Below, piece after piece: positions 1-60,842 of a DNA stretch of 60,842 nt. Numbering within the stretch: position 1 is the stretch's first letter; each line of letters opens with the position of its first letter. The position numbers were made by a program, and so were the translations under genes. Source of the stretch: Cyclobacteriaceae bacterium (lineage in GTDB: Bacteria > Bacteroidota > Bacteroidia > Cytophagales > Cyclobacteriaceae); the NCBI GenBank assembly GCA_025055435.1, contig JANWWN010000013.1, positions 1 to 60,842 on the forward strand, written 5' to 3'. Below the pieces are notes generated by a model. It saw nothing but the letters and a program-made list of their open reading frames with translations, made no database searches and was not told where the DNA came from.

Positions 1-1
1 C

Positions 2-406
2 GAAACCACGAAGGTTACACTGAACTACCTTGAACTACCTGTTTTGTTTAAATATATGTTCGGGCCGGATGCGCTGCGCATATTCGTAAATGCAGGACCA
101 TCGTTTGCTGTAGGTTTAAGCGGAAAAGGTTCGTATGAAGCAAGTACTGATTTGGGCAACGGACCTGTAATTGAAAATTATAACTTCAAGATAAAATTTG
201 AAAATGAGCCTGAGGGGTACGAAGGAAATGATCTTTACATCGAGAATAAAACCGACGTTGGCCTTCAGTTGGGCGGTGGTGTAATCGTTGCAGATAAAAT
301 CATGATTGACCTTCGTTATGGCTTGGGCTTCAGCGACTGGGGTAATGAAAAGAACACCAAAAACAGAGCTTTACAACTCAGTGTTGGCATTTTATTAGGA
401 AGATAA
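2..406 (+). CDS. Outer-membrane beta-barrel protein, C-terminal part (partial)
   Basis: The reading frame is open from the left edge of the window, so the start and signal peptide lie outside it. About 134 residues remain. The stretch NYLELPVLFKY is the strand motif seen in small outer-membrane beta-barrel proteins of Bacteroidota (PorT-like / OMP_b-brl families). It is followed by alternating polar/hydrophobic strands with glycines (VGLQLGGGVIV, IMIDLRYGLGF) and a terminal strand ALQLSVGILLGR. This predicts an eight-strand-type barrel in the outer membrane. The substrate, if any, cannot be told. The antiporter gene starts 4 bases after its stop. Confidence 0.75.
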   Translation, partial: ETTKVTLNYLELPVLFKYMFGPDALRIFVNAGPSFAVGLSGKGSYEASTDLGNGPVIENYNFKIKFENEPEGYEGNDLYIENKTDVGLQLGGGVIVADKIMIDLRYGLGFSDWGNEKNTKNRALQLSVGILLGR

Positions 407-410
407 ACCT

Positions 411-1598
411 TTGCCGGAATACCAGCTTATTTTAATCATTAGTTTAAGTATTGCTGCGGGTGTAATTATTCATAATTACACCCGCAGGCTTGGTATTCCG
501 GCTTTCTTAATTTTTCTGGCAATCGGCTTATTATTTGGCGATGGCCATTGGGGAGAACCTGTTTACGATAATCCGAAATTCACCAGCTTACTCAGTCAGG
601 TTGCCCTGAGTATTATCATTTTCACCGGCGGTTTCAACTCTCCGCTTAACCAAATACGACTGGTATGGAAAGAAGGGATCATGTTGTCAACAGCAGGTGT
701 ACTGCTAACAACGTTCATATTAGGAACTTTTACCCATTTACTTACGGAATTTCCGTTTTCTATTTCCCTACTTTTTGGTGCAATGGTATCTTCGACCGAT
801 GCCGCAGCCGTGTTTAATATTCTGGAATCAGGAAAACTGAAACTCAGACATAATACCGACACCGTTTTGGAGTTTGAAGCTGCCACTAATGACCCGATGG
901 CTCTTATACTCATCTCTGTGCTTATCGAAGTCATTCAGCAAAACCACAGTGAAATAAATTTATTTAACACTGCACTGCGATTTATATCCACTTTAGGATT
1001 GGGGACTATTACAGGCCTTTGCATAGGTTGGATTACAAGAAAAATTCTGATGACCATCGACTTTAAAGAGGCGGCTCTTGTACCTCTATTTATGTTGTCA
1101 TCTTTTCTCACAACCATTTATACCGGCTTACTTACCGGAGGCAATATTCTGGTAGCCGTTTATTTCTATGGTTTAATTACCGGCAACACACGTTTTTCTG
1201 CTTACAACTACACGCGCAATGTAATCGAAAGCACTTCCTGGATGGCTCAGGCTTTCATGTTTTTACTGCTCGGCCTTCAGATTTTTATCGATAGGCTGGC
1301 TGACGGTTTTCTTTTAAGCATCGTACCCGGCTTGTTTCTTATATTTTTCGCACGACCCGCTGCTGTCTTTATATGCTATCTTCCTTTTCGAAAGGAAAAT
1401 CTACAGAAAAAAATTTTCATCAGCGCCGTTGGATTAAAGGGTGCTACGCCCATTGTTTTTGCATTCATGCCATTACTGGCCGGAATCCCATACGCAGAAC
1501 AACTTTTTGATATGGTGTTTTTTATTGTGTTACTTTCCATTTTCATTCAGGGAAGTCTGATTGAATTACTGGCCAGAAAACTAAACCTTACGAACTAA
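411..1598 (+). CDS. Cation/proton antiporter, CPA1/NhaP type
   Basis: 395-residue polytopic inner-membrane protein that should exchange Na+ or K+ for protons. It has about 11-12 hydrophobic segments. The CPA1 core motifs are SSTDAAAVFNIL and EFEAATNDPMAL, the latter carrying the ND pair expected of electroneutral CPA1 antiporters. The start is TTG at 411, 4 bases after the previous stop; no in-frame ATG occurs before residue ~90, which would remove the first membrane segments. NhaP2/CvrA relatives carry a C-terminal cytosolic TrkA_C/CorC regulatory region of about 100-180 residues. It is absent here, so this is a membrane-domain-only form. The ion specificity is not visible. Confidence 0.85.
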   Translation: MPEYQLILIISLSIAAGVIIHNYTRRLGIPAFLIFLAIGLLFGDGHWGEPVYDNPKFTSLLSQVALSIIIFTGGFNSPLNQIRLVWKEGIMLSTAGVLLTTFILGTFTHLLTEFPFSISLLFGAMVSSTDAAAVFNILESGKLKLRHNTDTVLEFEAATNDPMALILISVLIEVIQQNHSEINLFNTALRFISTLGLGTITGLCIGWITRKILMTIDFKEAALVPLFMLSSFLTTIYTGLLTGGNILVAVYFYGLITGNTRFSAYNYTRNVIESTSWMAQAFMFLLLGLQIFIDRLADGFLLSIVPGLFLIFFARPAAVFICYLPFRKENLQKKIFISAVGLKGATPIVFAFMPLLAGIPYAEQLFDMVFFIVLLSIFIQGSLIELLARKLNLTN

Positions 1599-1610
1599 CG
1601 CCCTGATAAT

Positions 1611-1625
1611 TAATGGAATCCATTA
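1611..1625. promoter_or_regulatory. 15-bp palindrome, candidate operator
   Basis: TAATGGAATCCATTA is two perfect 7-base half sites around a central A. It lies directly upstream of a TATTTTTG element and between the antiporter stop and the DUF2490 start. It is too symmetric and its loop too short to act as an RNA hairpin, so a dimeric DNA-binding protein is the more natural reading. No regulator gene is adjacent. Confidence 0.35.
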
Positions 1626-1633
1626 TATTTTTG
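1626..1633 (+). promoter_or_regulatory. Candidate -7 element of the first DUF2490 gene
   Basis: TATTTTTG matches the Bacteroidota -7 consensus TAnnTTTG exactly. No TTTG is found at the usual -33 distance. It would give a leader of about 45 bases before the GTG at 1686. Confidence 0.35.
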
Positions 1634-1685
1634 CTGCACTCGTAATAACCTGTTTCTAATTAACACTTACCCCGTTTATCTGCCT

Positions 1686-2438
1686 GTGACAACACGTACA
1701 AATTTAATCGGTCGATTAACCTGGGTTTTCTTTCTTGTACCATTAATGGCAGAGGCCCAAAAGCAAATCGTTAATCAAAATCACGGCTGGTACATGTACT
1801 TCGGAAACCACCGGCTTTCTGAGAAATTTTCTCTGCATACCGAATACCAATGGCGCAGGTCCGACTGGATAATTACCTGGCAGCAGTCATTATTGCGCCT
1901 GGGCGTGGATTATCGCCTGAGCGATAATGCATTGATTACGCTGGGCTATGGTCATATTGTAACATGGCCGTATGGCGAACAGCCCGTGCCCGTTAAATTC
2001 ACCGAACACCGGGTGTGGCAGAACTTCATCCTGACCCAGCGACAGGGACGTTTTTACTTTCATCATCGGTTTCGGCCCGAACAACGTTGGTTGCAGGGAA
2101 ATGGTACAAACCTCACCGATAAATATGTTTACCGCAACCGGATACGCTACCGCTTTATGGTGAACCTGCCTGTTGGCAAAAAAGCAATGGGTCCGAAAAC
2201 ATGGTTTGTCAGTCTCTATGATGAAATCTTCATTCAGTTCGGGCGGAACTTTGACCGCAACTATCTCGACCAAAACCGGTTGTATGGCGCAATCGGATAT
2301 CAGTTTTCTTCCCGCGGCAACCTGCAGGCGGGCTACATGCAGCAGTTTATTGTAAAAGCTGACGGGCTGAAGGCCGAACGTAATCATACCCTTCAGCTGG
2401 CACTCACCTACAACTTCAACTTTACCCGAAGCAACTGA
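1686..2438 (+). CDS. DUF2490 domain-containing outer-membrane protein
   Basis: 250 residues with an N-terminal signal peptide (hydrophobic LTWVFFLVPLMAEAQ, cleavage near residue 25), then a beta-rich body full of aromatic and arginine residues. HGWYMYFGNHRLSEKFSLH and the late DQNRLYGAIGYQF strand are hallmarks of DUF2490, a family found mainly in Bacteroidota and predicted to form an outer-membrane barrel. Function is unknown. The start is GTG at 1686; no better in-frame ATG precedes the signal peptide. A second member sits at 50955-51761 and shares the QNRLY-x-G strand motif. Confidence 0.8.
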   Translation: MTTRTNLIGRLTWVFFLVPLMAEAQKQIVNQNHGWYMYFGNHRLSEKFSLHTEYQWRRSDWIITWQQSLLRLGVDYRLSDNALITLGYGHIVTWPYGEQPVPVKFTEHRVWQNFILTQRQGRFYFHHRFRPEQRWLQGNGTNLTDKYVYRNRIRYRFMVNLPVGKKAMGPKTWFVSLYDEIFIQFGRNFDRNYLDQNRLYGAIGYQFSSRGNLQAGYMQQFIVKADGLKAERNHTLQLALTYNFNFTRSN

Positions 2439-2484
2439 AAACAAGTACGAACCGGATAGTTCCTGTTCTTTCAAGCACCTTTTG

Positions 2485-2492
2485 TAGTTTTG
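2485..2492 (+). promoter_or_regulatory. Candidate -7 element of marC
   Basis: TAGTTTTG fits TAnnTTTG and ends 13 bases before the marC ATG at 2506. A convincing -33 TTTG is not seen. Confidence 0.45.
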
Positions 2493-2505
2493 CCGAAATT
2501 CATTT

Positions 2506-3078
2506 ATGACCAACTTAAAGGAAATCCTTTCCGTTACGCTTATCCTTTTCTCAGTTATTGACATCATCGGCTCGATTCCTTTCATTATACTGATTAAGCA
2601 GCGCGAAGGGCGCATTTATGCCGAGCGTGCCACGCTCATCTCGGCAATACTCATGGTTGGTTTCTTATTCCTGGGTAAATCCATACTTAAACTTTTTGGT
2701 CTTGATGTCGAGTCCTTCGCAGCAGCCGGATCCATCATTATGTTCATTGTATCACTGGAAATGATAATGGGAGTTACACTGATTAAAGACGATCCGGAAG
2801 CAAGGGGATCCGGATCTATTGTGCCGCTGGCTTTTCCGCTTATTGCCGGGGCCGGAACACTTACTACCATCCTTTCGCTTCGGGCTGTTTATGAAGAAAT
2901 CAATATTCTGATCGGTATTTTGTTCAATCTGCTCATCGTTTACCTGGTTTTACGCAGCTCATCCTGGCTGGAACGAAAACTGGGTAAATCCACTTTGCCC
3001 GTTTTGCGCCGGGTGTTTGGCGTAATTCTGCTGGCCATTGCCGTGAAGATCTTCAAAGACAATGTGGGCTTTCATTAA
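2506..3078 (+). CDS. MarC family integral membrane protein
   Basis: 190-residue protein with six predicted membrane helices, the normal size and topology for MarC/YchE/YhgN proteins. Diagnostic stretches are LFSVIDIIGSIPF near the N-terminus, IKDDPEARGSGSIVPLAFPLIAGAGTLTT in two adjacent parts in the middle (residues ~94-122), and LLAIAVKIF at the end. MarC proteins were once linked to antibiotic resistance, but their function is unsettled. The HEPN gene begins 18 bases after its stop on the same strand. Confidence 0.85.
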   Translation: MTNLKEILSVTLILFSVIDIIGSIPFIILIKQREGRIYAERATLISAILMVGFLFLGKSILKLFGLDVESFAAAGSIIMFIVSLEMIMGVTLIKDDPEARGSGSIVPLAFPLIAGAGTLTTILSLRAVYEEINILIGILFNLLIVYLVLRSSSWLERKLGKSTLPVLRRVFGVILLAIAVKIFKDNVGFH

Positions 3079-3096
3079 AGAGTTGTATTTTTAAGC

Positions 3097-3498
3097 ATGG
3101 GCAAAAACGAGCAGATAAAATACTGGATACAGTCTGCCGATGAAGATTGGGAAACTGCTTTGGCGCTTTTTGAATTAAAACGCTATCTCCATACTTTGTT
3201 TCTATTGCACCTGGTTATTGAAAAATTACTTAAAGCAAACTGGATACTGGATAACTTTGGTAATATCCCTCCATTTACCCATAATCTTGAGCAAATCTAC
3301 AATGAAACAAACATGGAATTAAGTCCGGAAGATGTGGATTTCATCCGGTCGTTAAGCGCCTGGAATATTGAAGGAAGGTATCCGGATTACAAAAATAAAT
3401 TGCATAGAATGGCAACACGGGAATATACACTCGATAAATTGGAAAAAGTAAAAAAGCTCCGTTTATGTTTACTCGGCAGGCTGTCTTCGATATCGTAA
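3097..3498 (+). CDS. HEPN domain protein (paired with a minimal nucleotidyltransferase)
   Basis: 133-residue all-helical protein of the HEPN family (PF05168-type). Seen: EDWETALALFELKRY near the start, LHLVIEKLLKANW (the core helix), FTHNLEQIY, and the GRYPDYKN turn at residues ~111-118. In HEPN/MNT pairs the HEPN partner can be an RNase toxin. Here I do not find the R-x(4-6)-H catalytic motif of HepT-type toxins, so ribonuclease activity is not assured. The next gene, a nucleotidyltransferase, starts 34 bases before this stop, the usual order for such two-gene modules. Confidence 0.8.
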   Translation: MGKNEQIKYWIQSADEDWETALALFELKRYLHTLFLLHLVIEKLLKANWILDNFGNIPPFTHNLEQIYNETNMELSPEDVDFIRSLSAWNIEGRYPDYKNKLHRMATREYTLDKLEKVKKLRLCLLGRLSSIS

Positions 3499-3791
3499 AT
3501 CGTTTTCTGCGTGCGCTTAAAGCCGATGGATTTAACCCGACCCGCGCAGTGTTGTTCGGCTCGTATGTGCGTGGAAAGGCGCACCGGTATTCGGACATTG
3601 ACCTGGCCGTTTGGGACGAAAAGTTTTCCGGTTGCCTCCCTGAAGACATCGAACTGCTGCACAACGCCAAACGTCAGGTGCACCCCGCACTTGAAGTACA
3701 TACCTTTCATGCTTCGGAAACCGAGGAAACCAATCCTTTCATTAAAGAAATCCTCCGCGAAGGAATTATGATCGAAATCCCGAATGATTAA
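3465..3791 (+). CDS. Minimal nucleotidyltransferase (MNT) domain protein
   Basis: 108 residues with the polymerase-beta-type motif GSYVRGKAHRYSDIDLAV: G32-S33, R36-G37 and the metal-binding pair D44/D46, with E77 in LEVHTF as likely third acidic ligand. All key residues are intact, so it should be catalytically active. In characterised HEPN/MNT systems this partner acts as antitoxin by adding AMP to the HEPN protein (established for MntA/HepT). Its gene overlaps the HEPN gene by 34 bases and rnhA by 8 bases, so translation of all three is probably linked. Confidence 0.85.
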   Translation: MFTRQAVFDIVNRFLRALKADGFNPTRAVLFGSYVRGKAHRYSDIDLAVWDEKFSGCLPEDIELLHNAKRQVHPALEVHTFHASETEETNPFIKEILREGIMIEIPND

Positions 3792-4260
3792 CATCTACAC
3801 CGATGGTGCGTCACTGGGAAATCCCGGACCGGGAGGATATGGGGTCATCTTGGAGTATAATAACCACCGTAAAGAACTGAGTGAAGGCTACCGGCTTACC
3901 ACCAACAACCGGATGGAGCTGTTGGCAGTGATTGTCGCACTCGAAGCCCTGAAGAAAGAGGGCATACCGGTAACCGTCTATTCCGATTCGCAGTACGTGG
4001 TCAATGCCATTGAAAAAGGCTGGATATGGCGATGGCAGAAAAAAGGGTTCGCGAAAAAAGCCAATGCCGATTTATGGAGACGATACATCCCCCTGCATGA
4101 AAAATTCAAACCCAAACTGGTGTGGGTAAAAGGTCATGCCGGCCACCCGCAAAATGAACGATGCGATGAACTTTCGGTGAAAGCCGCCAGTGGTAAACAT
4201 TTAAAAATTGACGAAGTTTATGAACAACTAAAAAAGGAAAAAGAAGATTTATTTTCATGA
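3784..4260 (+). CDS. rnhA: Ribonuclease HI
   Basis: 158 residues, normal length for bacterial RNase HI. It cuts the RNA strand of RNA/DNA hybrids. Catalytic residues are all present: D7 (IYTDGA), E45 (NNRMEL), D68 (YSDSQY), H121 and D128 in KGHAGHPQNERCDEL. The basic handle region (WRWQKKGFAKKAN, residues 82-94) is also present. The start codon lies inside the upstream nucleotidyltransferase gene, and the stop overlaps the next start as ATGA. It is therefore embedded in a HEPN-MNT-rnhA-phosphorylase transcript. Confidence 0.95.
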   Translation: MINIYTDGASLGNPGPGGYGVILEYNNHRKELSEGYRLTTNNRMELLAVIVALEALKKEGIPVTVYSDSQYVVNAIEKGWIWRWQKKGFAKKANADLWRRYIPLHEKFKPKLVWVKGHAGHPQNERCDELSVKAASGKHLKIDEVYEQLKKEKEDLFS

Positions 4261-5120
4261 TCCGCTTGAGCGAAACAGACCTTATCTTAAATACTGACGG
4301 CAGCGTTTATCATCTGAATCTGTTACCAAAACACATAGCCGATGTTATAATAACCGTAGGCGACCCCGGCCGTGTACATCGCGTAAGCCGGCATTTCGAA
4401 AAAACGGAATTCGAAATGAATAAGCGCGAATTTATTACCCATACAGGATGGTTTAACGGAAAACGAATTACCGTTATCAGCACCGGCATTGGTACTGATA
4501 ATATGGAAATTGTGTTAACCGAGCTCGATGCACTGGTTAATGTTGATTTAAAATTGCGCGAACCAAAAAGCCGAAGAAAGCGATTGAAGATCATCCGAAT
4601 CGGCACCTCAGGTGCATTACAGGAAGACATCGAACCGGGTTCGCATCTGATTGCCGAATACGGCATCGGACTGGATAACCTGATGCAGTTTTACAATCTG
4701 AAACTCTCAACATTTGAAATGCGCATCGGTAAGGATATCCGTCGTAAAACCTCGCTGCCTTTCACGCCCTATGTGGTGAAAGGATCAAATCTGCTCCTCG
4801 GACGGCTGGGATTCGACATGATTAAAGGAAATACAGTAACAGCTCCCGGATTTTACGCTCCGCAGGGACGAAAAATGCGTATTGCATCCCGTTATCCGAA
4901 ACTTTTACAAGACCTTACCTACTACCACAACAAAAGCAGCAATTTCTGGCTAACCAATATTGAAATGGAAACATCGGCCCTGTATGCTTTCGGGCGCTTA
5001 TTCGATCATGAGGTAATCAGCACAAATGTGATTCTGGCTAATCGCAACGCAAAAAAATTTCTGAATCGGTACGAAGAAGCGATGGATAGCCTGATTGAAA
5101 AAGTGTTGGAACGCATTTAA
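4257..5120 (+). CDS. Nucleoside phosphorylase (PNP/UDP family)
   Basis: 287-residue cytosolic enzyme of the PNP_UDP_1 superfamily. The phosphate/ribose-binding start VGDPGRVHRVSRHFE, the STGIGTDNMEIVLTEL segment and the IRIGTSGALQ strand are typical. IEMETSALYAFG carries the ribose-contacting Met-Glu pair (E-M-E). These features resemble uridine phosphorylases more than hexameric PNPs, but the base preference cannot be fixed by eye. The start ATG overlaps the rnhA stop by 4 bases, suggesting coupled translation and a nucleic-acid salvage context. Confidence 0.85.
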   Translation: MIRLSETDLILNTDGSVYHLNLLPKHIADVIITVGDPGRVHRVSRHFEKTEFEMNKREFITHTGWFNGKRITVISTGIGTDNMEIVLTELDALVNVDLKLREPKSRRKRLKIIRIGTSGALQEDIEPGSHLIAEYGIGLDNLMQFYNLKLSTFEMRIGKDIRRKTSLPFTPYVVKGSNLLLGRLGFDMIKGNTVTAPGFYAPQGRKMRIASRYPKLLQDLTYYHNKSSNFWLTNIEMETSALYAFGRLFDHEVISTNVILANRNAKKFLNRYEEAMDSLIEKVLERI

Positions 5121-5162
5121 CCGGAAGCCGTTCAGAATGATAGATTGAGAGTTTTGATTCAA

Positions 5163-6014
5163 TCAAATACCCAGGTCATCGCCTTCGGCAATTAACAACA
5201 GCAGTTCTTTAACTTCTTCAGCTTTGGCATGTTCGCCCATTTTATCGAACGACATGATGAGATTACGCAAAACCCGGCGTACAATTTCCAGGTTGGAACA
5301 CGGCTCGAAGAAAACCGGATTGGGTGCCAGGTGCAGCTCATGAATATAATTTTCCACATCCTGCCGCGAAAAAATTAATCCACGATTAAAAACGTTGATG
5401 TAAAACTGAAGCTTATCGGTTTTATAGGTAAGCACAAATAAATTGGGAAGATTTACACCATAAACCGGAAGGCCCAGCTTTTGAGCCGTGAGCAGATAAA
5501 TGACACAGAGCGAAATCGGATTTCCTTTTCGGGATTCAATTACCACGTTAATCAGGGAGTTGCCGGGCGAATGGAAATTTTTGGTGTTGGCAGAGAATTT
5601 CAGTTTTCCGAAAAAAACACTGTTCAGAATTTTAATCTGATCAAACGGGTTCAGGTCGGGTTTAACCTCCATCCAGGCATCGTAATAAATTTGCTCCAGT
5701 TCCTGTTTGATTCGCTGCAGGTTGAGATCAGGGTACTGATACACAGCTACCAGCCACATGCCGGTAAGCAGGTCCTGATCGGGCGAGCGATACCAGGCCA
5801 GGAACTGCTCGCGCAGCCAGTTCAAATGCAAATCATGGATGAGGTTCTCAATCTTTCGCTGAACCCTGGGATTGAAGTTCGCCTCCCACTGCTCTTCCAG
5901 ATATGGAATCACCTCACGCCCCAGTGTACGGATTTTAGCCGTTACCTCCGTAACCACCTGCTCATCGTCATCATCCAGCAGCGAAACCAAGGCTTTTAAT
6001 TCTCGTTCGTTCAC
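5163..6014 (-). CDS. SirB1/transglutaminase-like protein
   Basis: 283 residues. The central region GNPISLCVIYLLTAQKLGLPVYGVNLPNLFVL (residues ~162-193, here read in two overlapping parts) is the transglutaminase-like core of SirB1/PF13369 proteins, with C at ~168 as the candidate nucleophile position. In many family members activity is not demonstrated. An N-terminal acidic helical region (LLDDDDEQVV) precedes it, and a TPR-like helical tail (SFDKMGEHAKAEEVKELLL) follows. GTG start at 6014. Last gene of the amidase-mlaD-carboxylase-SirB1 run, with a 38-base gap before it. The molecular role is unknown. Confidence 0.75.
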   Translation of the reverse strand: MNERELKALVSLLDDDDEQVVTEVTAKIRTLGREVIPYLEEQWEANFNPRVQRKIENLIHDLHLNWLREQFLAWYRSPDQDLLTGMWLVAVYQYPDLNLQRIKQELEQIYYDAWMEVKPDLNPFDQIKILNSVFFGKLKFSANTKNFHSPGNSLINVVIESRKGNPISLCVIYLLTAQKLGLPVYGVNLPNLFVLTYKTDKLQFYINVFNRGLIFSRQDVENYIHELHLAPNPVFFEPCSNLEIVRRVLRNLIMSFDKMGEHAKAEEVKELLLLIAEGDDLGI

Positions 6015-6052
6015 ATCAGCAAGTTAAGATAAATCTGCTATCATCCGAATAA

Positions 6053-7687
6053 TCAGGTTTGAATGACTCCTACATTGAATTTTTCAACCGGTGCGTGACT
6101 GGCCGCTTCAATACCCATGGAAATGGCCTGCCGGGTTTCCAGTGGGTCGATCACACCATCAACCCATAGCCGGGCAGCTGCATAATACGGACTGAGCTGC
6201 TCATTGTAACGATTGGTAATTTCCTTTAGCAAAGCGCCCTCTTCTTCTTTGGTGATTTCCTTTCCCTGCGCTTTTAATGTAGCCATCCTGATTTGCAACA
6301 GAGTTTTTGCGGCTGATGCCCCGCTCATCACGGCAATCTGTGCAGTAGGCCACGCAAAGATCAATCGGGGGTCGTAGGCTTTTCCGCACATGGCATAATT
6401 GCCGGCTCCATACGAATTTCCCACAATGATGGTGAATTTAGGAACGGTTGAATTGGCTACGGCATTCACCATCTTGGCGCCATCTTTAATAATTCCGCCG
6501 TGTTCGGCTTTGCTGCCCACCATAAAACCGCTGACATCCTGAAGAAACACCAGCGGAATTTTTCGCTGGTTGCAGTTCATAATAAACCGCGCGGCTTTAT
6601 CGGCCGAGTCAGAGTAGATTACTCCCCCCATTTGCATTTCACCCTTTTTGGTTTTAACCATGCTGCGCTGGTTGGCCACAATGCCCACTGCCCATCCGTC
6701 AATGCGGGCATATCCGCAAATCAGGGTTTTACCGTAAAGAGCCTTATATTCATCAAACTCCGAGTTATCTACCAGCCGGTAAATAATTTCCCGCATATCA
6801 TACGGCTTAACGCGGTCGGCCGGAATCAGGCCGTAAATTTCACGGGGTTCAGCCTTGGGCAGGGCGGGTGTTGCCCGGTCAAATCCTGCCGAGGGATGGT
6901 GCCCGAGTTTATCAAATAAGGAGCGAATGTAATCCAGGCACGATTTATCATCGGGAAACTTATTATCCGTTACTCCCGAAATTTCACAATGTGTGGTAGC
7001 TCCACCCAGGGTTTCGTTATCCACTTCTTCACCGATAGCTGCCTTAACCAAATAGGAACCGGCCAGAAAGATGGAGCCGGTTTTATCTACAATTACTGCT
7101 TCATCCGACATAATCGGAAGATAAGCGCCTCCGGCAACGCAACTGCCCATAATGGCAGCTATCTGTACAATACCCATGGCCGACATGCGGGCATTGTTGC
7201 GGAACTGCCGGCCGAAATGCTCTTTATCCGGAAAGATTTCATCCTGCAAGGGAAGAAAAACCCCTGCACTGTCAACGAGATAAACGATAGGCAGGCGGTT
7301 TTCCATGGCAATTTCCTGGGCACGCAGGTTTTTTTTAGCCGTGATCGGAAACCACGCACCGGCTTTCACGGTGGCATCGTTGGCTACAACAACGCACATG
7401 CGGTTTTTAATGTACCCGATGCCGGTAACCACGCCACCCGAAGGACATCCGCCATATTCCTTATACATGCCTTCACCGGCAAAAAGTCCGATTTCCAAAA
7501 AAGGTCTATCCTTATCCAGCAGATACGCAATTCGTTCGCGTGCCGTAAGTTTGCCTTTTTGGTGCTGCTCTTCAATTTTCTTTTCTCCTCCACCCTGTTT
7601 TACCTGCTTGGCTTTAACCTGCAGCCGATGGATAAGTTGCTTATAATGATCTTCGTTCCGGTTAAACTCCAGATCTTTTGCCGCCAT
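6053..7687 (-). CDS. Acyl-CoA carboxylase, carboxyltransferase beta subunit (methylcrotonyl-CoA type)
   Basis: 544 residues from ATG at 7687. An upstream in-frame start at 7735 would run into the mlaD gene and add a low-complexity lysine/asparagine stretch, so 7687 (13 bases after the mlaD stop) is preferred. It transfers CO2 from carboxybiotin to an acyl-CoA. The two crotonase-like halves are clear: GGCPSGGVVTGIG and MGSCVAGGAYLPIMSDEAV in the N half, and QDVSGFMVGSKAEHGGIIKDGAKM and GNSYGAGNYAMCGKA in the C half. FPDKEHFGRQFRNNARMS resembles methylcrotonyl- and geranyl-CoA carboxylases more than propionyl-CoA carboxylase. No biotin carboxylase gene is nearby, so its partner lies elsewhere. 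Confidence 0.85.
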   Translation of the reverse strand: MAAKDLEFNRNEDHYKQLIHRLQVKAKQVKQGGGEKKIEEQHQKGKLTARERIAYLLDKDRPFLEIGLFAGEGMYKEYGGCPSGGVVTGIGYIKNRMCVVVANDATVKAGAWFPITAKKNLRAQEIAMENRLPIVYLVDSAGVFLPLQDEIFPDKEHFGRQFRNNARMSAMGIVQIAAIMGSCVAGGAYLPIMSDEAVIVDKTGSIFLAGSYLVKAAIGEEVDNETLGGATTHCEISGVTDNKFPDDKSCLDYIRSLFDKLGHHPSAGFDRATPALPKAEPREIYGLIPADRVKPYDMREIIYRLVDNSEFDEYKALYGKTLICGYARIDGWAVGIVANQRSMVKTKKGEMQMGGVIYSDSADKAARFIMNCNQRKIPLVFLQDVSGFMVGSKAEHGGIIKDGAKMVNAVANSTVPKFTIIVGNSYGAGNYAMCGKAYDPRLIFAWPTAQIAVMSGASAAKTLLQIRMATLKAQGKEITKEEEGALLKEITNRYNEQLSPYYAAARLWVDGVIDPLETRQAISMGIEAASHAPVEKFNVGVIQT

Positions 7688-7700
7688 GCTACCGGTATTT

Positions 7701-8657
7701 TTATTTGGAAGATTCTTTTTGCTTTTCCAGCTCACGCTGAATTTTCTTTCGGCTTTTACCCAGCGGCGCGAGGAAGTGCCGGGGGTTTTCGTTGAGATGA
7801 TTCGCGAGCGAATCGAGTGATACGAGCAGTTTATTCAGGTTGACGTACAACGTGTCCTCAGTCATCAGCTTACTCATGGTGTTGTCGCCTTTGCTGAACC
7901 GGCTCAGTGATTCATTAACCTTAGCCAGCGTTCCGTCAATGTTTTTCAGCGTGCGGCTTACCTGCACGGATTTAAGCGAATCGGTTATGGTTTTCAGGTT
8001 GCTAAGCGAAGGCCGAAGCTCCTGCAGTGTATTGCGCAAACTGCCGGAAAGTTGACGAATGGTTAAAGATAATGTATCAATCTTATAGTTCGCGTTGATA
8101 ATTGTGGTGTTCAGCAAACCGGGTGTTCTCTTAAAGCCATCGAAAACCGAATCGAGCTTGGCTGAGTTCCGGCTGAGATTATCGAGTATAGTATTGAGTT
8201 TACGGAGTGTGCTCTGCAGGTTATCGGTTACGGGGGCAGCATTTTCGGCCAGAAAGTCGGTTATGCCTTTGGCTACATCGCTTTTTAGCGTGTCTTTGGG
8301 TTTGAGTTCGCGTGTTATTCGTCCTACGTTGAGCTGAATAAATTTATTTCCCAGAAAATCTCCGTTCAGTATGGCAACAGAAGAATCGCCCAATTTAACA
8401 TAGGAATCGATTTCCATCTCAACAACTACCTTGCGTTTGGATTGCAGGATTTGTAGCTCACTGACGCGGCCTACGCTTACACCACTTAAATAAACCGGAT
8501 TGGATGGCATGAGTTGGTCAACATTATCGAAAACAGCGTAATACTTACTACGCGATGAAAAGAAATCAATTCCTTTGAGATAATTGAAACCCAGGTACAA
8601 CAACACCAGCGATACGACCATGAACAGGCCTACACGTACTTCTTTGGATAATTTCAT
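7701..8657 (-). CDS. MlaD/MCE family protein
   Basis: 318 residues with an N-terminal membrane anchor (VGLFMVVSLVLLYLGFNYL, residues ~9-27), then one MCE domain (YAVFDNVDQLMPSNPVYLSGVSVGRV, ~40-65, recognised in parts). The rest is a long helical, coiled-coil-like tail rich in Leu/Asn/Ser. This is the architecture of periplasmic substrate-binding parts of Mla-type phospholipid/lipid transport systems. The usual permease (MlaE) and ATPase (MlaF) genes are not adjacent. It lies 28 bases downstream of the amidase start-side gene and upstream of the carboxylase, in one apparent transcript. Confidence 0.85.
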   Translation of the reverse strand: MKLSKEVRVGLFMVVSLVLLYLGFNYLKGIDFFSSRSKYYAVFDNVDQLMPSNPVYLSGVSVGRVSELQILQSKRKVVVEMEIDSYVKLGDSSVAILNGDFLGNKFIQLNVGRITRELKPKDTLKSDVAKGITDFLAENAAPVTDNLQSTLRKLNTILDNLSRNSAKLDSVFDGFKRTPGLLNTTIINANYKIDTLSLTIRQLSGSLRNTLQELRPSLSNLKTITDSLKSVQVSRTLKNIDGTLAKVNESLSRFSKGDNTMSKLMTEDTLYVNLNKLLVSLDSLANHLNENPRHFLAPLGKSRKKIQRELEKQKESSK

Positions 8658-8685
8658 GCAGCAAGGGTTTGATGATTATTGCCGT

Positions 8686-9474
8686 TCAATTTAGTGATTC
8701 CACCTCAATTTTATATTCGCGCACGGCTCTGAAGATGGCAGAAGCGAGTATGTCCTGTCCGCGCTCGGAAGCCAGAAACTCCTCTTCCTTCTGATTGGAA
8801 AGAAAGCCTACTTCAACCAAAACACTGGGCATGGCGGTTTTCCACAATACCAAAAAACCCGCCTGCTTAACGCCATGATTTTTTCTGCCCGCACGCTTTT
8901 CAAATTGTTCCTGAATTTTAGCCGCCAGCTTCAGGCTGCTTTCGGTATAGGCACTTTGGGTAAGCGAAAACAGGATGTATGACTCAGGGTTATTAGGGTC
9001 AAAGCCTTCTGCCCGCTCCTTTGCATTCTCATCCAGTAGAATAACAGAGTTTTCGCGCTTAGCCACCTCTAAGTTGCTTTCGGTTTTATGCAGACCCATC
9101 ACCCAGGTTTCGGTGCCATATACCTGCGGACTCGGACTGGCATTGACATGAATGGAAATAAATGCATCGGCTTTATTTCGGTTGGCCAGGTTGGCGCGGT
9201 CATCCCACAACACATAGCGGTCATCTTTGCGCGTGTACAACACTTTTACATCGGGCAGATTTTTGGTGATGTATTCGCCTACTTTCAGCGAAATCTGCAA
9301 CGCAATATCTTTTTCCTTATTACCCGCTTTGCCCATGGTGCCGGGGTCTTTACCCCCGTGGCCGGGGTCAATCACAATCACATCCACTTTATACTCGTGC
9401 TTTAGTGGCGTGTTCGATGAGTTTAGCAAGGTTATTGCTATCAGCAGCAAAACGCGGATGAGGTGCTTCATCAT
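8686..9474 (-). CDS. N-acetylmuramoyl-L-alanine amidase (Amidase_3)
   Basis: 262 residues with a signal peptide (HLIRVLLLIAITLLNSSNT). It cleaves the amide bond between muramic acid and the peptide stem in the periplasm. The zinc motifs are intact: VIDPGHGGKDPG (first His), KEKDIALQI (Glu), ISIHVNAS (second His) and VLVEVGFLSN with the catalytic Glu. No LysM or AMIN domain is present, so this is a minimal AmiC-type enzyme. There are two possible ATGs (9474 and 9471). The start codon faces the lptD promoter region, so the two envelope genes are divergent and share control DNA. Confidence 0.92.
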   Translation of the reverse strand: MMKHLIRVLLLIAITLLNSSNTPLKHEYKVDVIVIDPGHGGKDPGTMGKAGNKEKDIALQISLKVGEYITKNLPDVKVLYTRKDDRYVLWDDRANLANRNKADAFISIHVNASPSPQVYGTETWVMGLHKTESNLEVAKRENSVILLDENAKERAEGFDPNNPESYILFSLTQSAYTESSLKLAAKIQEQFEKRAGRKNHGVKQAGFLVLWKTAMPSVLVEVGFLSNQKEEEFLASERGQDILASAIFRAVREYKIEVESLN

Positions 9475-9500
9475 GCCTTAACGAATGTGGTTTTTTGCAA

Positions 9501-9508
9501 TACCTTTG
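9501..9508 (+). promoter_or_regulatory. Candidate -7 element of lptD
   Basis: TACCTTTG matches TAnnTTTG and ends 9 bases before the in-frame GTG at 9518, but lies downstream of the ATG at 9485. If used, the mRNA would exclude the ATG, which supports the GTG as start. Confidence 0.5.
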
Positions 9509-9517
9509 CGCAAAATT

Positions 9518-12157
9518 GTGAAATTACGCGGTATTTTCAACCGAACTAAAGGGTTTGTCCCCTTGTTGTGCCTGCTTACCCGGCTGGCCCTTCAAGTGCC
9601 GGCACATGCCCAGCAACCTGAAGCGGTTCCATCGGATTCACTCAAAAATCCTGCCGATACCATTCCAAAAAAAGGAGATATTGAAACCACCATTATTTAT
9701 TCGGCACGCGACTCTATTCTTACCAGCCTCGACGGCAAAACCATCTGGCTGTATGGCGATGCAAAAATCAAGTACGGAGCCATCGAACTGGAAGCTGAAG
9801 ATATTATTATCGATTACGCCAATCATACGCTCACCGCGCACGGCCGCCGCGATTCACTGGGTCGAAGAGTAGGCTTTCCGATTTTCAAAAATGGTCCGGA
9901 GGTGTACGAAACCAAAGACATCGTTTATAATTTCAAAACCGGAAGGGCACGCATATCAGAAGTAGTAACCCAGCAGGGTGAAGGTTATCTACATGGAGAT
10001 GTTGTTTTTAAAAACGAAAAGAACGAATTGCTTAGCCTGCGCAACAGTTATACTACCTGTAACCTGGAGCATCCGCACTTCCGCATACGCGCCACCAAAA
10101 CCAAAGCCATACCGGGCGATAAAATCGTTGCCGGACCATTCTATATGGAATTTAATGATGTGCCACTCTATCCCATTGGTTTTTTATTCGGCATGTTTCC
10201 GGCTCCGCGAAAAAGTAAATCAGGAATAATTTTTCCATCGTACGGCGAGGACCGCACCCTCGGCTTTAACCTGCGCGATATGGGGTACTTTTTCGATATC
10301 AGTGAATACATGAAATTATCTCTGTTGGCCGATGTGTATTCCAAAGGCGGACTGGCTGGAAAAATCGTGATACCCTATAACAAGCGCTACCGCTATAACG
10401 GCAATTTTAATTTTACCTATTCACGCTACCGCTTTGTTGAACGTATTGAAGACAAAGCCGTGCGCAAAGATTTTCAGATAAGCTGGAGCCACTCACCGCA
10501 AAGCAAAGGCACCGGAAGGTTTTCGGCATCGGTAAATGCGGCTACCAATACTTTCAACCAAAACAATAACTTAAACCTGGGGTTACCCCCTTCGGTAAAC
10601 TCCAACCGCTTTCTGAATACTACCCGGAGGATGAATTCAAACGTATCCTACAACAAGCGTTTTACAGGAACGCCCTTTACCATGGGTATAAACTTTAGTC
10701 ATACGCAGGATTTGCTCACGCGGCAAATTGACTTAACCCTGCCCTCCCTTTCCGTGAATATGCAAAACCTGTATCCGTTTCAGCGAAAAGACGGAAAACC
10801 AACCGCGTTAGACAACTTTTCCATTGGCTATTCCATGACGGCCTCCAACCGCATTACCAACAACCTGGGCAGGATTGGAAATGTCCAACAGGATAGCATT
10901 GCACCATTCAACTTTCAGAATCTGTCCTTCTTCATCCGCAACGGCCGAAACGGTATCCGCCATGCCGTGCCGGTGGGCTACTCATTTAAAGCATTCAAAT
11001 ACTTTACGGTTACTCCCTCCTTTTCGTATGATGAACGCTGGTATTTCGAACGCCTGACGTGGAAATATGACATCATTAACAACTCACCACAACTGGTGGT
11101 GGCCGATACCATTAAAGGTTTTAACCGCATTGCCAACTACACCACAGGCATAAACGTAGTAACCCGATTGTATGGCACGTACTTTTTTAAGCGCGGTAAA
11201 ATAAAGGCTATCCGTCATACCGTAAACCCGACATTTGGCCTGAGCTATGTACCCGACTTCACAAAAAATGATAATTACTTTCAGGCTATTAACCAGAACG
11301 GCAAAATCATTTATCAGTCGCGCCACCAGGGATATTTATACGGAGGGTCAACACCCGGCCGGAGCGGCTCAATGAATTTCGGTGTATCGAACACGGTTGA
11401 AGCAAAAATAAAATCGGCAAAAGATACGGTTGCCCGGAAAATTAACCTACTCAACAATCTCTCGCTCAACTCATCCTACAACCTCATGGCCGATTCGTTT
11501 AAATTATCGGCTGTGAGCATTGCCGCCAATACCGCCCTGTTCGAAAACCTGTTGAATCTTACCATGAACGCCTCACTCGACCCGTACACCATCATCACCC
11601 GCATTGATGAACAGGGAAGAAAAATTGAACGCAGAATAGACGAATATGCCTGGAAAAGCGGCCAGCTGGGACGGATTACTTCGGCATCGGTTGCCATGAG
11701 TACCAACCTGAATCCGGAAGGAAGGAAAAGCGACCAGAAAACCCGTGAAAAAATTGTGAACTCAAACTTACCGGAAGGCGAAAAACAATATCTGCTCGAC
11801 AATCCCGATATGTATGTGGATTTTGATATTCCATGGAGGCTTAGTCTGAATTACAGCCTCAACTACAGCCGCGGCCTCAATTCGCCTGCCAGCATAACAC
11901 AGGCCTTGCAGTTTTCCGGTGATGTTTCCCTGTCAAAACAATGGAAAGTGGTTTTCAACTCAGGGTATGATTTCAAGGCAAAAGCACTCACCATGACCAA
12001 CATCGGCATCTCGCGCGACCTGCATTGCTGGTCATTGATGTTCAACTGGACACCCTTCGGGGCATTTACCCAGTTTAACTTCCGCATCAATGCGAAAGCG
12101 TCCATGTTGCAGGACCTGCGGCTTGAACGCAGAAAACCTTTTTACGACAACCGGTAG
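9518..12157 (+). CDS. lptD: LptD-like LPS assembly outer-membrane protein
   Basis: 879 residues from GTG 9518. This start gives a compact signal peptide (KLRGIFNRTKGFVPLLCLL, cut after AHA) and agrees with the -7 box at 9501-9508; an ATG at 9485 would add 11 residues. After the signal is an OstA/LptA-like jelly-roll region (GKTIWLYGDAKIKYGAIELEAEDI in two parts, residues ~70-190; NEKNELLSLRNSYTTC). It is followed by a large C-terminal beta-barrel rich in YSR, FNF and RY strands and ending in RLERRKPFYDNR. LptD inserts lipopolysaccharide into the outer leaflet. The Bacteroidota form is divergent from the enterobacterial one. Its TAG stop abuts the lysS stop on the other strand. Confidence 0.85.
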   Translation: MKLRGIFNRTKGFVPLLCLLTRLALQVPAHAQQPEAVPSDSLKNPADTIPKKGDIETTIIYSARDSILTSLDGKTIWLYGDAKIKYGAIELEAEDIIIDYANHTLTAHGRRDSLGRRVGFPIFKNGPEVYETKDIVYNFKTGRARISEVVTQQGEGYLHGDVVFKNEKNELLSLRNSYTTCNLEHPHFRIRATKTKAIPGDKIVAGPFYMEFNDVPLYPIGFLFGMFPAPRKSKSGIIFPSYGEDRTLGFNLRDMGYFFDISEYMKLSLLADVYSKGGLAGKIVIPYNKRYRYNGNFNFTYSRYRFVERIEDKAVRKDFQISWSHSPQSKGTGRFSASVNAATNTFNQNNNLNLGLPPSVNSNRFLNTTRRMNSNVSYNKRFTGTPFTMGINFSHTQDLLTRQIDLTLPSLSVNMQNLYPFQRKDGKPTALDNFSIGYSMTASNRITNNLGRIGNVQQDSIAPFNFQNLSFFIRNGRNGIRHAVPVGYSFKAFKYFTVTPSFSYDERWYFERLTWKYDIINNSPQLVVADTIKGFNRIANYTTGINVVTRLYGTYFFKRGKIKAIRHTVNPTFGLSYVPDFTKNDNYFQAINQNGKIIYQSRHQGYLYGGSTPGRSGSMNFGVSNTVEAKIKSAKDTVARKINLLNNLSLNSSYNLMADSFKLSAVSIAANTALFENLLNLTMNASLDPYTIITRIDEQGRKIERRIDEYAWKSGQLGRITSASVAMSTNLNPEGRKSDQKTREKIVNSNLPEGEKQYLLDNPDMYVDFDIPWRLSLNYSLNYSRGLNSPASITQALQFSGDVSLSKQWKVVFNSGYDFKAKALTMTNIGISRDLHCWSLMFNWTPFGAFTQFNFRINAKASMLQDLRLERRKPFYDNR

Positions 12158-13888
12158 TTACTTCAGCCAGCTTTCCACTTCCTCTAACGTTGGATTGGCC
12201 ACCTGGTCGAGCTTCATTTTTTTGCGCATGCCGCAGATATCGTTAAACAGCTTTGACGGCTTCATGCTTTTAAGCTGCTCCACCGAATGGATGCCGAGCT
12301 TCTGGATAATGGGAAACAATTCAGAGCGGATACCCAGTTGCTGAATATCTTTTTCCGACAATGCGGCTGCGGGCTTCTCGGGGCGCATTTGCGGAAAGAA
12401 CAATACATCCTGTATAGATGGCTGGTTGGTCATAATCATGCACAGGCGGTCGATGCCCACACCTAAACCGGCTGTGGGCGGCATACCAAACTCCAGAGCC
12501 CGCAAAAAGTCTTCATCCAGCGTCATGGCTTCCTCATCACCACGCCTGCCCAGCTCCAGTTGTTCTTCAAAGCGTTTGCGCTGATCTATAGGATCGTTCA
12601 GTTCGGAAAAGGCGTTACATATTTCCTTGCCATTGCATATGGCCTCAAACCGCTCCACCAGTCCCGGTTTACTCCGGTGTTTTTTCGCCAGAGGCGACAT
12701 CTCAACCGGATAGTCCATGATGAAAGTAGGCTGGATGAGATGTGGCTCGCATTTTTCGCCAAAGATGGCATCAATCAGCTTGCCCTTGCCCATGGTGTCA
12801 TCGAACGGCACGTGTAGCTTCCTGCAGGTTTCGCGAAGCTGTATCTCGTCCATGGTCGAAATATCCACGCCGGTAAAATGTTCGATTGCCTCAAACATCG
12901 TGAAGCGCTTCCACGGTCGTTTGAAGTCAATCACGTGCTCGCCAACTTTTACTTCCGTTGTGCCGTGGAGGTCCAGTGCCACTTTTTCTATCATCTCCTC
13001 CACCAGTTCCATCATCCAGTAATAGTCCTTGTAAGCTACGTACAACTCCACCTGTGTAAACTCAGGGTTGTGGAATCGCGACATGCCTTCGTTGCGGAAG
13101 TCTTTGGCAAATTCATATACGCCGGTATAGCCACCCACAATCAGACGCTTGAGATACAATTCGTTGGCGATACGCAGATAGAGCGTCATGTCGAGCGTGT
13201 TATGGTGGGTTTTGAATGGTCGGGCTGCCGCACCACCGTACAGGGGCTGAAGGATGGGCGTTTCCACCTCCAGGTAATCACGTGCGTTTAGGTATTCGCG
13301 TATGGAATTGATGAGTCGCGTGCGCTTGACAAACACCTGCCTTACCTCCGGATTTACAATCAAATCCACATAGCGCATGCGGTAACGTTGCTCGGGGTCG
13401 CTGAAGGCATCGTGCTTTATCACGTTGCCCTGCTCGTCAACCGTTTCTTTTACAATGGGCAAAGGCCGCAGCGACTTGGCCAGCACTTTGAATTCGGTAA
13501 CGTGAATGGATATCTCACCGGTTTGGGTAGTGAACCCATAGCCTTTCACACCAATGATATCGCCAATATCGAGCAGTTTTTTAAAGACAACATTGTATAG
13601 CGTTTTATCTTCTCCCGGACAGATGTCGTCCCTGCGCACATAAATCTGGATGCGGCCGGTTTCATCCTGCAGTTCGGCAAACGAGGCCGAGCCCATAATA
13701 CGGCGGCTCATGATACGGCCGGCCAGCGAGATGTTGCGGTAATCGCTTTTATGACGCGGATAGTTTTCCAGAATCTCACGGGCCGACACGTTCACTTCAA
13801 ACGTCTCGGCCGGGTACGGGTTAATACCTAGTTTTTCCAGTTCCTCCTTAGCCTGCCTGCGAATGATTTCCTGTTCGGATAATGCCAT
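12158..13888 (-). CDS. lysS: Lysyl-tRNA synthetase, class II, with C-terminal extension
   Basis: 576 residues; the usual class II LysRS is about 500. Order: N-terminal OB-fold anticodon-binding domain (AGRIMSRRIMGSASFAELQDETGRIQIY in pieces, residues ~55-85), then the catalytic core with motif 2 FRNEGMSRFHNPEFTQ and motif 3 GVGIDRLCMI. The core ends with VLFFPQMRPE at ~500. The last ~70 residues (LGIRSELFPIIQKLGIHSVE ... LEEVESWLK) form an extra helical segment resembling a helix-hairpin-helix module, a recurrent addition in Bacteroidota LysRS (recollection, not checked). It attaches lysine to tRNA-Lys. It converges on lptD with no base between stop codons. Confidence 0.93.
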   Translation of the reverse strand: MALSEQEIIRRQAKEELEKLGINPYPAETFEVNVSAREILENYPRHKSDYRNISLAGRIMSRRIMGSASFAELQDETGRIQIYVRRDDICPGEDKTLYNVVFKKLLDIGDIIGVKGYGFTTQTGEISIHVTEFKVLAKSLRPLPIVKETVDEQGNVIKHDAFSDPEQRYRMRYVDLIVNPEVRQVFVKRTRLINSIREYLNARDYLEVETPILQPLYGGAAARPFKTHHNTLDMTLYLRIANELYLKRLIVGGYTGVYEFAKDFRNEGMSRFHNPEFTQVELYVAYKDYYWMMELVEEMIEKVALDLHGTTEVKVGEHVIDFKRPWKRFTMFEAIEHFTGVDISTMDEIQLRETCRKLHVPFDDTMGKGKLIDAIFGEKCEPHLIQPTFIMDYPVEMSPLAKKHRSKPGLVERFEAICNGKEICNAFSELNDPIDQRKRFEEQLELGRRGDEEAMTLDEDFLRALEFGMPPTAGLGVGIDRLCMIMTNQPSIQDVLFFPQMRPEKPAAALSEKDIQQLGIRSELFPIIQKLGIHSVEQLKSMKPSKLFNDICGMRKKMKLDQVANPTLEEVESWLK

Positions 13889-13904
13889 ACCTTACATTTT
13901 GAGG

Positions 13905-13912
13905 CAAAAATA
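13905..13912 (-). promoter_or_regulatory. Candidate -7 element of lysS
   Basis: On the minus strand TATTTTTG matches TAnnTTTG and lies 16 bases upstream of the lysS ATG, the same spacing as at carA. No clear -33 TTTG. Confidence 0.4.
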
Positions 13913-14024
13913 AGGATTATAATGGTGTGGCTTCGCACGATGTGAATGACGCCCAACGCAATGAAGAGCCAGCTTAATAGAAATGAGTTTTTTGTAACGA
14001 AACGCTTTGCTTAGTTTCAATTAC

Positions 14025-15263
14025 TCAACTGCTTCTTCTGCGTTTTAATTCTGCCTTAATTAATAACAACTCCCTGCTGCTTTGGCCGGCTACGGAAGTG
14101 TTCTCCTCGGCCCTGCGAAACAGGTAGGGCATAACTTTTCGAACCGGGCCATAAGGGAGGTACTTCACCACGTTGTAACCGCAGCGCGCCAGATTAAAAC
14201 TGATGTGGTCGCTCATGCCGTAAAGCTGCGCAAACCACACGCGCCCGTCGGATGCTGCAAGGCCGTGTTTTTCCATCAACACGGTAAGGTAGTAGTTGCT
14301 GTATTCGTTATGCGATCCGCATACCAGCGATACGCGTTGTTTATTATCCACACAAAAAGCCAGTGCCGAGTTAAAAGCATTATCTGTTGCTTCTTTGTTC
14401 GGATGAATCGGATCGGGGTATCCCAGCCGGGCTGCCCGCTCCCGCTCTTTTTCCATATAAGCGCCACGCACCAGTTTGGCTCCGAAAAAGATGTTATGCA
14501 TTACGGCCTCGTGAAAGTGGTTGCGCAGATTGGACAGTCCTGCTGTGCGGTACAGTTGATAGGTGTTGTAAACAATGGCCCGCTGCGTATTGTATTTTTT
14601 CATCATCTCCAGCACCAGCCGGTCAACCACATCCTGATACCAGCTGTCTTCGGCATCAACCATCACCGGTATATCCAGTTCATGTGCCTTACGGCAAATG
14701 CGGTCAAAGCGTTCTTTTACCCGCGCATAAGCTTTTTCTTCCTCCACGGTTAATACCACGCCCTGTTGAACTTTCTCCAACAGGTCGGCCGAAGCAATGC
14801 CCGTAGGTTTGAACACACAAAACGGAATATTTGCCGATTGGGCAGCGGTTTCCAGGTTACAAAGGGTTTCTTCTGTCGTCTGCTCAAAACCCTGTTCGGT
14901 ATGTTCACCTTCAACGGCATAATCGAGTATGGCGCGGACATGGTATGTTGCAAGGCGGTTGATAACCTCCTCTGCCTGCGACTTATCTTCGCCTGCACAA
15001 AAATGATCGAAAACCGTTTTTCGGATGATTCCTTCCACCGGAAGACGAAGCGCCAGACCGGTTTTCACCACACCGGTGGCCATGGCAGCAACCCATGGAT
15101 GATTAACTACGGAAAAAATAAAATGTGCGCGTTTCAGTTCGGCATCATTGCGATAGGCAAATGCACAGGATGTATCTTCAAACGATACAGGGGGTCGGGC
15201 TTCCATGGCGCGAATATAGGGGCTGACCTCCTGTTCGCCATGTAAAAATTGATGATTAGGCAT
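14025..15263 (-). CDS. Proline dehydrogenase
   Basis: 412 residues of the FAD-dependent ProDH barrel, which oxidises proline to pyrroline-5-carboxylate at the membrane face. The late core motifs are present: KLVRGAYMEKERERAARLGY (residues ~285-304), a CGSHNEYSNYYL strand, FAQLYGMSDHIS (FAD/substrate loop) and YLPYGPVRKVMPYLFRRAEEN with the paired arginines that hold the proline carboxylate. It is monofunctional, without the P5C dehydrogenase half of PutA. The downstream gap of 136 bases before lysS shows no terminator that I trust. Confidence 0.93.
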   Translation of the reverse strand: MPNHQFLHGEQEVSPYIRAMEARPPVSFEDTSCAFAYRNDAELKRAHFIFSVVNHPWVAAMATGVVKTGLALRLPVEGIIRKTVFDHFCAGEDKSQAEEVINRLATYHVRAILDYAVEGEHTEQGFEQTTEETLCNLETAAQSANIPFCVFKPTGIASADLLEKVQQGVVLTVEEEKAYARVKERFDRICRKAHELDIPVMVDAEDSWYQDVVDRLVLEMMKKYNTQRAIVYNTYQLYRTAGLSNLRNHFHEAVMHNIFFGAKLVRGAYMEKERERAARLGYPDPIHPNKEATDNAFNSALAFCVDNKQRVSLVCGSHNEYSNYYLTVLMEKHGLAASDGRVWFAQLYGMSDHISFNLARCGYNVVKYLPYGPVRKVMPYLFRRAEENTSVAGQSSRELLLIKAELKRRRSS

Positions 15264-15329
15264 GCTATCTAAACAATCCGGTACTTGCCTTGTTCCGATT
15301 TCGTCAGGATTGTATTTATCTTCAACCCG

Positions 15330-16418
15330 ATGAATCTGAGCAACTGGAATTCTTCATTTGGCCCGGGTCCTCTTTTCATAGCCGGTCCGTGCAGTGCCGA
15401 AAGCCTGGATCAACTGCTGCAACTTGCAGTTAAAATAAAAGCACTTGGTATTACCGTAATGCGTGCAGGCGTATGGAAGCCCCGCACCCGCCCCGGTGCA
15501 TTTGAAGGCCGTGGCGCAACAGCCCTGAAATGGCTGGCAGAAGTAAAGCAACATACCGGCCTGGCCATTGCCACCGAAGTAGTTAACCCGCAACACGTTG
15601 AAAAGGCCTGCGAAGCCGGTATCGACATTGTATGGATTGGTGCCCGCACTACTGTAAACCCTTTTAGCGTACAGGAAATAGCCGAAGCATTGAAAGGAAC
15701 GGATAAAATAGTCTGGGTGAAAAATCCGCTGAACCCCGACCTTTCCCTATGGCTGGGCGCAATCGAGCGAATTAACCGCGCCGGCATCAACCGGCTGGCC
15801 GCCATTCACCGTGGCTTTACTCCGTTTCGGCCGGCACGCTACCGCAATCTGCCGCTGTGGCAAATGCCCTTGGAATTGAAAAGCCTGCATCCACAACTTC
15901 CACTTATTGCCGACCCCAGTCACATAGCCGGAGAACGATCCCTGGTTTTCGAAGTGGCGCAGCGCGCACTTGACCTGGGCTATGACGGACTTATGATTGA
16001 AACGCATCCGGAACCGGATAAGGCCCTTAGCGATGCGCGCCAGCAGCTCGCACCGGAAGCATTGGAAGAAATGGTGCACAAACTGCGCATCAGCAAAACT
16101 TCTTCGGAAAATGTTCTTTTCATGAACCAGTTGGAGAAATTGCGTGAGCAGATCGACCACATTGACCGCGAGCTGATTGATACACTGGCCGCACGCATGC
16201 GACTGGCTGAAAAGATTGGCGAGTACAAAAAAGAAAATCATGTTGCCGTATTTCAGCCGGAACGCTGGAAAGAAATTATGAATACCCGGCCCGAGTGGGG
16301 CGAACACGCTCATCTGTCAGCCGATTTTATTCGCGATTTGTACCGCATCATCCACGATGAATCCATCCGCCTGCAGACCCAAATCTTTAATCAGTCAGAA
16401 CAGCATGACGCTCCCTGA
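15330..16418 (+). CDS. Bifunctional 3-deoxy-7-phosphoheptulonate synthase / chorismate mutase
   Basis: 362 residues from ATG 15330 (MNLSNWNSSFG). An upstream in-frame start at 15285 only adds residues not seen in the family. The N-terminal DAHP synthase barrel carries FIAGPCSAES and GVWKPRTRPGAFEGRG. Residues ~260-362 form a type II (AroQ) chorismate mutase: LEKLREQIDHIDRELIDTL and RMRLAEKIGEYKKE supply the conserved Arg, Lys and Glu. It joins the first and a late step of aromatic amino-acid synthesis, and such fusions are often allosterically controlled. Its stop lies 14 bases inside aroB. Confidence 0.92.
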   Translation: MNLSNWNSSFGPGPLFIAGPCSAESLDQLLQLAVKIKALGITVMRAGVWKPRTRPGAFEGRGATALKWLAEVKQHTGLAIATEVVNPQHVEKACEAGIDIVWIGARTTVNPFSVQEIAEALKGTDKIVWVKNPLNPDLSLWLGAIERINRAGINRLAAIHRGFTPFRPARYRNLPLWQMPLELKSLHPQLPLIADPSHIAGERSLVFEVAQRALDLGYDGLMIETHPEPDKALSDARQQLAPEALEEMVHKLRISKTSSENVLFMNQLEKLREQIDHIDRELIDTLAARMRLAEKIGEYKKENHVAVFQPERWKEIMNTRPEWGEHAHLSADFIRDLYRIIHDESIRLQTQIFNQSEQHDAP

Positions 16419-17445
16419 CCACATCCTAATTACAATCACTCCTGGTCCCGACCTGCGGGCATTTCTCGACAGCCGCGGTTACAGCAGCATATTTGTTCTT
16501 ACCGATGAAAATACGGCACATCACTGTTATTCCCTGATTCGCCATGAACTTCCTCCGCATGTACACGTAAGCATCCCGGCCGGGGAAATTCATAAAACCA
16601 TGGAAACCTGCATGCAGGTGTGGAAAGCCATGACCGATGCCCGGCTGGACCGCCGGTCGGTTGTGGTGGTGCTGGGCGGAGGTATGCCTGGTGACCTGGG
16701 CGGATTTTGTGCCGCCACCTTTAAACGCGGTATTGATTTTGTTCTCGTGCCCACCACCCTGCTTGCCCAGGCCGATGCCAGTATCGGCGGAAAGCTGGGT
16801 ATTGATTTTGAGTCGTACAAAAATCACATCGGAGTGTTCCGGCAACCGGCTCTTACCCTGATTTCCTCTGTTTTTCTGCAAACACTTCCCGAAGCCGAAC
16901 TTCGCTCCGGCTTTGCTGAAATTGTTAAACATGCGTTGATATCCGACAGGGAATGGTGGGAAGAACTAAGCAGCCGGCCATGGAAAACCCTGAGCTGGCA
17001 GGATGAAGTGAAACGTTCTGCTGCTTTTAAATGGAGCATTGTGTCGGAGGACCCGCACGAAGAGGGCTTGCGGAAAATCCTGAACGCAGGACATACCATT
17101 GGGCACGCTATCGAAAGCTGGTTTTTATCGGCCGGTAAGCCGGTGCTTCATGGTGAAGCGGTAGCGGCCGGTCTCATCTGTGAAGCTTTTATATCGAAAG
17201 AACTTAACCTGTTGACAGAATCCGACTTCAAACTATTAAAGGACTATTTACTTACAGTCTTCGGAAAACTCTCGTGGCCGGAGGAAGAAAGCGATACGAT
17301 TAGCAGATTATGTTATCAGGACAAGAAAAATCAGGGCAAAAAAATCCGAATGGCCCTGTTACATTCAGTAGGTAGGGCAGTCTGGGATTATTCCGTGGAA
17401 TTTGAAAGCATCAGCCGGGCATTAAATGAGTACCGCGCGTTGTAA
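16405..17445 (+). CDS. aroB: 3-dehydroquinate synthase
   Basis: 346 residues from ATG 16405, which overlaps the DAHP synthase gene by 14 bases; an earlier in-frame ATG at 16357 lies deep inside that gene and is unlikely. It is NAD-dependent and converts DAHP to 3-dehydroquinate. NAD loop VLGGGMPGDLGGFCAATF and VPTTLLAQADASIGGK are present, as are the metal ligands: Glu in FAEIVKHALIS and the two His in NAGHTIGHAIESW and LHGEAVAAG. Length is slightly short of the usual ~360. Its stop codon abuts the stop of the small convergent gene at 17446. Confidence 0.93.
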   Translation: MTLPDHILITITPGPDLRAFLDSRGYSSIFVLTDENTAHHCYSLIRHELPPHVHVSIPAGEIHKTMETCMQVWKAMTDARLDRRSVVVVLGGGMPGDLGGFCAATFKRGIDFVLVPTTLLAQADASIGGKLGIDFESYKNHIGVFRQPALTLISSVFLQTLPEAELRSGFAEIVKHALISDREWWEELSSRPWKTLSWQDEVKRSAAFKWSIVSEDPHEEGLRKILNAGHTIGHAIESWFLSAGKPVLHGEAVAAGLICEAFISKELNLLTESDFKLLKDYLLTVFGKLSWPEEESDTISRLCYQDKKNQGKKIRMALLHSVGRAVWDYSVEFESISRALNEYRAL

Positions 17446-17634
17446 TCAGATGTAGATGGCATCTTCATCTGTCGACTCTTCTTTTTTCGGACGCAAGGCT
17501 CGCTTCAGGTCTTCCGCTTTTTTTGCAAGGAAAGCCTTCGTTTTGTTCTTGCGGGATCCGGTTAATAACCATGCCGCAAGTAATGCACCGGATGCAATAC
17601 CTAATCCAATCGCTATTTTTTTTGTCGTGCTCAT
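17446..17634 (-). CDS. Small YtxH-like membrane protein
   Basis: 62 residues. One membrane helix near the N-terminus (IAIGLGIASGALLAAWLLTG, residues ~7-26) is followed by a strongly basic stretch (SRKNKTKAFLAKKAEDLKRA) and an acidic end (EESTDEDAIYI). This layout resembles YtxH-domain proteins, of unknown or stress-linked function. It sits alone on the minus strand between aroB and aroA and has a perfect -7 box 5 bases upstream of its ATG, which supports it being a real gene. Confidence 0.7.
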   Translation of the reverse strand: MSTTKKIAIGLGIASGALLAAWLLTGSRKNKTKAFLAKKAEDLKRALRPKKEESTDEDAIYI

Positions 17635-17639
17635 GTTTA

Positions 17640-17664
17640 CAAATTTAAACCTGATTTTTCAGGT
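17640..17664 (-). promoter_or_regulatory. -7 element and adjacent inverted repeat upstream of the YtxH-like gene
   Basis: On the minus strand TAAATTTG (17640-17647) matches TAnnTTTG and ends 5 bases before the ATG, implying a leaderless or nearly leaderless mRNA. Immediately upstream, 17649-17664 is a perfect 6-bp inverted repeat ACCTGA-TTTT-TCAGGT occupying the spacer between -7 and -33, a position where a repressor could act. Confidence 0.45.
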
Positions 17665-17713
17665 AAATGTTTCATGAGGGTAAAAATATTTTCTGCAATC
17701 TTTAACTTGCCAC

Positions 17714-18937
17714 GTGCAATTCATCACCTTACATAAAACAACTCATCTTTCGGGCGTGGTAGAATTTTTACCTGCATCGAAAAGTATCAGCAACCGTGTA
17801 CTTGTGCTTAATGCCCTGGCAGGTGGGGGTTCGGATATTCAAAATCTTTCGGAAGCGAACGATACGAGACTGATGCAGACACTGCTGACTTCAGATGATT
17901 ACGTTCTCAACGCGGAAGATGCGGGCACAACCATGCGCTTTCTTACGGCTTATTGTGCAGTTCAACCAACTGTTCGTCAGCTCACCGGTACAGAGAGAAT
18001 GAAGCAGCGGCCCATCGGTATTCTGGTGCAGGCTTTGCGCCAGCTGGGTGCAGAGATTAAATTCCTCGAAAAAGAAGGATTTCCTCCACTGGAAATACGA
18101 GGTCTTACCCATCAGCTCGCTTCCTCGATATCCATCCGCGGGGATGTAAGCAGCCAGTTTATCTCAGCTTTAATGATGATTGCCCCTGTTTTACCAAAAG
18201 GACTTACCCTGACCCTGGAGGGTAAAACGGGCAGTAAACCCTACATCGAAATGACGGCGGCACTGATGCGCAAATTTGGTGCGCAGGTGAGTTGGGAAAA
18301 CAACCACATCAGCATACCAGCCGGCACCTACCAATCCTCAGCCTACACGGTGGAAAACGACTGGTCGGCTGCCAGCTACTGGTTTGCCTTTGCTGCGCTC
18401 GCTTTGGAAAGTGAAATCATTTTACCTTCGATGACCCTCCGCTCCATTCAGGGCGACCGGATTATAGCCGATTTGATGGAACCGCTTGGTGTGATGTGTC
18501 AGCCACGTGGCAGTGATTTATTGTTGATGCGGAAAGAAGCCCGGAACGAAGTGGAGTTTGATTTTACCCACTGTCCCGACCTTGCCCAGACCGTTATGGT
18601 AGTTTGCGCCGCGCAAAATATTAAAGGCAAATTCACCGGACTGGAAAGCCTGCGTATTAAGGAAACCGACCGCATTCATGCACTGACGCGTGAGTTGGCC
18701 AAGCTCGGTGCTTCGCTGACTGAACATCAGGGTACCTGGCACCTTACTCCGTCCGGCTCACTACCCGAAAATATTCCTTCCATTTCCACCTATGACGACC
18801 ACCGCATGGCCATGGCTTTCGCACCACTCGCGACACTGCGAACCATCCGGATTGAAAACCCGCAGGTTGTAAGAAAATCCTATCCGCGGTTTTGGGATGA
18901 CGTGCGACAGATGGGTATTACCGTAAGCGGTCATTAA
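17714..18937 (+). CDS. aroA: 3-phosphoshikimate 1-carboxyvinyltransferase (EPSP synthase)
   Basis: 407 residues from GTG 17714. It transfers the enolpyruvyl group of PEP to shikimate-3-phosphate. Key motifs: LPASKSISNRVLVLNALA (phosphate binding), EDAGTTMRFLTAY (PEP loop), GDVSSQFISALMM, RIKETDRIHAL and TYDDHRMAMAFA. It continues the shikimate set of the two upstream genes, although a small gene on the other strand intervenes. Its last 20 bases overlap the end of the convergent BtuF-like gene. Confidence 0.94.
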   Translation: MQFITLHKTTHLSGVVEFLPASKSISNRVLVLNALAGGGSDIQNLSEANDTRLMQTLLTSDDYVLNAEDAGTTMRFLTAYCAVQPTVRQLTGTERMKQRPIGILVQALRQLGAEIKFLEKEGFPPLEIRGLTHQLASSISIRGDVSSQFISALMMIAPVLPKGLTLTLEGKTGSKPYIEMTAALMRKFGAQVSWENNHISIPAGTYQSSAYTVENDWSAASYWFAFAALALESEIILPSMTLRSIQGDRIIADLMEPLGVMCQPRGSDLLLMRKEARNEVEFDFTHCPDLAQTVMVVCAAQNIKGKFTGLESLRIKETDRIHALTRELAKLGASLTEHQGTWHLTPSGSLPENIPSISTYDDHRMAMAFAPLATLRTIRIENPQVVRKSYPRFWDDVRQMGITVSGH

Positions 18938-19706
18938 GCAGCTTAACATATTGCGGAAAATACAGCATCCGGCTTCCGTACCAGGAAAACATTTCACCAT
19001 CCACCAGAACAATCCGTGCCTGAGGAAGCAACTGCTGTAACTCATTCACATGCTTTTCGCGAAAAGGATAGGGTTCAGAAGAAAGCATGACGACTTCAGG
19101 TTGAAGCCTGATAAGTTCATCACCGGTCAGTTCCGGGTAACGCTTTTGATGTTGCAAAACGTTTATCAATCCTGCAGCCGTTAACATTTCGTTAATAAAT
19201 GTTTCACTGGCTGCGCCCATCCAGGGTTCTTTCCAAATGAGGTATAAGGTGCGCAAAGGAGGCAGCTGTTCAAGTTTTGCAAAGGCCTGCTCTGTTTTTT
19301 CGCGCAACGTGCAGGCAAGTGTTGTGGTGCCGGTAATTTCTCCGATGTCTGTTATGAGCCGGAAGGCATCCGCCAGGGTAATGACATCGCTCATCCATAC
19401 AGGAAATTCTTGTTTTAATTCATCAATGCCCTGCCTGTAATTTTCTTCTTTGTTGCCGATGATCAGGTCGGGTTGGAGCTTGCGTATCACATCGAAACGA
19501 AAATTTTTGGTGCCTCCGATGATGGTTTTTGCTCTCCTCCATGCCGGAGGATGAACACAGAATTTTGTAATGCCGACCACTTTTTCGCCCAGACCCAATT
19601 CAAATAAAAGTTCGGTTTGCGATGGCACCAATGAAACGATGCGTTGTGGCGGATAACGGAACGTTATCCGATACCCCAGGTGGTCGGTTGCGGTTACTTC
19701 GGTCAC
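18918..19706 (-). CDS. BtuF-like helical-backbone metal/cobalamin-binding protein
   Basis: 262 residues from GTG 19706. An earlier in-frame GTG at 19730 lies inside the terminator hairpin at 19723-19747, so the later start is chosen. The two lobes of a type III periplasmic binding protein are visible: RIVSLVPSQTELLFELGLGEKVVGIT, in two overlapping parts, starts lobe 1; LQPDLIIGNKEEN follows; LQPEVVMLSSEPYPF is in lobe 2. No signal peptide or lipobox is seen, so export is doubtful. It could serve the FecCD permease and ATPase at 46718-48678 if exported, or bind cofactor in the cytosol. It overlaps aroA by 20 bases at the 3' end. Confidence 0.75.
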   Translation of the reverse strand: MTEVTATDHLGYRITFRYPPQRIVSLVPSQTELLFELGLGEKVVGITKFCVHPPAWRRAKTIIGGTKNFRFDVIRKLQPDLIIGNKEENYRQGIDELKQEFPVWMSDVITLADAFRLITDIGEITGTTTLACTLREKTEQAFAKLEQLPPLRTLYLIWKEPWMGAASETFINEMLTAAGLINVLQHQKRYPELTGDELIRLQPEVVMLSSEPYPFREKHVNELQQLLPQARIVLVDGEMFSWYGSRMLYFPQYVKLLNDRLR

Positions 19707-19710
19707 GGAG

Positions 19711-19718
19711 CGAAAATA
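19711..19718 (-). promoter_or_regulatory. Possible -7 element of the BtuF-like gene
   Basis: Minus-strand TATTTTCG differs from TAnnTTTG by one base and ends 4 bases before the GTG at 19706. It is part of the T-rich tail of the preceding terminator. Confidence 0.3.
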
Positions 19719-19747
19719 AAAAAGTCCCACGCCCAGGGCACGGGACT
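19714..19747 (-). terminator. Rho-independent terminator after the YfiR-YfiR-kinase operon
   Basis: On the minus strand AGTCCC (19747-19742) and GGGACT (19728-19723) form a stem whose inner bases can extend it (GCCC/GGGC), followed at once by TTTTTTATTTT. It lies 39 bases after the histidine kinase stop, and is the clearest terminator in the window besides the one after rplQ. Confidence 0.85.
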
Positions 19748-19785
19748 CTGATAAAAACGCACAGAGTACGCGGAGAAAGACCCTC

Positions 19786-20880
19786 TCACGAAAAACTCCG
19801 CGACCCTGCGCGTGTATCTTCAGTTAATGCTTCTGCATTGCATTTTTGATTTGGCAGGTACACGATGAATTCTGACCCCTGGCCCGGTTCAGACTGCAAT
19901 TCTATTTTTCCATGAAGTCGCTCAACGGTGTCCCGCAAAATAAATAAGCCAAGGCCGGAACCGTGTGCCTGGGTAGTTGCCCGGAAAAACATATCGAATA
20001 TCCTATTTTGGTATTGTTTTTCGATTCCAATGCCGTTATCCTTGACCGACAGCACAGCTTCTTTTTCGGTTACTGATACATTAATCTGTATCAGGTGTTT
20101 CGGCTTACGTGTATCGGCATATTTAATGGCGTTGGTCAACAGGTTGGTGAGAATGGTTTTAACCCGCAATTTATCCGAACAAAAGTCAACCGGCTGATGA
20201 ATGTTTACCTCAATGCGTACTTTGTCCGGATGGTAGGTCATGCGCTGATCGTCCAATTCTTCCTGCACAAGTTCTTCCCACACGATAAGCTGTTGCTGAA
20301 TGGCCATTTTACCGGTTCGGTAAAAGTGATGCATTTCTTCGATGAAGGTATTGAGCTTGTTCAAACTTCTCCGAATCAATGCCAGGTATTCCAGGCGCTG
20401 CGGTTCAGGCGATTGTTCAGCAAGTGTAATTAACCCCAAAGCCGACATGATCGGAGCACGCAAATCGTGGGTGGTTTTATAAATAACCTGATCCAGCTGT
20501 TTATTGGAACTGATGAGTTCCTGGGTTTTCTTTTTGTAAGGGGTTACATTGTGTAATTGCAAAACCTGCCCGCCATCTTCATTATGATGGTTAATACGAT
20601 ATGCAGTTACATCGAAATACGTGATTTCATCCGCAGTCAGCCGCAGGCCAGCTTCGAAAATCTTACGGTCGTTGTTGCCGGCCAGGCACTCCTTCCACAG
20701 TTCAGCTTTCTCTGTTTCAACAAAGTCGAAGATGTTTTTTCCCAGCAGTGAGAGTGGCTCGGCCCCATACCTGCGCACCACGGAAGAAATGTACCGGATT
20801 TTGAAATCCTTATCTACCAGCACATAAATGTCATCGGAGTTTTCAACCAACTCCTTAAAAATCCATTCCATACCCTTCAT
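19786..20880 (-). CDS. PAS-domain sensor histidine kinase (soluble)
   Basis: 364 residues with no membrane segment or signal peptide. Order: PAS domain (~8-115, with NSDDIYVLVDKDFKIRYIS), a short coiled coil, HisKA with phospho-acceptor H138 in THDLRAPIMSALG, and HATPase_c with N box LTNLLTNAIKYAD (~244-256), G1 DNGIGIE (281-287) and G2 HGSGLGLFI (~306-314). All boxes are intact. No response regulator is adjacent, so it is an orphan kinase. It lies 48 bases after the second YfiR gene. A perfect 16-bp inverted repeat brackets its start codon (20832-20905), which suggests control of translation initiation or a mutation hot spot. Confidence 0.9.
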   Translation of the reverse strand: MKGMEWIFKELVENSDDIYVLVDKDFKIRYISSVVRRYGAEPLSLLGKNIFDFVETEKAELWKECLAGNNDRKIFEAGLRLTADEITYFDVTAYRINHHNEDGGQVLQLHNVTPYKKKTQELISSNKQLDQVIYKTTHDLRAPIMSALGLITLAEQSPEPQRLEYLALIRRSLNKLNTFIEEMHHFYRTGKMAIQQQLIVWEELVQEELDDQRMTYHPDKVRIEVNIHQPVDFCSDKLRVKTILTNLLTNAIKYADTRKPKHLIQINVSVTEKEAVLSVKDNGIGIEKQYQNRIFDMFFRATTQAHGSGLGLFILRDTVERLHGKIELQSEPGQGSEFIVYLPNQKCNAEALTEDTRAGSRSFS

Positions 20881-20905
20881 AACTTTTCAGTTGAAAACTC
20901 CGATG
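20832..20905. repeat. Perfect 16-bp inverted repeat bracketing the histidine kinase start
   Basis: CATCGGAGTTTTCAAC at 20832-20847 and its exact reverse complement GTTGAAAACTCCGATG at 20890-20905 are separated by 42 bases that contain the kinase ATG (20878-20880). One arm covers codons 12-17; the other lies 10-25 bases upstream of the ATG. A CATCG at 20912-20916 can pair with the CGATG end of the upstream arm instead, giving a competing small hairpin. Confidence 0.9.
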
Positions 20906-20928
20906 CACTTCCATCGTGGGCCGGACTG

Positions 20929-21438
20929 TCAGATCAGTATGGACATACTGGCCAATTGTCCGGATACCTTTAGGTTAGAGCTGGTAACTGTAGACTGGTT
21001 CAGCTCCCATTTCAGTTTACCGTCAATTATTCTAAAGTTGATGCAACTTCCTTTCTGTCCCAAACCTGTGCCATCGGTTACGGTAAGCACCGGTTTTCCC
21101 GAAATCGCAGCTTTTATGCTATCAAATTCTTTGCTTTTGCTTTTTCCCAGATACACTACGTGGCAAGCCGCGGCCTCATCGGCGGAAGTAAGTTTCTTAA
21201 TCACATACTTTTTCGCACCCTTGGGTTTGCCGTCGTACCAGGCTTTCAGCGTATTGAAGACGTTATCTTCGCCCATTACGCCTACAACAAAATCGCCACC
21301 CGCACCTTCGTCCGGCCATTGTACATACTTAATAAAGTTGAATAACATGGCCGCATAGATTTCGTGTTCGGGACGTTCCTGTGCCCGTGTTATCACGGCA
21401 GCACCGGCAAGCATCAGCAAGAAAACCAGTTTTTTCAT
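20929..21438 (-). CDS. YfiR family (DUF4154) periplasmic protein, copy 2
   Basis: 169 residues with a signal peptide (KLVFLLMLAGAAVITRA). The family core is clear: EIYAAMLFNFIKYVQWP near residue 28, FVVGVMGEDNVF, CHVVYLGKSKS and GSCINFRIIDGKLKWELN. In Pseudomonas, YfiR is a periplasmic regulator that holds down a diguanylate cyclase; members in Bacteroidota are often next to histidine kinases. This copy is closely similar to the upstream copy (same EVYxxMxFNFIKYVQWPD and LxVxGxLxSMxILI ends), so they are tandem duplicates. It lies 26 bases after copy 1 and 48 before the kinase. Confidence 0.88.
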   Translation of the reverse strand: MKKLVFLLMLAGAAVITRAQERPEHEIYAAMLFNFIKYVQWPDEGAGGDFVVGVMGEDNVFNTLKAWYDGKPKGAKKYVIKKLTSADEAAACHVVYLGKSKSKEFDSIKAAISGKPVLTVTDGTGLGQKGSCINFRIIDGKLKWELNQSTVTSSNLKVSGQLASMSILI

Positions 21439-21464
21439 ATGTGAGAGGTGTTAAAGTTGCCCGG

Positions 21465-21980
21465 TTATATCAGAATTGCCATTGATGTAAGCGACCCGGC
21501 TACTTTCAGGTTAGCTGCCTCAACGGCTTTCTGATTCAATTCAAATTTAAGTTTGTCATCAACAAATCTGAAGTTGATTGCACTGCCCTTTTCGCCCAGT
21601 CCGGCTTTATCAGTAATTACCAGGGTACCTTTCCCTTTTACCTTGGTGTTTACCGCTTCGAACTCGCTGCTCTTTGACTTATCAATAAAAACCACATGAC
21701 AATCGGTTACATCGGCAGCAGAATTGAACTTCTTGATTACATAGGTTTTGTTGCCGCGCGGCTTTCCGCCATACCAGGTACTTAACGTGTTGTACACATC
21801 AGCATTACCGATTACGCCAATAACAAATTCTCCGCCTTCGGAATGGTCGGGCCACTGAACATACTTGATAAAGTTAAACACCATCATCGAATACACTTCG
21901 TGAAGCGGACGGTCCTGGGCCCGGCCGGATAAACTTACCGATACCAACACCACCAAGAGGGCTCTTACGATTCTTTTCAT
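21465..21980 (-). CDS. YfiR family (DUF4154) periplasmic protein, copy 1
   Basis: 171 residues with a signal peptide (RIVRALLVVLVSVSLSGRA). EVYSMMVFNFIKYVQWPDH, FVIGVIGNADVYN, DCHVVFIDKSKSSEF and SAINFRFVDDKLKFELNQK match the YfiR/DUF4154 fold. It is the first gene of a probable three-gene operon with copy 2 and the PAS kinase; a -7 box (22006-22013) and the terminator of the upstream peptidase gene meet just before it. A role as a periplasmic input for the kinase pathway is inference only. Confidence 0.88.
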   Translation of the reverse strand: MKRIVRALLVVLVSVSLSGRAQDRPLHEVYSMMVFNFIKYVQWPDHSEGGEFVIGVIGNADVYNTLSTWYGGKPRGNKTYVIKKFNSAADVTDCHVVFIDKSKSSEFEAVNTKVKGKGTLVITDKAGLGEKGSAINFRFVDDKLKFELNQKAVEAANLKVAGSLTSMAILI

Positions 21981-22005
21981 TGCTTTTTTCCCGTTGATTT
22001 CGATA

Positions 22006-22013
22006 CAAAAGTA
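22006..22013 (-). promoter_or_regulatory. -7 element of the YfiR-YfiR-kinase operon
   Basis: Minus-strand TACTTTTG matches TAnnTTTG exactly, 25 bases upstream of the first YfiR ATG. Its TA overlaps the last two bases of the hairpin at 22012-22041. No TTTG at the -33 position, which falls in the hairpin. Confidence 0.5.
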
Positions 22014-22041
22014 GACCCCCCTGTGAAAGCAGGGGGGTCTA
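22012..22041 (-). terminator. Hairpin between the M42 peptidase gene and the YfiR operon
   Basis: Perfect 10-bp stem TAGACCCCCC / GGGGGGTCTA with a 10-base loop. On the minus strand it is followed by CTTTTG, a short U-run, so it probably ends the peptidase transcript. It lies 41 bases after that gene's stop. Confidence 0.75.
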
Positions 22042-22081
22042 TCTGTTTTCTGTTCTAATGGATGTAAGATTTTACCCGATT

Positions 22082-23152
22082 TTACTTAATGTACCGGAAA
22101 TCCTGACCGGGTTTAACCTGCAAAAGCACTTCGTAAATAAGTTTGATAACGTTTTCCACATCGTCCTTATGCACGGTTTCCACCGTGGTATGCATATATT
22201 TCAAGGGCAGGGATATTAGGGCCGAGGCCACACCTTCGGCCGAATAGGCAAAGGAATCGGTATCGGTGCCTGTTGAACGGCTTACGGCCTGGCGCTGGAA
22301 GGGTATTTTTTTCTTTTCGGCCGTCTGGATAATCATTTTCAGCACATTGTTCTGGACAGCCGGGCCATAACATAATACCGGACCGCTACCGCATTTTATA
22401 TGACCGGTTTCCTTTTTATTGTACAAAGGCGAACAGGTATCGTGGGTAACGTCCGTACAAATGGCCAAATCGGGTTTCAGCCTGCGCGAGATCATTTCTG
22501 CCCCGCGTAAACCGATTTCTTCCTGAACGGAATTAACCACATACAGGCAATAGGGCAGTTTCTTTTTATTCTCATGCAGCCTGCGCGCCACCTCGGCAAT
22601 CATAAATCCACCCATGCGGTTATCGAGTGCCCGGCCTACCAGAAAGTTTTTGTTCATTTCCATCAGTTCGTCTTCAAACGTGATGACACATCCCACGTGA
22701 ACGCCCATTTCTTCGACTTCTTTTTTTGAGTCAGCTCCGATGTCAATGAAAATATTTTTCAGGGTAGGCGGCTCTTCCTTGGATGCATCGCGTACATGAA
22801 TGGCCGGCCATCCGAATACACCTTTCACAATACCTTTTTCGGTGTGGATGTTCACACGCTTCGAAGGGGCAATCTGATGATCGGAGCCCCCGTTTCGCTT
22901 TACATAGATATAACCGTCATCGGTAATGTAGCCAACAAACCAGGATATTTCATCGGCATGGGCTTCGATAACCACCTTGTAGGAACCTTTCGGGTTGACT
23001 ACTCCCACTACCGTTCCGTACACATCCACGATATAATCGTCAATGTAGGGCTTCAGGTAGTTCAGCCAAATCTGCTGGCCCGAATACTCAAAGCCGGTGG
23101 GTGAGGCATTATTCAGATAATCGTACAGAAACTTCGTGCTCTTTTTATCCAT
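22082..23152 (-). CDS. M42 family metallopeptidase
   Basis: 356 residues; cytosolic dinuclear zinc/cobalt aminopeptidases of this family trim short peptides in large tetrahedral assemblies. Metal and catalytic motifs: IEAHADEISWFVGYI (first His/Asp), GRALDNRMGGFM (bridging Asp), NSVQEEIGLRGAEM (catalytic and metal Glu), AICTDVTHD (Asp) and YMHTTVETVHKDD (last His). Length is normal. It is probably transcribed alone, with a strong hairpin downstream and a divergent phosphatase gene upstream. Confidence 0.93.
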   Translation of the reverse strand: MDKKSTKFLYDYLNNASPTGFEYSGQQIWLNYLKPYIDDYIVDVYGTVVGVVNPKGSYKVVIEAHADEISWFVGYITDDGYIYVKRNGGSDHQIAPSKRVNIHTEKGIVKGVFGWPAIHVRDASKEEPPTLKNIFIDIGADSKKEVEEMGVHVGCVITFEDELMEMNKNFLVGRALDNRMGGFMIAEVARRLHENKKKLPYCLYVVNSVQEEIGLRGAEMISRRLKPDLAICTDVTHDTCSPLYNKKETGHIKCGSGPVLCYGPAVQNNVLKMIIQTAEKKKIPFQRQAVSRSTGTDTDSFAYSAEGVASALISLPLKYMHTTVETVHKDDVENVIKLIYEVLLQVKPGQDFRYIK

Positions 23153-23278
23153 GCAAATTCAGGGTTTAAAATTTCATAAAGTTATGCACTGAAGGTATTC
23201 GGAAACAAAAAGCTGCCTGTATTTTCACTGCCATTATTCCGGTCTGTCCGTTGTAGTATATTCGACCGTTTTTTCAGC

Positions 23279-24211
23279 ATGGACAACCGCATAGCCATAC
23301 TCGACTTAGGTACAAATACTTTTCATTTGCTGATAGCCGAAAAAAAGAAGGATGACTGGCAGGTGCTGTTGCGCGACCGTCAGGCTGTAAAAATCGGACA
23401 GGGCGGAATCAATGAAAGCCGGATACTTCCCGATGCCATGGAGCGGGCTATCGCAGCGCTCAAGAATTTCATGATTCCGATACGGTCCATGCACATCAGC
23501 AGGGTGTATGCCTTCGGCACCAGCGCGATTCGTGTAGCCGTTAACCGGGATGAGTTCATTAAAAGGGTTAAAGACCAAACCGGCATAACCATTAGAATCT
23601 TATCGGGCGATGAGGAAGCTGCCTTCATTTATCACGGCGTTCGTAAAGCACTGCAACTGCGCGATGAAAAAACCCTGATTACGGATATTGGCGGTGGCAG
23701 CGTGGAATTTATAATCACAGGCAAAGGCGGCATGCTCTGGCGTAAAAGCCTGGAGATTGGTGCCCAGCGACTGTTGGAAAAATTTCAGCATCATGACCCC
23801 ATCCTTCCGGAAGAAATCCATTCACTCAATGAATACCTGAAACAAAAACTTCAACCGGTAACTCATGCATTGCAGGTGTTCTGCCCTGAAGTGCTGGTGG
23901 GTTCATCCGGTACGTTCGATACACTAAGTGAAATTTATTGTCTAAAGCATAATATCCCGCTGCCTGTCGATTCTCCCGAAACACCGTTAACGCTGAATGG
24001 CTTTGCCGAAATTTATTCGGAGCTCATCCGGAAAAACCGCAGTGAACGCCTGGCCATACCCGGCATGATTGAAATGCGCGTGGATATGATCGTAGTGGCC
24101 TGTTGCCTGATTAAATTCCTACTCGACCATTACCCTTTTTCTGCCATTCGGGTATCATCTTACGCCATGAAAGAAGGAATATTGGATCAACTGGACTTAC
24201 TTCCCGATTGA
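23279..24211 (+). CDS. Ppx/GppA phosphatase family protein
   Basis: 310 residues with the actin-like ATPase fold of exopolyphosphatase and pppGpp phosphatases. Phosphate 1 motif IAILDLGTNTFHLLIAE; DEEAAFIYHGVR; phosphate 2 motif ITDIGGGSVEFII; LVGSSGTFDTLSEIY. Only the N-terminal catalytic pair of domains is present, as in the short Ppx forms; E. coli Ppx is about 510 residues. It should remove phosphate from polyphosphate or pppGpp, but substrate preference is not readable. It diverges from the M42 peptidase gene and converges on the sugar transporter with a 9-base gap. Confidence 0.88.
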   Translation: MDNRIAILDLGTNTFHLLIAEKKKDDWQVLLRDRQAVKIGQGGINESRILPDAMERAIAALKNFMIPIRSMHISRVYAFGTSAIRVAVNRDEFIKRVKDQTGITIRILSGDEEAAFIYHGVRKALQLRDEKTLITDIGGGSVEFIITGKGGMLWRKSLEIGAQRLLEKFQHHDPILPEEIHSLNEYLKQKLQPVTHALQVFCPEVLVGSSGTFDTLSEIYCLKHNIPLPVDSPETPLTLNGFAEIYSELIRKNRSERLAIPGMIEMRVDMIVVACCLIKFLLDHYPFSAIRVSSYAMKEGILDQLDLLPD

Positions 24212-24220
24212 TTAACCCGC

Positions 24221-25546
24221 TTAAGCTGCTATTTCTTCCAGAGATTTGCCACGGGTTTCGGGCATGACGGTTAAGGCCCATACCAGTTGCAACACCATCA
24301 TCGCCATAAAGAAAAGAAAGATGTAACCGGGCTGATGCTGCAATATACCACGGGTTTCATCCAGAAATACCGGCGTAACCAGGGTAATCACTGCCGCCAG
24401 AACCCAATGTACACTGGCTCCGAATGCCTGCCCTGCCGCACGGGCCCTGTTGGGAAAAATCTCACTTATAAACACCCAGATAACCGTGCCCTGACCTACG
24501 GCATGTGCAGCAATGAAAATCAAAAGAAAAGCAAGTAATAGTCCGGCTCCGGCAGATGTAAAAAAGGAATAAGCCACCATGCCCAGACTGAGTATATACC
24601 CAAACGAGCCCAGTATAATCAGGAACCTCCGACCGGAACGGTCAATCAGATAAAGGCCGACAAATGTAAAAATCAGATTAACCACACCCAGCGCAATCGA
24701 GTTAAACAATGAATCACGTGCAGCCAATCCGGCCCGCTCCAGTATTTCGGGTGCATAGTACAGAATAAAGTTGATACCGGACAGCTGATTGAAGAACGCA
24801 ACACAAAAAGCCAGAAAAACCGGTCGCCTGATTTCTTTGCCCAGCAGGTTAACACGCGAAGGAGTTGCACCAACAGACTGCACCACTTTATCGAGTAATT
24901 CTTCCGCATTGCGAATACCCAGCTTCGCAAGCGACTGCAACGCTGCCAAACGGTTGTTATTTTTTACCAGCAACCATCTCGGACTTTCAGGTATACCCAG
25001 TACCAACAGGGTATAAGCCAGTGCAGGTATGGCTTCCACACCCAGCATCCACCGCCAATCATTTTTGCCGCCCACACCTTCCAGCAGATAGTTGGAAATA
25101 AATGCGGCCAGTATGCCAAAAACAATGTTGAACTGATAGGCAGCCACCAGCCTGCCGCGCAGGCGCGCCTCGGCAATTTCGGCAATGTAAGCCGGTGCCG
25201 CCACTGACGATATGCCCACGCCAACTCCTCCTATGAACCGGAAAAACGAAAATGAATAAGGCTCGGGAGCAAGAGCCGAACCAACAGCAGAAACGGTGTA
25301 GAGCACGCCAATCCAGAACAAGGTAGGTTTGCGGCCCCACTTATCGGTTGGCCAGCCTCCGGTAAGCGCACCCAGCACAGTGCCCCACAGTGCCATGGAC
25401 ATAATAAAAAAGCCATGAAACCAGGGTGAAGTGTTCCATAATTCTTTGATAGGAAGATTGGCACCGGATATCACCACCGTATCGAAGCCAAACAGAAAGC
25501 CGGCCATGGCAGCGACAACTGCCACGCCCCAGGTTCGTGATTGCAT
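24221..25546 (-). CDS. Sugar porter family MFS transporter
   Basis: 441 residues with 12 predicted membrane helices. Signatures of the sugar porter family: FGFDTVVISGA in TM1, GGWPTDKWGRKPTLF after TM2, IPESPRWLL before the central loop, QLSGINFILYYAPEI in TM7, YLIDRSGRRFLII, and PETRGKSLEEI at the C-terminus. The QLSG and PESPRW motifs fit a proton-linked hexose or pentose importer; the exact sugar is unknown. No sugar-catabolic gene is adjacent. Confidence 0.92.
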   Translation of the reverse strand: MQSRTWGVAVVAAMAGFLFGFDTVVISGANLPIKELWNTSPWFHGFFIMSMALWGTVLGALTGGWPTDKWGRKPTLFWIGVLYTVSAVGSALAPEPYSFSFFRFIGGVGVGISSVAAPAYIAEIAEARLRGRLVAAYQFNIVFGILAAFISNYLLEGVGGKNDWRWMLGVEAIPALAYTLLVLGIPESPRWLLVKNNNRLAALQSLAKLGIRNAEELLDKVVQSVGATPSRVNLLGKEIRRPVFLAFCVAFFNQLSGINFILYYAPEILERAGLAARDSLFNSIALGVVNLIFTFVGLYLIDRSGRRFLIILGSFGYILSLGMVAYSFFTSAGAGLLLAFLLIFIAAHAVGQGTVIWVFISEIFPNRARAAGQAFGASVHWVLAAVITLVTPVFLDETRGILQHQPGYIFLFFMAMMVLQLVWALTVMPETRGKSLEEIAA

Positions 25547-25623
25547 AGGAATAAATTATCCTTAATAATAAGCGATGTGGCGCATTTTTCAATACGCCAC
25601 ACCTTCAGTTTACCGCGGACAGC

Positions 25624-27213
25624 TTAATAGTTAATTTGCCTGCCCTTGGGATATTTTACTTCATAAGCAAAATTGAGCTTTCGTGCTTCGTTGGGCTGCA
25701 GGGTAAGTTCCCATACCAATGTACCGGTGTCTTTTATGTACTGCGCACCACCGGACTCAGTAAGGGTCACTTCAATCTGACTGTTCCGCGATACCGGGAC
25801 CTGGTCTTCCACAATCAGGGTAACCGGTTCATTTCGCGTATTGCGTAAGGATATTTCCCACGCACTGGTTTCCCGAATATTAGACCCTACTGTTTTTCGC
25901 GTTGTAAAATCTTTTTTCTGTTCGCGCTTTACCACAATACGCGGGTCGCGGCCCAGCGATACCTTCAACGTATCGTTCACCTCCTCCGGATTGATAAAGG
26001 TTTTGCCTACATAGGTACCTTCAAAAAACACCTGGGCTTCACCAGGCAGGAGATTGTACTGACTCCAACCGGTAATTTGTGCCATTAAAAAAGCATCTCT
26101 ATCCATTTTCGGCACCGTGGCATAGCGATAAGTGGCCGGTACTTCGTATTTCTGAATATCAACGGTAACCGGCTGTGCAGCAGAAGTAATCGTGTAGGGT
26201 AAACCAATCTCGAATTCGGTACTAACAGAAGTTTGGATAACCTGGGTGTAATCAGAAAGTTGAGGTTGTTCGGTTGGTGGCAATTCCATATATAAGGATT
26301 CTGCCTGTTTTTTATCTGCCTGCCTTGTGGGAACGGAATAGCGCAGGGCCGGGTACAGAAAATCAACATACCAGATTGCCAGTTCGGGTTTCAGTCCGCC
26401 CAGCACCGGATTGGCGGTGGATAGTTTCAGTTTCACCTGGTTCCAGTCTTCACCTGTGCGCTGATGTACGCCGGCTTTGCAGTGCAGTTGCACCGGACTC
26501 TTTGAATTGACAGCCCGGATATCGTACACCGGATACCACCCTGCATCACTCACAATATACGATAATTCCAACTCAGCCTGTTGGTTTGCCTCAGCTGTAA
26601 GGCTGATTACAATTTCGCTGGTGTTACGGCTGTACAACTCGTTTTGCTCCTTAATCTGGCGGTTCAGCTTATCCAATCGTTCTTTCAGTAAATTGATTTT
26701 TTCATCGCTGCGCAGGCGGGCAACACCAATGTCATTAATTCGCGAACGGAAATAATCGGCCATGGCTTTCAGCTCATTCACTGAAAGATTCTGATTGGCC
26801 CCTCCAATACGCTGATTGGCCAGCAGGAATTGCTCTTCCTTGTTGAGCACTTCTTTTTGCTGCTGCTCCATCAACAATTGGCGGTTGTACCAGGCAACGG
26901 AGTCCTTTAGTTTTTTCAGCCCGGGCGGCAACGAAAATTCATTCAGAAAGCTTTGGCGGTGCGATACACCCAGCAACATAACGCGGCTTTGTCCGCGTAC
27001 CTGAATACTCTGCGGGTCCAGTGCGGCAGGTAGTCCCCGCACAACCAGGATATTTCTTCCAGGCTCCACGCGCGATTTTACCTGGCGGTGTACCTGGGCA
27101 CGGTTAAGAAATACTGTAACCTGCGTAATAAAAGATTCAGCTGTTTTTTCCGTTTGCGCCATGGCCGTACCGGCCAGCAGGCACATTAAAATCCAGAGTT
27201 TTTTCATGTTCAT
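25624..27213 (-). CDS. DUF4139 / MuiA-like protein
   Basis: 529 residues with a signal peptide (KKLWILMCLLAGTAMAQ; ATG at 27213 or 27207). The N-terminal region (FITQVTVFLNRAQVHRQ, residues ~28-44) is DUF4140-like, followed by a coiled-coil stretch (~110-200), then DUF4139 beta-sandwich repeats with SYIVSDAGWYPVYDIRA and LPGEAQVFFEGTYVGKTFI. The end is WELTLQPNEARKLNFAYEVKYPKGR. Relatives are annotated 'mucoidy inhibitor MuiA' but biochemical function is unknown; probably periplasmic or surface-associated. Confidence 0.85.
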   Translation of the reverse strand: MNMKKLWILMCLLAGTAMAQTEKTAESFITQVTVFLNRAQVHRQVKSRVEPGRNILVVRGLPAALDPQSIQVRGQSRVMLLGVSHRQSFLNEFSLPPGLKKLKDSVAWYNRQLLMEQQQKEVLNKEEQFLLANQRIGGANQNLSVNELKAMADYFRSRINDIGVARLRSDEKINLLKERLDKLNRQIKEQNELYSRNTSEIVISLTAEANQQAELELSYIVSDAGWYPVYDIRAVNSKSPVQLHCKAGVHQRTGEDWNQVKLKLSTANPVLGGLKPELAIWYVDFLYPALRYSVPTRQADKKQAESLYMELPPTEQPQLSDYTQVIQTSVSTEFEIGLPYTITSAAQPVTVDIQKYEVPATYRYATVPKMDRDAFLMAQITGWSQYNLLPGEAQVFFEGTYVGKTFINPEEVNDTLKVSLGRDPRIVVKREQKKDFTTRKTVGSNIRETSAWEISLRNTRNEPVTLIVEDQVPVSRNSQIEVTLTESGGAQYIKDTGTLVWELTLQPNEARKLNFAYEVKYPKGRQINY

Positions 27214-27320
27214 TCGATTACTTTACCCTTCGATGCAACGGCAGCGAGATTTCCATAGGGCAAAGTAGATTTTTTTTAATGGGAAAAGAAAAACGAAGGC
27301 GAACCACTGCCTTCATTACC

Positions 27321-27350
27321 TTTGGTCACCACTATCTATACCTATCTTTG
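27321..27350 (+). promoter_or_regulatory. Promoter of the Ldh-family dehydrogenase
   Basis: TTTG (27321-27324), 18-base spacer, TATCTTTG (27343-27350): a full match to the Bacteroidota housekeeping promoter. It ends 6 bases before ATG 27357, so the transcript should be leaderless or nearly so, and this decides the start of the gene. Confidence 0.85.
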
Positions 27351-27356
27351 CCCTTT

Positions 27357-28442
27357 ATGAATCAACCTGTTTTTTCCGTTGACCGGCTGAGAAATTTTAC
27401 CCTCGCTGTTTTTGAAAAAATCGGATGCCCGGCCGACCATGCCCTACTGGCCACCACCGTGTTAATGGAAGCCGATATCCGCGGCATCGACTCGCACGGG
27501 CTGGCGCGCCTTTCGGGTTATGTACGACTGTGGGAAGCGGGCCGCATCAACACAAAACCGCAGATTACCATCGTTCATGAAACCCGGTCAACTGCCGTGG
27601 TGGATGGCGATGGAGGGCTTGGCCTTGTCATTGCTCCTTACGCCATGGATGTGGCGATCGAAAAAGCCCGACAATGCGGCTCGGGCTGGGTAGCTGTGCG
27701 CAACTCCAACCATTTCGGCATAGCAGCCTATCATGCCATGAAGGCCCTGCAGCACGACATGATTGGCTGGGCCATGACCAATGCCAGCCCGCTGGTAGCA
27801 CCAACATTTTCCGTTGAACGACTACTGGGCACAAACCCCATTGCAGTGGCTATACCGGCCGGTAAGGAACAACCCTTTGTACTCGACATGGCCACTACTA
27901 CTGCAGCAAATGGAAAGTTGGAAATACTGCAACGCCTGGGCAAACAGGCGCCTCTGGGTTGGATACAGACAAAAGATGGGAAGCCGTCAACCAATCCCTT
28001 TGAATTAAAGGAGGGCGGTGCCTTACTGCCACTGGGCAGCGACTACGAGCACGGCAGTCATAAAGGCTACGGCCTCGGTGCATTAGTGGATATTCTGTCA
28101 GCTGTCCTGTCGGGTGCCAACTACGGACCGTGGGTGCCTCCGTTTGTGGCTTTCCTTCAACCTCCTGCCAATCCGGTTGGCCTGGGAATCGGGCACTTTC
28201 TGGGTGCTATGCGCATTGATGCATTCCGCCCTGCAGAAGAATTCAAGCAGCATATGGATAATTGGTTAAAGCGTTTCCGAAGCGCCAAACCCATTGACGG
28301 ACAGGAGCGCGTGCTCGTTCCTGGCGATGTTGAATCGGAAATAGCACGGCAACGCCGAACGGAAGGTATTCCGATGAATCCCGTTGTTCTGGAAGATCTT
28401 CAGCAACTTGCGCAAAAACTCAACGTGCCGGCCATCCGGTAA
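27357..28442 (+). CDS. Ldh family oxidoreductase (malate/L-lactate/ureidoglycolate dehydrogenase-like)
   Basis: 361 residues from ATG 27357. An in-frame ATG at 27279 lies upstream of the promoter and cannot be on its mRNA. The family uses NAD(P) with a fold distinct from classical LDH. Seen: DIRGIDSHGLARLSGY (substrate/catalytic His region), GDGGLGLVIAP, VRNSNHFGIAAYHAM (catalytic His and Tyr neighbourhood), TNASPLVAPTFSVERLLGTNP, and HKGYGLGALVDILSAVLSGA. The substrate (malate, lactate, sulfolactate or other) cannot be assigned. Its last 23 bases overlap the convergent barrel gene. Confidence 0.9.
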   Translation: MNQPVFSVDRLRNFTLAVFEKIGCPADHALLATTVLMEADIRGIDSHGLARLSGYVRLWEAGRINTKPQITIVHETRSTAVVDGDGGLGLVIAPYAMDVAIEKARQCGSGWVAVRNSNHFGIAAYHAMKALQHDMIGWAMTNASPLVAPTFSVERLLGTNPIAVAIPAGKEQPFVLDMATTTAANGKLEILQRLGKQAPLGWIQTKDGKPSTNPFELKEGGALLPLGSDYEHGSHKGYGLGALVDILSAVLSGANYGPWVPPFVAFLQPPANPVGLGIGHFLGAMRIDAFRPAEEFKQHMDNWLKRFRSAKPIDGQERVLVPGDVESEIARQRRTEGIPMNPVVLEDLQQLAQKLNVPAIR

Positions 28443-28971
28443 AGAAAAAGCGAATGGACAATGGTGAAGCGAACGGACTGTTGTTGGTGTAGAGAAAGTC
28501 GTAAGAAAAGAGCATGTTAAAATAGCCGTTTCTTCCGGCAGGGCTGGTATAACCAAGTCCGCCAAACAGGCGTTCAAAATTTCCTTTCGCTTCCGAAGTA
28601 GGATCAGTAATCTTTATCGTAACCCAGTTGTATTCAAACTGAACGAAAAAGTTTCCGATGTTATGCCGGATAAATGGATAAAAATTATATACATGGTGTT
28701 TTATCCGTGCATCCTGATAGGTGGTGTAATTGTATTCCAACCCACCCCCTGCCGACAAGTGCCGGGTGAGCATGTAACCCAGTTGTCCTGAAACACCAAT
28801 CGAAAAAAACCTGCCGGCAAAAGCATCCTGGCCAAAGTTCAGTCCGCTTAATCCGAAGCCCATGTAGGCACGGTCATTCAGCGACCAGCCGGACGGATTT
28901 ATTTCTCGCTGGGCATACACTGCCATCGGGATAAGCAACAATAAGAAATTAATGCAAATGCGGCTGTTCAT
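28420..28971 (-). CDS. Predicted outer-membrane beta-barrel protein, unknown function
   Basis: 183 residues with a signal peptide (CINFLLLLIPMAVYA, cut before QREINP). The body is a run of short amphipathic strands with Gly/Tyr/Phe (AYMGFGLSGLNFG, GQLGYMLTRHLSAGGGLEYN, FFVQFEYNWVTIKI, YFNMLFSYDFLY), ending in the aromatic strand LSIRFFFTGW. I do not recognise a named family. The start overlaps the stop of the FtsB-like gene by 4 bases (ATGA), so it is probably translated after it. The 3' end overlaps the Ldh gene by 23 bases. Confidence 0.7.
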   Translation of the reverse strand: MNSRICINFLLLLIPMAVYAQREINPSGWSLNDRAYMGFGLSGLNFGQDAFAGRFFSIGVSGQLGYMLTRHLSAGGGLEYNYTTYQDARIKHHVYNFYPFIRHNIGNFFVQFEYNWVTIKITDPTSEAKGNFERLFGGLGYTSPAGRNGYFNMLFSYDFLYTNNSPFASPLSIRFFFTGWPAR

Positions 28972-29261
28972 TCTTCTTCCACAATTACAAATACATCTTC
29001 ACTTTCCTTCTTCATGAGGTAATGCTCGCGCGCAAACTTTTCCAGCGACTCGTTGTCACCGAATAACTCTTCGCGGTCTTTTTCCACTTCTTTAATTTTT
29101 TCCTGGTAATAGGCCTTTTCGCGCTCTAAGGCACGAAGACGTGCCGCAAGACGGAAGCGGCTGATTAAGTCATTTGGGTCCAGAAAAAGCATCCAGATTA
29201 GGAAAGCCAGACCCGTTACAACATAAAAATTCCGGAACAGCCTGGGTATGCGCTTTATCAT
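28968..29261 (-). CDS. FtsB/DivIC-like septum formation initiator
   Basis: 97 residues: short cytosolic N-terminus, one membrane helix (FYVVTGLAFLIWMLFL, residues ~12-27), then a periplasmic coiled coil (RLRALEREKAYYQEKIKEVEKDREEL in parts, ~41-66) and the FtsB-box-like LEKFAREHYLMKKESEDVF. It matches the septum formation initiator family, whose members bind FtsL and FtsQ in the division complex. It lies downstream of eno, an association common in bacteria. Confidence 0.88.
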   Translation of the reverse strand: MIKRIPRLFRNFYVVTGLAFLIWMLFLDPNDLISRFRLAARLRALEREKAYYQEKIKEVEKDREELFGDNESLEKFAREHYLMKKESEDVFVIVEEE

Positions 29262-29330
29262 GCGTTAAAAAAATACCACACAAGGTAAGAAAAAATTACG
29301 AAGCCGCTAACTGAACGGTACTTTGTATTA

Positions 29331-29505
29331 TGCAGGCCTCGACTTCGCTCGGCCTGCAGGGGTAGATAAACCTGAGACCTTTGCAAAAAACGGTTTCACA
29401 AGGAATGTCTATGGTCAAAGAAAAATGACTTTCATTCCGATGACTGCGCTCACTAAATGAACCTGCATCAAAACACATAGCAGGCTGAGCGTAGCCGAAG
29501 CCTGC
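29331..29505. repeat. Two REP-like palindromes in inverted orientation (BIME/MITE-like element)
   Basis: The gap between eno and the ftsB-like gene holds TGCAGGCC-N12-GGCCTGCA (29331-29358) and GCAGGCT-N12-AGCCTGC (29480-29505 region). Their loops carry related cores: TCGACTTCGCTCGG on the plus strand and TCGGCTACGCTCAG on the minus strand, 11 of 14 positions alike. A weaker related word (CTGCGCTCACT) lies between them near 29445. Cores of the TTCG-GCTACGCTCAG type are a recurrent intergenic repeat in Bacteroidota genomes, as far as I recall. No coding potential is evident. Confidence 0.55.
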
Positions 29506-29507
29506 CA

Positions 29508-30806
<1,299 letters not shown>

Positions 30807-30822
30807 TTAATCAATTTATCAT

Positions 30823-31929
30823 TTACGATACCGGCTGGGCCGCACTTTCGCGCACCATCTTTACAAATTCATCAAACAGATAACGGGAGTCATGCGGGCC
30901 CGGTGATGCTTCGGGATGGTATTGAACGGAGAATGCTTTTTTGCTTTTCAGCCGGATACCCATGATGGTGTTGTCATTGAGGTGTATGTGGGTAACCTCC
31001 ACATCCGGATGACTGGTGACATCTTTTTCGCTAACGGCAAAGCCGTGATTTTGTGAAGTCATTTCGCCCAGCCCTGTTAACAGGTTTTTCACCGGATGGT
31101 TAAGTCCGCGATGGCCATGGTGCATTTTGTAAGTAGAAATGCCGCAGGCCAGCGCCAGCAACTGATGTCCCAGGCAGATGCCAAATAACGGTTTATCGGC
31201 GGCAAGAATTTCTTTTACCGTGGTGATGGCATAATCCATCACTGCTGGGTCGCCCGGACCGTTGGATATGAAGTAACCGTGCGGATTCCACTTTTCCATC
31301 TCGGCAAATGATGTTCGCGCAGGAAACACCTTGATATAGCAGCCCACGCGGGCGAGGTTGGTCAATATACTTTTCTTGATGCCCAGGTCGAGGGCAGCTA
31401 TCCGAATCTCATTATCCGGATTTCCGGCATAGTAAGGTTCACGGGTAGATACCCTGGAGGCCAGCTCCAGACCTTCCATAGAAGGCACTTTTTTTATCTC
31501 TTCCCGCATCTGTTCTGGTGAAAGCTCGGATGATATCAGCGCATTCATGGCACCTTTGTTACGGATATGACGCACAATCATGCGTGTATCCACATCGCTG
31601 ATGCCCGTGATATTGTGCTTTTCCAGATATTGCTGAAGGCTTTCGGATGCGGTAAGCCGGCTGAACTCACGTGAAAACTCATTCACTACAATACCGCTGA
31701 TGGTTGGCCCTTTCGACTCCTGCTCGGCATCGAGGGTGCCGTAGTTCCCAATATGAGCTGCGGTAGTTACAACGATCTGCCCATAGTAGGAAGGGTCTGT
31801 ATAGATTTCCTGATAGCCGGTCATTCCGGTGTTAAAACATATTTCACCGCCGGTTGTGCCCGGCGCGCCTACCAGTGTACCTTCCACCAGCAGGCCATCC
31901 TGTAAGAGTAGATATGCTTTTTTGCTCAC
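30823..31929 (-). CDS. carA: Carbamoyl-phosphate synthase, small (glutaminase) subunit
   Basis: 368 residues from GTG 31929; no in-frame ATG precedes it. It hydrolyses glutamine and passes ammonia to CarB for arginine and pyrimidine synthesis. The N-terminal CPSase_sm domain has GEICFNTGMTGYQEIYTDPSY in parts. The class I amidotransferase domain has the nucleophile Cys in FGICLGHQLLALACG and the His-Glu pair in VQYHPEASPGPHDS. carB is not in the window. A -7 box 16 bases upstream and the rplQ terminator before that indicate its own promoter. Confidence 0.96.
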   Translation of the reverse strand: MSKKAYLLLQDGLLVEGTLVGAPGTTGGEICFNTGMTGYQEIYTDPSYYGQIVVTTAAHIGNYGTLDAEQESKGPTISGIVVNEFSREFSRLTASESLQQYLEKHNITGISDVDTRMIVRHIRNKGAMNALISSELSPEQMREEIKKVPSMEGLELASRVSTREPYYAGNPDNEIRIAALDLGIKKSILTNLARVGCYIKVFPARTSFAEMEKWNPHGYFISNGPGDPAVMDYAITTVKEILAADKPLFGICLGHQLLALACGISTYKMHHGHRGLNHPVKNLLTGLGEMTSQNHGFAVSEKDVTSHPDVEVTHIHLNDNTIMGIRLKSKKAFSVQYHPEASPGPHDSRYLFDEFVKMVRESAAQPVS

Positions 31930-31945
31930 GATGCTAAAGGTTGAA

Positions 31946-31953
31946 CAAAAATA
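31946..31953 (-). promoter_or_regulatory. Candidate -7 element of carA
   Basis: Minus-strand TATTTTTG matches TAnnTTTG, 16 bases upstream of the GTG start and downstream of the rplQ terminator. No -33 TTTG at normal spacing. Confidence 0.45.
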
Positions 31954-32011
31954 AAATTACCAATCATTTCATACCGATTATTCTTTGCATATTTTCTGTG
32001 GAGTAGAAAAC

Positions 32012-32045
32012 AAAAAAGGGACTGGCATTAAGCCAATCCCTTTTT
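32012..32045 (-). terminator. Terminator of the ribosomal protein operon
   Basis: GGGA-x-TGGC pairs with GCCA-x-TCCC around an ATTA-type loop, flanked by A-runs and T-runs on both sides, so it is symmetric. On the minus strand it lies about 19 bases after the rplQ stop and ends in TTTTTTG. Confidence 0.88.
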
Positions 32046-32063
32046 ATATGAAAACGAATGCGA

Positions 32064-32576
32064 TTATGCATTATCGGCTTTTTCTTCTGGCTTTGGTGTT
32101 TCTTCTGCCTTCGGTGCCTCGGTTTTAGCTTCCGTTGCCTCCTCTGCTTTCTTCGACTTCGCGCGGCTTCTGCGCGTTTTGGCCTTTTTGGCAGGTGCCT
32201 CCTTACCGTAAATTTCATTAAAGTCCACCAGCTCAATCAGGCACATTTCCGCACTGTCGCCCGGGCGCACTTCGCCCAGCTTAATGATGCGGGTGTATCC
32301 ACCGGGGCGATCGGCGATGCGGGATGCCACTGTGCCAAACAGCTCCTTAACCGACTCTTTGTTTTGCAGGTATGAGAACACCATCCTGCGCGAATGCATC
32401 GTATCGGTTTTGGCGCGCGTAATAAGTGGCTCCACGTATTTGCGCAGTGCTTTTGCCTTGGCCACTGTAGTGGTGATGCGTTTATGCAGAATAAGCGAAG
32501 TGGCCATGTTAGAGAGCATCGCCTCGCGATGACCTGCCTTGCGGCCCAGGTGATTGATTTTCTTTCCGTGTCTCAT
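32064..32576 (-). CDS. rplQ: 50S ribosomal protein L17
   Basis: 170 residues. Core L17 (residues 1-115: [20 protein letters not shown], the [13 protein letters not shown] helix, [14 protein letters not shown]) lies at the peptide exit side of the large subunit. The usual length is 115-130; here a tail of ~55 residues is very rich in Lys, Ala, Glu and Pro ([18 protein letters not shown]). Such charged tails are common in this phylum. Last gene of the operon, 6 bases after rpoA. Confidence 0.96.
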
Positions 32577-32582
32577 GACGTC

Positions 32583-33578
32583 TTACTCTTCATCCAGTTT
32601 ATATTTCGAAAGGTCCATACCAAAGGTGAGACCTTTTTCGGCTACCAGCTGTTCGAGTTCGGCCAGCGACTTTTTCCCGAAATTGCGGAACTTCATCATA
32701 TCGGAAATCTCGAGCTGAACCAAATCGCCCAGCGTTTTTACATCGGCTGCTTTCAGGCAGTTGTAAGCACGAACCGACAAATCCAGGTCGTGTAACGGTG
32801 TCTTCAGCAACTTGCGCATGTGCAGCATTTCTTCGTCCACCTGCTCCACTTCCTTTTCCTTTTCGGTTTCGATCTCCATCGACTTATCCGAGAACAGGGC
32901 AAAGTGTTTAATTAAAATGCGGGCTGCTCCTTCAAGTGCTTTTTCGGGATGAATGGAGCCATCGGTTTGTATGTCGATTACAAGCTTTTCGTAGTCGGTC
33001 TTTTGCTCAACGCGGGTGTTTTCCACGCTGTATTTAACATTTTTAATCGGAGTGAAGATGGCATCGATCGGAATGTAACCAAACACCTGGTCGTTCGGCC
33101 GGTTTTCCTCAGCAGGCAGGTAACCACGACCTTTTTCAACGGTCAACTCGATTTCGAAATGCGCACTTTCGTCCAGGTTGCAAATAACGTGGTCGGGGTT
33201 CAGTACCTCAAAAGCCGAAGTAAACCGAGAGATGTCGCCAGCTTTAAACTGGGTTTGTTTCTTGATATTGACGGTGATGGTAACCTTGTTATCGAGAACC
33301 TCCCCTACTTTCTTCAGGCGCACCTGCTTCAGATTAAGTATGATTTCGGCAACATCTTCCACCACACCTTCGATGGTAGAGAATTCATGCAGAATGCCGG
33401 GTATTTTTATCCCGGTAATGGCGTAACCTTCGAGCGAAGAAAGCAGAATTCTGCGCAGCGCATTGCCGATGGTTACTCCATAGCCTTTCTCAAGCGGTTT
33501 GAAGGTGAAGGTGCCGTGAAAGTCATCGGCTTTCTCCATCACCACTTTTTCGGGCATTTGAAATGTTAATATTGACAT
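32583..33578 (-). CDS. rpoA: RNA polymerase alpha subunit
   Basis: 331 residues. The N-terminal assembly domain has [23 protein letters not shown] in parts (residues ~33-55) and the [15 protein letters not shown] dimer region. A flexible acidic linker (~235-250) precedes the C-terminal domain with [20 protein letters not shown] and [13 protein letters not shown], the helix-hairpin-helix that contacts DNA and activators. Located between rpsD and rplQ, the classical place. Confidence 0.98.
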
Positions 33579-33600
33579 AAGCTCTTCAGATTAATCAGGT

Positions 33601-34206
33601 TTATTTCGAGTACAATTCCACAATCAACTGTTCGTTGATGTTTTCCGGAATATCGGCACGGGTGGGCCAGTGTATGAGTTTACCTTCCATCTCATTTCCA
33701 TCCCATTCGATCCACGGATATTTGCGGGCACTTTGCAGCGCCAGGCTGTTGGTAATAGCTTCGAGTGATTTGGATTTTTCACGCACACCCACTTTATCAC
33801 CCGGTTTCAGGGTATAGGACGGAACGTTTACAATTTCACCATTCACGGTAATGTGTTTGTGTAACACCAGCTGACGTGCTGCCCTCCGCGTTGGTGCTAT
33901 GCCCATGCGGTACACGGTGTTATCCAGCCTTGCTTCCAGCAGTTGCAGCAACACCTCGCCGGTAACACCTTTTTTCCGTGAAGCGATGTCGAATATGCGT
34001 GCAAACTGGCGCTCGAGGATGCCATAGATATACTTGGCTTTTTGCTTTTCGGCTAACTGCACCGCATACTCCGACTGCTTGCGTTTTTTGCCGCGCCCGT
34101 GCATACCGGGTGCAAAGTTTTTCTTTTGCAATGCCTTGTTCTCACCTAAGATGGGCTCACCAAAACGTCTGGAGATGCGGGCTCTGGGACCAGTGTATCG
34201 TGCCAT
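33601..34206 (-). CDS. rpsD: 30S ribosomal protein S4 (zinc-independent form)
   Basis: 201 residues. Primary 16S rRNA-binding protein. The N-terminus ([19 protein letters not shown]) has no cysteine cluster, so it is the C-minus form that needs no zinc. The S4 RNA-binding domain is at ~92-150 ([34 protein letters not shown]). In many bacteria S4 represses its own operon; no such site is recognisable here. Confidence 0.97.
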
Positions 34207-34244
34207 GTTTCTTACTTATTACTTACTTTTTCATTTCACATTTA

Positions 34245-34637
34245 TTAAACGCGTCTGCGCTTGGGCGGACGACAACCATTGTGCGGCAGCGGTGTTACAT
34301 CGCGGATAGCCGTGATTTCAATACCGGCTGTCTGAATGGTCCGGATGGCCGACTCGCGGCCCGCACCGGGACCTTTAACAAACACTTCCACTTTGCGCAG
34401 ACCTAACTCGAAAGCGCGGGTGGCAGCATCCTGCGCAGCCATCTGGGCAGCATAGGGTGTATTTTTCTTTGAACCCTTGAAGCCCATCTTGCCGGCCGAT
34501 GACCAGGTTATCACCTGTCCGGTTGAATTGGTCATCGAAACGATGATGTTGTTAAACGTGGCTTTAATATGTGCCTGACCGTTGGCCTCAACGGTTACCA
34601 CGCGCTTTTTGCTTTTATCTTTTTTCTTTTCAGCCAT
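34245..34637 (-). CDS. rpsK: 30S ribosomal protein S11
   Basis: 130 residues, normal length. [15 protein letters not shown], the [17 protein letters not shown] helix, [13 protein letters not shown] and the terminal [18 protein letters not shown] identify S11, which lines the mRNA exit region of the 30S platform. Lysine-rich N-terminus (KKKDKSKKR). Confidence 0.97.
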
Positions 34638-34669
34638 AGTTAAATGGTCGGTAAATTCAAAATGTCGTA

Positions 34670-35050
34670 TTAACCTTTCGTAGCCTTCTTCTTGTTGGCC
34701 ACAGTTTTCCGCTTTCCTTTACGGGTACGGGCGTTGTTTTTGGTCGTCTGACCGCGTACCGGTAAGCCTTTGCGATGACGAAGGCCACGATAACAACCGA
34801 TGTCCATCAGTCGCTTAATGCTCATCTGCACTTCCGAGCGCAGGGCACCCTCAATTCGGTATTGCTCGGCTATGATGGAACGGATGGCATTCGACTCCTC
34901 ATCGGTCCAGTCCTTTACCTTTTTGTTCCAGTCCACTCCGGCCTGGGTAAGGATTTTCTGGGCCGACCTGCGGCCGATGCCATAAATGTAGGTGAGGCTG
35001 ATTTCGCCTCGCTTGTTGTCCGGAATGTCAACTCCCTGAATCCTTGCCAT
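34670..35050 (-). CDS. rpsM: 30S ribosomal protein S13
   Basis: 126 residues. [25 protein letters not shown] in parts at the start, the helix-two-turn-helix region, [22 protein letters not shown] and a basic tail. S13 sits in the 30S head and contacts P-site tRNA and L5. It starts 19 bases after the rpmJ stop. Confidence 0.97.
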
Positions 35051-35069
35051 TGTTGTTGGTTTATATGGT

Positions 35070-35186
35070 TTATCCCTGACGCTGCTTGTAGCGCGGGTTT
35101 TTCTTGTTAATCACATACAGTTTGCCTTTCCGCCTTACAATCTTGCAGTCGGCACTGCGCTTTTTTATGGATGCTCGTACTTTCAT
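35070..35186 (-). CDS. rpmJ: 50S ribosomal protein L36 (C-minus)
   Basis: 38-residue gene found by reading the minus strand between infA and rpsM: begins [15 protein letters not shown] and ends NPRYKQRQG, then TAA. Zinc-binding L36 has a Cys3His set; here only one cysteine remains (C14), so it is the zinc-independent form. Start 16 bases after the infA stop. Confidence 0.95.
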
Positions 35187-35202
35187 GCCTTTTCGTTTTA
35201 GG

Positions 35203-35421
35203 TTACTTGTAACGGAACACTATTCTTCCTTTGGTCAAATCGTAGGGCGACATTTCCAGGCGCACCTTATCGCCAGGCAGTAACCGGATGTAATTCATCC
35301 GCATCTTGCCCGAGATGTGCGCCAGCACCTCATGCCCGTTCTCAAGCTGTACCCGGAACATGGCATTGGACAGTGCCTCGGTTATAGTGCCGTCCTGCTC
35401 AATTGACTTTTGCTTCGCCAT
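35203..35421 (-). CDS. infA: Translation initiation factor IF-1
   Basis: 72 residues, normal length; a single OB fold ([49 protein letters not shown]). It binds the 30S A site during initiation. Its start codon lies 40 bases inside the end of map, so the two are probably co-translated. Confidence 0.97.
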
Positions 35422-36197
35422 TTATATGCGTATCGTTCTTCTATATATTCGTGTGTGGTCAATACTTCGGTTTCTTTTTCCCGAATGGCCACCATGTGTT
35501 CATAGTGTGCTGACGGCCTCCTGTCGGCTGTGCGTATGGTCCAGCCGTCGCGATCCTGTAACACGCGGCGTGTTCCCATGTTTATCATGGGCTCGATGGC
35601 AAACACCATACCCGGCACCAGTTTAACACCCTTGCCGCGTTTTCCGTAGTTGGGCACTTCAGGGTCTTCGTGCAGGTTTTTCCCGACTCCGTGGCCTACC
35701 AGCTCGCGAACTACACCGTAACCAAAGCTTTCAACATAACTCTGGATGGCATAGCTGATATCACCCACCCGGTTACCGGCCCGTGCCTGTTCAATGCCCC
35801 GCAACAGCGACTCATACGTGCGAACCAGCAACAGCAGCACGTTTTCGCTAACACCTTCCAGCGGATAGGTGTAAGCCGAATCGCTGTGGTAACCCTTGTA
35901 GTACACCCCACAGTCGATGGAAACCACATCGCCTTCGCGCAGTTCGTAATTACCTGGTATGCCGTGTACCACTACATCGTTTACGGATATGCAAAGCGAT
36001 GAGGGGAAACTGCCATTGTAATTTTTAAACGATGGCACTGCCCCGTGGTCGCGGATGAACTCTTCAGCAACCTTGTCAAGTTCCGAAGTTTTCACGCCCG
36101 GTCGTATGTGCGAGGCAATCTCTCCGTGAGCAAGACCCAGAATCCGGGCTCCCTCGCGGATGATACTGATTTCCTCTTCGGTCTTTAAGTGAACCAT
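35382..36197 (-). CDS. map: Methionine aminopeptidase, type I
   Basis: 271 residues from ATG 36197 ([11 protein letters not shown]); an earlier in-frame start at 36218 would overlap secY and add seven residues. It removes the initiator Met from nascent proteins. Five metal ligands are in place: Asp in [20 protein letters not shown] (two Asp), His in [13 protein letters not shown], Glu in AIEPMI and the last Glu in TTHEYIEE. The C-terminal ~15 residues past the usual end ([17 protein letters not shown]) are an extension that overlaps infA. Confidence 0.96.
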
Positions 36198-36204
36198 TGT
36201 ACAC

Positions 36205-37524
36205 TTAAGCCGCAGCAAACTGAGAACGTCCTTTTACACGTCCCGACTTCATCATGCCTTCGTAGTGGCGCATCAGCAGGTAGCTTTCGATCTGCTGCAG
36301 GGTGTCGAGTATCACGCCCACCATAATCAGCAGCGATGTGCCACCGTAAAACTGGGCGAAATTCTGGCCCACACCCGCGCGCACGGCAAAAGCCGGAAGC
36401 ACGGCCACTATTACCAGGAACAATGCCCCGGGAAGTGTAATTCTTGATAACACGGTATCGATGAACTCTGCGGTCTGCTTTCCGGGTTTTATTCCCGGTA
36501 TAAAGCCACCGCTTCGCTTCAGGTTATCGGCAATGTCGTTTGAATTGATTGTAATCGCGGTATAGAAAAAGGTAAACATCAATATCAGTACCCCGAACAA
36601 CAGGTTGTATTGCCAGCTGGTGTAATCGGAGAAGGTGGAACCGATGTACGCACCAATGTCTGTATCGCGCCAGATACCCGCCACCAGCGCAGGAATGAAC
36701 ATGAGCGCCTGGGCAAAGATGATGGGCATTACACCGGCTGAATTCAGCTTCAACGGAATAAAGTCGCGCTTACCGCCATACAGTTTGTTGCCGATTACCT
36801 GCTTGGCATACTGAATCGGAATTCTGCGCGTAGCCTGGGTCAACAAAATCACACCCATCACAACAAAATACAGTGCCAGCAATTCGATGATGAAGAGCAA
36901 CGCTCCCTGCATGCCCCGATTGTTCACTGCTTCATCAATCAGTGCTCCTGGAAAGCGGGAAACAATACCGATCATGATGAGCATGGATATACCGTTTCCA
37001 ATACCCTTATCGGTAATGCGCTCACCCAGCCACATGCAGAACATGGTGCCTGCAATCAATATGGTGATGGAGGAGAAATAAAAGAAGAAGCCGGGATTGG
37101 TGATGGCCTCCACAGGAATGGTGCCGCGGATATATCCGTACGACTGGAAACCAGTGATGAATATGGTGAGTACACGCGTCATTTGATTCAGACGCTTACG
37201 GCCCGACTCACCTTCCTTCTGTAATTTCTGAAAATACGGAACAGCAAAGGTGAGCAACTGCACAATGATAGATGCTGAGATATACGGCATAATGCCCAGG
37301 GCCAGGATGGATGCACGACTGAACGAACCGCCCAAGAAAGTATTAAGCAAATCGAAAATACCGCCTGTGGCAACATTGGCCGCCAGAATCTCCGGGTCAA
37401 TGCCGGGCAGCACAATAAACGAACCCAGCCTGAAAATAATCAGGTAGCCCAGCGTGTTGAGGATGCGCACACGCAGGTCTTCAATCAGAAAGATGTTCCG
37501 TATGGTGGTAAAAAACCGCTTCAT
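36205..37524 (-). CDS. secY: Protein translocase subunit SecY
   Basis: 439 residues with 10 membrane helices. It forms the protein-conducting channel of the Sec translocon. Seen: LGIMPYISASIIVQLL (TM2), SGRKRLNQMTRVLTI, MWLGERITDKGIGNGISMLI, the RRIPIQYAKQVIG cytosolic loop for ribosome/SecA binding, and FIPGIKPGKQTAEFID. Start ATG shares one base with the rplO stop (TGATG). Confidence 0.97.
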   Translation of the reverse strand: MKRFFTTIRNIFLIEDLRVRILNTLGYLIIFRLGSFIVLPGIDPEILAANVATGGIFDLLNTFLGGSFSRASILALGIMPYISASIIVQLLTFAVPYFQKLQKEGESGRKRLNQMTRVLTIFITGFQSYGYIRGTIPVEAITNPGFFFYFSSITILIAGTMFCMWLGERITDKGIGNGISMLIMIGIVSRFPGALIDEAVNNRGMQGALLFIIELLALYFVVMGVILLTQATRRIPIQYAKQVIGNKLYGGKRDFIPLKLNSAGVMPIIFAQALMFIPALVAGIWRDTDIGAYIGSTFSDYTSWQYNLLFGVLILMFTFFYTAITINSNDIADNLKRSGGFIPGIKPGKQTAEFIDTVLSRITLPGALFLVIVAVLPAFAVRAGVGQNFAQFYGGTSLLIMVGVILDTLQQIESYLLMRHYEGMMKSGRVKGRSQFAAA

Positions 37525-37964
37525 CAGGCTATGCGGGTTATGCTTCCTCCGGCTTGTTCTATGGCTTTGCGGGCGGTTTCCGAAAAGGCATGCGCCTGGA
37601 TATTCAGACGGGCCTTCAGTTCTCCGCGTCCCAGTATTTTCACTTTATCTTTTTTGCCGATTATACCATTGTCAGCCAGCACCTGCGGGGTAATGTCGGT
37701 CACTTTTTCTGACAGGGCCTGCAGGGTGTCCAGGTTTACGGCTTTGTATATTTCCTTGTTATTGTTTTTAAAACCGAATTTGGGTACACGTCTTTGCAGC
37801 GGCATCTGTCCGCCTTCAAAGCCTATCTTCCTGCGGTAACCCGAACGCGACTTATCGCCTTTGTGGCCGCGACCTGCCGTGGTTCCGCCCGAGCCTTGTC
37901 CGCGGCCCAGCCGTTTGTTGGTTCGAACCGATCCCTCTGCCGGTTTAAGCGTATGCAATTTCAT
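37524..37964 (-). CDS. rplO: 50S ribosomal protein L15
   Basis: 146 residues. The glycine/arginine-rich N-terminus (RLGRGQGSGGTTAGRGHKG, GYRRKIGFEGGQMPLQRRVP) is the rRNA-penetrating extension of L15, and the globular C-terminal part follows (LKARLNIQAHAFSETARK). Stop overlaps the secY start by one base. Confidence 0.97.
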   Translation of the reverse strand: MKLHTLKPAEGSVRTNKRLGRGQGSGGTTAGRGHKGDKSRSGYRRKIGFEGGQMPLQRRVPKFGFKNNNKEIYKAVNLDTLQALSEKVTDITPQVLADNGIIGKKDKVKILGRGELKARLNIQAHAFSETARKAIEQAGGSITRIA

Positions 37965-37965
37965 A

Positions 37966-38145
37966 TCAAAGCTCGGTTACGGTAATTAAATGATTCACCT
38001 TGCGGATCATCCCGGCAATTTGCGGGGTGAGCTCCACTTCAACTGATTTATTGATTCGTCCTAAACCCAGCGCCTTTATGGTACGCTTCTGGTCCTCCGG
38101 ACGTTTAATGGTACTGCGGTATTGGGTAATACGAACTTTAGCCAT
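37966..38145 (-). CDS. rpmD: 50S ribosomal protein L30
   Basis: 59 residues from ATG 38145 (MAKVRITQYRSTIKRPEDQ); the frame stays open upstream into rpsE, but the family begins here. KALGLGRINKSVEV and MIRKVNHLITV complete the fold. Ends two bases before rplO. Confidence 0.96.
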   Translation of the reverse strand: MAKVRITQYRSTIKRPEDQKRTIKALGLGRINKSVEVELTPQIAGMIRKVNHLITVTEL

Positions 38146-38149
38146 GGTA

Positions 38150-38668
38150 TTAACCGTTAAAAACTTTCGATAAAGAAACGCCGCGCTTGGCAGCCACTGC
38201 AACGGGGTCGCGCATGCTGGTAAGTGCTTTAAAGGTTGCCTTTACCACATTATGCGGATTGGACGAGCCTTTGGATTTTGCCAACACGTTGTGTACGCCA
38301 GCGCTTTCGAGCACGGCACGCATGGCACCGCCGGCAATTACACCGGTACCGGGAGCTGCGGGTTTCAGTAATACATATCCGCCCCCGAATTTTCCAACGG
38401 CTTCGTGCGGAACAGTACCTTTAATTATGGGAACGCGCACGAGATGTTTCTTGGCATCGTCAATGCCTTTGGTGATGGCATCGGTTACCTCATTGGCTTT
38501 CCCTAATCCGTAGCCCACTACTCCGTTACCATCGCCAACCACAACAATGGCAGCAAAACTAAACCTGCGACCGCCCTTCACCACTTTGGCAACACGCTGA
38601 ATGGCTACAACGCGTTCTTTCAGGTCAATTTCACTGGCTTTTACTGTACTGATATTGCTTACTGACAT
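38150..38668 (-). CDS. rpsE: 30S ribosomal protein S5
   Basis: 172 residues. N-terminal double-stranded RNA-binding fold ([35 protein letters not shown]) and C-terminal domain ([37 protein letters not shown]). Positions matching classical spectinomycin-site residues (VVKGGR) look wild type. Normal length. Confidence 0.97.
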
Positions 38669-38685
38669 ACCGTTTGCTTTAGCTG

Positions 38686-39033
38686 TTAAAATTTAAGACC
38701 GCCTTCGCGTGCACCTTCGGCAAAGGCTTTCACATTACCGTGGTACAAGTAGCCGTTGCGATCGAATACCACATTTTCGATGCCTGCGGCTTTTGCCTTT
38801 TCGGCAAGTTTTATACCTGCCTGACGGCTGTTGGCGATGTTCAGTTTGGTTTTGTCGCCCAGTTCACGGGTGGATATTGAAACCAGGGTTACGCCTTTCA
38901 AATCGTCAATCAGTTGAGCATAAATGCCCGTATTGCTGCGGAATATGGAAAGGCGCGGGCGTTCGGCCGTTCCGGAAATTTTCTTCCGGATACCTCTTTT
39001 AATTCGAAGTCTGCGTTCAGTTTTGTTAGCCAT
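38686..39033 (-). CDS. rplR: 50S ribosomal protein L18
   Basis: 115 residues. [20 protein letters not shown] and [18 protein letters not shown] are the 5S rRNA-binding N-terminal part; [20 protein letters not shown] near the end is the family signature. Confidence 0.97.
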
Positions 39034-39060
39034 GGTAATTCAATCTTGGCGGTTTAACAA

Positions 39061-39621
39061 TTACTTAGCTCCTGCTGCCTTGCCTGCTTTTCTGCGAACA
39101 TATTCACCGACAAAGCGGATACCCTTGCCTTTGTACGGCTCTACCTTACGCAGCGATTTGATTTTAGCCGCTACCTGGCCCAGCAACTGCTTATCAATTC
39201 CTTCCAGGGTGATGGTTGGGTTACCACCTTTTTCCTGGGCAGCCTGCACTTTTATTTCCTGTGGTATCGCCATAAAAATGTTGTGCGAATAGCCCAGGCT
39301 GAGTTCGAGCACGTTGCCCTGTGTATTGGCTTTAAAACCGACACCTACCAGTTCAAGCTGATGCTTATAGCCTTTAGTTACACCCTCTACCATGTTGGCA
39401 ATCAGTGCGCGGTACAAACCATGGAGCGCCCGGTGACGCTTTTGATCGGTGGGGCGTTCCACAAATATCTGGTTACCCTCCTGACGTACAGTGATGTCAG
39501 GATCGATTTGTTGTTTCAGTTCTCCTTTCGGTCCCTTAATAGTTACCGTGCGCTGATCGGCAGCGTAGTTAAAGGTAACGCCGGCGGGAAGGGTTATCGG
39601 TTTTTTTCCTATACGCGACAT
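39061..39621 (-). CDS. rplF: 50S ribosomal protein L6
   Basis: 186 residues from ATG 39621 (MSRIGKKPITLPAGV); the frame is open 15 codons further up but that part overlaps rpsH and is not family-like. Two L6 domains: KGPKGELKQQIDPDI and, in the second, NPTITLEGIDKQLLGQVAAK and PYKGKGIRFVGEYVRRKAGK. Located near the factor-binding site. Confidence 0.97.
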   Translation of the reverse strand: MSRIGKKPITLPAGVTFNYAADQRTVTIKGPKGELKQQIDPDITVRQEGNQIFVERPTDQKRHRALHGLYRALIANMVEGVTKGYKHQLELVGVGFKANTQGNVLELSLGYSHNIFMAIPQEIKVQAAQEKGGNPTITLEGIDKQLLGQVAAKIKSLRKVEPYKGKGIRFVGEYVRRKAGKAAGAK

Positions 39622-39631
39622 GACATCAACA

Positions 39632-40030
39632 TTAGTACACGTAACACAATACTTCTCCGCCCACATTCAGTTTGCGGGCTTCCTTATCGGTTATCACTCC
39701 TTTTGAAGTGGACAGGATGGCGATACCCAAGCCGTTCATCACGCGCGGCAGGCGCGACGTATCTACATATTTGCGCAAACCAGGCGTGGAAACGCGTTCC
39801 AGTTGGGTGATGGCCGGCTCTTTGGTTTCGGGGTGGTACTTCAGGGCGATTTTAATAACGCCTTGAGGGTTGTTACCCTGCTCGAACTTGTAATTCAGGA
39901 TATAACCTTTGTCAAACAACACTTTGGTTATTTCCTTCTTCAGGTTCGATGCCGGTATTTCCACCACGCGGTGGTTGGCTTTGATGGCATTGCGCAACCT
40001 TGTCAAATAATCTGAAATAGGGTCAGTCAT
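39632..40030 (-). CDS. rpsH: 30S ribosomal protein S8
   Basis: 132 residues. [20 protein letters not shown] at the start; [20 protein letters not shown] at the end is the 16S rRNA-binding signature. In E. coli S8 is the repressor of the spc operon. Here the gene is preceded by an unusual 172-bp gap with its own promoter and hairpin, so it may be separately regulated. Confidence 0.97.
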
Positions 40031-40062
40031 AAGCTATTTCGTTCAATTCTGCCTTAAATAAA

Positions 40063-40087
40063 GCAGCCCGCTAAAAAAACGGGCTGC
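40063..40087 (-). terminator. Hairpin at the start of the rpsH transcript
   Basis: Minus strand: GCAGCCCG, 9-base T-rich loop, CGGGCTGC, then TTTATTT. For transcripts arriving from rpsN it looks like a terminator or attenuator. Its first base is also the last G of the -7 box at 40087-40094, so transcripts started there carry only part of the first arm. Confidence 0.6.
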
Positions 40088-40117
40088 AAAGATACCTAAC
40101 AATTTCGGTTATCCAAA
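40087..40117 (-). promoter_or_regulatory. Internal promoter of the spc operon, upstream of rpsH
   Basis: Minus strand TTTG (40117-40114), 19-base spacer, TATCTTTG (40094-40087): identical in form and spacing to the operon's main promoter before rplC. It lies in the only large gap (40031-40202) within the ribosomal cluster. Confidence 0.85.
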
Positions 40118-40202
40118 CTGTTACCTGGTATCGGCTTTCCCGGCTGCTCCGGTTACTTGCCGACCTGGGTACTCAGCAACCTTTTCAATAAGTCAATTCC
40201 TG

Positions 40203-40472
40203 TTACCAGCTGGCTTTGGTGAGTCCGGGTATTTTACCCTCGGACGCCATCTGGCGGAACACATTCCGGCAAACACCAAACTTGCGCATGTATCCTCTCG
40301 GACGGCCGGTAAGTTTGCAGCGGTTGCGCAAACGTACGGGCGATGCATTACGCGGCAGTTTATCCAATGCCACGTAGTTGCCCTCTTTCTTTAGTTTTTT
40401 ACGCTTTTCCGCATAGGTAGCAACCAGCTTCTCGCGTTTGGCCTGACGGGCTATGATCGAAAGTTTCGACAT
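40203..40472 (-). CDS. rpsN: 30S ribosomal protein S14 (zinc-independent form)
   Basis: 89 residues, the longer C-minus type; the zinc type is ~61 residues with two CxxC pairs, which are absent here. [20 protein letters not shown] and [20 protein letters not shown] match S14. It is followed by a 172-bp gap. Confidence 0.97.
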
Positions 40473-40482
40473 ATTCTCGTAA

Positions 40483-41034
40483 TTAGTTTTTATTGGCGAA
40501 CGGCATACCGAAAGACTTCAGGAGCTCATAGCTCTCTTCATCGGTCTTTGCGGTGGTCACAAAAGTGATATCCATGCCGCTTATCTTATTCACCTTATCA
40601 ATGGAGATTTCCGGGAAAATGATTTGCTCACGGATTCCCAAGGTATAGTTACCGCGGCCATCAAATCCTTTCGGGTTAACGCCGCGGAAGTCACGCACAC
40701 GGGGCAGGGCGATGTTCATCAGCCTGTCCATGAATTCGTACATCCGGTTACCACGCAGGGTAACACGAACCCCGATGGGCATGTTTTCGCGAAGCTTAAA
40801 ATTGGAAATGGCTTTTTTGGATTTGGTGGGAACAGCGCGCTGGCCGGTGATGGCCGTGATTTCTTCAATGGCCTGCTCGATGAGTTTCTTATCGGCAACA
40901 GCGGCACCTACACCTTTATTAATGCAGATTTTTTCAATTTTTGGCACCTGCATGATGGATTTGTATCCGAACTTGCTTTGCAGTGCCGGTACAATTTCCT
41001 TCTTGTATTTTTCCTTTAGACGAGGCGTGCTCAT
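40483..41034 (-). CDS. rplE: 50S ribosomal protein L5
   Basis: 183 residues. [20 protein letters not shown] near the start, [40 protein letters not shown] and the terminal FGMPF. Binds 5S rRNA in the central protuberance. Start overlaps rplX by 4 bases. Confidence 0.98.
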
Positions 41035-41375
41035 GACTTAATAAATTCTCCGGTTTTCTTGGCGTAACGTTGCAACTTACCTTTTTCGTTCAGTTTTCGT
41101 CCCACACGGGTAGGCTTTCCGGTTGCCGGGTCAATCAGCATCAGGTTGCTGATGTGGACCGGGGCCTCTGTGCGTTTTATGCCACCTTCGGGCTTACCTG
41201 CCGAAGGTTTTTCATGTTTGGTAACAATATTGATTCCCTCCACAATGGCTTTGCGTTGTTCGGGAAATACTTCCAGTACCCGACCGGTTTTGCCTTTGTC
41301 ATCACCGGACAACACCTTTACCGTATCGCCTTTGCGGATATGCAGCTTCGGCTGTTTGTTGTACTTTCTCTCCAT
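41031..41375 (-). CDS. rplX: 50S ribosomal protein L24
   Basis: 114 residues with the KOW motif [20 protein letters not shown] (residues ~17-36) and [18 protein letters not shown]. An assembly initiator of the large subunit near the exit tunnel. Confidence 0.97.
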
Positions 41376-41377
41376 AA

Positions 41378-41746
41378 TTATAATACTTCAGGGGCCAGTG
41401 ATACGATTTTCATAAATTGCTTTTCACGCAATTCACGGGCTACAGGACCGAAAATGCGCGTTCCGCGGGGCTCGTCCTGTGCATTGAGCAATACGGCTGC
41501 ATTATCTTCAAAACGGATGTAGGAGCCATCTTTTCTGCGCACTTCTTTGCGGGTGCGCACTACAACAGCTTTGGTTACCGTTCCCTTCTTAATCTGGCTG
41601 GTAGGCAATGCCGATTTAACAGTAACAACAATCTTATCGCCTACGGAAGCATATCTGCGGCCGCTTCCGCCCAGCACATGCATACATAATACTTCTTTAG
41701 CCCCGCTGTTATCGGCTACCGTTAAGCGTGTTTCGGTACGAATCAT
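41378..41746 (-). CDS. rplN: 50S ribosomal protein L14
   Basis: 122 residues, standard length. [19 protein letters not shown] start, [20 protein letters not shown], and [20 protein letters not shown] end. It forms intersubunit bridges. Confidence 0.98.
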
Positions 41747-41755
41747 GGCCTTTAC

Positions 41756-42010
41756 TTATTTAGCACGTTCAACAATTTCAACCAGGCGCCAGCGCTTCAG
41801 TTTGCTGAGCGGACGCGTTTCCATTATGCGCACGGTGTCGCCAATGCCTGCCTCATTCTTTTCATCATGAGCCAGAAACTTGGTGGTTTTTTGAACGAAC
41901 TTACCGTAAATAGGGTGTTTTACCCTGCGGTGCACGGCTACGGTAATGCTCTTTTGCATTTTATTGCTGACTACCGTGCCAATCCGTTCTTTTCTTTTAT
42001 TCCGTTCCAT
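41756..42010 (-). CDS. rpsQ: 30S ribosomal protein S17
   Basis: 84 residues, OB fold: [39 protein letters not shown] and [20 protein letters not shown]. Normal length. 9 bases before rplN. Confidence 0.97.
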
Positions 42011-42016
42011 GCGCTT

Positions 42017-42211
42017 TTATTTTTCCAGTTCTTTTTTTCTTAGTTCCGTATTCAATCGGGCGATGAGCTTACGTGTTTCACGAATACGCATCGGGTTTTC
42101 AATTGCCGATATGCGGTGAGCAAACTTCAGTTTGCGCAGCGTTTCCTTCTCGCTGACGATTTTTTCACGCAGCTCTTCAACGGTTAGGGTTCTGATTTCC
42201 GAATTTTTCAT
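42017..42211 (-). CDS. rpmC: 50S ribosomal protein L29
   Basis: 64 residues, two-helix protein: ELREKIVSEKETLRKLKFAH and the IENPMRIRETRKLIARLNTE segment. It sits near the tunnel exit where trigger factor docks. Confidence 0.96.
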   Translation of the reverse strand: MKNSEIRTLTVEELREKIVSEKETLRKLKFAHRISAIENPMRIRETRKLIARLNTELRKKELEK

Positions 42212-42214
42212 GGC

Positions 42215-42640
42215 TTACTGTCCTTCCACGTAATCTCTGCGAACAACAAATTTGGTTTTTATGGGCAGTTTACCTTCGGCCAGGCGCAAAGCTTCGCGAG
42301 CGGTGGCCATGTTTACACCCCCTGCCTCAAACAATATGGTGCCCGGCTTTACTACTGCCACCCAGTATTCGGGTGCACCCTTACCTTTACCCATACGCAC
42401 TTCGGCCGGCTTTTTGGTAACGGGCTTATCCGGGAAAATGCGGATCCATACCTGCCCTTCGCGTTTCATGGCACGGGTTAGTGCCACCCGCGCCGCCTCC
42501 AACTGACGGGCTGTTATCCATCCGCCTTCCAGACACTTCAGACCGAACGAACCGAATGCAATGGTATGTCCACGTGTAGCCATACCTTTCACACGGCCCT
42601 TTTGCATTTTTCTGAATTTGGTTCGTTTAGGTTGTAGCAT
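42215..42640 (-). CDS. rplP: 50S ribosomal protein L16
   Basis: 141 residues. [19 protein letters not shown] start, [20 protein letters not shown] and the [20 protein letters not shown] loop. Part of the A-site tRNA region of the large subunit; three bases after its stop comes rpmC. Confidence 0.98.
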
Positions 42641-42668
42641 GTTCGTTTCAGTTAATCAGCTCTTAAAA

Positions 42669-43415
42669 TCATCTTTTTCTGCGCTCCCCGCCACGTCCTT
42701 CACCACGCTTGCGGCCTGAGCGCTCGCTTCCTCGTGCCGGTGTTGAAGCCGTACTGCTTACTAATCCGACATTGGGCGACAGGTCACGTTTACCGTACAC
42801 TTCGCCTTTGAAAATCCATACCTTGATACCGATTTTTCCGTACACCGTCTGGGCTTCAGAAACGGCGTAGTCAATATCTGCGCGAAGCGTGTGCAAGGGT
42901 ACGCGTCCTTCTTTATATTGTTCGGTACGTGCCATGTCGGCACCGGCCAGACGACCGGAAACTTTAACCTTGATGCCTTCAGCGCCTACACGCATGGCCG
43001 AAGCGATGGCCTGCTTCATGGCGCGCTTGTAGGAAATGCGCGCTTCAATCTGCTGGGCGATGGACTCACCCACCAGTTTGGCATCCAGTTCAGGACGCTT
43101 AATTTCAAAAATGTTTATCTGTACGTCTTTTCCGGTAAGGTGCTTTAATTCTTCCTTGATCTTATCTACTTCGGTTCCGCCTTTTCCGATAACCACGCCC
43201 GGCCGTGCCGTGTGTATGGTTAACGTGATGCGCTTCAAGGTGCGCTCGATCACCGTTTTGGATATACCGCCTTTCGGAATACGGGCTTCAATGTATTTAC
43301 GGATTTTCTGGTCCTCCACCAGTTTGTCGGAAAATGTTTTTCCTCCATACCAGTTGGAGTCCCAGCCACGTATGATGCCCAGGCGCAAGCCTACCGGATT
43401 TACCTTTTGTCCCAT
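42669..43415 (-). CDS. rpsC: 30S ribosomal protein S3
   Basis: 248 residues, longer than the usual ~215-235 because of an Arg/Gly/Glu-rich tail ([20 protein letters not shown]). Begins [20 protein letters not shown]; the KH domain has [20 protein letters not shown], and the C-terminal domain has [20 protein letters not shown]. Part of the mRNA entry tunnel. Start shares one base with the rplV stop. Confidence 0.98.
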
Positions 43416-43870
43416 TATGCGTTCGTTTCGTTAACGGTTTCTACTTCTTTCTTCAGGCTGTCGAGCACCACGGTAACATGGTGTGAGCGTTTACGCACAC
43501 GGTACGCACGACCTTGCGGTGCAGGACGGAGGCGTTTCAGCATCCGGCCACCATCTACCCAAATGGACTTTACATACAAGCCGGCTTCTTCCAGTTTGCC
43601 ATCCGGATTTTTAGCCTGCCAGTTGGCTATTGCCGACATCAGGAGTTTTTCCAGACGGGGCGCACCCGACTTAGCCTGATATTTTAAGATATCCAACGCC
43701 CGGCCTATGCTTTCACCACGAATCAGATCAGCCACCAGGCGCATCTTGCGGGGCGATGTTGGCACGTTGCGCATACTGGCTGTTACCGGACCGCTTTGTG
43801 CAGCTTGTTTACGGGCTTCACGCTTCTGGCGCTTTAGCACGGAGCGTTTGGTTTTCTTTTCCGTTTCCAT
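43415..43870 (-). CDS. rplV: 50S ribosomal protein L22
   Basis: 151 residues against a usual ~110-115; the extra ~30 residues are a basic N-terminal leader ([20 protein letters not shown]). The L22 core begins at [20 protein letters not shown], with the tunnel-lining hairpin in [20 protein letters not shown]. This hairpin shows no obvious macrolide-type deletion. Confidence 0.96.
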
Positions 43871-43872
43871 AC

Positions 43873-44151
43873 TTACTTACCTTCTTCTTTACGGTTACCG
43901 GAATGACCGCGGAAGGTGCGTGTGGGCGCAAACTCGCCCAGCTTATGACCCACCATATTTTCGGTTACATAAACCGGTATGAACTTATTACCATTATGCA
44001 CGGCAAAAGTGTGACCGATAAGTTCGGGCACGATGGTTGACCTGCGTGACCAGGTTTTAATCACCGATTTTTTGCCTGACTTCTCCATGGCCTCCACCTT
44101 TTTCAGCAGGCGGAAGTCGCAGTATGGTCCTTTTTTAACTGAACGTCCCAT
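43873..44151 (-). CDS. rpsS: 30S ribosomal protein S19
   Basis: 92 residues, normal length: [20 protein letters not shown] start, [20 protein letters not shown], and [19 protein letters not shown]. It lies in the 30S head. Two bases before rplV. Confidence 0.98.
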
Positions 44152-44153
44152 GG

Positions 44154-44978
44154 TTATTTCTTCCTTCTGGATATGATCATTTTATCAGAATACTTCTTCG
44201 GATGACGCGTTTTCTTACCCTTTGCGTACAATCCTTTACGCGAGCGCGGATGACCACCCGATGCACGACCTTCACCACCACCCATGGGGTGATCAACAGG
44301 GTTCATCGAAACACCACGGTTACGTGGACGTCTGCCTCTCCAACGCATCCGACCTGCCTTGCCTACACTTTCGTTCATGTGATCGGCATTCGACACGGCT
44401 CCAACGGTAGCCATGCAGGTTTCCAGCACGTTGCGCATTTCACCTGAAGGCATCTTGAGTGTAGCCAGTCCGTTTTCGCGGGCCATGAGCTGAACAAACG
44501 TGCCGGCGCTGCGGGCTATCGCTCCTCCTTTTCCGGGCTTCAGTTCCACATTGTGGACAATGGTACCAAGAGGAATGTTTGATAAAGGCAACGCATTACC
44601 CACTTCCGGCGCGACATCGGGGCCGGACATCACAACCTGCCCTACTTTCAATCCATCGGGAGCAAGGATGTATGATTTGTATCCGTCGGCATAGTACAAC
44701 AGCGCTACGCGTGCCGAACGCGTGGGGTCATATTCAATAGACTTTACCGTAGCCGGTACGCCGGTTTTGTTTCTTTTAAAATCCACCAGCCTGATCTTCT
44801 GCTTATGTCCGCCACCAATGTACCGCATGGTCATGTGACCATCATTATTACGGCCACCGGTTTTCTTGCGGGTTACAACAAGTGATTTTTCCGGACGGAT
44901 GGCTGTGATATCGTCAAACGAAGGCGCCAGCCTGTGACGGGTGCCTGGTGTTACCGGTTTTAATTTCCTTAGCGCCAT
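44154..44978 (-). CDS. rplB: 50S ribosomal protein L2
   Basis: 274 residues, normal length. [25 protein letters not shown]-type strand [16 protein letters not shown], and the conserved [20 protein letters not shown] with the histidine important for peptidyl transfer. One of the primary 23S rRNA binders. Confidence 0.98.
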
Positions 44979-44993
44979 GACTTACTTCTTCCT

Positions 44994-45281
44994 TTAAATG
45001 TTGCTGTAAAAATCAATTACTTCTCCGCTGGCCAGTGTTACGATGGCTTTCTTGTAGTTGGGTTTGCGACCGGAAAGCATACCGGTTTTAGTATAACGGG
45101 TTTTTTGCTTTCCCATCACCCGCATGGTGCTCACCTTTTCGACCGTAACACCGTATTGCTTCTCAACGGCATTTTTGATTTCGATTTTATTGGCATTGAT
45201 ATCCACAATAAAACCGTATTTGCCCTTCTCATTCAGAGCAGAAACTTTTTCAGTAACCAGTGGTCTTTTCAGTACGCTCAT
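44994..45281 (-). CDS. rplW: 50S ribosomal protein L23
   Basis: 95 residues: [20 protein letters not shown] start, [20 protein letters not shown]. The conserved Glu used for SRP and trigger factor docking lies in the NAVEKQYGV helix region. The start overlaps the rplD stop by four bases. Confidence 0.97.
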
Positions 45282-45916
45282 GACTCTTTAATTAACAGGC
45301 TTTCAACCTTAGGTACGGAGCTTTCCAAAAAAATCAACGTATCGGCGTTCAGCACGTCATAGGTGTTAATCTGATCGGCCGTAGTGATTTTGGTATTCTT
45401 CAGGTTACGTCCTGACAGTACAATATTTTTATTGACTTCGGGAAGAACCAGTAAGGTCTTTTTATCAGCAAGCGAAAGGGCCGACAGCAGGCTGATATAA
45501 TTTTTTGTTTTGGGCTGCTCGAAAGTAAAGTCTTCCAAAACTGCGATTGCGTTTTCCCTGGCTTTGTAGGTTAGGGCCGATTTGCGTGCCAGGTCTTTGA
45601 TTTTCTTGTTGACTTTTATGCTGTAGTCGCGAGGAACCGGACCGAAGATACGACCGCCACCACGGAACTGCGGGTTTTTGATGCTGCCTGCACGCGCCCC
45701 GCCCGTACCTTTCTGACGCTTAATCTTTCGTGTGGAACCAGAAACTTCATTGCGTTGCTTAGACTTATGAGTACCCTGGCGCTGATTGGCCAGGTAACTT
45801 TTCACATCCAGGTATATGGCGTGGTCGTTCGGCTCAATGGCGAATATGGAATCGGAAAGGTTAACCTTTCGCGAGGTTTTTTCACCGTTGGTTTTTACTA
45901 CTGCTATTTCCATCAC
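45278..45916 (-). CDS. rplD: 50S ribosomal protein L4
   Basis: 212 residues from ATG 45916 (a second ATG follows at 45913). [20 protein letters not shown] and the tunnel-lining loop [20 protein letters not shown] are intact. In E. coli L4 attenuates its own S10 operon; no such leader is recognisable here apart from the hairpin before rplC. Confidence 0.97.
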
Positions 45917-46545
45917 TTCTCAAGGATAACAGTTGAATTTTTTGCGCCTGGCACAGAACCACTTATTACAATGATGTTCTGCTCAGGCATGATTTTCATA
46001 ACACGCAGGTTGGTAATTTTCACCCGGTCGTTGCCCATTCGGCCAGCCAGACGTTTGCCTTTGATTACGCGCGAAGCAAAGGATGCATTACCCATTGAAC
46101 CGGGGGCACGCAGGCGGTTGTGCTGGCCGTGCGTGGCCTCGCCCACTCCGCCAAAGCCATGGCGCTTTACCACACCCTGGAAACCGCGACCCTTCGATAC
46201 GCCTACGACATCAACAAAATCGCCTTCGTTAAATACCTGTTCTACCCGTATTTCCTTTCCGACTTCAACGATGCCTTCAAACTCTTTACGGAAATCGCGG
46301 AACTCCACCACATTGCGTTTGGGCGTAGTACCGGCTTTTTTGAAATGTCCGAGTAAAGCTTTGGGCGTATTTTTTTCTTTACGTTCGCCAAAAGCCAGTT
46401 GCACTGCCCGGTATCCGTCTGTTTCAACATTTTTTACCTGTGTTACTACACAGGGACCGGCTTCAATAACCGTGCAGGCAACACTTTGCCCGTCGGCATT
46501 GTAAATGCTGGTCATCCCGATTTTACGTCCAATTATTCCAGGCAT
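45913..46545 (-). CDS. rplC: 50S ribosomal protein L3
   Basis: 210 residues: [20 protein letters not shown] start, [17 protein letters not shown]-type loop ([19 protein letters not shown]) and [20 protein letters not shown] near the peptidyl transferase centre. It is the first gene of the cluster; rpsJ, its usual upstream neighbour, is absent and a strong promoter lies 63 bases upstream. Confidence 0.97.
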
Positions 46546-46576
46546 GGGTAAACCTTTTAATCCTTGTTTTTCAGCG

Positions 46577-46599
46577 TTTTGCGCATTTCTCGCGCAAAA
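46577..46599 (-). promoter_or_regulatory. Leader hairpin of the ribosomal operon
   Basis: TTTTGCGC and GCGCAAAA form a perfect 8-bp stem with a 7-base loop, placed at the predicted 5' end of the rplC mRNA, 9 bases downstream of the -7 box. It could stabilise the transcript or bind a regulator. Confidence 0.5.
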
Positions 46600-46607
46600 A
46601 AGGACTG

Positions 46608-46638
46608 CAAAGATAGGATATCGGGCTTAGTTCGCAAA
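46608..46638 (-). promoter_or_regulatory. Main promoter of the ribosomal protein operon
   Basis: Minus strand TTTG (46638-46635), 19-base spacer, TATCTTTG (46615-46608): consensus Bacteroidota housekeeping promoter. The predicted mRNA has a leader of about 55 bases before rplC. Confidence 0.88.
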
Positions 46639-46690
46639 CCTGCCCTCGTTTTTTTTGGAGAGTCGGACCCAACCGACCAGCGGTTTTTTC

Positions 46691-46698
46691 TATCATTG
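46691..46698 (+). promoter_or_regulatory. Possible -7 element of the FecCD permease gene
   Basis: TATCATTG differs by one base from TAnnTTTG and lies 19 bases upstream of ATG 46718. Weak without a -33 motif. Confidence 0.25.
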
Positions 46699-46717
46699 AC
46701 CTTCATTTTTCTCATCC

Positions 46718-47710
46718 ATGCGTTGGTGGTTGCTTTTTCTGCTCATTGTTTTGCTCTTTATTGTCCATCTGCATTGGGGCAGCGTTTTCATTCCGCCAAA
46801 GCAAATCCTTACCATCATTTCAGGCGGCCGGGCAGATAATCCTGCATGGCGCGACCTGATTTTATTTTATCGCCTGCCAAAAGCTCTCACTGCCCTGCTG
46901 GCCGGCAGCGCCTTATCGCTCAGCGGCTTACTTATGCAAACCTTTTTCCGGAACCCGCTTGCCGGCCCTGACGTGCTCGGATTAACCTCGGGTGCAAGTT
47001 TGTTTGTGGCCCTGTTGGTAATGGCGGGCTCCATTCTGCCCATTCCTGAAGGTACTGCTTCGGTACTTATTGCAGCATTTAGCGGTTGTGCTGCTGTTTT
47101 TCTGTTGATGACAGGCGTTGCCCACTACCTGAAGGATTCCTCTTCGTTGCTGATTACCGGCCTGATGGTGGGCGCTGTTGTTTCGGCCATCGTGAGTGTG
47201 CTGCATTTTATTTCACGCGCTGAATTGCTCCAGTATTTCTTTGTGTGGTCCATGGGCAGCCTGGGCCATCTAAATTTTACCGAGCTTGTGTGGTTGGGAG
47301 TTTGCATCCTGACAGGTGGATTGCTGGCTTTAAGCCTGACAAAGGCCACTAACGCCTGGCTTTTAGGCGAAAACTATGCGCAAAGCATGGGCGTGGCGGT
47401 TAACCGCACACGTTTACTCATTATTATATGTGCCAGTCTATTGACCGGGGCGGTAACGGCTTTTTGCGGCCCTGTTGCTTTTATTGGTATAGCTGTGCCA
47501 CACATCACCCGGCTGGTGTTTAATACTTCCAATCACAAAGTGCTTATTCCCGGAGTATTGCTTACCGGTGCTGCACTGTTATTGCTTTGCGACCTGATTG
47601 CCCAGCTTCCGGGAAGTGCCCGCGTGCTTCCGATTAATGTGGTAACCGCGCTGATAGGCGGGCCTGTAGTCATCTGGATTATTCTGCGATCGAAAAAAAC
47701 GTGGGTATGA
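46718..47710 (+). CDS. FecCD-family ABC transporter permease
   Basis: 330-residue inner-membrane permease with about 9-10 helices, for iron-siderophore, heme or cobalamin uptake. Signatures: FYRLPKALTALLAGSALSLSGLLMQ, in two parts near residue 46, NPLAGPDVLGLTSGASLF, LLGENYAQSMGVAVNRTR, and the coupling stretch GPVAFIGIAVPHITRLVF. The stop overlaps the ATPase start as ATGA. No binding protein is adjacent; the BtuF-like gene at 18918-19706 is a candidate partner. The permease is divergent from the ribosomal operon. Confidence 0.92.
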   Translation: MRWWLLFLLIVLLFIVHLHWGSVFIPPKQILTIISGGRADNPAWRDLILFYRLPKALTALLAGSALSLSGLLMQTFFRNPLAGPDVLGLTSGASLFVALLVMAGSILPIPEGTASVLIAAFSGCAAVFLLMTGVAHYLKDSSSLLITGLMVGAVVSAIVSVLHFISRAELLQYFFVWSMGSLGHLNFTELVWLGVCILTGGLLALSLTKATNAWLLGENYAQSMGVAVNRTRLLIIICASLLTGAVTAFCGPVAFIGIAVPHITRLVFNTSNHKVLIPGVLLTGAALLLLCDLIAQLPGSARVLPINVVTALIGGPVVIWIILRSKKTWV

Positions 47711-48678
47711 GCCGGCCTGAAACTTTGTTGCACACCAACCAACTTACCGTGGGTTATGCCGGATCGCCACCTCATGTTTTGTTCACCAACCTGAATCTTG
47801 TCCTGCATCAGGGTAAATTGATTTGCTTCATGGGGCCCAATGGCATCGGTAAGTCCACCTTGTTGCGCACGCTGGCTGGCTTGCACCAACCGATTTCAGG
47901 GGAGGTTTATTACAGTAAGAAGAATAAAACAAGCCCGGAAAAATTTTTATCTGTGGTACTCACCGACAAGCCTGCTACCGGATTTCTGACCGCTGAAGAA
48001 TTAGTAACCTTCGGCCGTTACCCCTACCTGAACTGGCTCATTGAAACCACACCGGCCGACCGAGAAGCGATTGAGCAGGCCATGGAAATAACCCACATCA
48101 CCGGGTTGCGAAACCGCAGGTTATTTGAGCTGAGTGACGGCCAGTTCCAACTGGTGATGATTGCACGCGCGTTGGCGCAGGCGACTCCTGTGATGCTGCT
48201 GGACGAACCCACCGCTCACCTCGACCTGAATAACCGGGTGGAGATGATGAACCTGCTGAGGCGCATCGCTCACCAGCAACAAAAGGCTGTGCTGGTGGCT
48301 ACCCACGAACTGGACCTGGCCCTGCAAACAGCTGATATCATCTGGCTGGCCGGAAGAAACAAAGACATCCTTTCCGGCATACCCGAAGACCTGGTGCTGA
48401 GCGGCGTATTCGATGAGATTTTCCGGTTTAAAGGTTTTGACTTAAAAACCGGTAAAGTGGAGCACGCGCCCTGGCGCGATGTTACCGTTGCTTTAACGGG
48501 TGAGGGCGCAGCAAAGCTTTGGACCATGAACGCACTGGAAAGGAACGGCTACCGCGTAAGCGATGAAGCAGCCTTGCACATCCGGATAATTAATGAAAAC
48601 GATATACTATACTGGGATTTAAATGGAAGAATCTTTCCGAATCTTGAAGATTTACTGAAGGAACTGACCGATGAATAA
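47707..48678 (+). CDS. ABC transporter ATP-binding protein (FecE/BtuD type)
   Basis: 323 residues from ATG 47707, preferred over GTG 47701 because of the ATGA overlap with the permease gene. Walker A GPNGIGKSTLLRTLAG, signature ELSDGQFQLVMIARAL (LSDGQ rather than LSGGQ, common in this subfamily), Walker B VMLLDEPTAHLDL and switch His in VATHELDLAL. After ~245 an extra ~75-residue domain follows (DLKTGKVEHAPWRDVTVALT ... FPNLEDLLKELTDE) that may be regulatory. It powers the upstream permease. Confidence 0.93.
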   Translation: MSRPETLLHTNQLTVGYAGSPPHVLFTNLNLVLHQGKLICFMGPNGIGKSTLLRTLAGLHQPISGEVYYSKKNKTSPEKFLSVVLTDKPATGFLTAEELVTFGRYPYLNWLIETTPADREAIEQAMEITHITGLRNRRLFELSDGQFQLVMIARALAQATPVMLLDEPTAHLDLNNRVEMMNLLRRIAHQQQKAVLVATHELDLALQTADIIWLAGRNKDILSGIPEDLVLSGVFDEIFRFKGFDLKTGKVEHAPWRDVTVALTGEGAAKLWTMNALERNGYRVSDEAALHIRIINENDILYWDLNGRIFPNLEDLLKELTDE

Positions 48679-48750
48679 TTTTCCTTACCTTCGGTTAAAT
48701 AAAATTTTTCGGTTTAACCTTTAAACCACAGATAAAAAGACCCAATTGAA

Positions 48751-48885
48751 ATGCGCCCGTCAATTAATGATCAACTGGGTTATGAAACTGCCAAACAGTT
48801 AAAAGAGCTGGGATTTACGGTAATTGTGCAGGCAGCCATCTTACCGGATGATGGTTCAACGGGAAAATTTTTCAGGGATGGCTAA
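48751..48885 (+). pseudogene. Remnant of a short-chain dehydrogenase gene with internal deletion
   Basis: A 44-codon frame reads MRPSINDQLGYETAKQLKEL then GFTVIV, then AAILPDDGSTGKFFRDG and a stop. The first part resembles the N-terminal nucleotide-binding region of carbonyl-reductase-like SDRs (G-[IL]-G-[FY]-E-T-A-K-Q-L ... G-x-T-V-I-V). The last part resembles their C-terminal end (LPDDGPTG-x-FF-x-DG). About 180-200 middle residues are missing, as if one deletion joined the two ends. It has lost the TGxxxGxG motif and the catalytic Tyr/Lys, so it cannot be a working SDR. Confidence 0.6.
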
Positions 48886-48899
48886 CTACTGAACTGGTG

Positions 48900-49487
48900 A
48901 TGGAAATTCATCGTAACGTACAAGCTGTTATGGCCCGGACACGAAACGAATGGCGCAGGTGGCTGGAGAAGAATCATGCATCGGCAAAAGCAGTGTGGCT
49001 GGTGATTTTTCATAAAGGAAGCAACCGTAAAAGCATAAGCTATAACGAAGCGGTGGAAGAAGCCATTTGTTTCGGGTGGATTGACAGCATAGCCCAAAAA
49101 AGAGATGAACAAAGCAAGTATCAGTACTTTGCTCCGCGAAAAGAAAAAAGCAACTGGAGTAAAGCGAACCGGGAGCGTGCGGAAAAAATGATTGCACAAG
49201 GCCGGATGACGCCTGCCGGACAAAAGTTAATTGATCTGGCGAAGAAAACAGGAACCTGGCATGCACTGGTGGATGTGCAAAAGGGTGTAATACCGGAAGA
49301 CTTGCAGAAAAAGCTCAATCAAAACAAAAAAGCACTGAAAAACTTCCATGCATTTCCGCCTTCATCAAAAAGAATTATTTTAGAATGGATAAGCAACGCC
49401 AAAAAAGAGGAAACCCGGCAAAAGCGAATTGAAGAAACCGTACGGCTTGCGGCACAAAACATCCGGGCAAACCATTACAGGCAATAA
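48900..49487 (+). CDS. YdeI/OmpD-associated family protein
   Basis: 195 residues (ATG 48900; a GTG one codon earlier is possible). WRRWLEKNHASAKAVWLVIF, SYNEAVEEAICFGWIDSIAQ, YFAPRKEKSNWSKANRERAE and the IPEDLQKKLNQN / FHAFPPSSKRIILEWI segments match the bacteriocin-protection YdeI family. The C-terminal KRIEETVRLAAQNIRA is usual. Cytosolic; biochemical activity is unknown. Confidence 0.88.
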   Translation: MEIHRNVQAVMARTRNEWRRWLEKNHASAKAVWLVIFHKGSNRKSISYNEAVEEAICFGWIDSIAQKRDEQSKYQYFAPRKEKSNWSKANRERAEKMIAQGRMTPAGQKLIDLAKKTGTWHALVDVQKGVIPEDLQKKLNQNKKALKNFHAFPPSSKRIILEWISNAKKEETRQKRIEETVRLAAQNIRANHYRQ

Positions 49488-49555
49488 TGGTTAAATTAAG
49501 CTTCTGAAAAATGAATTTCGCGACAGGAGTAAATCCGGCTGAAGATGTAGTTGAC

Positions 49556-50065
49556 TTATTGTTTCTCCCTTATAAAATTCAGCGACACCGAGTTTACGCA
49601 ATACCTTTTGCCGGTAATGGTGGGGCCGTCATCGAACACATGACCCAGGTGTGAGCCGCAGTTGGCGCATAAAATTTCCGTCCGCTCCCAACCATGTGAC
49701 TTATCAACAACGTACCTGATTTTTCCGCCTTCCATGGCCCGGTCAAAGCTGGGCCACCCGCAGTCGGAGTCGAACTTCATATCCGAAGTGAACAATTCAG
49801 CACCGCAGGCCGCACAGCAATACACGCCCTTTTCATTGAACTTGTAATACTTCCCGCTAAAGGGCGGCTCCGTACCTTTTTCGCGCAGTATGTGGTATTG
49901 TTCGGGCGAAAGGATTTTTTTCCACTCCTCCTCGCTTTTAAACACTTTCTGTTCGGCTACGAAAGGTTTTTCTTTTTCAATAATATATGATTTCATGTCG
50001 CGCATATGCTGAGCCTGGTTAGTGCAGGAAATGGCTATTAAAAGTAATCCGCATAATTTTTTCAT
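49556..50065 (-). CDS. msrB: Peptide-methionine (R)-S-oxide reductase, lipoprotein form
   Basis: 169 residues from ATG 50065 ([14 protein letters not shown]); an in-frame start seven codons up is less likely. The N-terminus looks like a lipoprotein signal with cysteine ~14, so the enzyme probably sits in the periplasm or on the outer membrane, where it would repair oxidised Met. Zinc-binding CxxC pairs: CAACGAEL and [12 protein letters not shown]; catalytic Cys in [19 protein letters not shown] is also present. The usual MsrA partner is not adjacent. Confidence 0.93.
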
Positions 50066-50125
50066 AGGCATCTGAATAACATACAAAGCGGAATTATGGT
50101 TTAAAGTTACGTTATTCGCTTTATT

Positions 50126-50923
50126 GTGCTGCGCTTATCTGAAATATGGATTTATCCCGTTAAGTCGCTGGGTGGCATACGGTGCCGGCAGGCCCTGGCT
50201 TTGGAAAAAGGTTTTGAACACGACCGCCGGTGGATGCTGGTGGATGAGCACAACCGTTTCATAACCCAGCGCGAACATCCGCAGATGGCACTGTTTTCGG
50301 TTGGATTAACCGGTAACATGCTTCAAGTCACCCACCGCAAAACCGCATCATCGGTTCAGTTTGAAACGACCAAAATGAACGAGCGGCAACTCAAGGTTCA
50401 AATCTGGGATGACGAGGTGGATGTTTATGAGGTAGATGAAGAGATCAGCTATTGGTTTTCGCGCGAACTGGGCTTTTCGTGCCGGTTGGTGAAATTCAAG
50501 GAAGAGAATCCGCGGCCGGCCGATAAAAATTATGTGCCTGAGCCGCTACAGGTAAGCCTGGCCGATGGTTACCCATATCTCATCATCGGACAGTCGTCAT
50601 TGGATGAATTAAATAAACGTTTAAGTGAGCCGGTCACCATGCTTCGTTTTCGCCCTAACCTGGTGTTTACCGGAGGCAGCGCATTTGAAGAAGATTACTG
50701 GAAAAATTTTTTTATTGGCAACATCCGGTTTGCAGCTGTTAAGCCCTGTGCCCGCTGCACATTAACCACTGTCAGCCCGGACACAGCCGAAAAAGGAAAA
50801 GAACCGCTACGAACCCTCTCACTTTTCCGAAGAAAAAACAACAACATTTACTTCGGCATGAATCTGGTTGCATACACGCAGGGCATACTGTATGAAGGAG
50901 ATGAGATACGGTTAGTAACTTAA
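50126..50923 (+). CDS. MOSC domain protein (YcbX-like)
   Basis: 265 residues from GTG 50126. The N-terminal MOSC_N beta barrel ([37 protein letters not shown]) precedes the MOSC domain with [21 protein letters not shown] and the conserved cysteine in [20 protein letters not shown]. Family members use molybdenum cofactor to reduce N-hydroxylated compounds. No C-terminal ferredoxin domain, unlike E. coli YcbX, so an external electron donor would be needed. Confidence 0.9.
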
Positions 50924-50942
50924 TTAAAAAGCCATTCAGTCG

Positions 50943-50950
50943 TATCTTTG
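50943..50950 (+). promoter_or_regulatory. -7 element of the DUF2490-MORN-SCO-cytochrome cluster
   Basis: TATCTTTG, a perfect TAnnTTTG, ends only 4 bases before ATG 50955, so the mRNA would start at or next to the AUG. No clear -33 TTTG at normal spacing. Confidence 0.6.
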
Positions 50951-50954
50951 CGCG

Positions 50955-51761
50955 ATGCAAAGATTACGGTCCCTTTCTATCTGGTTGTTTTTGTTGATGT
51001 GCAAAATTTCAGGTGCACAAAAAACAGTTTATAAACACGACACTTTCTGGTCGAAAGCTGAAGTCAACCAGATCTTTGAAGAAAAGAAGTGGGGATTTGG
51101 TTTTGATTTTATCTATCGGACCAAAAACGAACTGGGAGAAGGAAGCCGGTTTACCAGTATGATGCGCGAAAGTTACCGGCCGTGGATACACTATCAGTTC
51201 AGTCCGATGGCCCGATTATCCGTTTCGCCTATAGGCTACATGAAAACGCAGGACTATATCGGAAAGCCGGAAGATTACAACCGCCTGCCCTATCATGAAT
51301 GGCGTACTACTTTTCAGTTTTTTCATCATTTAAAGCAGTGGGATGGCCGGATTATGCATACATGGCGTTATCGTTATGAGTTGCGCTGGCAGGAAATTCC
51401 CAATACCGATGATTATCGCTTCCTTAACCGGTTCCGTTTTCGTTATCGGATACGTTTTGCACTTAATTCCAACGACTTTTATGCGAACAAAACATTATAC
51501 GCTTCCGTTTCGAATGAGGTAGGGTTGAATTTCGGAAAAAACGTAACCTATATGTTTAATCAAAATCGTTTATATGCGGGTTTGGGTTACCGGTTTCTTA
51601 CTGCGGCAAGAGTTGAAATGCGTTATGTAAACCGCTTTAGAGCACGCGGTGCAACCGGTTTTGAATATGACCTGGACCGCGGTATTATGCTCACGCTTTA
51701 TATTGACCAGTTGTCGTTACTGGGAACCAAAGACATTCTTAAAGTTCGTTATTTCGATTGA
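50955..51761 (+). CDS. DUF2490 domain-containing outer-membrane protein, second copy
   Basis: 268 residues with a signal peptide (SIWLFLLMCKISGAQ). Aromatic/arginine-rich strands: WIHYQFSPMARLSVSPIGYM, HTWRYRYELRWQEI, RFRFRYRIRFALN, and MFNQNRLYAGLGYRFL, which matches the DQNRLYGAIGYQF strand of the copy at 1686-2438. Predicted outer-membrane barrel of unknown role. Its stop shares a base with the MORN gene start, making it the first of four linked genes. Confidence 0.8.
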   Translation: MQRLRSLSIWLFLLMCKISGAQKTVYKHDTFWSKAEVNQIFEEKKWGFGFDFIYRTKNELGEGSRFTSMMRESYRPWIHYQFSPMARLSVSPIGYMKTQDYIGKPEDYNRLPYHEWRTTFQFFHHLKQWDGRIMHTWRYRYELRWQEIPNTDDYRFLNRFRFRYRIRFALNSNDFYANKTLYASVSNEVGLNFGKNVTYMFNQNRLYAGLGYRFLTAARVEMRYVNRFRARGATGFEYDLDRGIMLTLYIDQLSLLGTKDILKVRYFD

Positions 51762-52606
51762 TGAGGTCGCCTAAGCAACTCACTTATTTAGTTTTTATTA
51801 CTGCAGTTGTTGCCCTTGCAGCACTACTGTATTTCGAAAAAAGTTTATTACTAAAAAATCTCTCCCGCCTGGAAGCCGATTTGGATAAACTGCGACTTAA
51901 GAACCAGGCCGACAGCTTCTTCATAGCCGGACATTACCATGAGGCTTTAACCCTGTATAACCAGCTGGATTCGTTAACAGGCGACTCGCTTCACCGGATA
52001 AGGCAGGGGCAAATTCCGGGTAACGACAGCACCGCAATCCACCAGCAGCTCATCGAAGTTACTGCCAGACTCAAACAAACCTGGACTTTACTGGATCAAA
52101 TTCGTAAAAATCAGTCGGCCTCAACACCGGATACAGTAGTCTTAACTACACATGATGCACAACAGGAAGAAGAGATTACGCTGCTGAGGGAAAAACTGAC
52201 AAACGCCCAAAAAGAAATTAACCGATTAAAAAATAACCGCGGTGTAATCCGGTTTACCACTGCCCGTAATGGAAAAGTAACTTACTTTGGCGATCTGGAA
52301 AACAACATGGCCAACGGCATCGGCTTTGGCTATTGGACCAGTGGAAGCACCTACGAAGGAGAGTGGAAAAACAATAAACGACACGGTAAGGGTGTTTTTC
52401 AGTGGGCTGACGGAGAAAAATATGATGGCCAATACCGCGATGATCTGCGTCATGGTTACGGAGTTTATACCTCAAAATCCGGTCGCTATGAAGGGTTTTG
52501 GGAAAACGACATGCGACATGGTGAAGGTAAACTCTATGAGCCCAACGGCAAACTGAAAGTACATGGTGTGTGGAACAATGATAAACTGGTAAAAACGATA
52601 AAATGA
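51761..52606 (+). CDS. Membrane-anchored coiled-coil MORN repeat protein
   Basis: 281 residues from ATG 51761 (TGATG overlap; a TTG one codon earlier is possible). One membrane helix (LTYLVFITAVVALAALLYF, residues ~7-25), a helical TPR- or coiled-coil-like region (~30-160), then about four or five MORN repeats: GDLENNMANGIGFGYW, YEGEWKNNKRHGKGVFQW, YDGQYRDDLRHGYGVY, YEGFWENDMRHGEGKLY. MORN repeats bind lipids or proteins in other systems. With a single N-terminal helix the repeats are probably periplasmic, which fits the exported neighbours. Confidence 0.82.
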   Translation: MRSPKQLTYLVFITAVVALAALLYFEKSLLLKNLSRLEADLDKLRLKNQADSFFIAGHYHEALTLYNQLDSLTGDSLHRIRQGQIPGNDSTAIHQQLIEVTARLKQTWTLLDQIRKNQSASTPDTVVLTTHDAQQEEEITLLREKLTNAQKEINRLKNNRGVIRFTTARNGKVTYFGDLENNMANGIGFGYWTSGSTYEGEWKNNKRHGKGVFQWADGEKYDGQYRDDLRHGYGVYTSKSGRYEGFWENDMRHGEGKLYEPNGKLKVHGVWNNDKLVKTIK

Positions 52607-53265
52607 AAAGATTCATCTTAGCGCTGACCATAACCCTGACCGGGATACTGTTGAACCTGCATTGCAGCTCTAGCCAAAATGAAAAACTGCCGATTTTTGG
52701 AGCCCGCGAATTAACCGTTACCGAAATAAACGGACAGAAAAAAGTTGATACGCTGTACCACACCATCGCTCCCTTTTCCTTTATCAATCAGGACGGACAG
52801 GAAGTCTCACATAAAACCCTGGAAAACAAAATTTACGTAGCCGACTTCTTCTTTACTTCCTGCCGCACCATTTGTCCGAAAATGAAAACCCAGATGCTGC
52901 GCGTTTACGACTCCATCCAAAACATGGATGATGTGGTTATTCTTTCCCACACAATTGACCCGGAGCACGATGACGTGGCCCGCCTCCATGACTTTGCCGA
53001 ACGCCTGGGTGTAAAAAGCTCGAAATGGCATTTTGTTACCGGCGAACGCGACTCCATCTACAACCTTGCCCAAACCAGCTACTTCGTAACAGCCATGGAA
53101 GATAAAACCGAGCCGGATGGTTTTATTCACAGCGGCGCATTTTTGCTGATTGACAAACAGAGAAGAATCCGCGGAAAGTACGATGGCACTTCAGAAGAAG
53201 ATGTAAACCGCCTCATTCGAGATATACACATCCTTCGGAAAGAATATGCACGTCGGTCTGATTAG
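52603..53265 (+). CDS. SCO family copper chaperone/thioredoxin-fold protein
   Basis: 220 residues; starts at an ATGA overlap with the MORN gene. The signal peptide ends at a possible lipobox Cys21 (LLNLHC). The thioredoxin-fold copper site is present: C87 and C91 in FTSCRTICPK and H176 in GFIHSGAF. The common TSCPTICP has Arg in place of Pro here. SCO proteins load copper into the Cu-A site of cytochrome oxidase or act as thiol reductases. The downstream cytochrome gene fits a respiratory role. Confidence 0.9.
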   Translation: MKRFILALTITLTGILLNLHCSSSQNEKLPIFGARELTVTEINGQKKVDTLYHTIAPFSFINQDGQEVSHKTLENKIYVADFFFTSCRTICPKMKTQMLRVYDSIQNMDDVVILSHTIDPEHDDVARLHDFAERLGVKSSKWHFVTGERDSIYNLAQTSYFVTAMEDKTEPDGFIHSGAFLLIDKQRRIRGKYDGTSEEDVNRLIRDIHILRKEYARRSD

Positions 53266-53671
53266 AGCTTTATTGGCCACCGCACTGTTTTTTCTATTGG
53301 CCTGTACCACAGCCGAACAGCAAAAATTCAATCAATACTACCGGCAGGGCCAGCTGCTTTACGAAAAGCATTGCAGCAACTGTCATCAAACCACCGGCAA
53401 AGGTTTGGGCCGGGTTTATCCGCCTCTTGCCCAATCGGATTTTATGGAAAAAAATTTTGAGAAAACCCTCTGCCTGATGCGCAACGGCATATCAGGTGAA
53501 GTGGTGGTTAATAACCAATCATTTAATCAGCCCATGCCGGGAGTACCTTCGCTTACCGATCTGGAGATTGCTGAAATTGCAACCTACATCTACAATACCT
53601 GGGGCAACCAGCGCGGGCTGATCGATGTGAAATCAGCTGAAAAGGCTTTACGTAATTGCGAAAGGAATTAA
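53246..53671 (+). CDS. Lipoprotein c-type cytochrome
   Basis: 141 residues. Lipoprotein signal with Cys20 (FFLLAC); a single heme site C43-S-N-C46-H47; likely distal Met97 in NQPMPGVPSLTD. GKGLGRVYPPLAQSDF and LTDLEIAEIATYIYNTWG are typical of class I cytochromes and electron-transfer subunits. The gene overlaps the SCO gene by 20 bases, tying it to copper/respiration. It converges on the BNR-repeat gene with a 28-base gap. Confidence 0.9.
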   Translation: MHVGLIRALLATALFFLLACTTAEQQKFNQYYRQGQLLYEKHCSNCHQTTGKGLGRVYPPLAQSDFMEKNFEKTLCLMRNGISGEVVVNNQSFNQPMPGVPSLTDLEIAEIATYIYNTWGNQRGLIDVKSAEKALRNCERN

Positions 53672-53699
53672 TCATCCCAATCCTTTCGGGTTTTTCATC

Positions 53700-56510
53700 T
53701 TATTTAATTTCAACGGTTACTTCACTGATCTCAGTGCCGTTATAAAACTTCAGCTTATATTTTCCTTTGCCTGCATACACCGGTTTTTCTTCAGCAGCCG
53801 GTTGTTTACCTTTTTTAGCAGGTGCGGGGGGTGCAGGTTGTATTTTTACATCCCACACAAACCACTGGAAGCCCGGCTCACCCGATGTGGTTAATTTCCG
53901 CACCACATTATTCTTCTCATCCAGTATTTCCACGTTGATTTTATCAGCAGCTTTTCCTACATAATACAACACCGATACCTTTGGCTCGATGATCTGATCC
54001 CACGGATAGGGCCGTTGCCCCCACCGTTCATTATAGCGAATAGCTTCGGTTGCAAATACCTGAATGGGTTTAGCCGGATTTTTCAGGGCCTGTAAGGGCT
54101 TCACATCAGTCACAAAAATGCTGCGGCCGTGCGTGGCTACAACCAATTCGTTGTCGCGGGGATGCACCATCATGTCATAAGCGGGCACATGCAACATGCC
54201 GGTGAGAAAATGCCAGTTGCCTCCGCGGTTAAAACTTATCCAGGTGCCGTTATCCATACCGGCATACAATATATCAGCCACTACGGGATCCTGAATTATG
54301 ACGTTGGCAACCGACTCAGGCATATCGCCTTTTATGGAATTCCAGGTTTTGCCGTAATCCGAACTGATGTAGAGATAGGTATTGAAATCATCATCGCGGT
54401 ACCCATTGAGCGAAACCAGGACAGTGCCTTCGTGATGAGGAGAAGGGAAAACACTGCTGATCCATTTGTTATCCGGAAGACCTTTCGAGATGGATTCCCA
54501 GCTTCCGCCACCGTTACGACTTACCCACAGGTTGCCGTCATCGGTGCCGGCGTACAATAAACCGAATTTAAGTGGTGATTCGGCCAGGGCCGAAATGGTG
54601 GAAAAGGGCACATCACCCTGTGGTTTGTTTTTTGTAAGGTCATCACTTATTGCTTCCCATGTTTCTCCGCGGTTCAGGCTTCTGAAAACTTTTTGTGCAG
54701 CCATATACACGATATCCGGATTATGGCGACTGAGCAACAAAGGTGTTCGCCAGTTCCAGCGGTATGCCGGTTCGCCTATATCGTTGCGGGGTGTGATGCG
54801 CGCAGGCTGTTTGCCTGGTTCATTTCGGAAATAATTACCAAACTGAAATCCCCAGTAAACGCGTTTGCTGTCGCGCGGGTCGGGTACGACGTACATGCCA
54901 TCACCTCCACCTACTACCTCCCAGTGTTTGGTAATGTTGGGTACTGACTTAGATGAACCTTTCAGAACGCCGTTATCCTGTAAACCGCCATATACGTTGT
55001 ATGGCGTTTCCATATCAACCTGAACCGTGTAAAACTGGCCAACAGGCATGTTGTTGATGTGCTTCCAGTAGGCACCTTCGTCATAACTTACATATAAACC
55101 TCCATCGTTTCCCAGCAGCATATGTTTACCGTTGGCCGGATTAATCCAAAGTGCATGATGATCAACGTGAATATCCATTTCTCCGCGCAAAGTGTCGAGG
55201 CGGTGCCAGGTTACCCCTGCATCGGTTGATTTTAACATCGGCACCCCATAGATATATACCTTGTTACAGTCGGACGGGTCCACACGCATTTCGGCAAAGT
55301 AGTAACCATAGGTAAAGAACACACCTTCCAGGTCGTAGCTGTTCATTTTTTTCCAGGTACCGCCAAAATCGTCCGACCGGTAAACCTCTGCACCAATGAT
55401 TTTTGTATTGAACAAACTGGCGTTGGCATCACCACCCAGGTAATCGTAAAGTGCTTTAGGCAGGTATTTATTTTCGCGCACCTCCTGTTTTACACGCTTG
55501 GCATCGTATTTCTGCGGAAAACGGTTGTCGCGCAGAAACTCATCCAGTTTTTTATCGTCCAGCTTCAGGAAGGCATCCTTTGTCATCTCTTTAAAGTCGG
55601 TGGCTTTCAGTTTATCGGTGGTTTCCGGTTTTTGGGTTTGAGGTATTTCACCCTGATTATCCAGAATGGCATAAACAATGTGTGGTTGACTTTGGCATAC
55701 ATCCAGCCCGATGCGCCCCACCTGCCTTCCCTGCGGAAAGCCGGCCACTGCCTTATGCCAGGTTTCACCGCCATCGTCCGAGCGGTAAATGGCCGAGGCC
55801 GGCCCGGATTCTTTAAAATTCCATGCCTTACGATCTTTTTCCCATGCAGCAGCCAGCAACTGATTCGGGTTTTTCGGATTAACCACCAGATCAATGATAC
55901 CGGTGCTGTCGTTGATAAACAGAGTCTTCTTCCACGTCTTGCCGCCATCGGATGATTTATAGACACCGCGGTTCGGACTATTGGAATACAGTGGTCCAAC
56001 TGCAGCCACCCAAACTATATCATCGTTTTGCGGATGGATAATCACTCGGCCGATGTGATGCGTGCCGGCCAGGCCCAGGTGTTGCCAGGTTTTTCCTCCA
56101 TCGGTGGTTTTATACAATCCTGCGCCGGCATAGCTGGAGCGGCTGCTGTTTTTTTCGCCTGTCCCTACATAAAGAAGGGAAGGATTTTTCTGCGAAAGCG
56201 CCATATCGCCAATACCCATTACATGCGCGCGATCGAAAACCGGTTCGAATGTGATGCCGTTGTTTACCGTTCTGAAAATTCCACCCGAAGCGAACCCTAC
56301 GTAATATTCCGATGTATTTTGATGATTTACCTCAATATCAACTATTCGTCCGCCCTGCACGGTAGGACCAATGTTGCGAACGGGGTAATTTGCAAAAACT
56401 GATTTTTCTGCACGCTCATTGCGTTCCTTCAATGAAGTTTGCCAAACCGATTCCGATGTAGGCTGCGCCCAAACCGAAATTGCGATGAGAACGAGTAAAA
56501 TTATTCGCAT
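53700..56510 (-). CDS. Secreted VPS10/BNR-repeat propeller protein
   Basis: 936 residues with a signal peptide (IILLVLIAISVWA). Many BNR/Asp-box turns of form S-x-D-x-G-x-T-W: TTDGGKTWQHL, SSDGGKTWKKTL, SDDGGETWHKAV, SDDFGGTWKKM, SRNGGGSWESI, SSDYGKTWNSI, building two sortilin-like beta propellers. A helical, charged insert (~290-345: DKLKATDFKEMTKDAFLKLD) interrupts the first. The C-terminal ~120 residues (VLYYVGKAADKINVEILDE, APAKKGKQPAAEEK) form a FlgD/Ig-like domain. This type is often called glycosyl hydrolase, but catalytic residues are not evident. Probably periplasmic or surface. Confidence 0.88.
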   Translation of the reverse strand: MRIILLVLIAISVWAQPTSESVWQTSLKERNERAEKSVFANYPVRNIGPTVQGGRIVDIEVNHQNTSEYYVGFASGGIFRTVNNGITFEPVFDRAHVMGIGDMALSQKNPSLLYVGTGEKNSSRSSYAGAGLYKTTDGGKTWQHLGLAGTHHIGRVIIHPQNDDIVWVAAVGPLYSNSPNRGVYKSSDGGKTWKKTLFINDSTGIIDLVVNPKNPNQLLAAAWEKDRKAWNFKESGPASAIYRSDDGGETWHKAVAGFPQGRQVGRIGLDVCQSQPHIVYAILDNQGEIPQTQKPETTDKLKATDFKEMTKDAFLKLDDKKLDEFLRDNRFPQKYDAKRVKQEVRENKYLPKALYDYLGGDANASLFNTKIIGAEVYRSDDFGGTWKKMNSYDLEGVFFTYGYYFAEMRVDPSDCNKVYIYGVPMLKSTDAGVTWHRLDTLRGEMDIHVDHHALWINPANGKHMLLGNDGGLYVSYDEGAYWKHINNMPVGQFYTVQVDMETPYNVYGGLQDNGVLKGSSKSVPNITKHWEVVGGGDGMYVVPDPRDSKRVYWGFQFGNYFRNEPGKQPARITPRNDIGEPAYRWNWRTPLLLSRHNPDIVYMAAQKVFRSLNRGETWEAISDDLTKNKPQGDVPFSTISALAESPLKFGLLYAGTDDGNLWVSRNGGGSWESISKGLPDNKWISSVFPSPHHEGTVLVSLNGYRDDDFNTYLYISSDYGKTWNSIKGDMPESVANVIIQDPVVADILYAGMDNGTWISFNRGGNWHFLTGMLHVPAYDMMVHPRDNELVVATHGRSIFVTDVKPLQALKNPAKPIQVFATEAIRYNERWGQRPYPWDQIIEPKVSVLYYVGKAADKINVEILDEKNNVVRKLTTSGEPGFQWFVWDVKIQPAPPAPAKKGKQPAAEEKPVYAGKGKYKLKFYNGTEISEVTVEIK

Positions 56511-56602
56511 ACGTTTTTTGTCAATTTTGCTAAATATAAAGAATTCCTTACGTGGCAGGTTACGATCGGACCCGACTGTTATTTTAGTGGAAAATTTACC
56601 TT

Positions 56603-56971
56603 ATGGTGAACGACCCGGAGCTGAACGGAAAATATCTTGGCACCATTTCCGGTGACTTCGTAAAAGTAGCCGATAACCTGAAAGAAGCCTCCTATCAGAT
56701 TCGGGTGCGCGGATTTTCAGACCACCCGATTTTTCCGGTTTGCAAAGAAGAACAACCCATCGGACAGTTGCTGATTGACCGCTCGCTGGCCAACACAACC
56801 TGGAATTACTATGCATCGTATCTGGATGAATTTGTTCAGCGCGGACTGATTGATGAAAACAAACAGGAAGAATTTAAAGCCGCCTACAAAAACCCGGATG
56901 AGTACTGTTGTTTGTTTGTAGTGGACAAAGCGTTTACCAATTTTGTTTTCATACCTTACCCGGAAGACTGA
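56603..56971 (+). CDS. Conserved small protein of unknown function, coupled to the propeller kinase
   Basis: 122 residues, no signal peptide or membrane helix, likely cytosolic. Begins MVNDPELNGKYLGTISGDFV and ends FTNFVFIPYPED. A basic/aromatic centre (YQIRVRGFSDHPIFPVCKEE, then SLANTTWNYYASYLDEFVQR) suggests a compact alpha/beta fold. I do not recognise the family. Its TGA stop shares a base with the ATG of the 1058-residue kinase, so their translation is probably linked. Confidence 0.7.
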   Translation: MVNDPELNGKYLGTISGDFVKVADNLKEASYQIRVRGFSDHPIFPVCKEEQPIGQLLIDRSLANTTWNYYASYLDEFVQRGLIDENKQEEFKAAYKNPDEYCCLFVVDKAFTNFVFIPYPED

Positions 56972-59900
56972 TGCGGTGGCTGGCGTTATTAGGGCTTACT
57001 CTCCTCACGCTGCAAACCCCTGGGCAGGACTCCAGCCGCGAACCTGCCTTTGAACACATTGTTCCTCCCGGAACCATTCGCTCTGCCGAAATCAATGACA
57101 TCGTTCAGGATAAAAAAGGATTAATCTGGATAGCAGCCAATGGCTTATTTAGCTACGATGGCCACCGTTTTCTACACTATACCAGCCTGGCCGATTCCGG
57201 TTCCATCCTTAATCAGGAGGTTACATGCCTCCTCTACGATTCCCTTCGAAACCGCATCCTGATCGGCACACGTAATCTTGGCGTAGTGGTATATGACTAC
57301 GAGACCAATAAGCTAAGAAAACTACCCGCAAAAGATGGTACTCCGATTATTAACCACATGGTTGCAGACGCAAATGGTACCATCTGGATTGCCTCCTTTA
57401 ACAGCGGATTATTCTTTCTGAAGGAAGACACCCTGCGACGGGCCCGTGTAAAAAATTATAAAAGCATTCGGACCTCCTTTTTACTGCCGGATATAAACAG
57501 AATATTCATTGGCGACCAGCGAAAAATTTTTTTGATGGAAAATCAACAAATTACCGACTCCATCCTCCTACGATGGAACAACATTGATTTCTCAGCGCAC
57601 GGCCGGGTAATATCCATGTATAAGGACAGAAAGGGCAAATTATATGTAGGCACTGAAAAACTGGGTGTACTTGTTTACGACTTCAGCGAAAAAAAATTTG
57701 TTCAACACTTCAGTCCCGAAAAGCCACCTTTCTTTAACCGCATAAACCGCATTTACGAAGACCGAAGCGGCTTAATCTGGATGCTTACCAAAGCCGGCGG
57801 AATTGTTTTGTATAATCCTCAAACCCAGGAAATAAAAAACCTTACCCGAAATCCTTTACTTCCTTTTACACTGAGTGGCGACAACTGCAACGCCATTTTG
57901 GAAGACCGGTCGGGCATCATCTGGATCGCATCCACCGGCGCATTGAATAAATACGACAAATCCAAAATTCTTTTTCGCCACATTACCTACGACCCTAACA
58001 ATCCGAACTCTTTATCTGATAAAATGGTGCGTTGCGTGTACGAGGAACCGGACGGCACCCTGATTATCGGAACGGATGGAGGCTATCTGAATTTCATTGA
58101 ACCGAATTACGAAAAAATCAGGCGATTGAAAGTTAGGGTGCCCGGTTATTCGCTCAACTTCATGCCGGCATGTATCGAACCATGGGATGAATACAGATTG
58201 CTCATTGGCACGGCATCGGGAATACTGGTATTCAATAAAAGACAACAACGTTTTAGCACTTTACCGGGGTTAAATAAAGGCCTCCAACGGGTTTTGGTCC
58301 GGCAAATTCTATTTAGAAACAACCAGCTTTATCTGGTTGCCGGCGGCTCCTTCAGGATTATTGACCTGAGTACATCCACAGAAAAGATATATAAAAACTT
58401 TGACGATGATACGGATGAAAACCCGGTGTTTGGCGCAACAACCCTGTACGAAGATTCGCATAAACGTATTTGGATTGGTGTGCAGGGCGGAATATCACTT
58501 TTCAATCCCGACTCAACCTTTACTTTTTTCCCGGTCGAAAAACAATCACGCCGGCCCGATGGGTCCTACTTTATGGTTCTGGCTCTTCAGGAAATCAATG
58601 GTTACCTATGGATCAGCACCTTCAACAATGGTATATGGAAATTACGGCTCTCCAAACAAAATCAGGAAAAGGAACAAATCGAGCGTGTTCATATTCCCGA
58701 ACTGAATAACAACACCATCTACTGTACACTACCTGATTCGGAGGGAATGATCTGGATGACTTCCAATCAGGGCTTACTTAAATACAATCCATCTACCGGC
58801 CACCTCATGACTTTTCTACCCGAGCAGGGCGTTCAGGCACTGGAATTCAACAGGCTTGCATTTTTAAAATCGAAAAGCGGCGCATTTGTTATGGGTGGCA
58901 TCAACGGCATCAACATATTTCATCCCGAACACATCCTGACCAGGGTACACTTACCAAAACCTGTTTTATTGTTTGCAACGGGCAACAAAATGTCTGATAT
59001 ACAGTTTTATCTGAATTTGCGCGAAAAAAGTGAAATTGAATTGTCCCGGAAGCAGAATTTCATCACCTTTCATTATATAGTCAACGACTTCCGGACTCCG
59101 CGGAATTATGTTGTGGAATACCGCCTCGAAGGCCACGATCCTGACTGGATTGAAGCAACCTCAACTGAAATTTCCTATCCAAATCTGCAGCCCGGTAATT
59201 ACCGATTACGGTTACGCACCCGTGTGAATGATGTAACCAACGAAGCATCCATACTAAACATTCAAATGTATCCGCCCTTCTGGCAGCGAAGGTGGTTTAT
59301 CATAACCGGGTTCCTCGTGTTTATAGCCTTGATTCTTGGCGCTTTTCGCATTCAGGCGGAAATCAGTAAGCGAAACAAAGCCCGACTCGAACAACTGCTG
59401 CGCGAACGAACAGCCGAAATTGAGCAATCGCGTGCCGAACTGCAGGCTCTAAACGAAAAAAAAGATCTTATTTTCTCCATCCTATCCCATGATTTGCGAT
59501 CACCCCTCACTACCTTGAAAGGCTTCCTGACACTGATTGAAGAAAATGCGAACGTGCTCACCCCGGAGCAACTTTCGCAGTATGCGCAAAACATCCGAAA
59601 TTCCGTAAGCAGCGCACTCGATTTAGTGGATAACACCTTGTACTGGGCTTTATCCCAAACCGGAAGCATAAAGCGCAACCCGGCTTATTTTTCCATCGGT
59701 GAACTGATCAAAAAAATTTACAACCTCTATCAGCTTACCGCTTCGCGCAAGCGCGTAAATTTCAGGGTTGAAAACTTCGATGATATTCCGGTTTTTGCCG
59801 ATGAAAACATGGCCTATGTGGCGCTGCGCAATGTGGTTTCGAACGCCATCAAATTCACGCCGGAAGGCAAATCGGTGACCGTAAACGTGAGCCAAAACCA

Positions 59901-60147
59901 TCAACAGGCCGTAATAACCGTAAAAGATGAGGGGATTGGTATGAGCCGGGAATATGTGGATCGCGTGCTGAATCAGCAAAACGTGGCAATTAAAAAAGGT
60001 ACTGCCAATGAAAAGGGAACCGGCCTGGGCCTGATACTGTGCCGCAAGTTTATTGAACTGAATAACGGTTCGCTGGAAATTATCAGCGCGGAAAATCAGG
60101 GAACGGAATTCCGGATTTACCTGCCGCTTTATGAAGAACGAAAATGA
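56971..60147 (+). CDS. Two-component propeller (Reg_prop/Y_Y_Y) sensor histidine kinase
   Basis: 1058 residues from ATG 56971 (a frame open further up overlaps the small gene and is not used). Signal peptide LALLGLTLLTLQTPG; then about 10-14 Reg_prop repeats forming periplasmic propellers (INDIVQDKKGLIWIAANGLF, HMVADANGTIWIASFNSGLF, INRIYEDRSGLIWMLTKAGG, ILEDRSGIIWIASTGALNKY). A Y_Y_Y domain is near ~700-765 (FHYIVNDFRTPRNYVVEYRL), a membrane helix at ~774-794, then a coiled coil, HisKA with H840 in ILSHDLRSPLTTLKG, and HATPase_c (RNVVSNAIKFTPEGK, DEGIGM, GTGLGLIL). There is no receiver or AraC domain, unlike the hybrid sensors of Bacteroides. It probably senses an extracellular ligand. Overlaps thiL by 19 bases. 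Confidence 0.92.
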   Translation: MRWLALLGLTLLTLQTPGQDSSREPAFEHIVPPGTIRSAEINDIVQDKKGLIWIAANGLFSYDGHRFLHYTSLADSGSILNQEVTCLLYDSLRNRILIGTRNLGVVVYDYETNKLRKLPAKDGTPIINHMVADANGTIWIASFNSGLFFLKEDTLRRARVKNYKSIRTSFLLPDINRIFIGDQRKIFLMENQQITDSILLRWNNIDFSAHGRVISMYKDRKGKLYVGTEKLGVLVYDFSEKKFVQHFSPEKPPFFNRINRIYEDRSGLIWMLTKAGGIVLYNPQTQEIKNLTRNPLLPFTLSGDNCNAILEDRSGIIWIASTGALNKYDKSKILFRHITYDPNNPNSLSDKMVRCVYEEPDGTLIIGTDGGYLNFIEPNYEKIRRLKVRVPGYSLNFMPACIEPWDEYRLLIGTASGILVFNKRQQRFSTLPGLNKGLQRVLVRQILFRNNQLYLVAGGSFRIIDLSTSTEKIYKNFDDDTDENPVFGATTLYEDSHKRIWIGVQGGISLFNPDSTFTFFPVEKQSRRPDGSYFMVLALQEINGYLWISTFNNGIWKLRLSKQNQEKEQIERVHIPELNNNTIYCTLPDSEGMIWMTSNQGLLKYNPSTGHLMTFLPEQGVQALEFNRLAFLKSKSGAFVMGGINGINIFHPEHILTRVHLPKPVLLFATGNKMSDIQFYLNLREKSEIELSRKQNFITFHYIVNDFRTPRNYVVEYRLEGHDPDWIEATSTEISYPNLQPGNYRLRLRTRVNDVTNEASILNIQMYPPFWQRRWFIITGFLVFIALILGAFRIQAEISKRNKARLEQLLRERTAEIEQSRAELQALNEKKDLIFSILSHDLRSPLTTLKGFLTLIEENANVLTPEQLSQYAQNIRNSVSSALDLVDNTLYWALSQTGSIKRNPAYFSIGELIKKIYNLYQLTASRKRVNFRVENFDDIPVFADENMAYVALRNVVSNAIKFTPEGKSVTVNVSQNHQQAVITVKDEGIGMSREYVDRVLNQQNVAIKKGTANEKGTGLGLILCRKFIELNNGSLEIISAENQGTEFRIYLPLYEERK

Positions 60148-60842
60148 TTCCATCCCTGCGCCTGCAGCGGCACTACATTGTTCTGCTTTGTAATTAAAAC
60201 GCGCTCCTGCAGATTTTCGGTTATATATCCGATAAAATGAATATCGGGATGATTTTTTATTTTTTCGAAATCCGAAGGTGAAATGGTGAAGAGCAGCTCG
60301 TAATCTTCGCCACCGTTGAGCGCACAGGTGGCCGGGTCGAGTTTGAACTCCAGTGCAGCCGTGTTATAGGTAAGCGAATCAATCGGAATTTTATCTTCAA
60401 AAATCCTTACTCCCGTTGATGAACTGTTACATATATGCAACAGGTCCGATGCCAGTCCATCACTTACATCAATCATCGAAGTAGGCACAACACCGGCTTC
60501 CAGCAGTTCATGAACCACATCGGTACGGGCTATCGGCCGCAACTGCCGCCCTACCATATATGCATATTTTTCCAGGCCGGGCTGCATTTGCGGGTTAGCC
60601 AGAAAAACTTCCTTTTCACGCTGCAGCACCTGCAAACCCATATACGCCGCACCCAGGTCACCGGTAACACACACAATATCTTTCGGGCGCGCGCCACTTC
60701 TTAACACTGTTTTATGCTTATCAGCCTGCCCAACGGCACAAACAGATAAAATCAATCCTGAGCGGGAAGCACAAGTATCACCACCAACCAGGTCAACACC
60801 GTATTGTTCACAGGCAGCCCGTACGCCTTCATACAAGGCATC
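60129..60842 (-). CDS. thiL: Thiamine-monophosphate kinase (partial, N-terminus outside)
   Basis: About 237 residues remain; the frame runs off the right edge. It phosphorylates thiamine monophosphate to the diphosphate. Motifs: DLVGGDTCASRSGLILSVCA, DIVCVTGDLGAAYMGLQVL, MIDVSDGLASDLLHIC, ALNGGEDYELLFTI. The N-terminal metal-binding part lies outside the window. The last 19 bases overlap the end of the propeller kinase gene on the other strand. Confidence 0.94.
   Translation of the reverse strand, partial: DALYEGVRAACEQYGVDLVGGDTCASRSGLILSVCAVGQADKHKTVLRSGARPKDIVCVTGDLGAAYMGLQVLQREKEVFLANPQMQPGLEKYAYMVGRQLRPIARTDVVHELLEAGVVPTSMIDVSDGLASDLLHICNSSSTGVRIFEDKIPIDSLTYNTAALEFKLDPATCALNGGEDYELLFTISPSDFEKIKNHPDIHFIGYITENLQERVLITKQNNVVPLQAQGWNHFRSS

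What the first reader, a model, noticed from the sequence alone, without database searches (positions are those of the whole stretch)
20832..20905. Perfect 16-bp inverted repeat with the kinase start codon in its loop
CATCGGAGTTTTCAAC (20832-20847) and its exact reverse complement (20890-20905) flank 42 bases containing the ATG of the PAS histidine kinase. A 16-base perfect match this close is not expected by chance. In the mRNA it would close a long stem with the start codon in the loop. A CATCG at 20912-20916 offers a competing pairing for the upstream arm, like a switch. At the DNA level the same layout would let inversion of the 42-bp loop remove the start codon (an on/off phase switch), or it may record a template-switch mutation.
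Basis: partly seen in the sequence, partly recalled or inferred. Interest (0 to 1): 0.7.

Follow-up and report, generated by a model that had tools for sequence, protein, structure and literature searches.

The report
Conserved RNA hairpin around kinase start
The inverted repeat is real and, because a distant relative keeps the same base pairing while its letters change, it is most likely an RNA hairpin that controls how a sensor kinase gene is translated, not a DNA flip switch.

Summary
CATCGGAGTTTTCAAC (20832-20847) and its exact complement (20890-20905) flank 42 bases holding both candidate start codons (20880, 20871) of a minus-strand PAS histidine kinase. About 0.002 such repeats are expected in the window. 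As RNA it forms a 24-bp helix with one bulged A.

It is not a recent neutral accident. The nearest relative found (G013, 68% protein identity; fourfold sites 168 of 377 identical) has the same helix and bulge. Its five leader-arm differences and one coding-arm difference all keep pairing; random changes do so in 23 of 200,000 trials. The coding arm lies in a run of 12 codons with identical third bases. None of the 25 other orthologs tested shows comparable pairing. G005 has the coding arm without the leader arm, so the leader arm is probably the new part.

Best reading: a lineage-specific cis-acting RNA hairpin that gates translation of the kinase behind two YfiR-like genes. Direction of the effect is inferred. 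The inversion switch has no support; a template switch may explain the origin.

By-product: a covarying 18-bp RNA hairpin across the kinase 3' end, strong in 37 of 390 family genomes, without a Rfam match.

The parts
20887..20910 (-). leader arm of the RNA helix (24 nt), containing the 16-nt perfect arm 20890-20905, between the stop of the upstream YfiR-like gene and the kinase start
20826..20850 (-). coding arm of the helix (24 paired nt plus bulged A at 20831), containing the 16-nt perfect arm 20832-20847; codons for LVENSDDI
20851..20886 (-). 36-nt loop of the 24-bp helix with both candidate start codons (ATG 20880-20878 and ATG 20871-20869; the latter aligns with the only ATG of G013)
20912..20916 (-). 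CGATG in the mRNA, able to pair with CATCG of the leader arm (5-pair competing helix)
   Evidence: kept with one G.U in G013
19786..20880 (-). PAS - HisKA - HATPase_c histidine kinase, 364 aa
   Evidence: HATPase_c above its cut-off; HisKA and PAS just below theirs
20929..21438 (-). YfiR/HmsC-like (DUF4154) gene directly upstream of the kinase
21465..21980 (-). second YfiR/HmsC-like (DUF4154) gene, first of the presumed operon
22006..22013 (-). TACTTTTG, resembling the Bacteroidota promoter motif TAnnTTTG (motif recalled, from no call); identical in G013
   Evidence: sequence
19751..19818 (-). E1: 18-bp RNA hairpin with conserved loop over the kinase stop codon, followed by a T run; side discovery
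19721..19749 (-). terminator-like hairpin after E1

Best explanation
The inverted repeat is the footprint of an RNA hairpin in the mRNA of a yfiR-yfiR-kinase operon. The intergenic leader pairs over 24 bp with kinase codons 11-18, leaving the start codon(s) in a 36-nt loop (42 nt in G013). Shown by sequence comparison: the helix is kept in two genomes whose neutral sites are saturated, with differences that preserve pairing. Inferred: it acts in cis on translation, holding the region 30S subunits need in a stable stem, so the kinase is made at a lower or gated rate than the YfiR-like proteins translated from the same message. The leader arm probably arose in the common ancestor of the two genomes as an inverted copy of the coding arm (template switch) and was then kept by selection.
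For: Same 24-bp helix and same bulged A in G013. 5 leader-arm differences and 1 coding-arm difference, all pair-preserving: one C-G to U-A double change and four G.U/A-U swaps; random placement of 5 changes keeps all pairs in 23 of 200,000 trials. Leader identity 38 of 44 aligned bases where fourfold sites are 168 of 377 identical. Longest run of identical third bases in the kinase, 12 codons (10-21), covers the coding arm; 63 of 10,000 shuffles reach 12. Leader x coding pairing beats 200 of 200 leader shuffles in the window and in G013, in none of the other 25 orthologs. In the first 50 kb of G013's contig only 2 perfect repeats of at least 12 bp occur and this is one. Four of the changes are G.U-type, which would be mismatches in DNA. 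Start-region structure lowers translation in Bacteroidetes: -5.2 kcal/mol gave about one fifth in Prevotella bryantii (PMC3155529, passages); structure tunes initiation in Flavobacterium johnsoniae (PMC6847099, passages).
Against: Only two genomes carry it, so covariation rests on one double change; the pair-shuffle control on two rows is uninformative (274 of 500), and the 24-bp helix was delimited after seeing both sequences. The whole 48 nt before start 20871, loop included, is only 7th of 15 in identity among upstream stretches free of my listed ORFs (four or more above it are in the ribosomal-protein operon and may hold short genes). If the start is 20871 (the one shared with G013), the leader arm ends at -16 (at -22 in G013); in Prevotella a hairpin placed at -21 did not inhibit (PMC3155529), so repression could be weak. 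The double change could also come from arm homogenisation by template switching (PMC8604942, passages). No expression data.
Confidence: 0.6

Rival explanations
1. Neutral relic: a template-switch (quasipalindrome) mutation copied the coding arm into the leader and it has no function.
For: G005 has the coding arm (GTTGAAAACTCCGG) but no leader arm, so the leader arm looks like an inverted copy. Template switching makes and homogenises inverted repeats (PMC8604942, passages).
Against: The helix outlasted saturation of fourfold sites (168 of 377 identical), with leader identity 38 of 44 and pair-preserving changes. In PMC8604942 repeats that underwent template switching had shorter spacers than others; here it is 36-42 nt.
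Confidence: 0.12
2. The stem frames rather than blocks initiation: it keeps a ribosome-sized loop open around the start and puts a barrier downstream of it (START-like), helping start selection in a phylum that lacks Shine-Dalgarno pairing.
For: With start 20871 the coding arm begins at +22 in both genomes and the loop is 36-42 nt. START proposes stable structures downstream of about +16 (PMC7664666, abstract).
Against: G013 folds further inside the loop. The proposal as seen concerns structures within the coding sequence, not a stem joining leader and coding sequence. None of the 25 other orthologs tested shows comparable pairing.
Confidence: 0.13
3. mRNA processing or stability element: the duplex is cut by a double-strand ribonuclease such as RNase III, or protects the upstream yfiR message.
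For: A 24-bp near-perfect duplex lies between two genes of one message; L004, L005 and L006 have unrelated short hairpins near the same junction by eye.
Against: Cutting would separate the kinase start from its gene. No RNA ends known. Junction-wide folds of L005 and L006 are not exceptional (z -1.22 and 0.10; L004 -2.23).
Confidence: 0.1
4. Invertible DNA switch: recombination at the arms flips the 42-bp loop and removes the start codon.
For: Arms of 16 bp lie in the 10-40 nt range given for invertons (PMC11892184, passages); the flip removes both ATGs.
Against: No recombinase among the window's neighbouring genes examined; 3 tyrosine recombinases in the genome, none on this contig. In G013 the arms are no longer identical as DNA but still pair as RNA. 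Both genomes show the coding orientation.
Confidence: 0.02
5. DNA-level operator: the arms are two half-sites of a transcription regulator.
For: Symmetric 16-bp sites, kept in a relative.
Against: No promoter-like site found at the arms (sigma-70 type only); changes are G.U-type one-sided, and 36-42 nt between arms varies by 6 nt between genomes.
Confidence: 0.03

Closest known systems
Translation-initiation-region hairpins that tune expression in Bacteroidota (PMC3155529, PMC6847099; passages seen)
   Same: stable secondary structure at the ribosome entry region of an mRNA in a phylum without Shine-Dalgarno pairing
   Different: the stem here is much longer (24 bp) than the -5.2 and -11.1 kcal/mol test structures, joins leader to coding sequence, and is conserved in one relative
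Coding-sequence elements complementary to the leader, such as the internal complementary sequence of E. coli gnd (recalled; the search gave no reading of it)
   Same: codons of the gene pair with its own leader to limit initiation
   Different: here the coding arm is at codons 11-18 and the duplex is longer; no regulation shown
Quasipalindrome template-switch mutations (PMC8604942; passages seen)
   Same: one arm looks like an inverted copy of the other made in one step
   Different: kept over saturating divergence, with a long spacer
Invertons (PMC11892184; passages seen)
   Same: short inverted repeats at a gene start
   Different: very short invertible segment, no local recombinase found, arms diverge as DNA in the relative

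Membership tests
cis-acting translation-initiation hairpin | stable helix overlapping or closing the start region | tested here: met
   (z -3.06, -3.49; 0 of 200 shuffles each)
cis-acting translation-initiation hairpin | helix conserved with pair-preserving changes | tested here: met
   two genomes only
cis-acting translation-initiation hairpin | translation depends on the helix | not testable with these tools
   needs reporters and probing
inverton (invertible DNA) | both orientations occur | not testable with these tools
   no reads; two assemblies both in coding orientation
inverton (invertible DNA) | dedicated recombinase nearby | tested here: not met
   3 PF00589 matches in the genome, none on the window contig; serine recombinases not searched
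known riboswitch, thermometer or leader family | match to an Rfam model | tested here: not met
   no match at gathering score; best E 0.74 in the region, below threshold
intrinsic terminator | G+C-rich short-loop stem followed by a T run | tested here: not met
   one search lists no terminator-like site at 20826-20910
template-switch (quasipalindrome) mutation | ancestral state with only one arm | tested here: met
   G005 (L004) has the coding arm, not the leader arm; polarity inferred, no tree built

The most novel reading that the evidence does not exclude
The kinase mRNA is bracketed by two RNA elements that speak to each other: E1 at its 3' end (a new structured RNA) carries CGGAGUUUU, the same nine letters as the leader arm, so E1 or a small RNA made from it could compete with the leader arm for the same kinase codons and thereby set kinase synthesis.
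Probability: 0.05. Interest if true: 0.7.

Novelty: new member of a known kind. Interest (0 to 1): 0.42.

Why it matters
It gives a datable case in which a probable one-step inverted copy became a conserved regulatory hairpin at a start codon, in a phylum that initiates translation without Shine-Dalgarno pairing. Synonymous changes in the coding arm make it directly testable. The side discovery, E1, is a covarying structured RNA without an Rfam match, in at least 8 genera of one family, and may matter more than the repeat itself.

Tried and rejected
Considered and set aside: a conserved leader peptide (the short ATGGAA... frame differs between the two genomes because of a 1-nt indel; by eye). 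A general leader-VENS pairing across the family, suggested by eye for L034-L036: one search does not support it (8 of 200 shuffles for L036, 40 for L035, 46 for L034). Search for further copies of the hairpin: the exact pattern found only the window (its 50-nt gap limit excludes G013); the covariance model R2 found strong matches only in the window and G013 (each also weakly on the opposite strand of the same place) and three weak ones at the orthologous kinase starts (E 0.049, 0.108, 0.68). Arm-like sequences elsewhere in the window: 7 matches with up to 3 mismatches against 0.71 expected, five besides the repeat itself, the best in codons of another kinase; not explained. E1 against the kinase codons: matched genomes pair a little better than permuted ones (149 of 5,000), weak and confounded by kinship. 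E1 beyond the family: 4 genomes of family f11 (E 1.4e-7 to 6.9e-4) lack the conserved loop, so I do not count them.

Rows dropped: of the 29 ortholog genomes, one search tested 27 (L041 left out as having the same leader as L040, L053 because its match starts at residue 104 after an N run); the 17 loci have leaders already among these (compared by eye). The G014 row was cut from the wrong place and is not used. One search used 25 of the 30 E1 loci L087-L116.

Full report
OBSERVATION. The gene it flanks is read from the minus strand: a PAS-HisKA-HATPase_c kinase, 19786-20880. The arm at 20890-20905 is leader (intergenic) and the arm at 20832-20847 is coding (GTT GAA AAC TCC GAT G, from VENSDD). 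Two in-frame ATGs, 20880 and 20871, lie between them. Two perfect repeats of at least 16 bp occur in the window against 0.0021 expected and 0 in each of 100 resamples; at 12 bp the window is unexceptional. In 440,842 bases of the genome it is the only one of 7 repeats of at least 14 bp with a spacer above 12 nt.

ANATOMY. Upstream lie two YfiR/HmsC-like (DUF4154) genes, 21980-21465 and 21438-20929; the second ends 48 nt before the kinase ATG at 20880. A TACTTTTG motif before the first gene (22013-22006) is kept in G013; that it is a promoter is recalled knowledge of the phylum. As RNA the leader and codons 11-18 form 24 pairs with one bulged A. Relative to ATG 20880 the leader arm covers -30 to -7 and the coding arm +31 to +55; relative to ATG 20871 they cover -39 to -16 and +22 to +46. 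The second ATG aligns with G013's ATG, the first with the starts of L004 and L005, so the true start is open; both are in the loop.

CONSERVATION. Orthologs (E <= 1e-75) occur in 29 of 390 family genomes, the window's own included. Between the two, fourfold sites in four neighbouring genes are 168 of 377 identical, so neutral sites are saturated, yet the leader from the yfiR stop to the end of the arm is 38 of 44 identical. The coding arm lies in a 12-codon run with identical third bases, the longest in the kinase (63 of 10,000 shuffles reach it). All 24 pairs are kept: 19 unchanged, 4 changed on one side, 1 on both. Random placement of five leader changes, with the transition fraction seen at fourfold sites (73 of 209), keeps all pairs in 23 of 200,000 trials; the helix limits were chosen after seeing both sequences, so read this as strong but not exact. 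G013 folds at z -4.28 with 0 of 200 shuffles as stable.

LIMITS OF THE CONSERVATION. Of 27 orthologs tested, leader-coding pairing beats 200 of 200 leader shuffles in 2 (window and G013); the next best is L036 with 8 of 200 shuffles as good, then L044 with 34. G005 has the same coding-arm codons but no leader arm, so the leader arm was probably gained in the ancestor of G000 and G013 (no tree was built). As a control, the 48 nt before start 20871 compared with other upstream stretches of the syntenic 48 kb is only 7th of 15 stretches that overlap none of my listed ORFs (39 of 48; range 27-47); this stretch includes the unconserved loop, and several stretches above it lie in the ribosomal-protein operon where genes under 90 aa were not listed. 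With two rows the shuffle control is uninformative (274 of 500).

MECHANISM. Shown: the sequence, the predicted fold, its persistence. Inferred: that it forms in the cell and gates initiation. In Prevotella bryantii a -5.2 kcal/mol start-region structure cut the protein to about one fifth, while a hairpin at -21 did no harm (PMC3155529, passages); in Flavobacterium johnsoniae structure near the start tunes initiation (PMC6847099, passages). With start 20880 the stem enters the critical region; with start 20871 it frames it, which leaves the START-like rival alive (PMC7664666, abstract). The CATCG competitor gives only 5 pairs and could matter at most during transcription.

DNA-LEVEL READINGS. 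A flip of the 42-bp loop would remove both ATGs and leave GTG 20823, but both known copies are in coding orientation, the G013 arms match over 13 bp only as DNA (by eye; one search finds it at 12 but not at 14) while still pairing as RNA, and of 3 tyrosine recombinases in the genome none is on this contig. A template switch is a good account of the origin; such events also homogenise arms (PMC8604942, passages), so the one double change is not proof of RNA selection by itself.

SIDE DISCOVERY, E1. The second longest run of identical third bases in the kinase is its last 11 codons. They overlap a hairpin (19818-19751) of 18 pairs with a long conserved loop (GAGAGGGUCUUU), followed by a T run and a second terminator-like hairpin. 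It is found in 14 of 17 genus genomes by DNA similarity. A covariance model from 13 of these finds E1 in 42 of 390 family genomes at E <= 0.01: 37 strong (E <= 2.6e-11; 8 genera; the 13 model members match by construction) and 5 weak (E 4e-4 to 0.009). Eleven of the 37, all in genera g16 and g105, have two copies about 100 nt apart. On 25 sequences (23 distinct) 97.8% of cells pair, 9 of 18 pairs change on both sides (27 cells), 0 of 500 shuffles reach these; on the first 13 sequences support was thinner (3 pairs; further pair types 500 of 500). No Rfam match. In 30 of 30 fetched loci it sits beside at least one gene of this neighbourhood (M42 peptidase, yfiR-like, kinase, Peripla_BP_2, aroA); the Peripla_BP_2 gene was not matched within the fetched flanks in 6 of 30, the yfiR-like gene in 2 of 30. 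Whether it is a terminator, a small RNA or a leader of the next gene is open.

VERDICT. A real, selected, lineage-specific start-region RNA hairpin: an ordinary kind of regulator in an unusually clear form. The inversion idea is rejected on present evidence, and the neutral template-switch idea survives only as an origin.

Noticed in passing
window 19751-19818 (-); loci L072-L085, L087-L116: E1: an 18-bp covarying RNA hairpin with a conserved loop over the kinase 3' end; strong in 37 of 390 family genomes, doubled in 11 of them, present also in genus genomes without this kinase; no Rfam match.
   Followed up: yes
L084 and L085 (G010, G012), upstream of E1: Where the yfiR and kinase genes are missing, E1 is preceded by TACTTTTG / TACATTTG promoter-like motifs (recalled motif) and followed by a terminator-like hairpin and the Peripla_BP_2 gene, as an independent transcript or riboswitch-like leader would be.
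   Followed up: partly
window 413-502 (+): The only other repeat of at least 16 bp in the window (454-469/472-487, with outer 12-bp arms 413-424/491-502) is a large hairpin in the first 30 codons of an antiporter-like gene (411-1598); fold z -6.81. The best genus matches are only 36-39% identical.
   Followed up: partly
L004 (G005), yfiR stop region: A 12-bp perfect palindrome TCTATACTCATC-T-GATGAGTATAGA spans the yfiR stop codon just before the kinase; L005 and L006 have other short hairpins at this junction (by eye).
   Followed up: no
window 59767-59782 (-): A one-mismatch copy of the repeat arm (CATCGAAGTTTTCAAC) lies in codons VENFDDI of another histidine kinase gene (56908-60147); 7 arm-like matches against 0.71 expected in the window.
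   Followed up: no
window 19721-19749 (-) and L056 near 4135-4160: The second hairpin after E1 has turned over in letters between window and G013 while staying a hairpin with a T run, as expected of a plain terminator and unlike E1.
   Followed up: no
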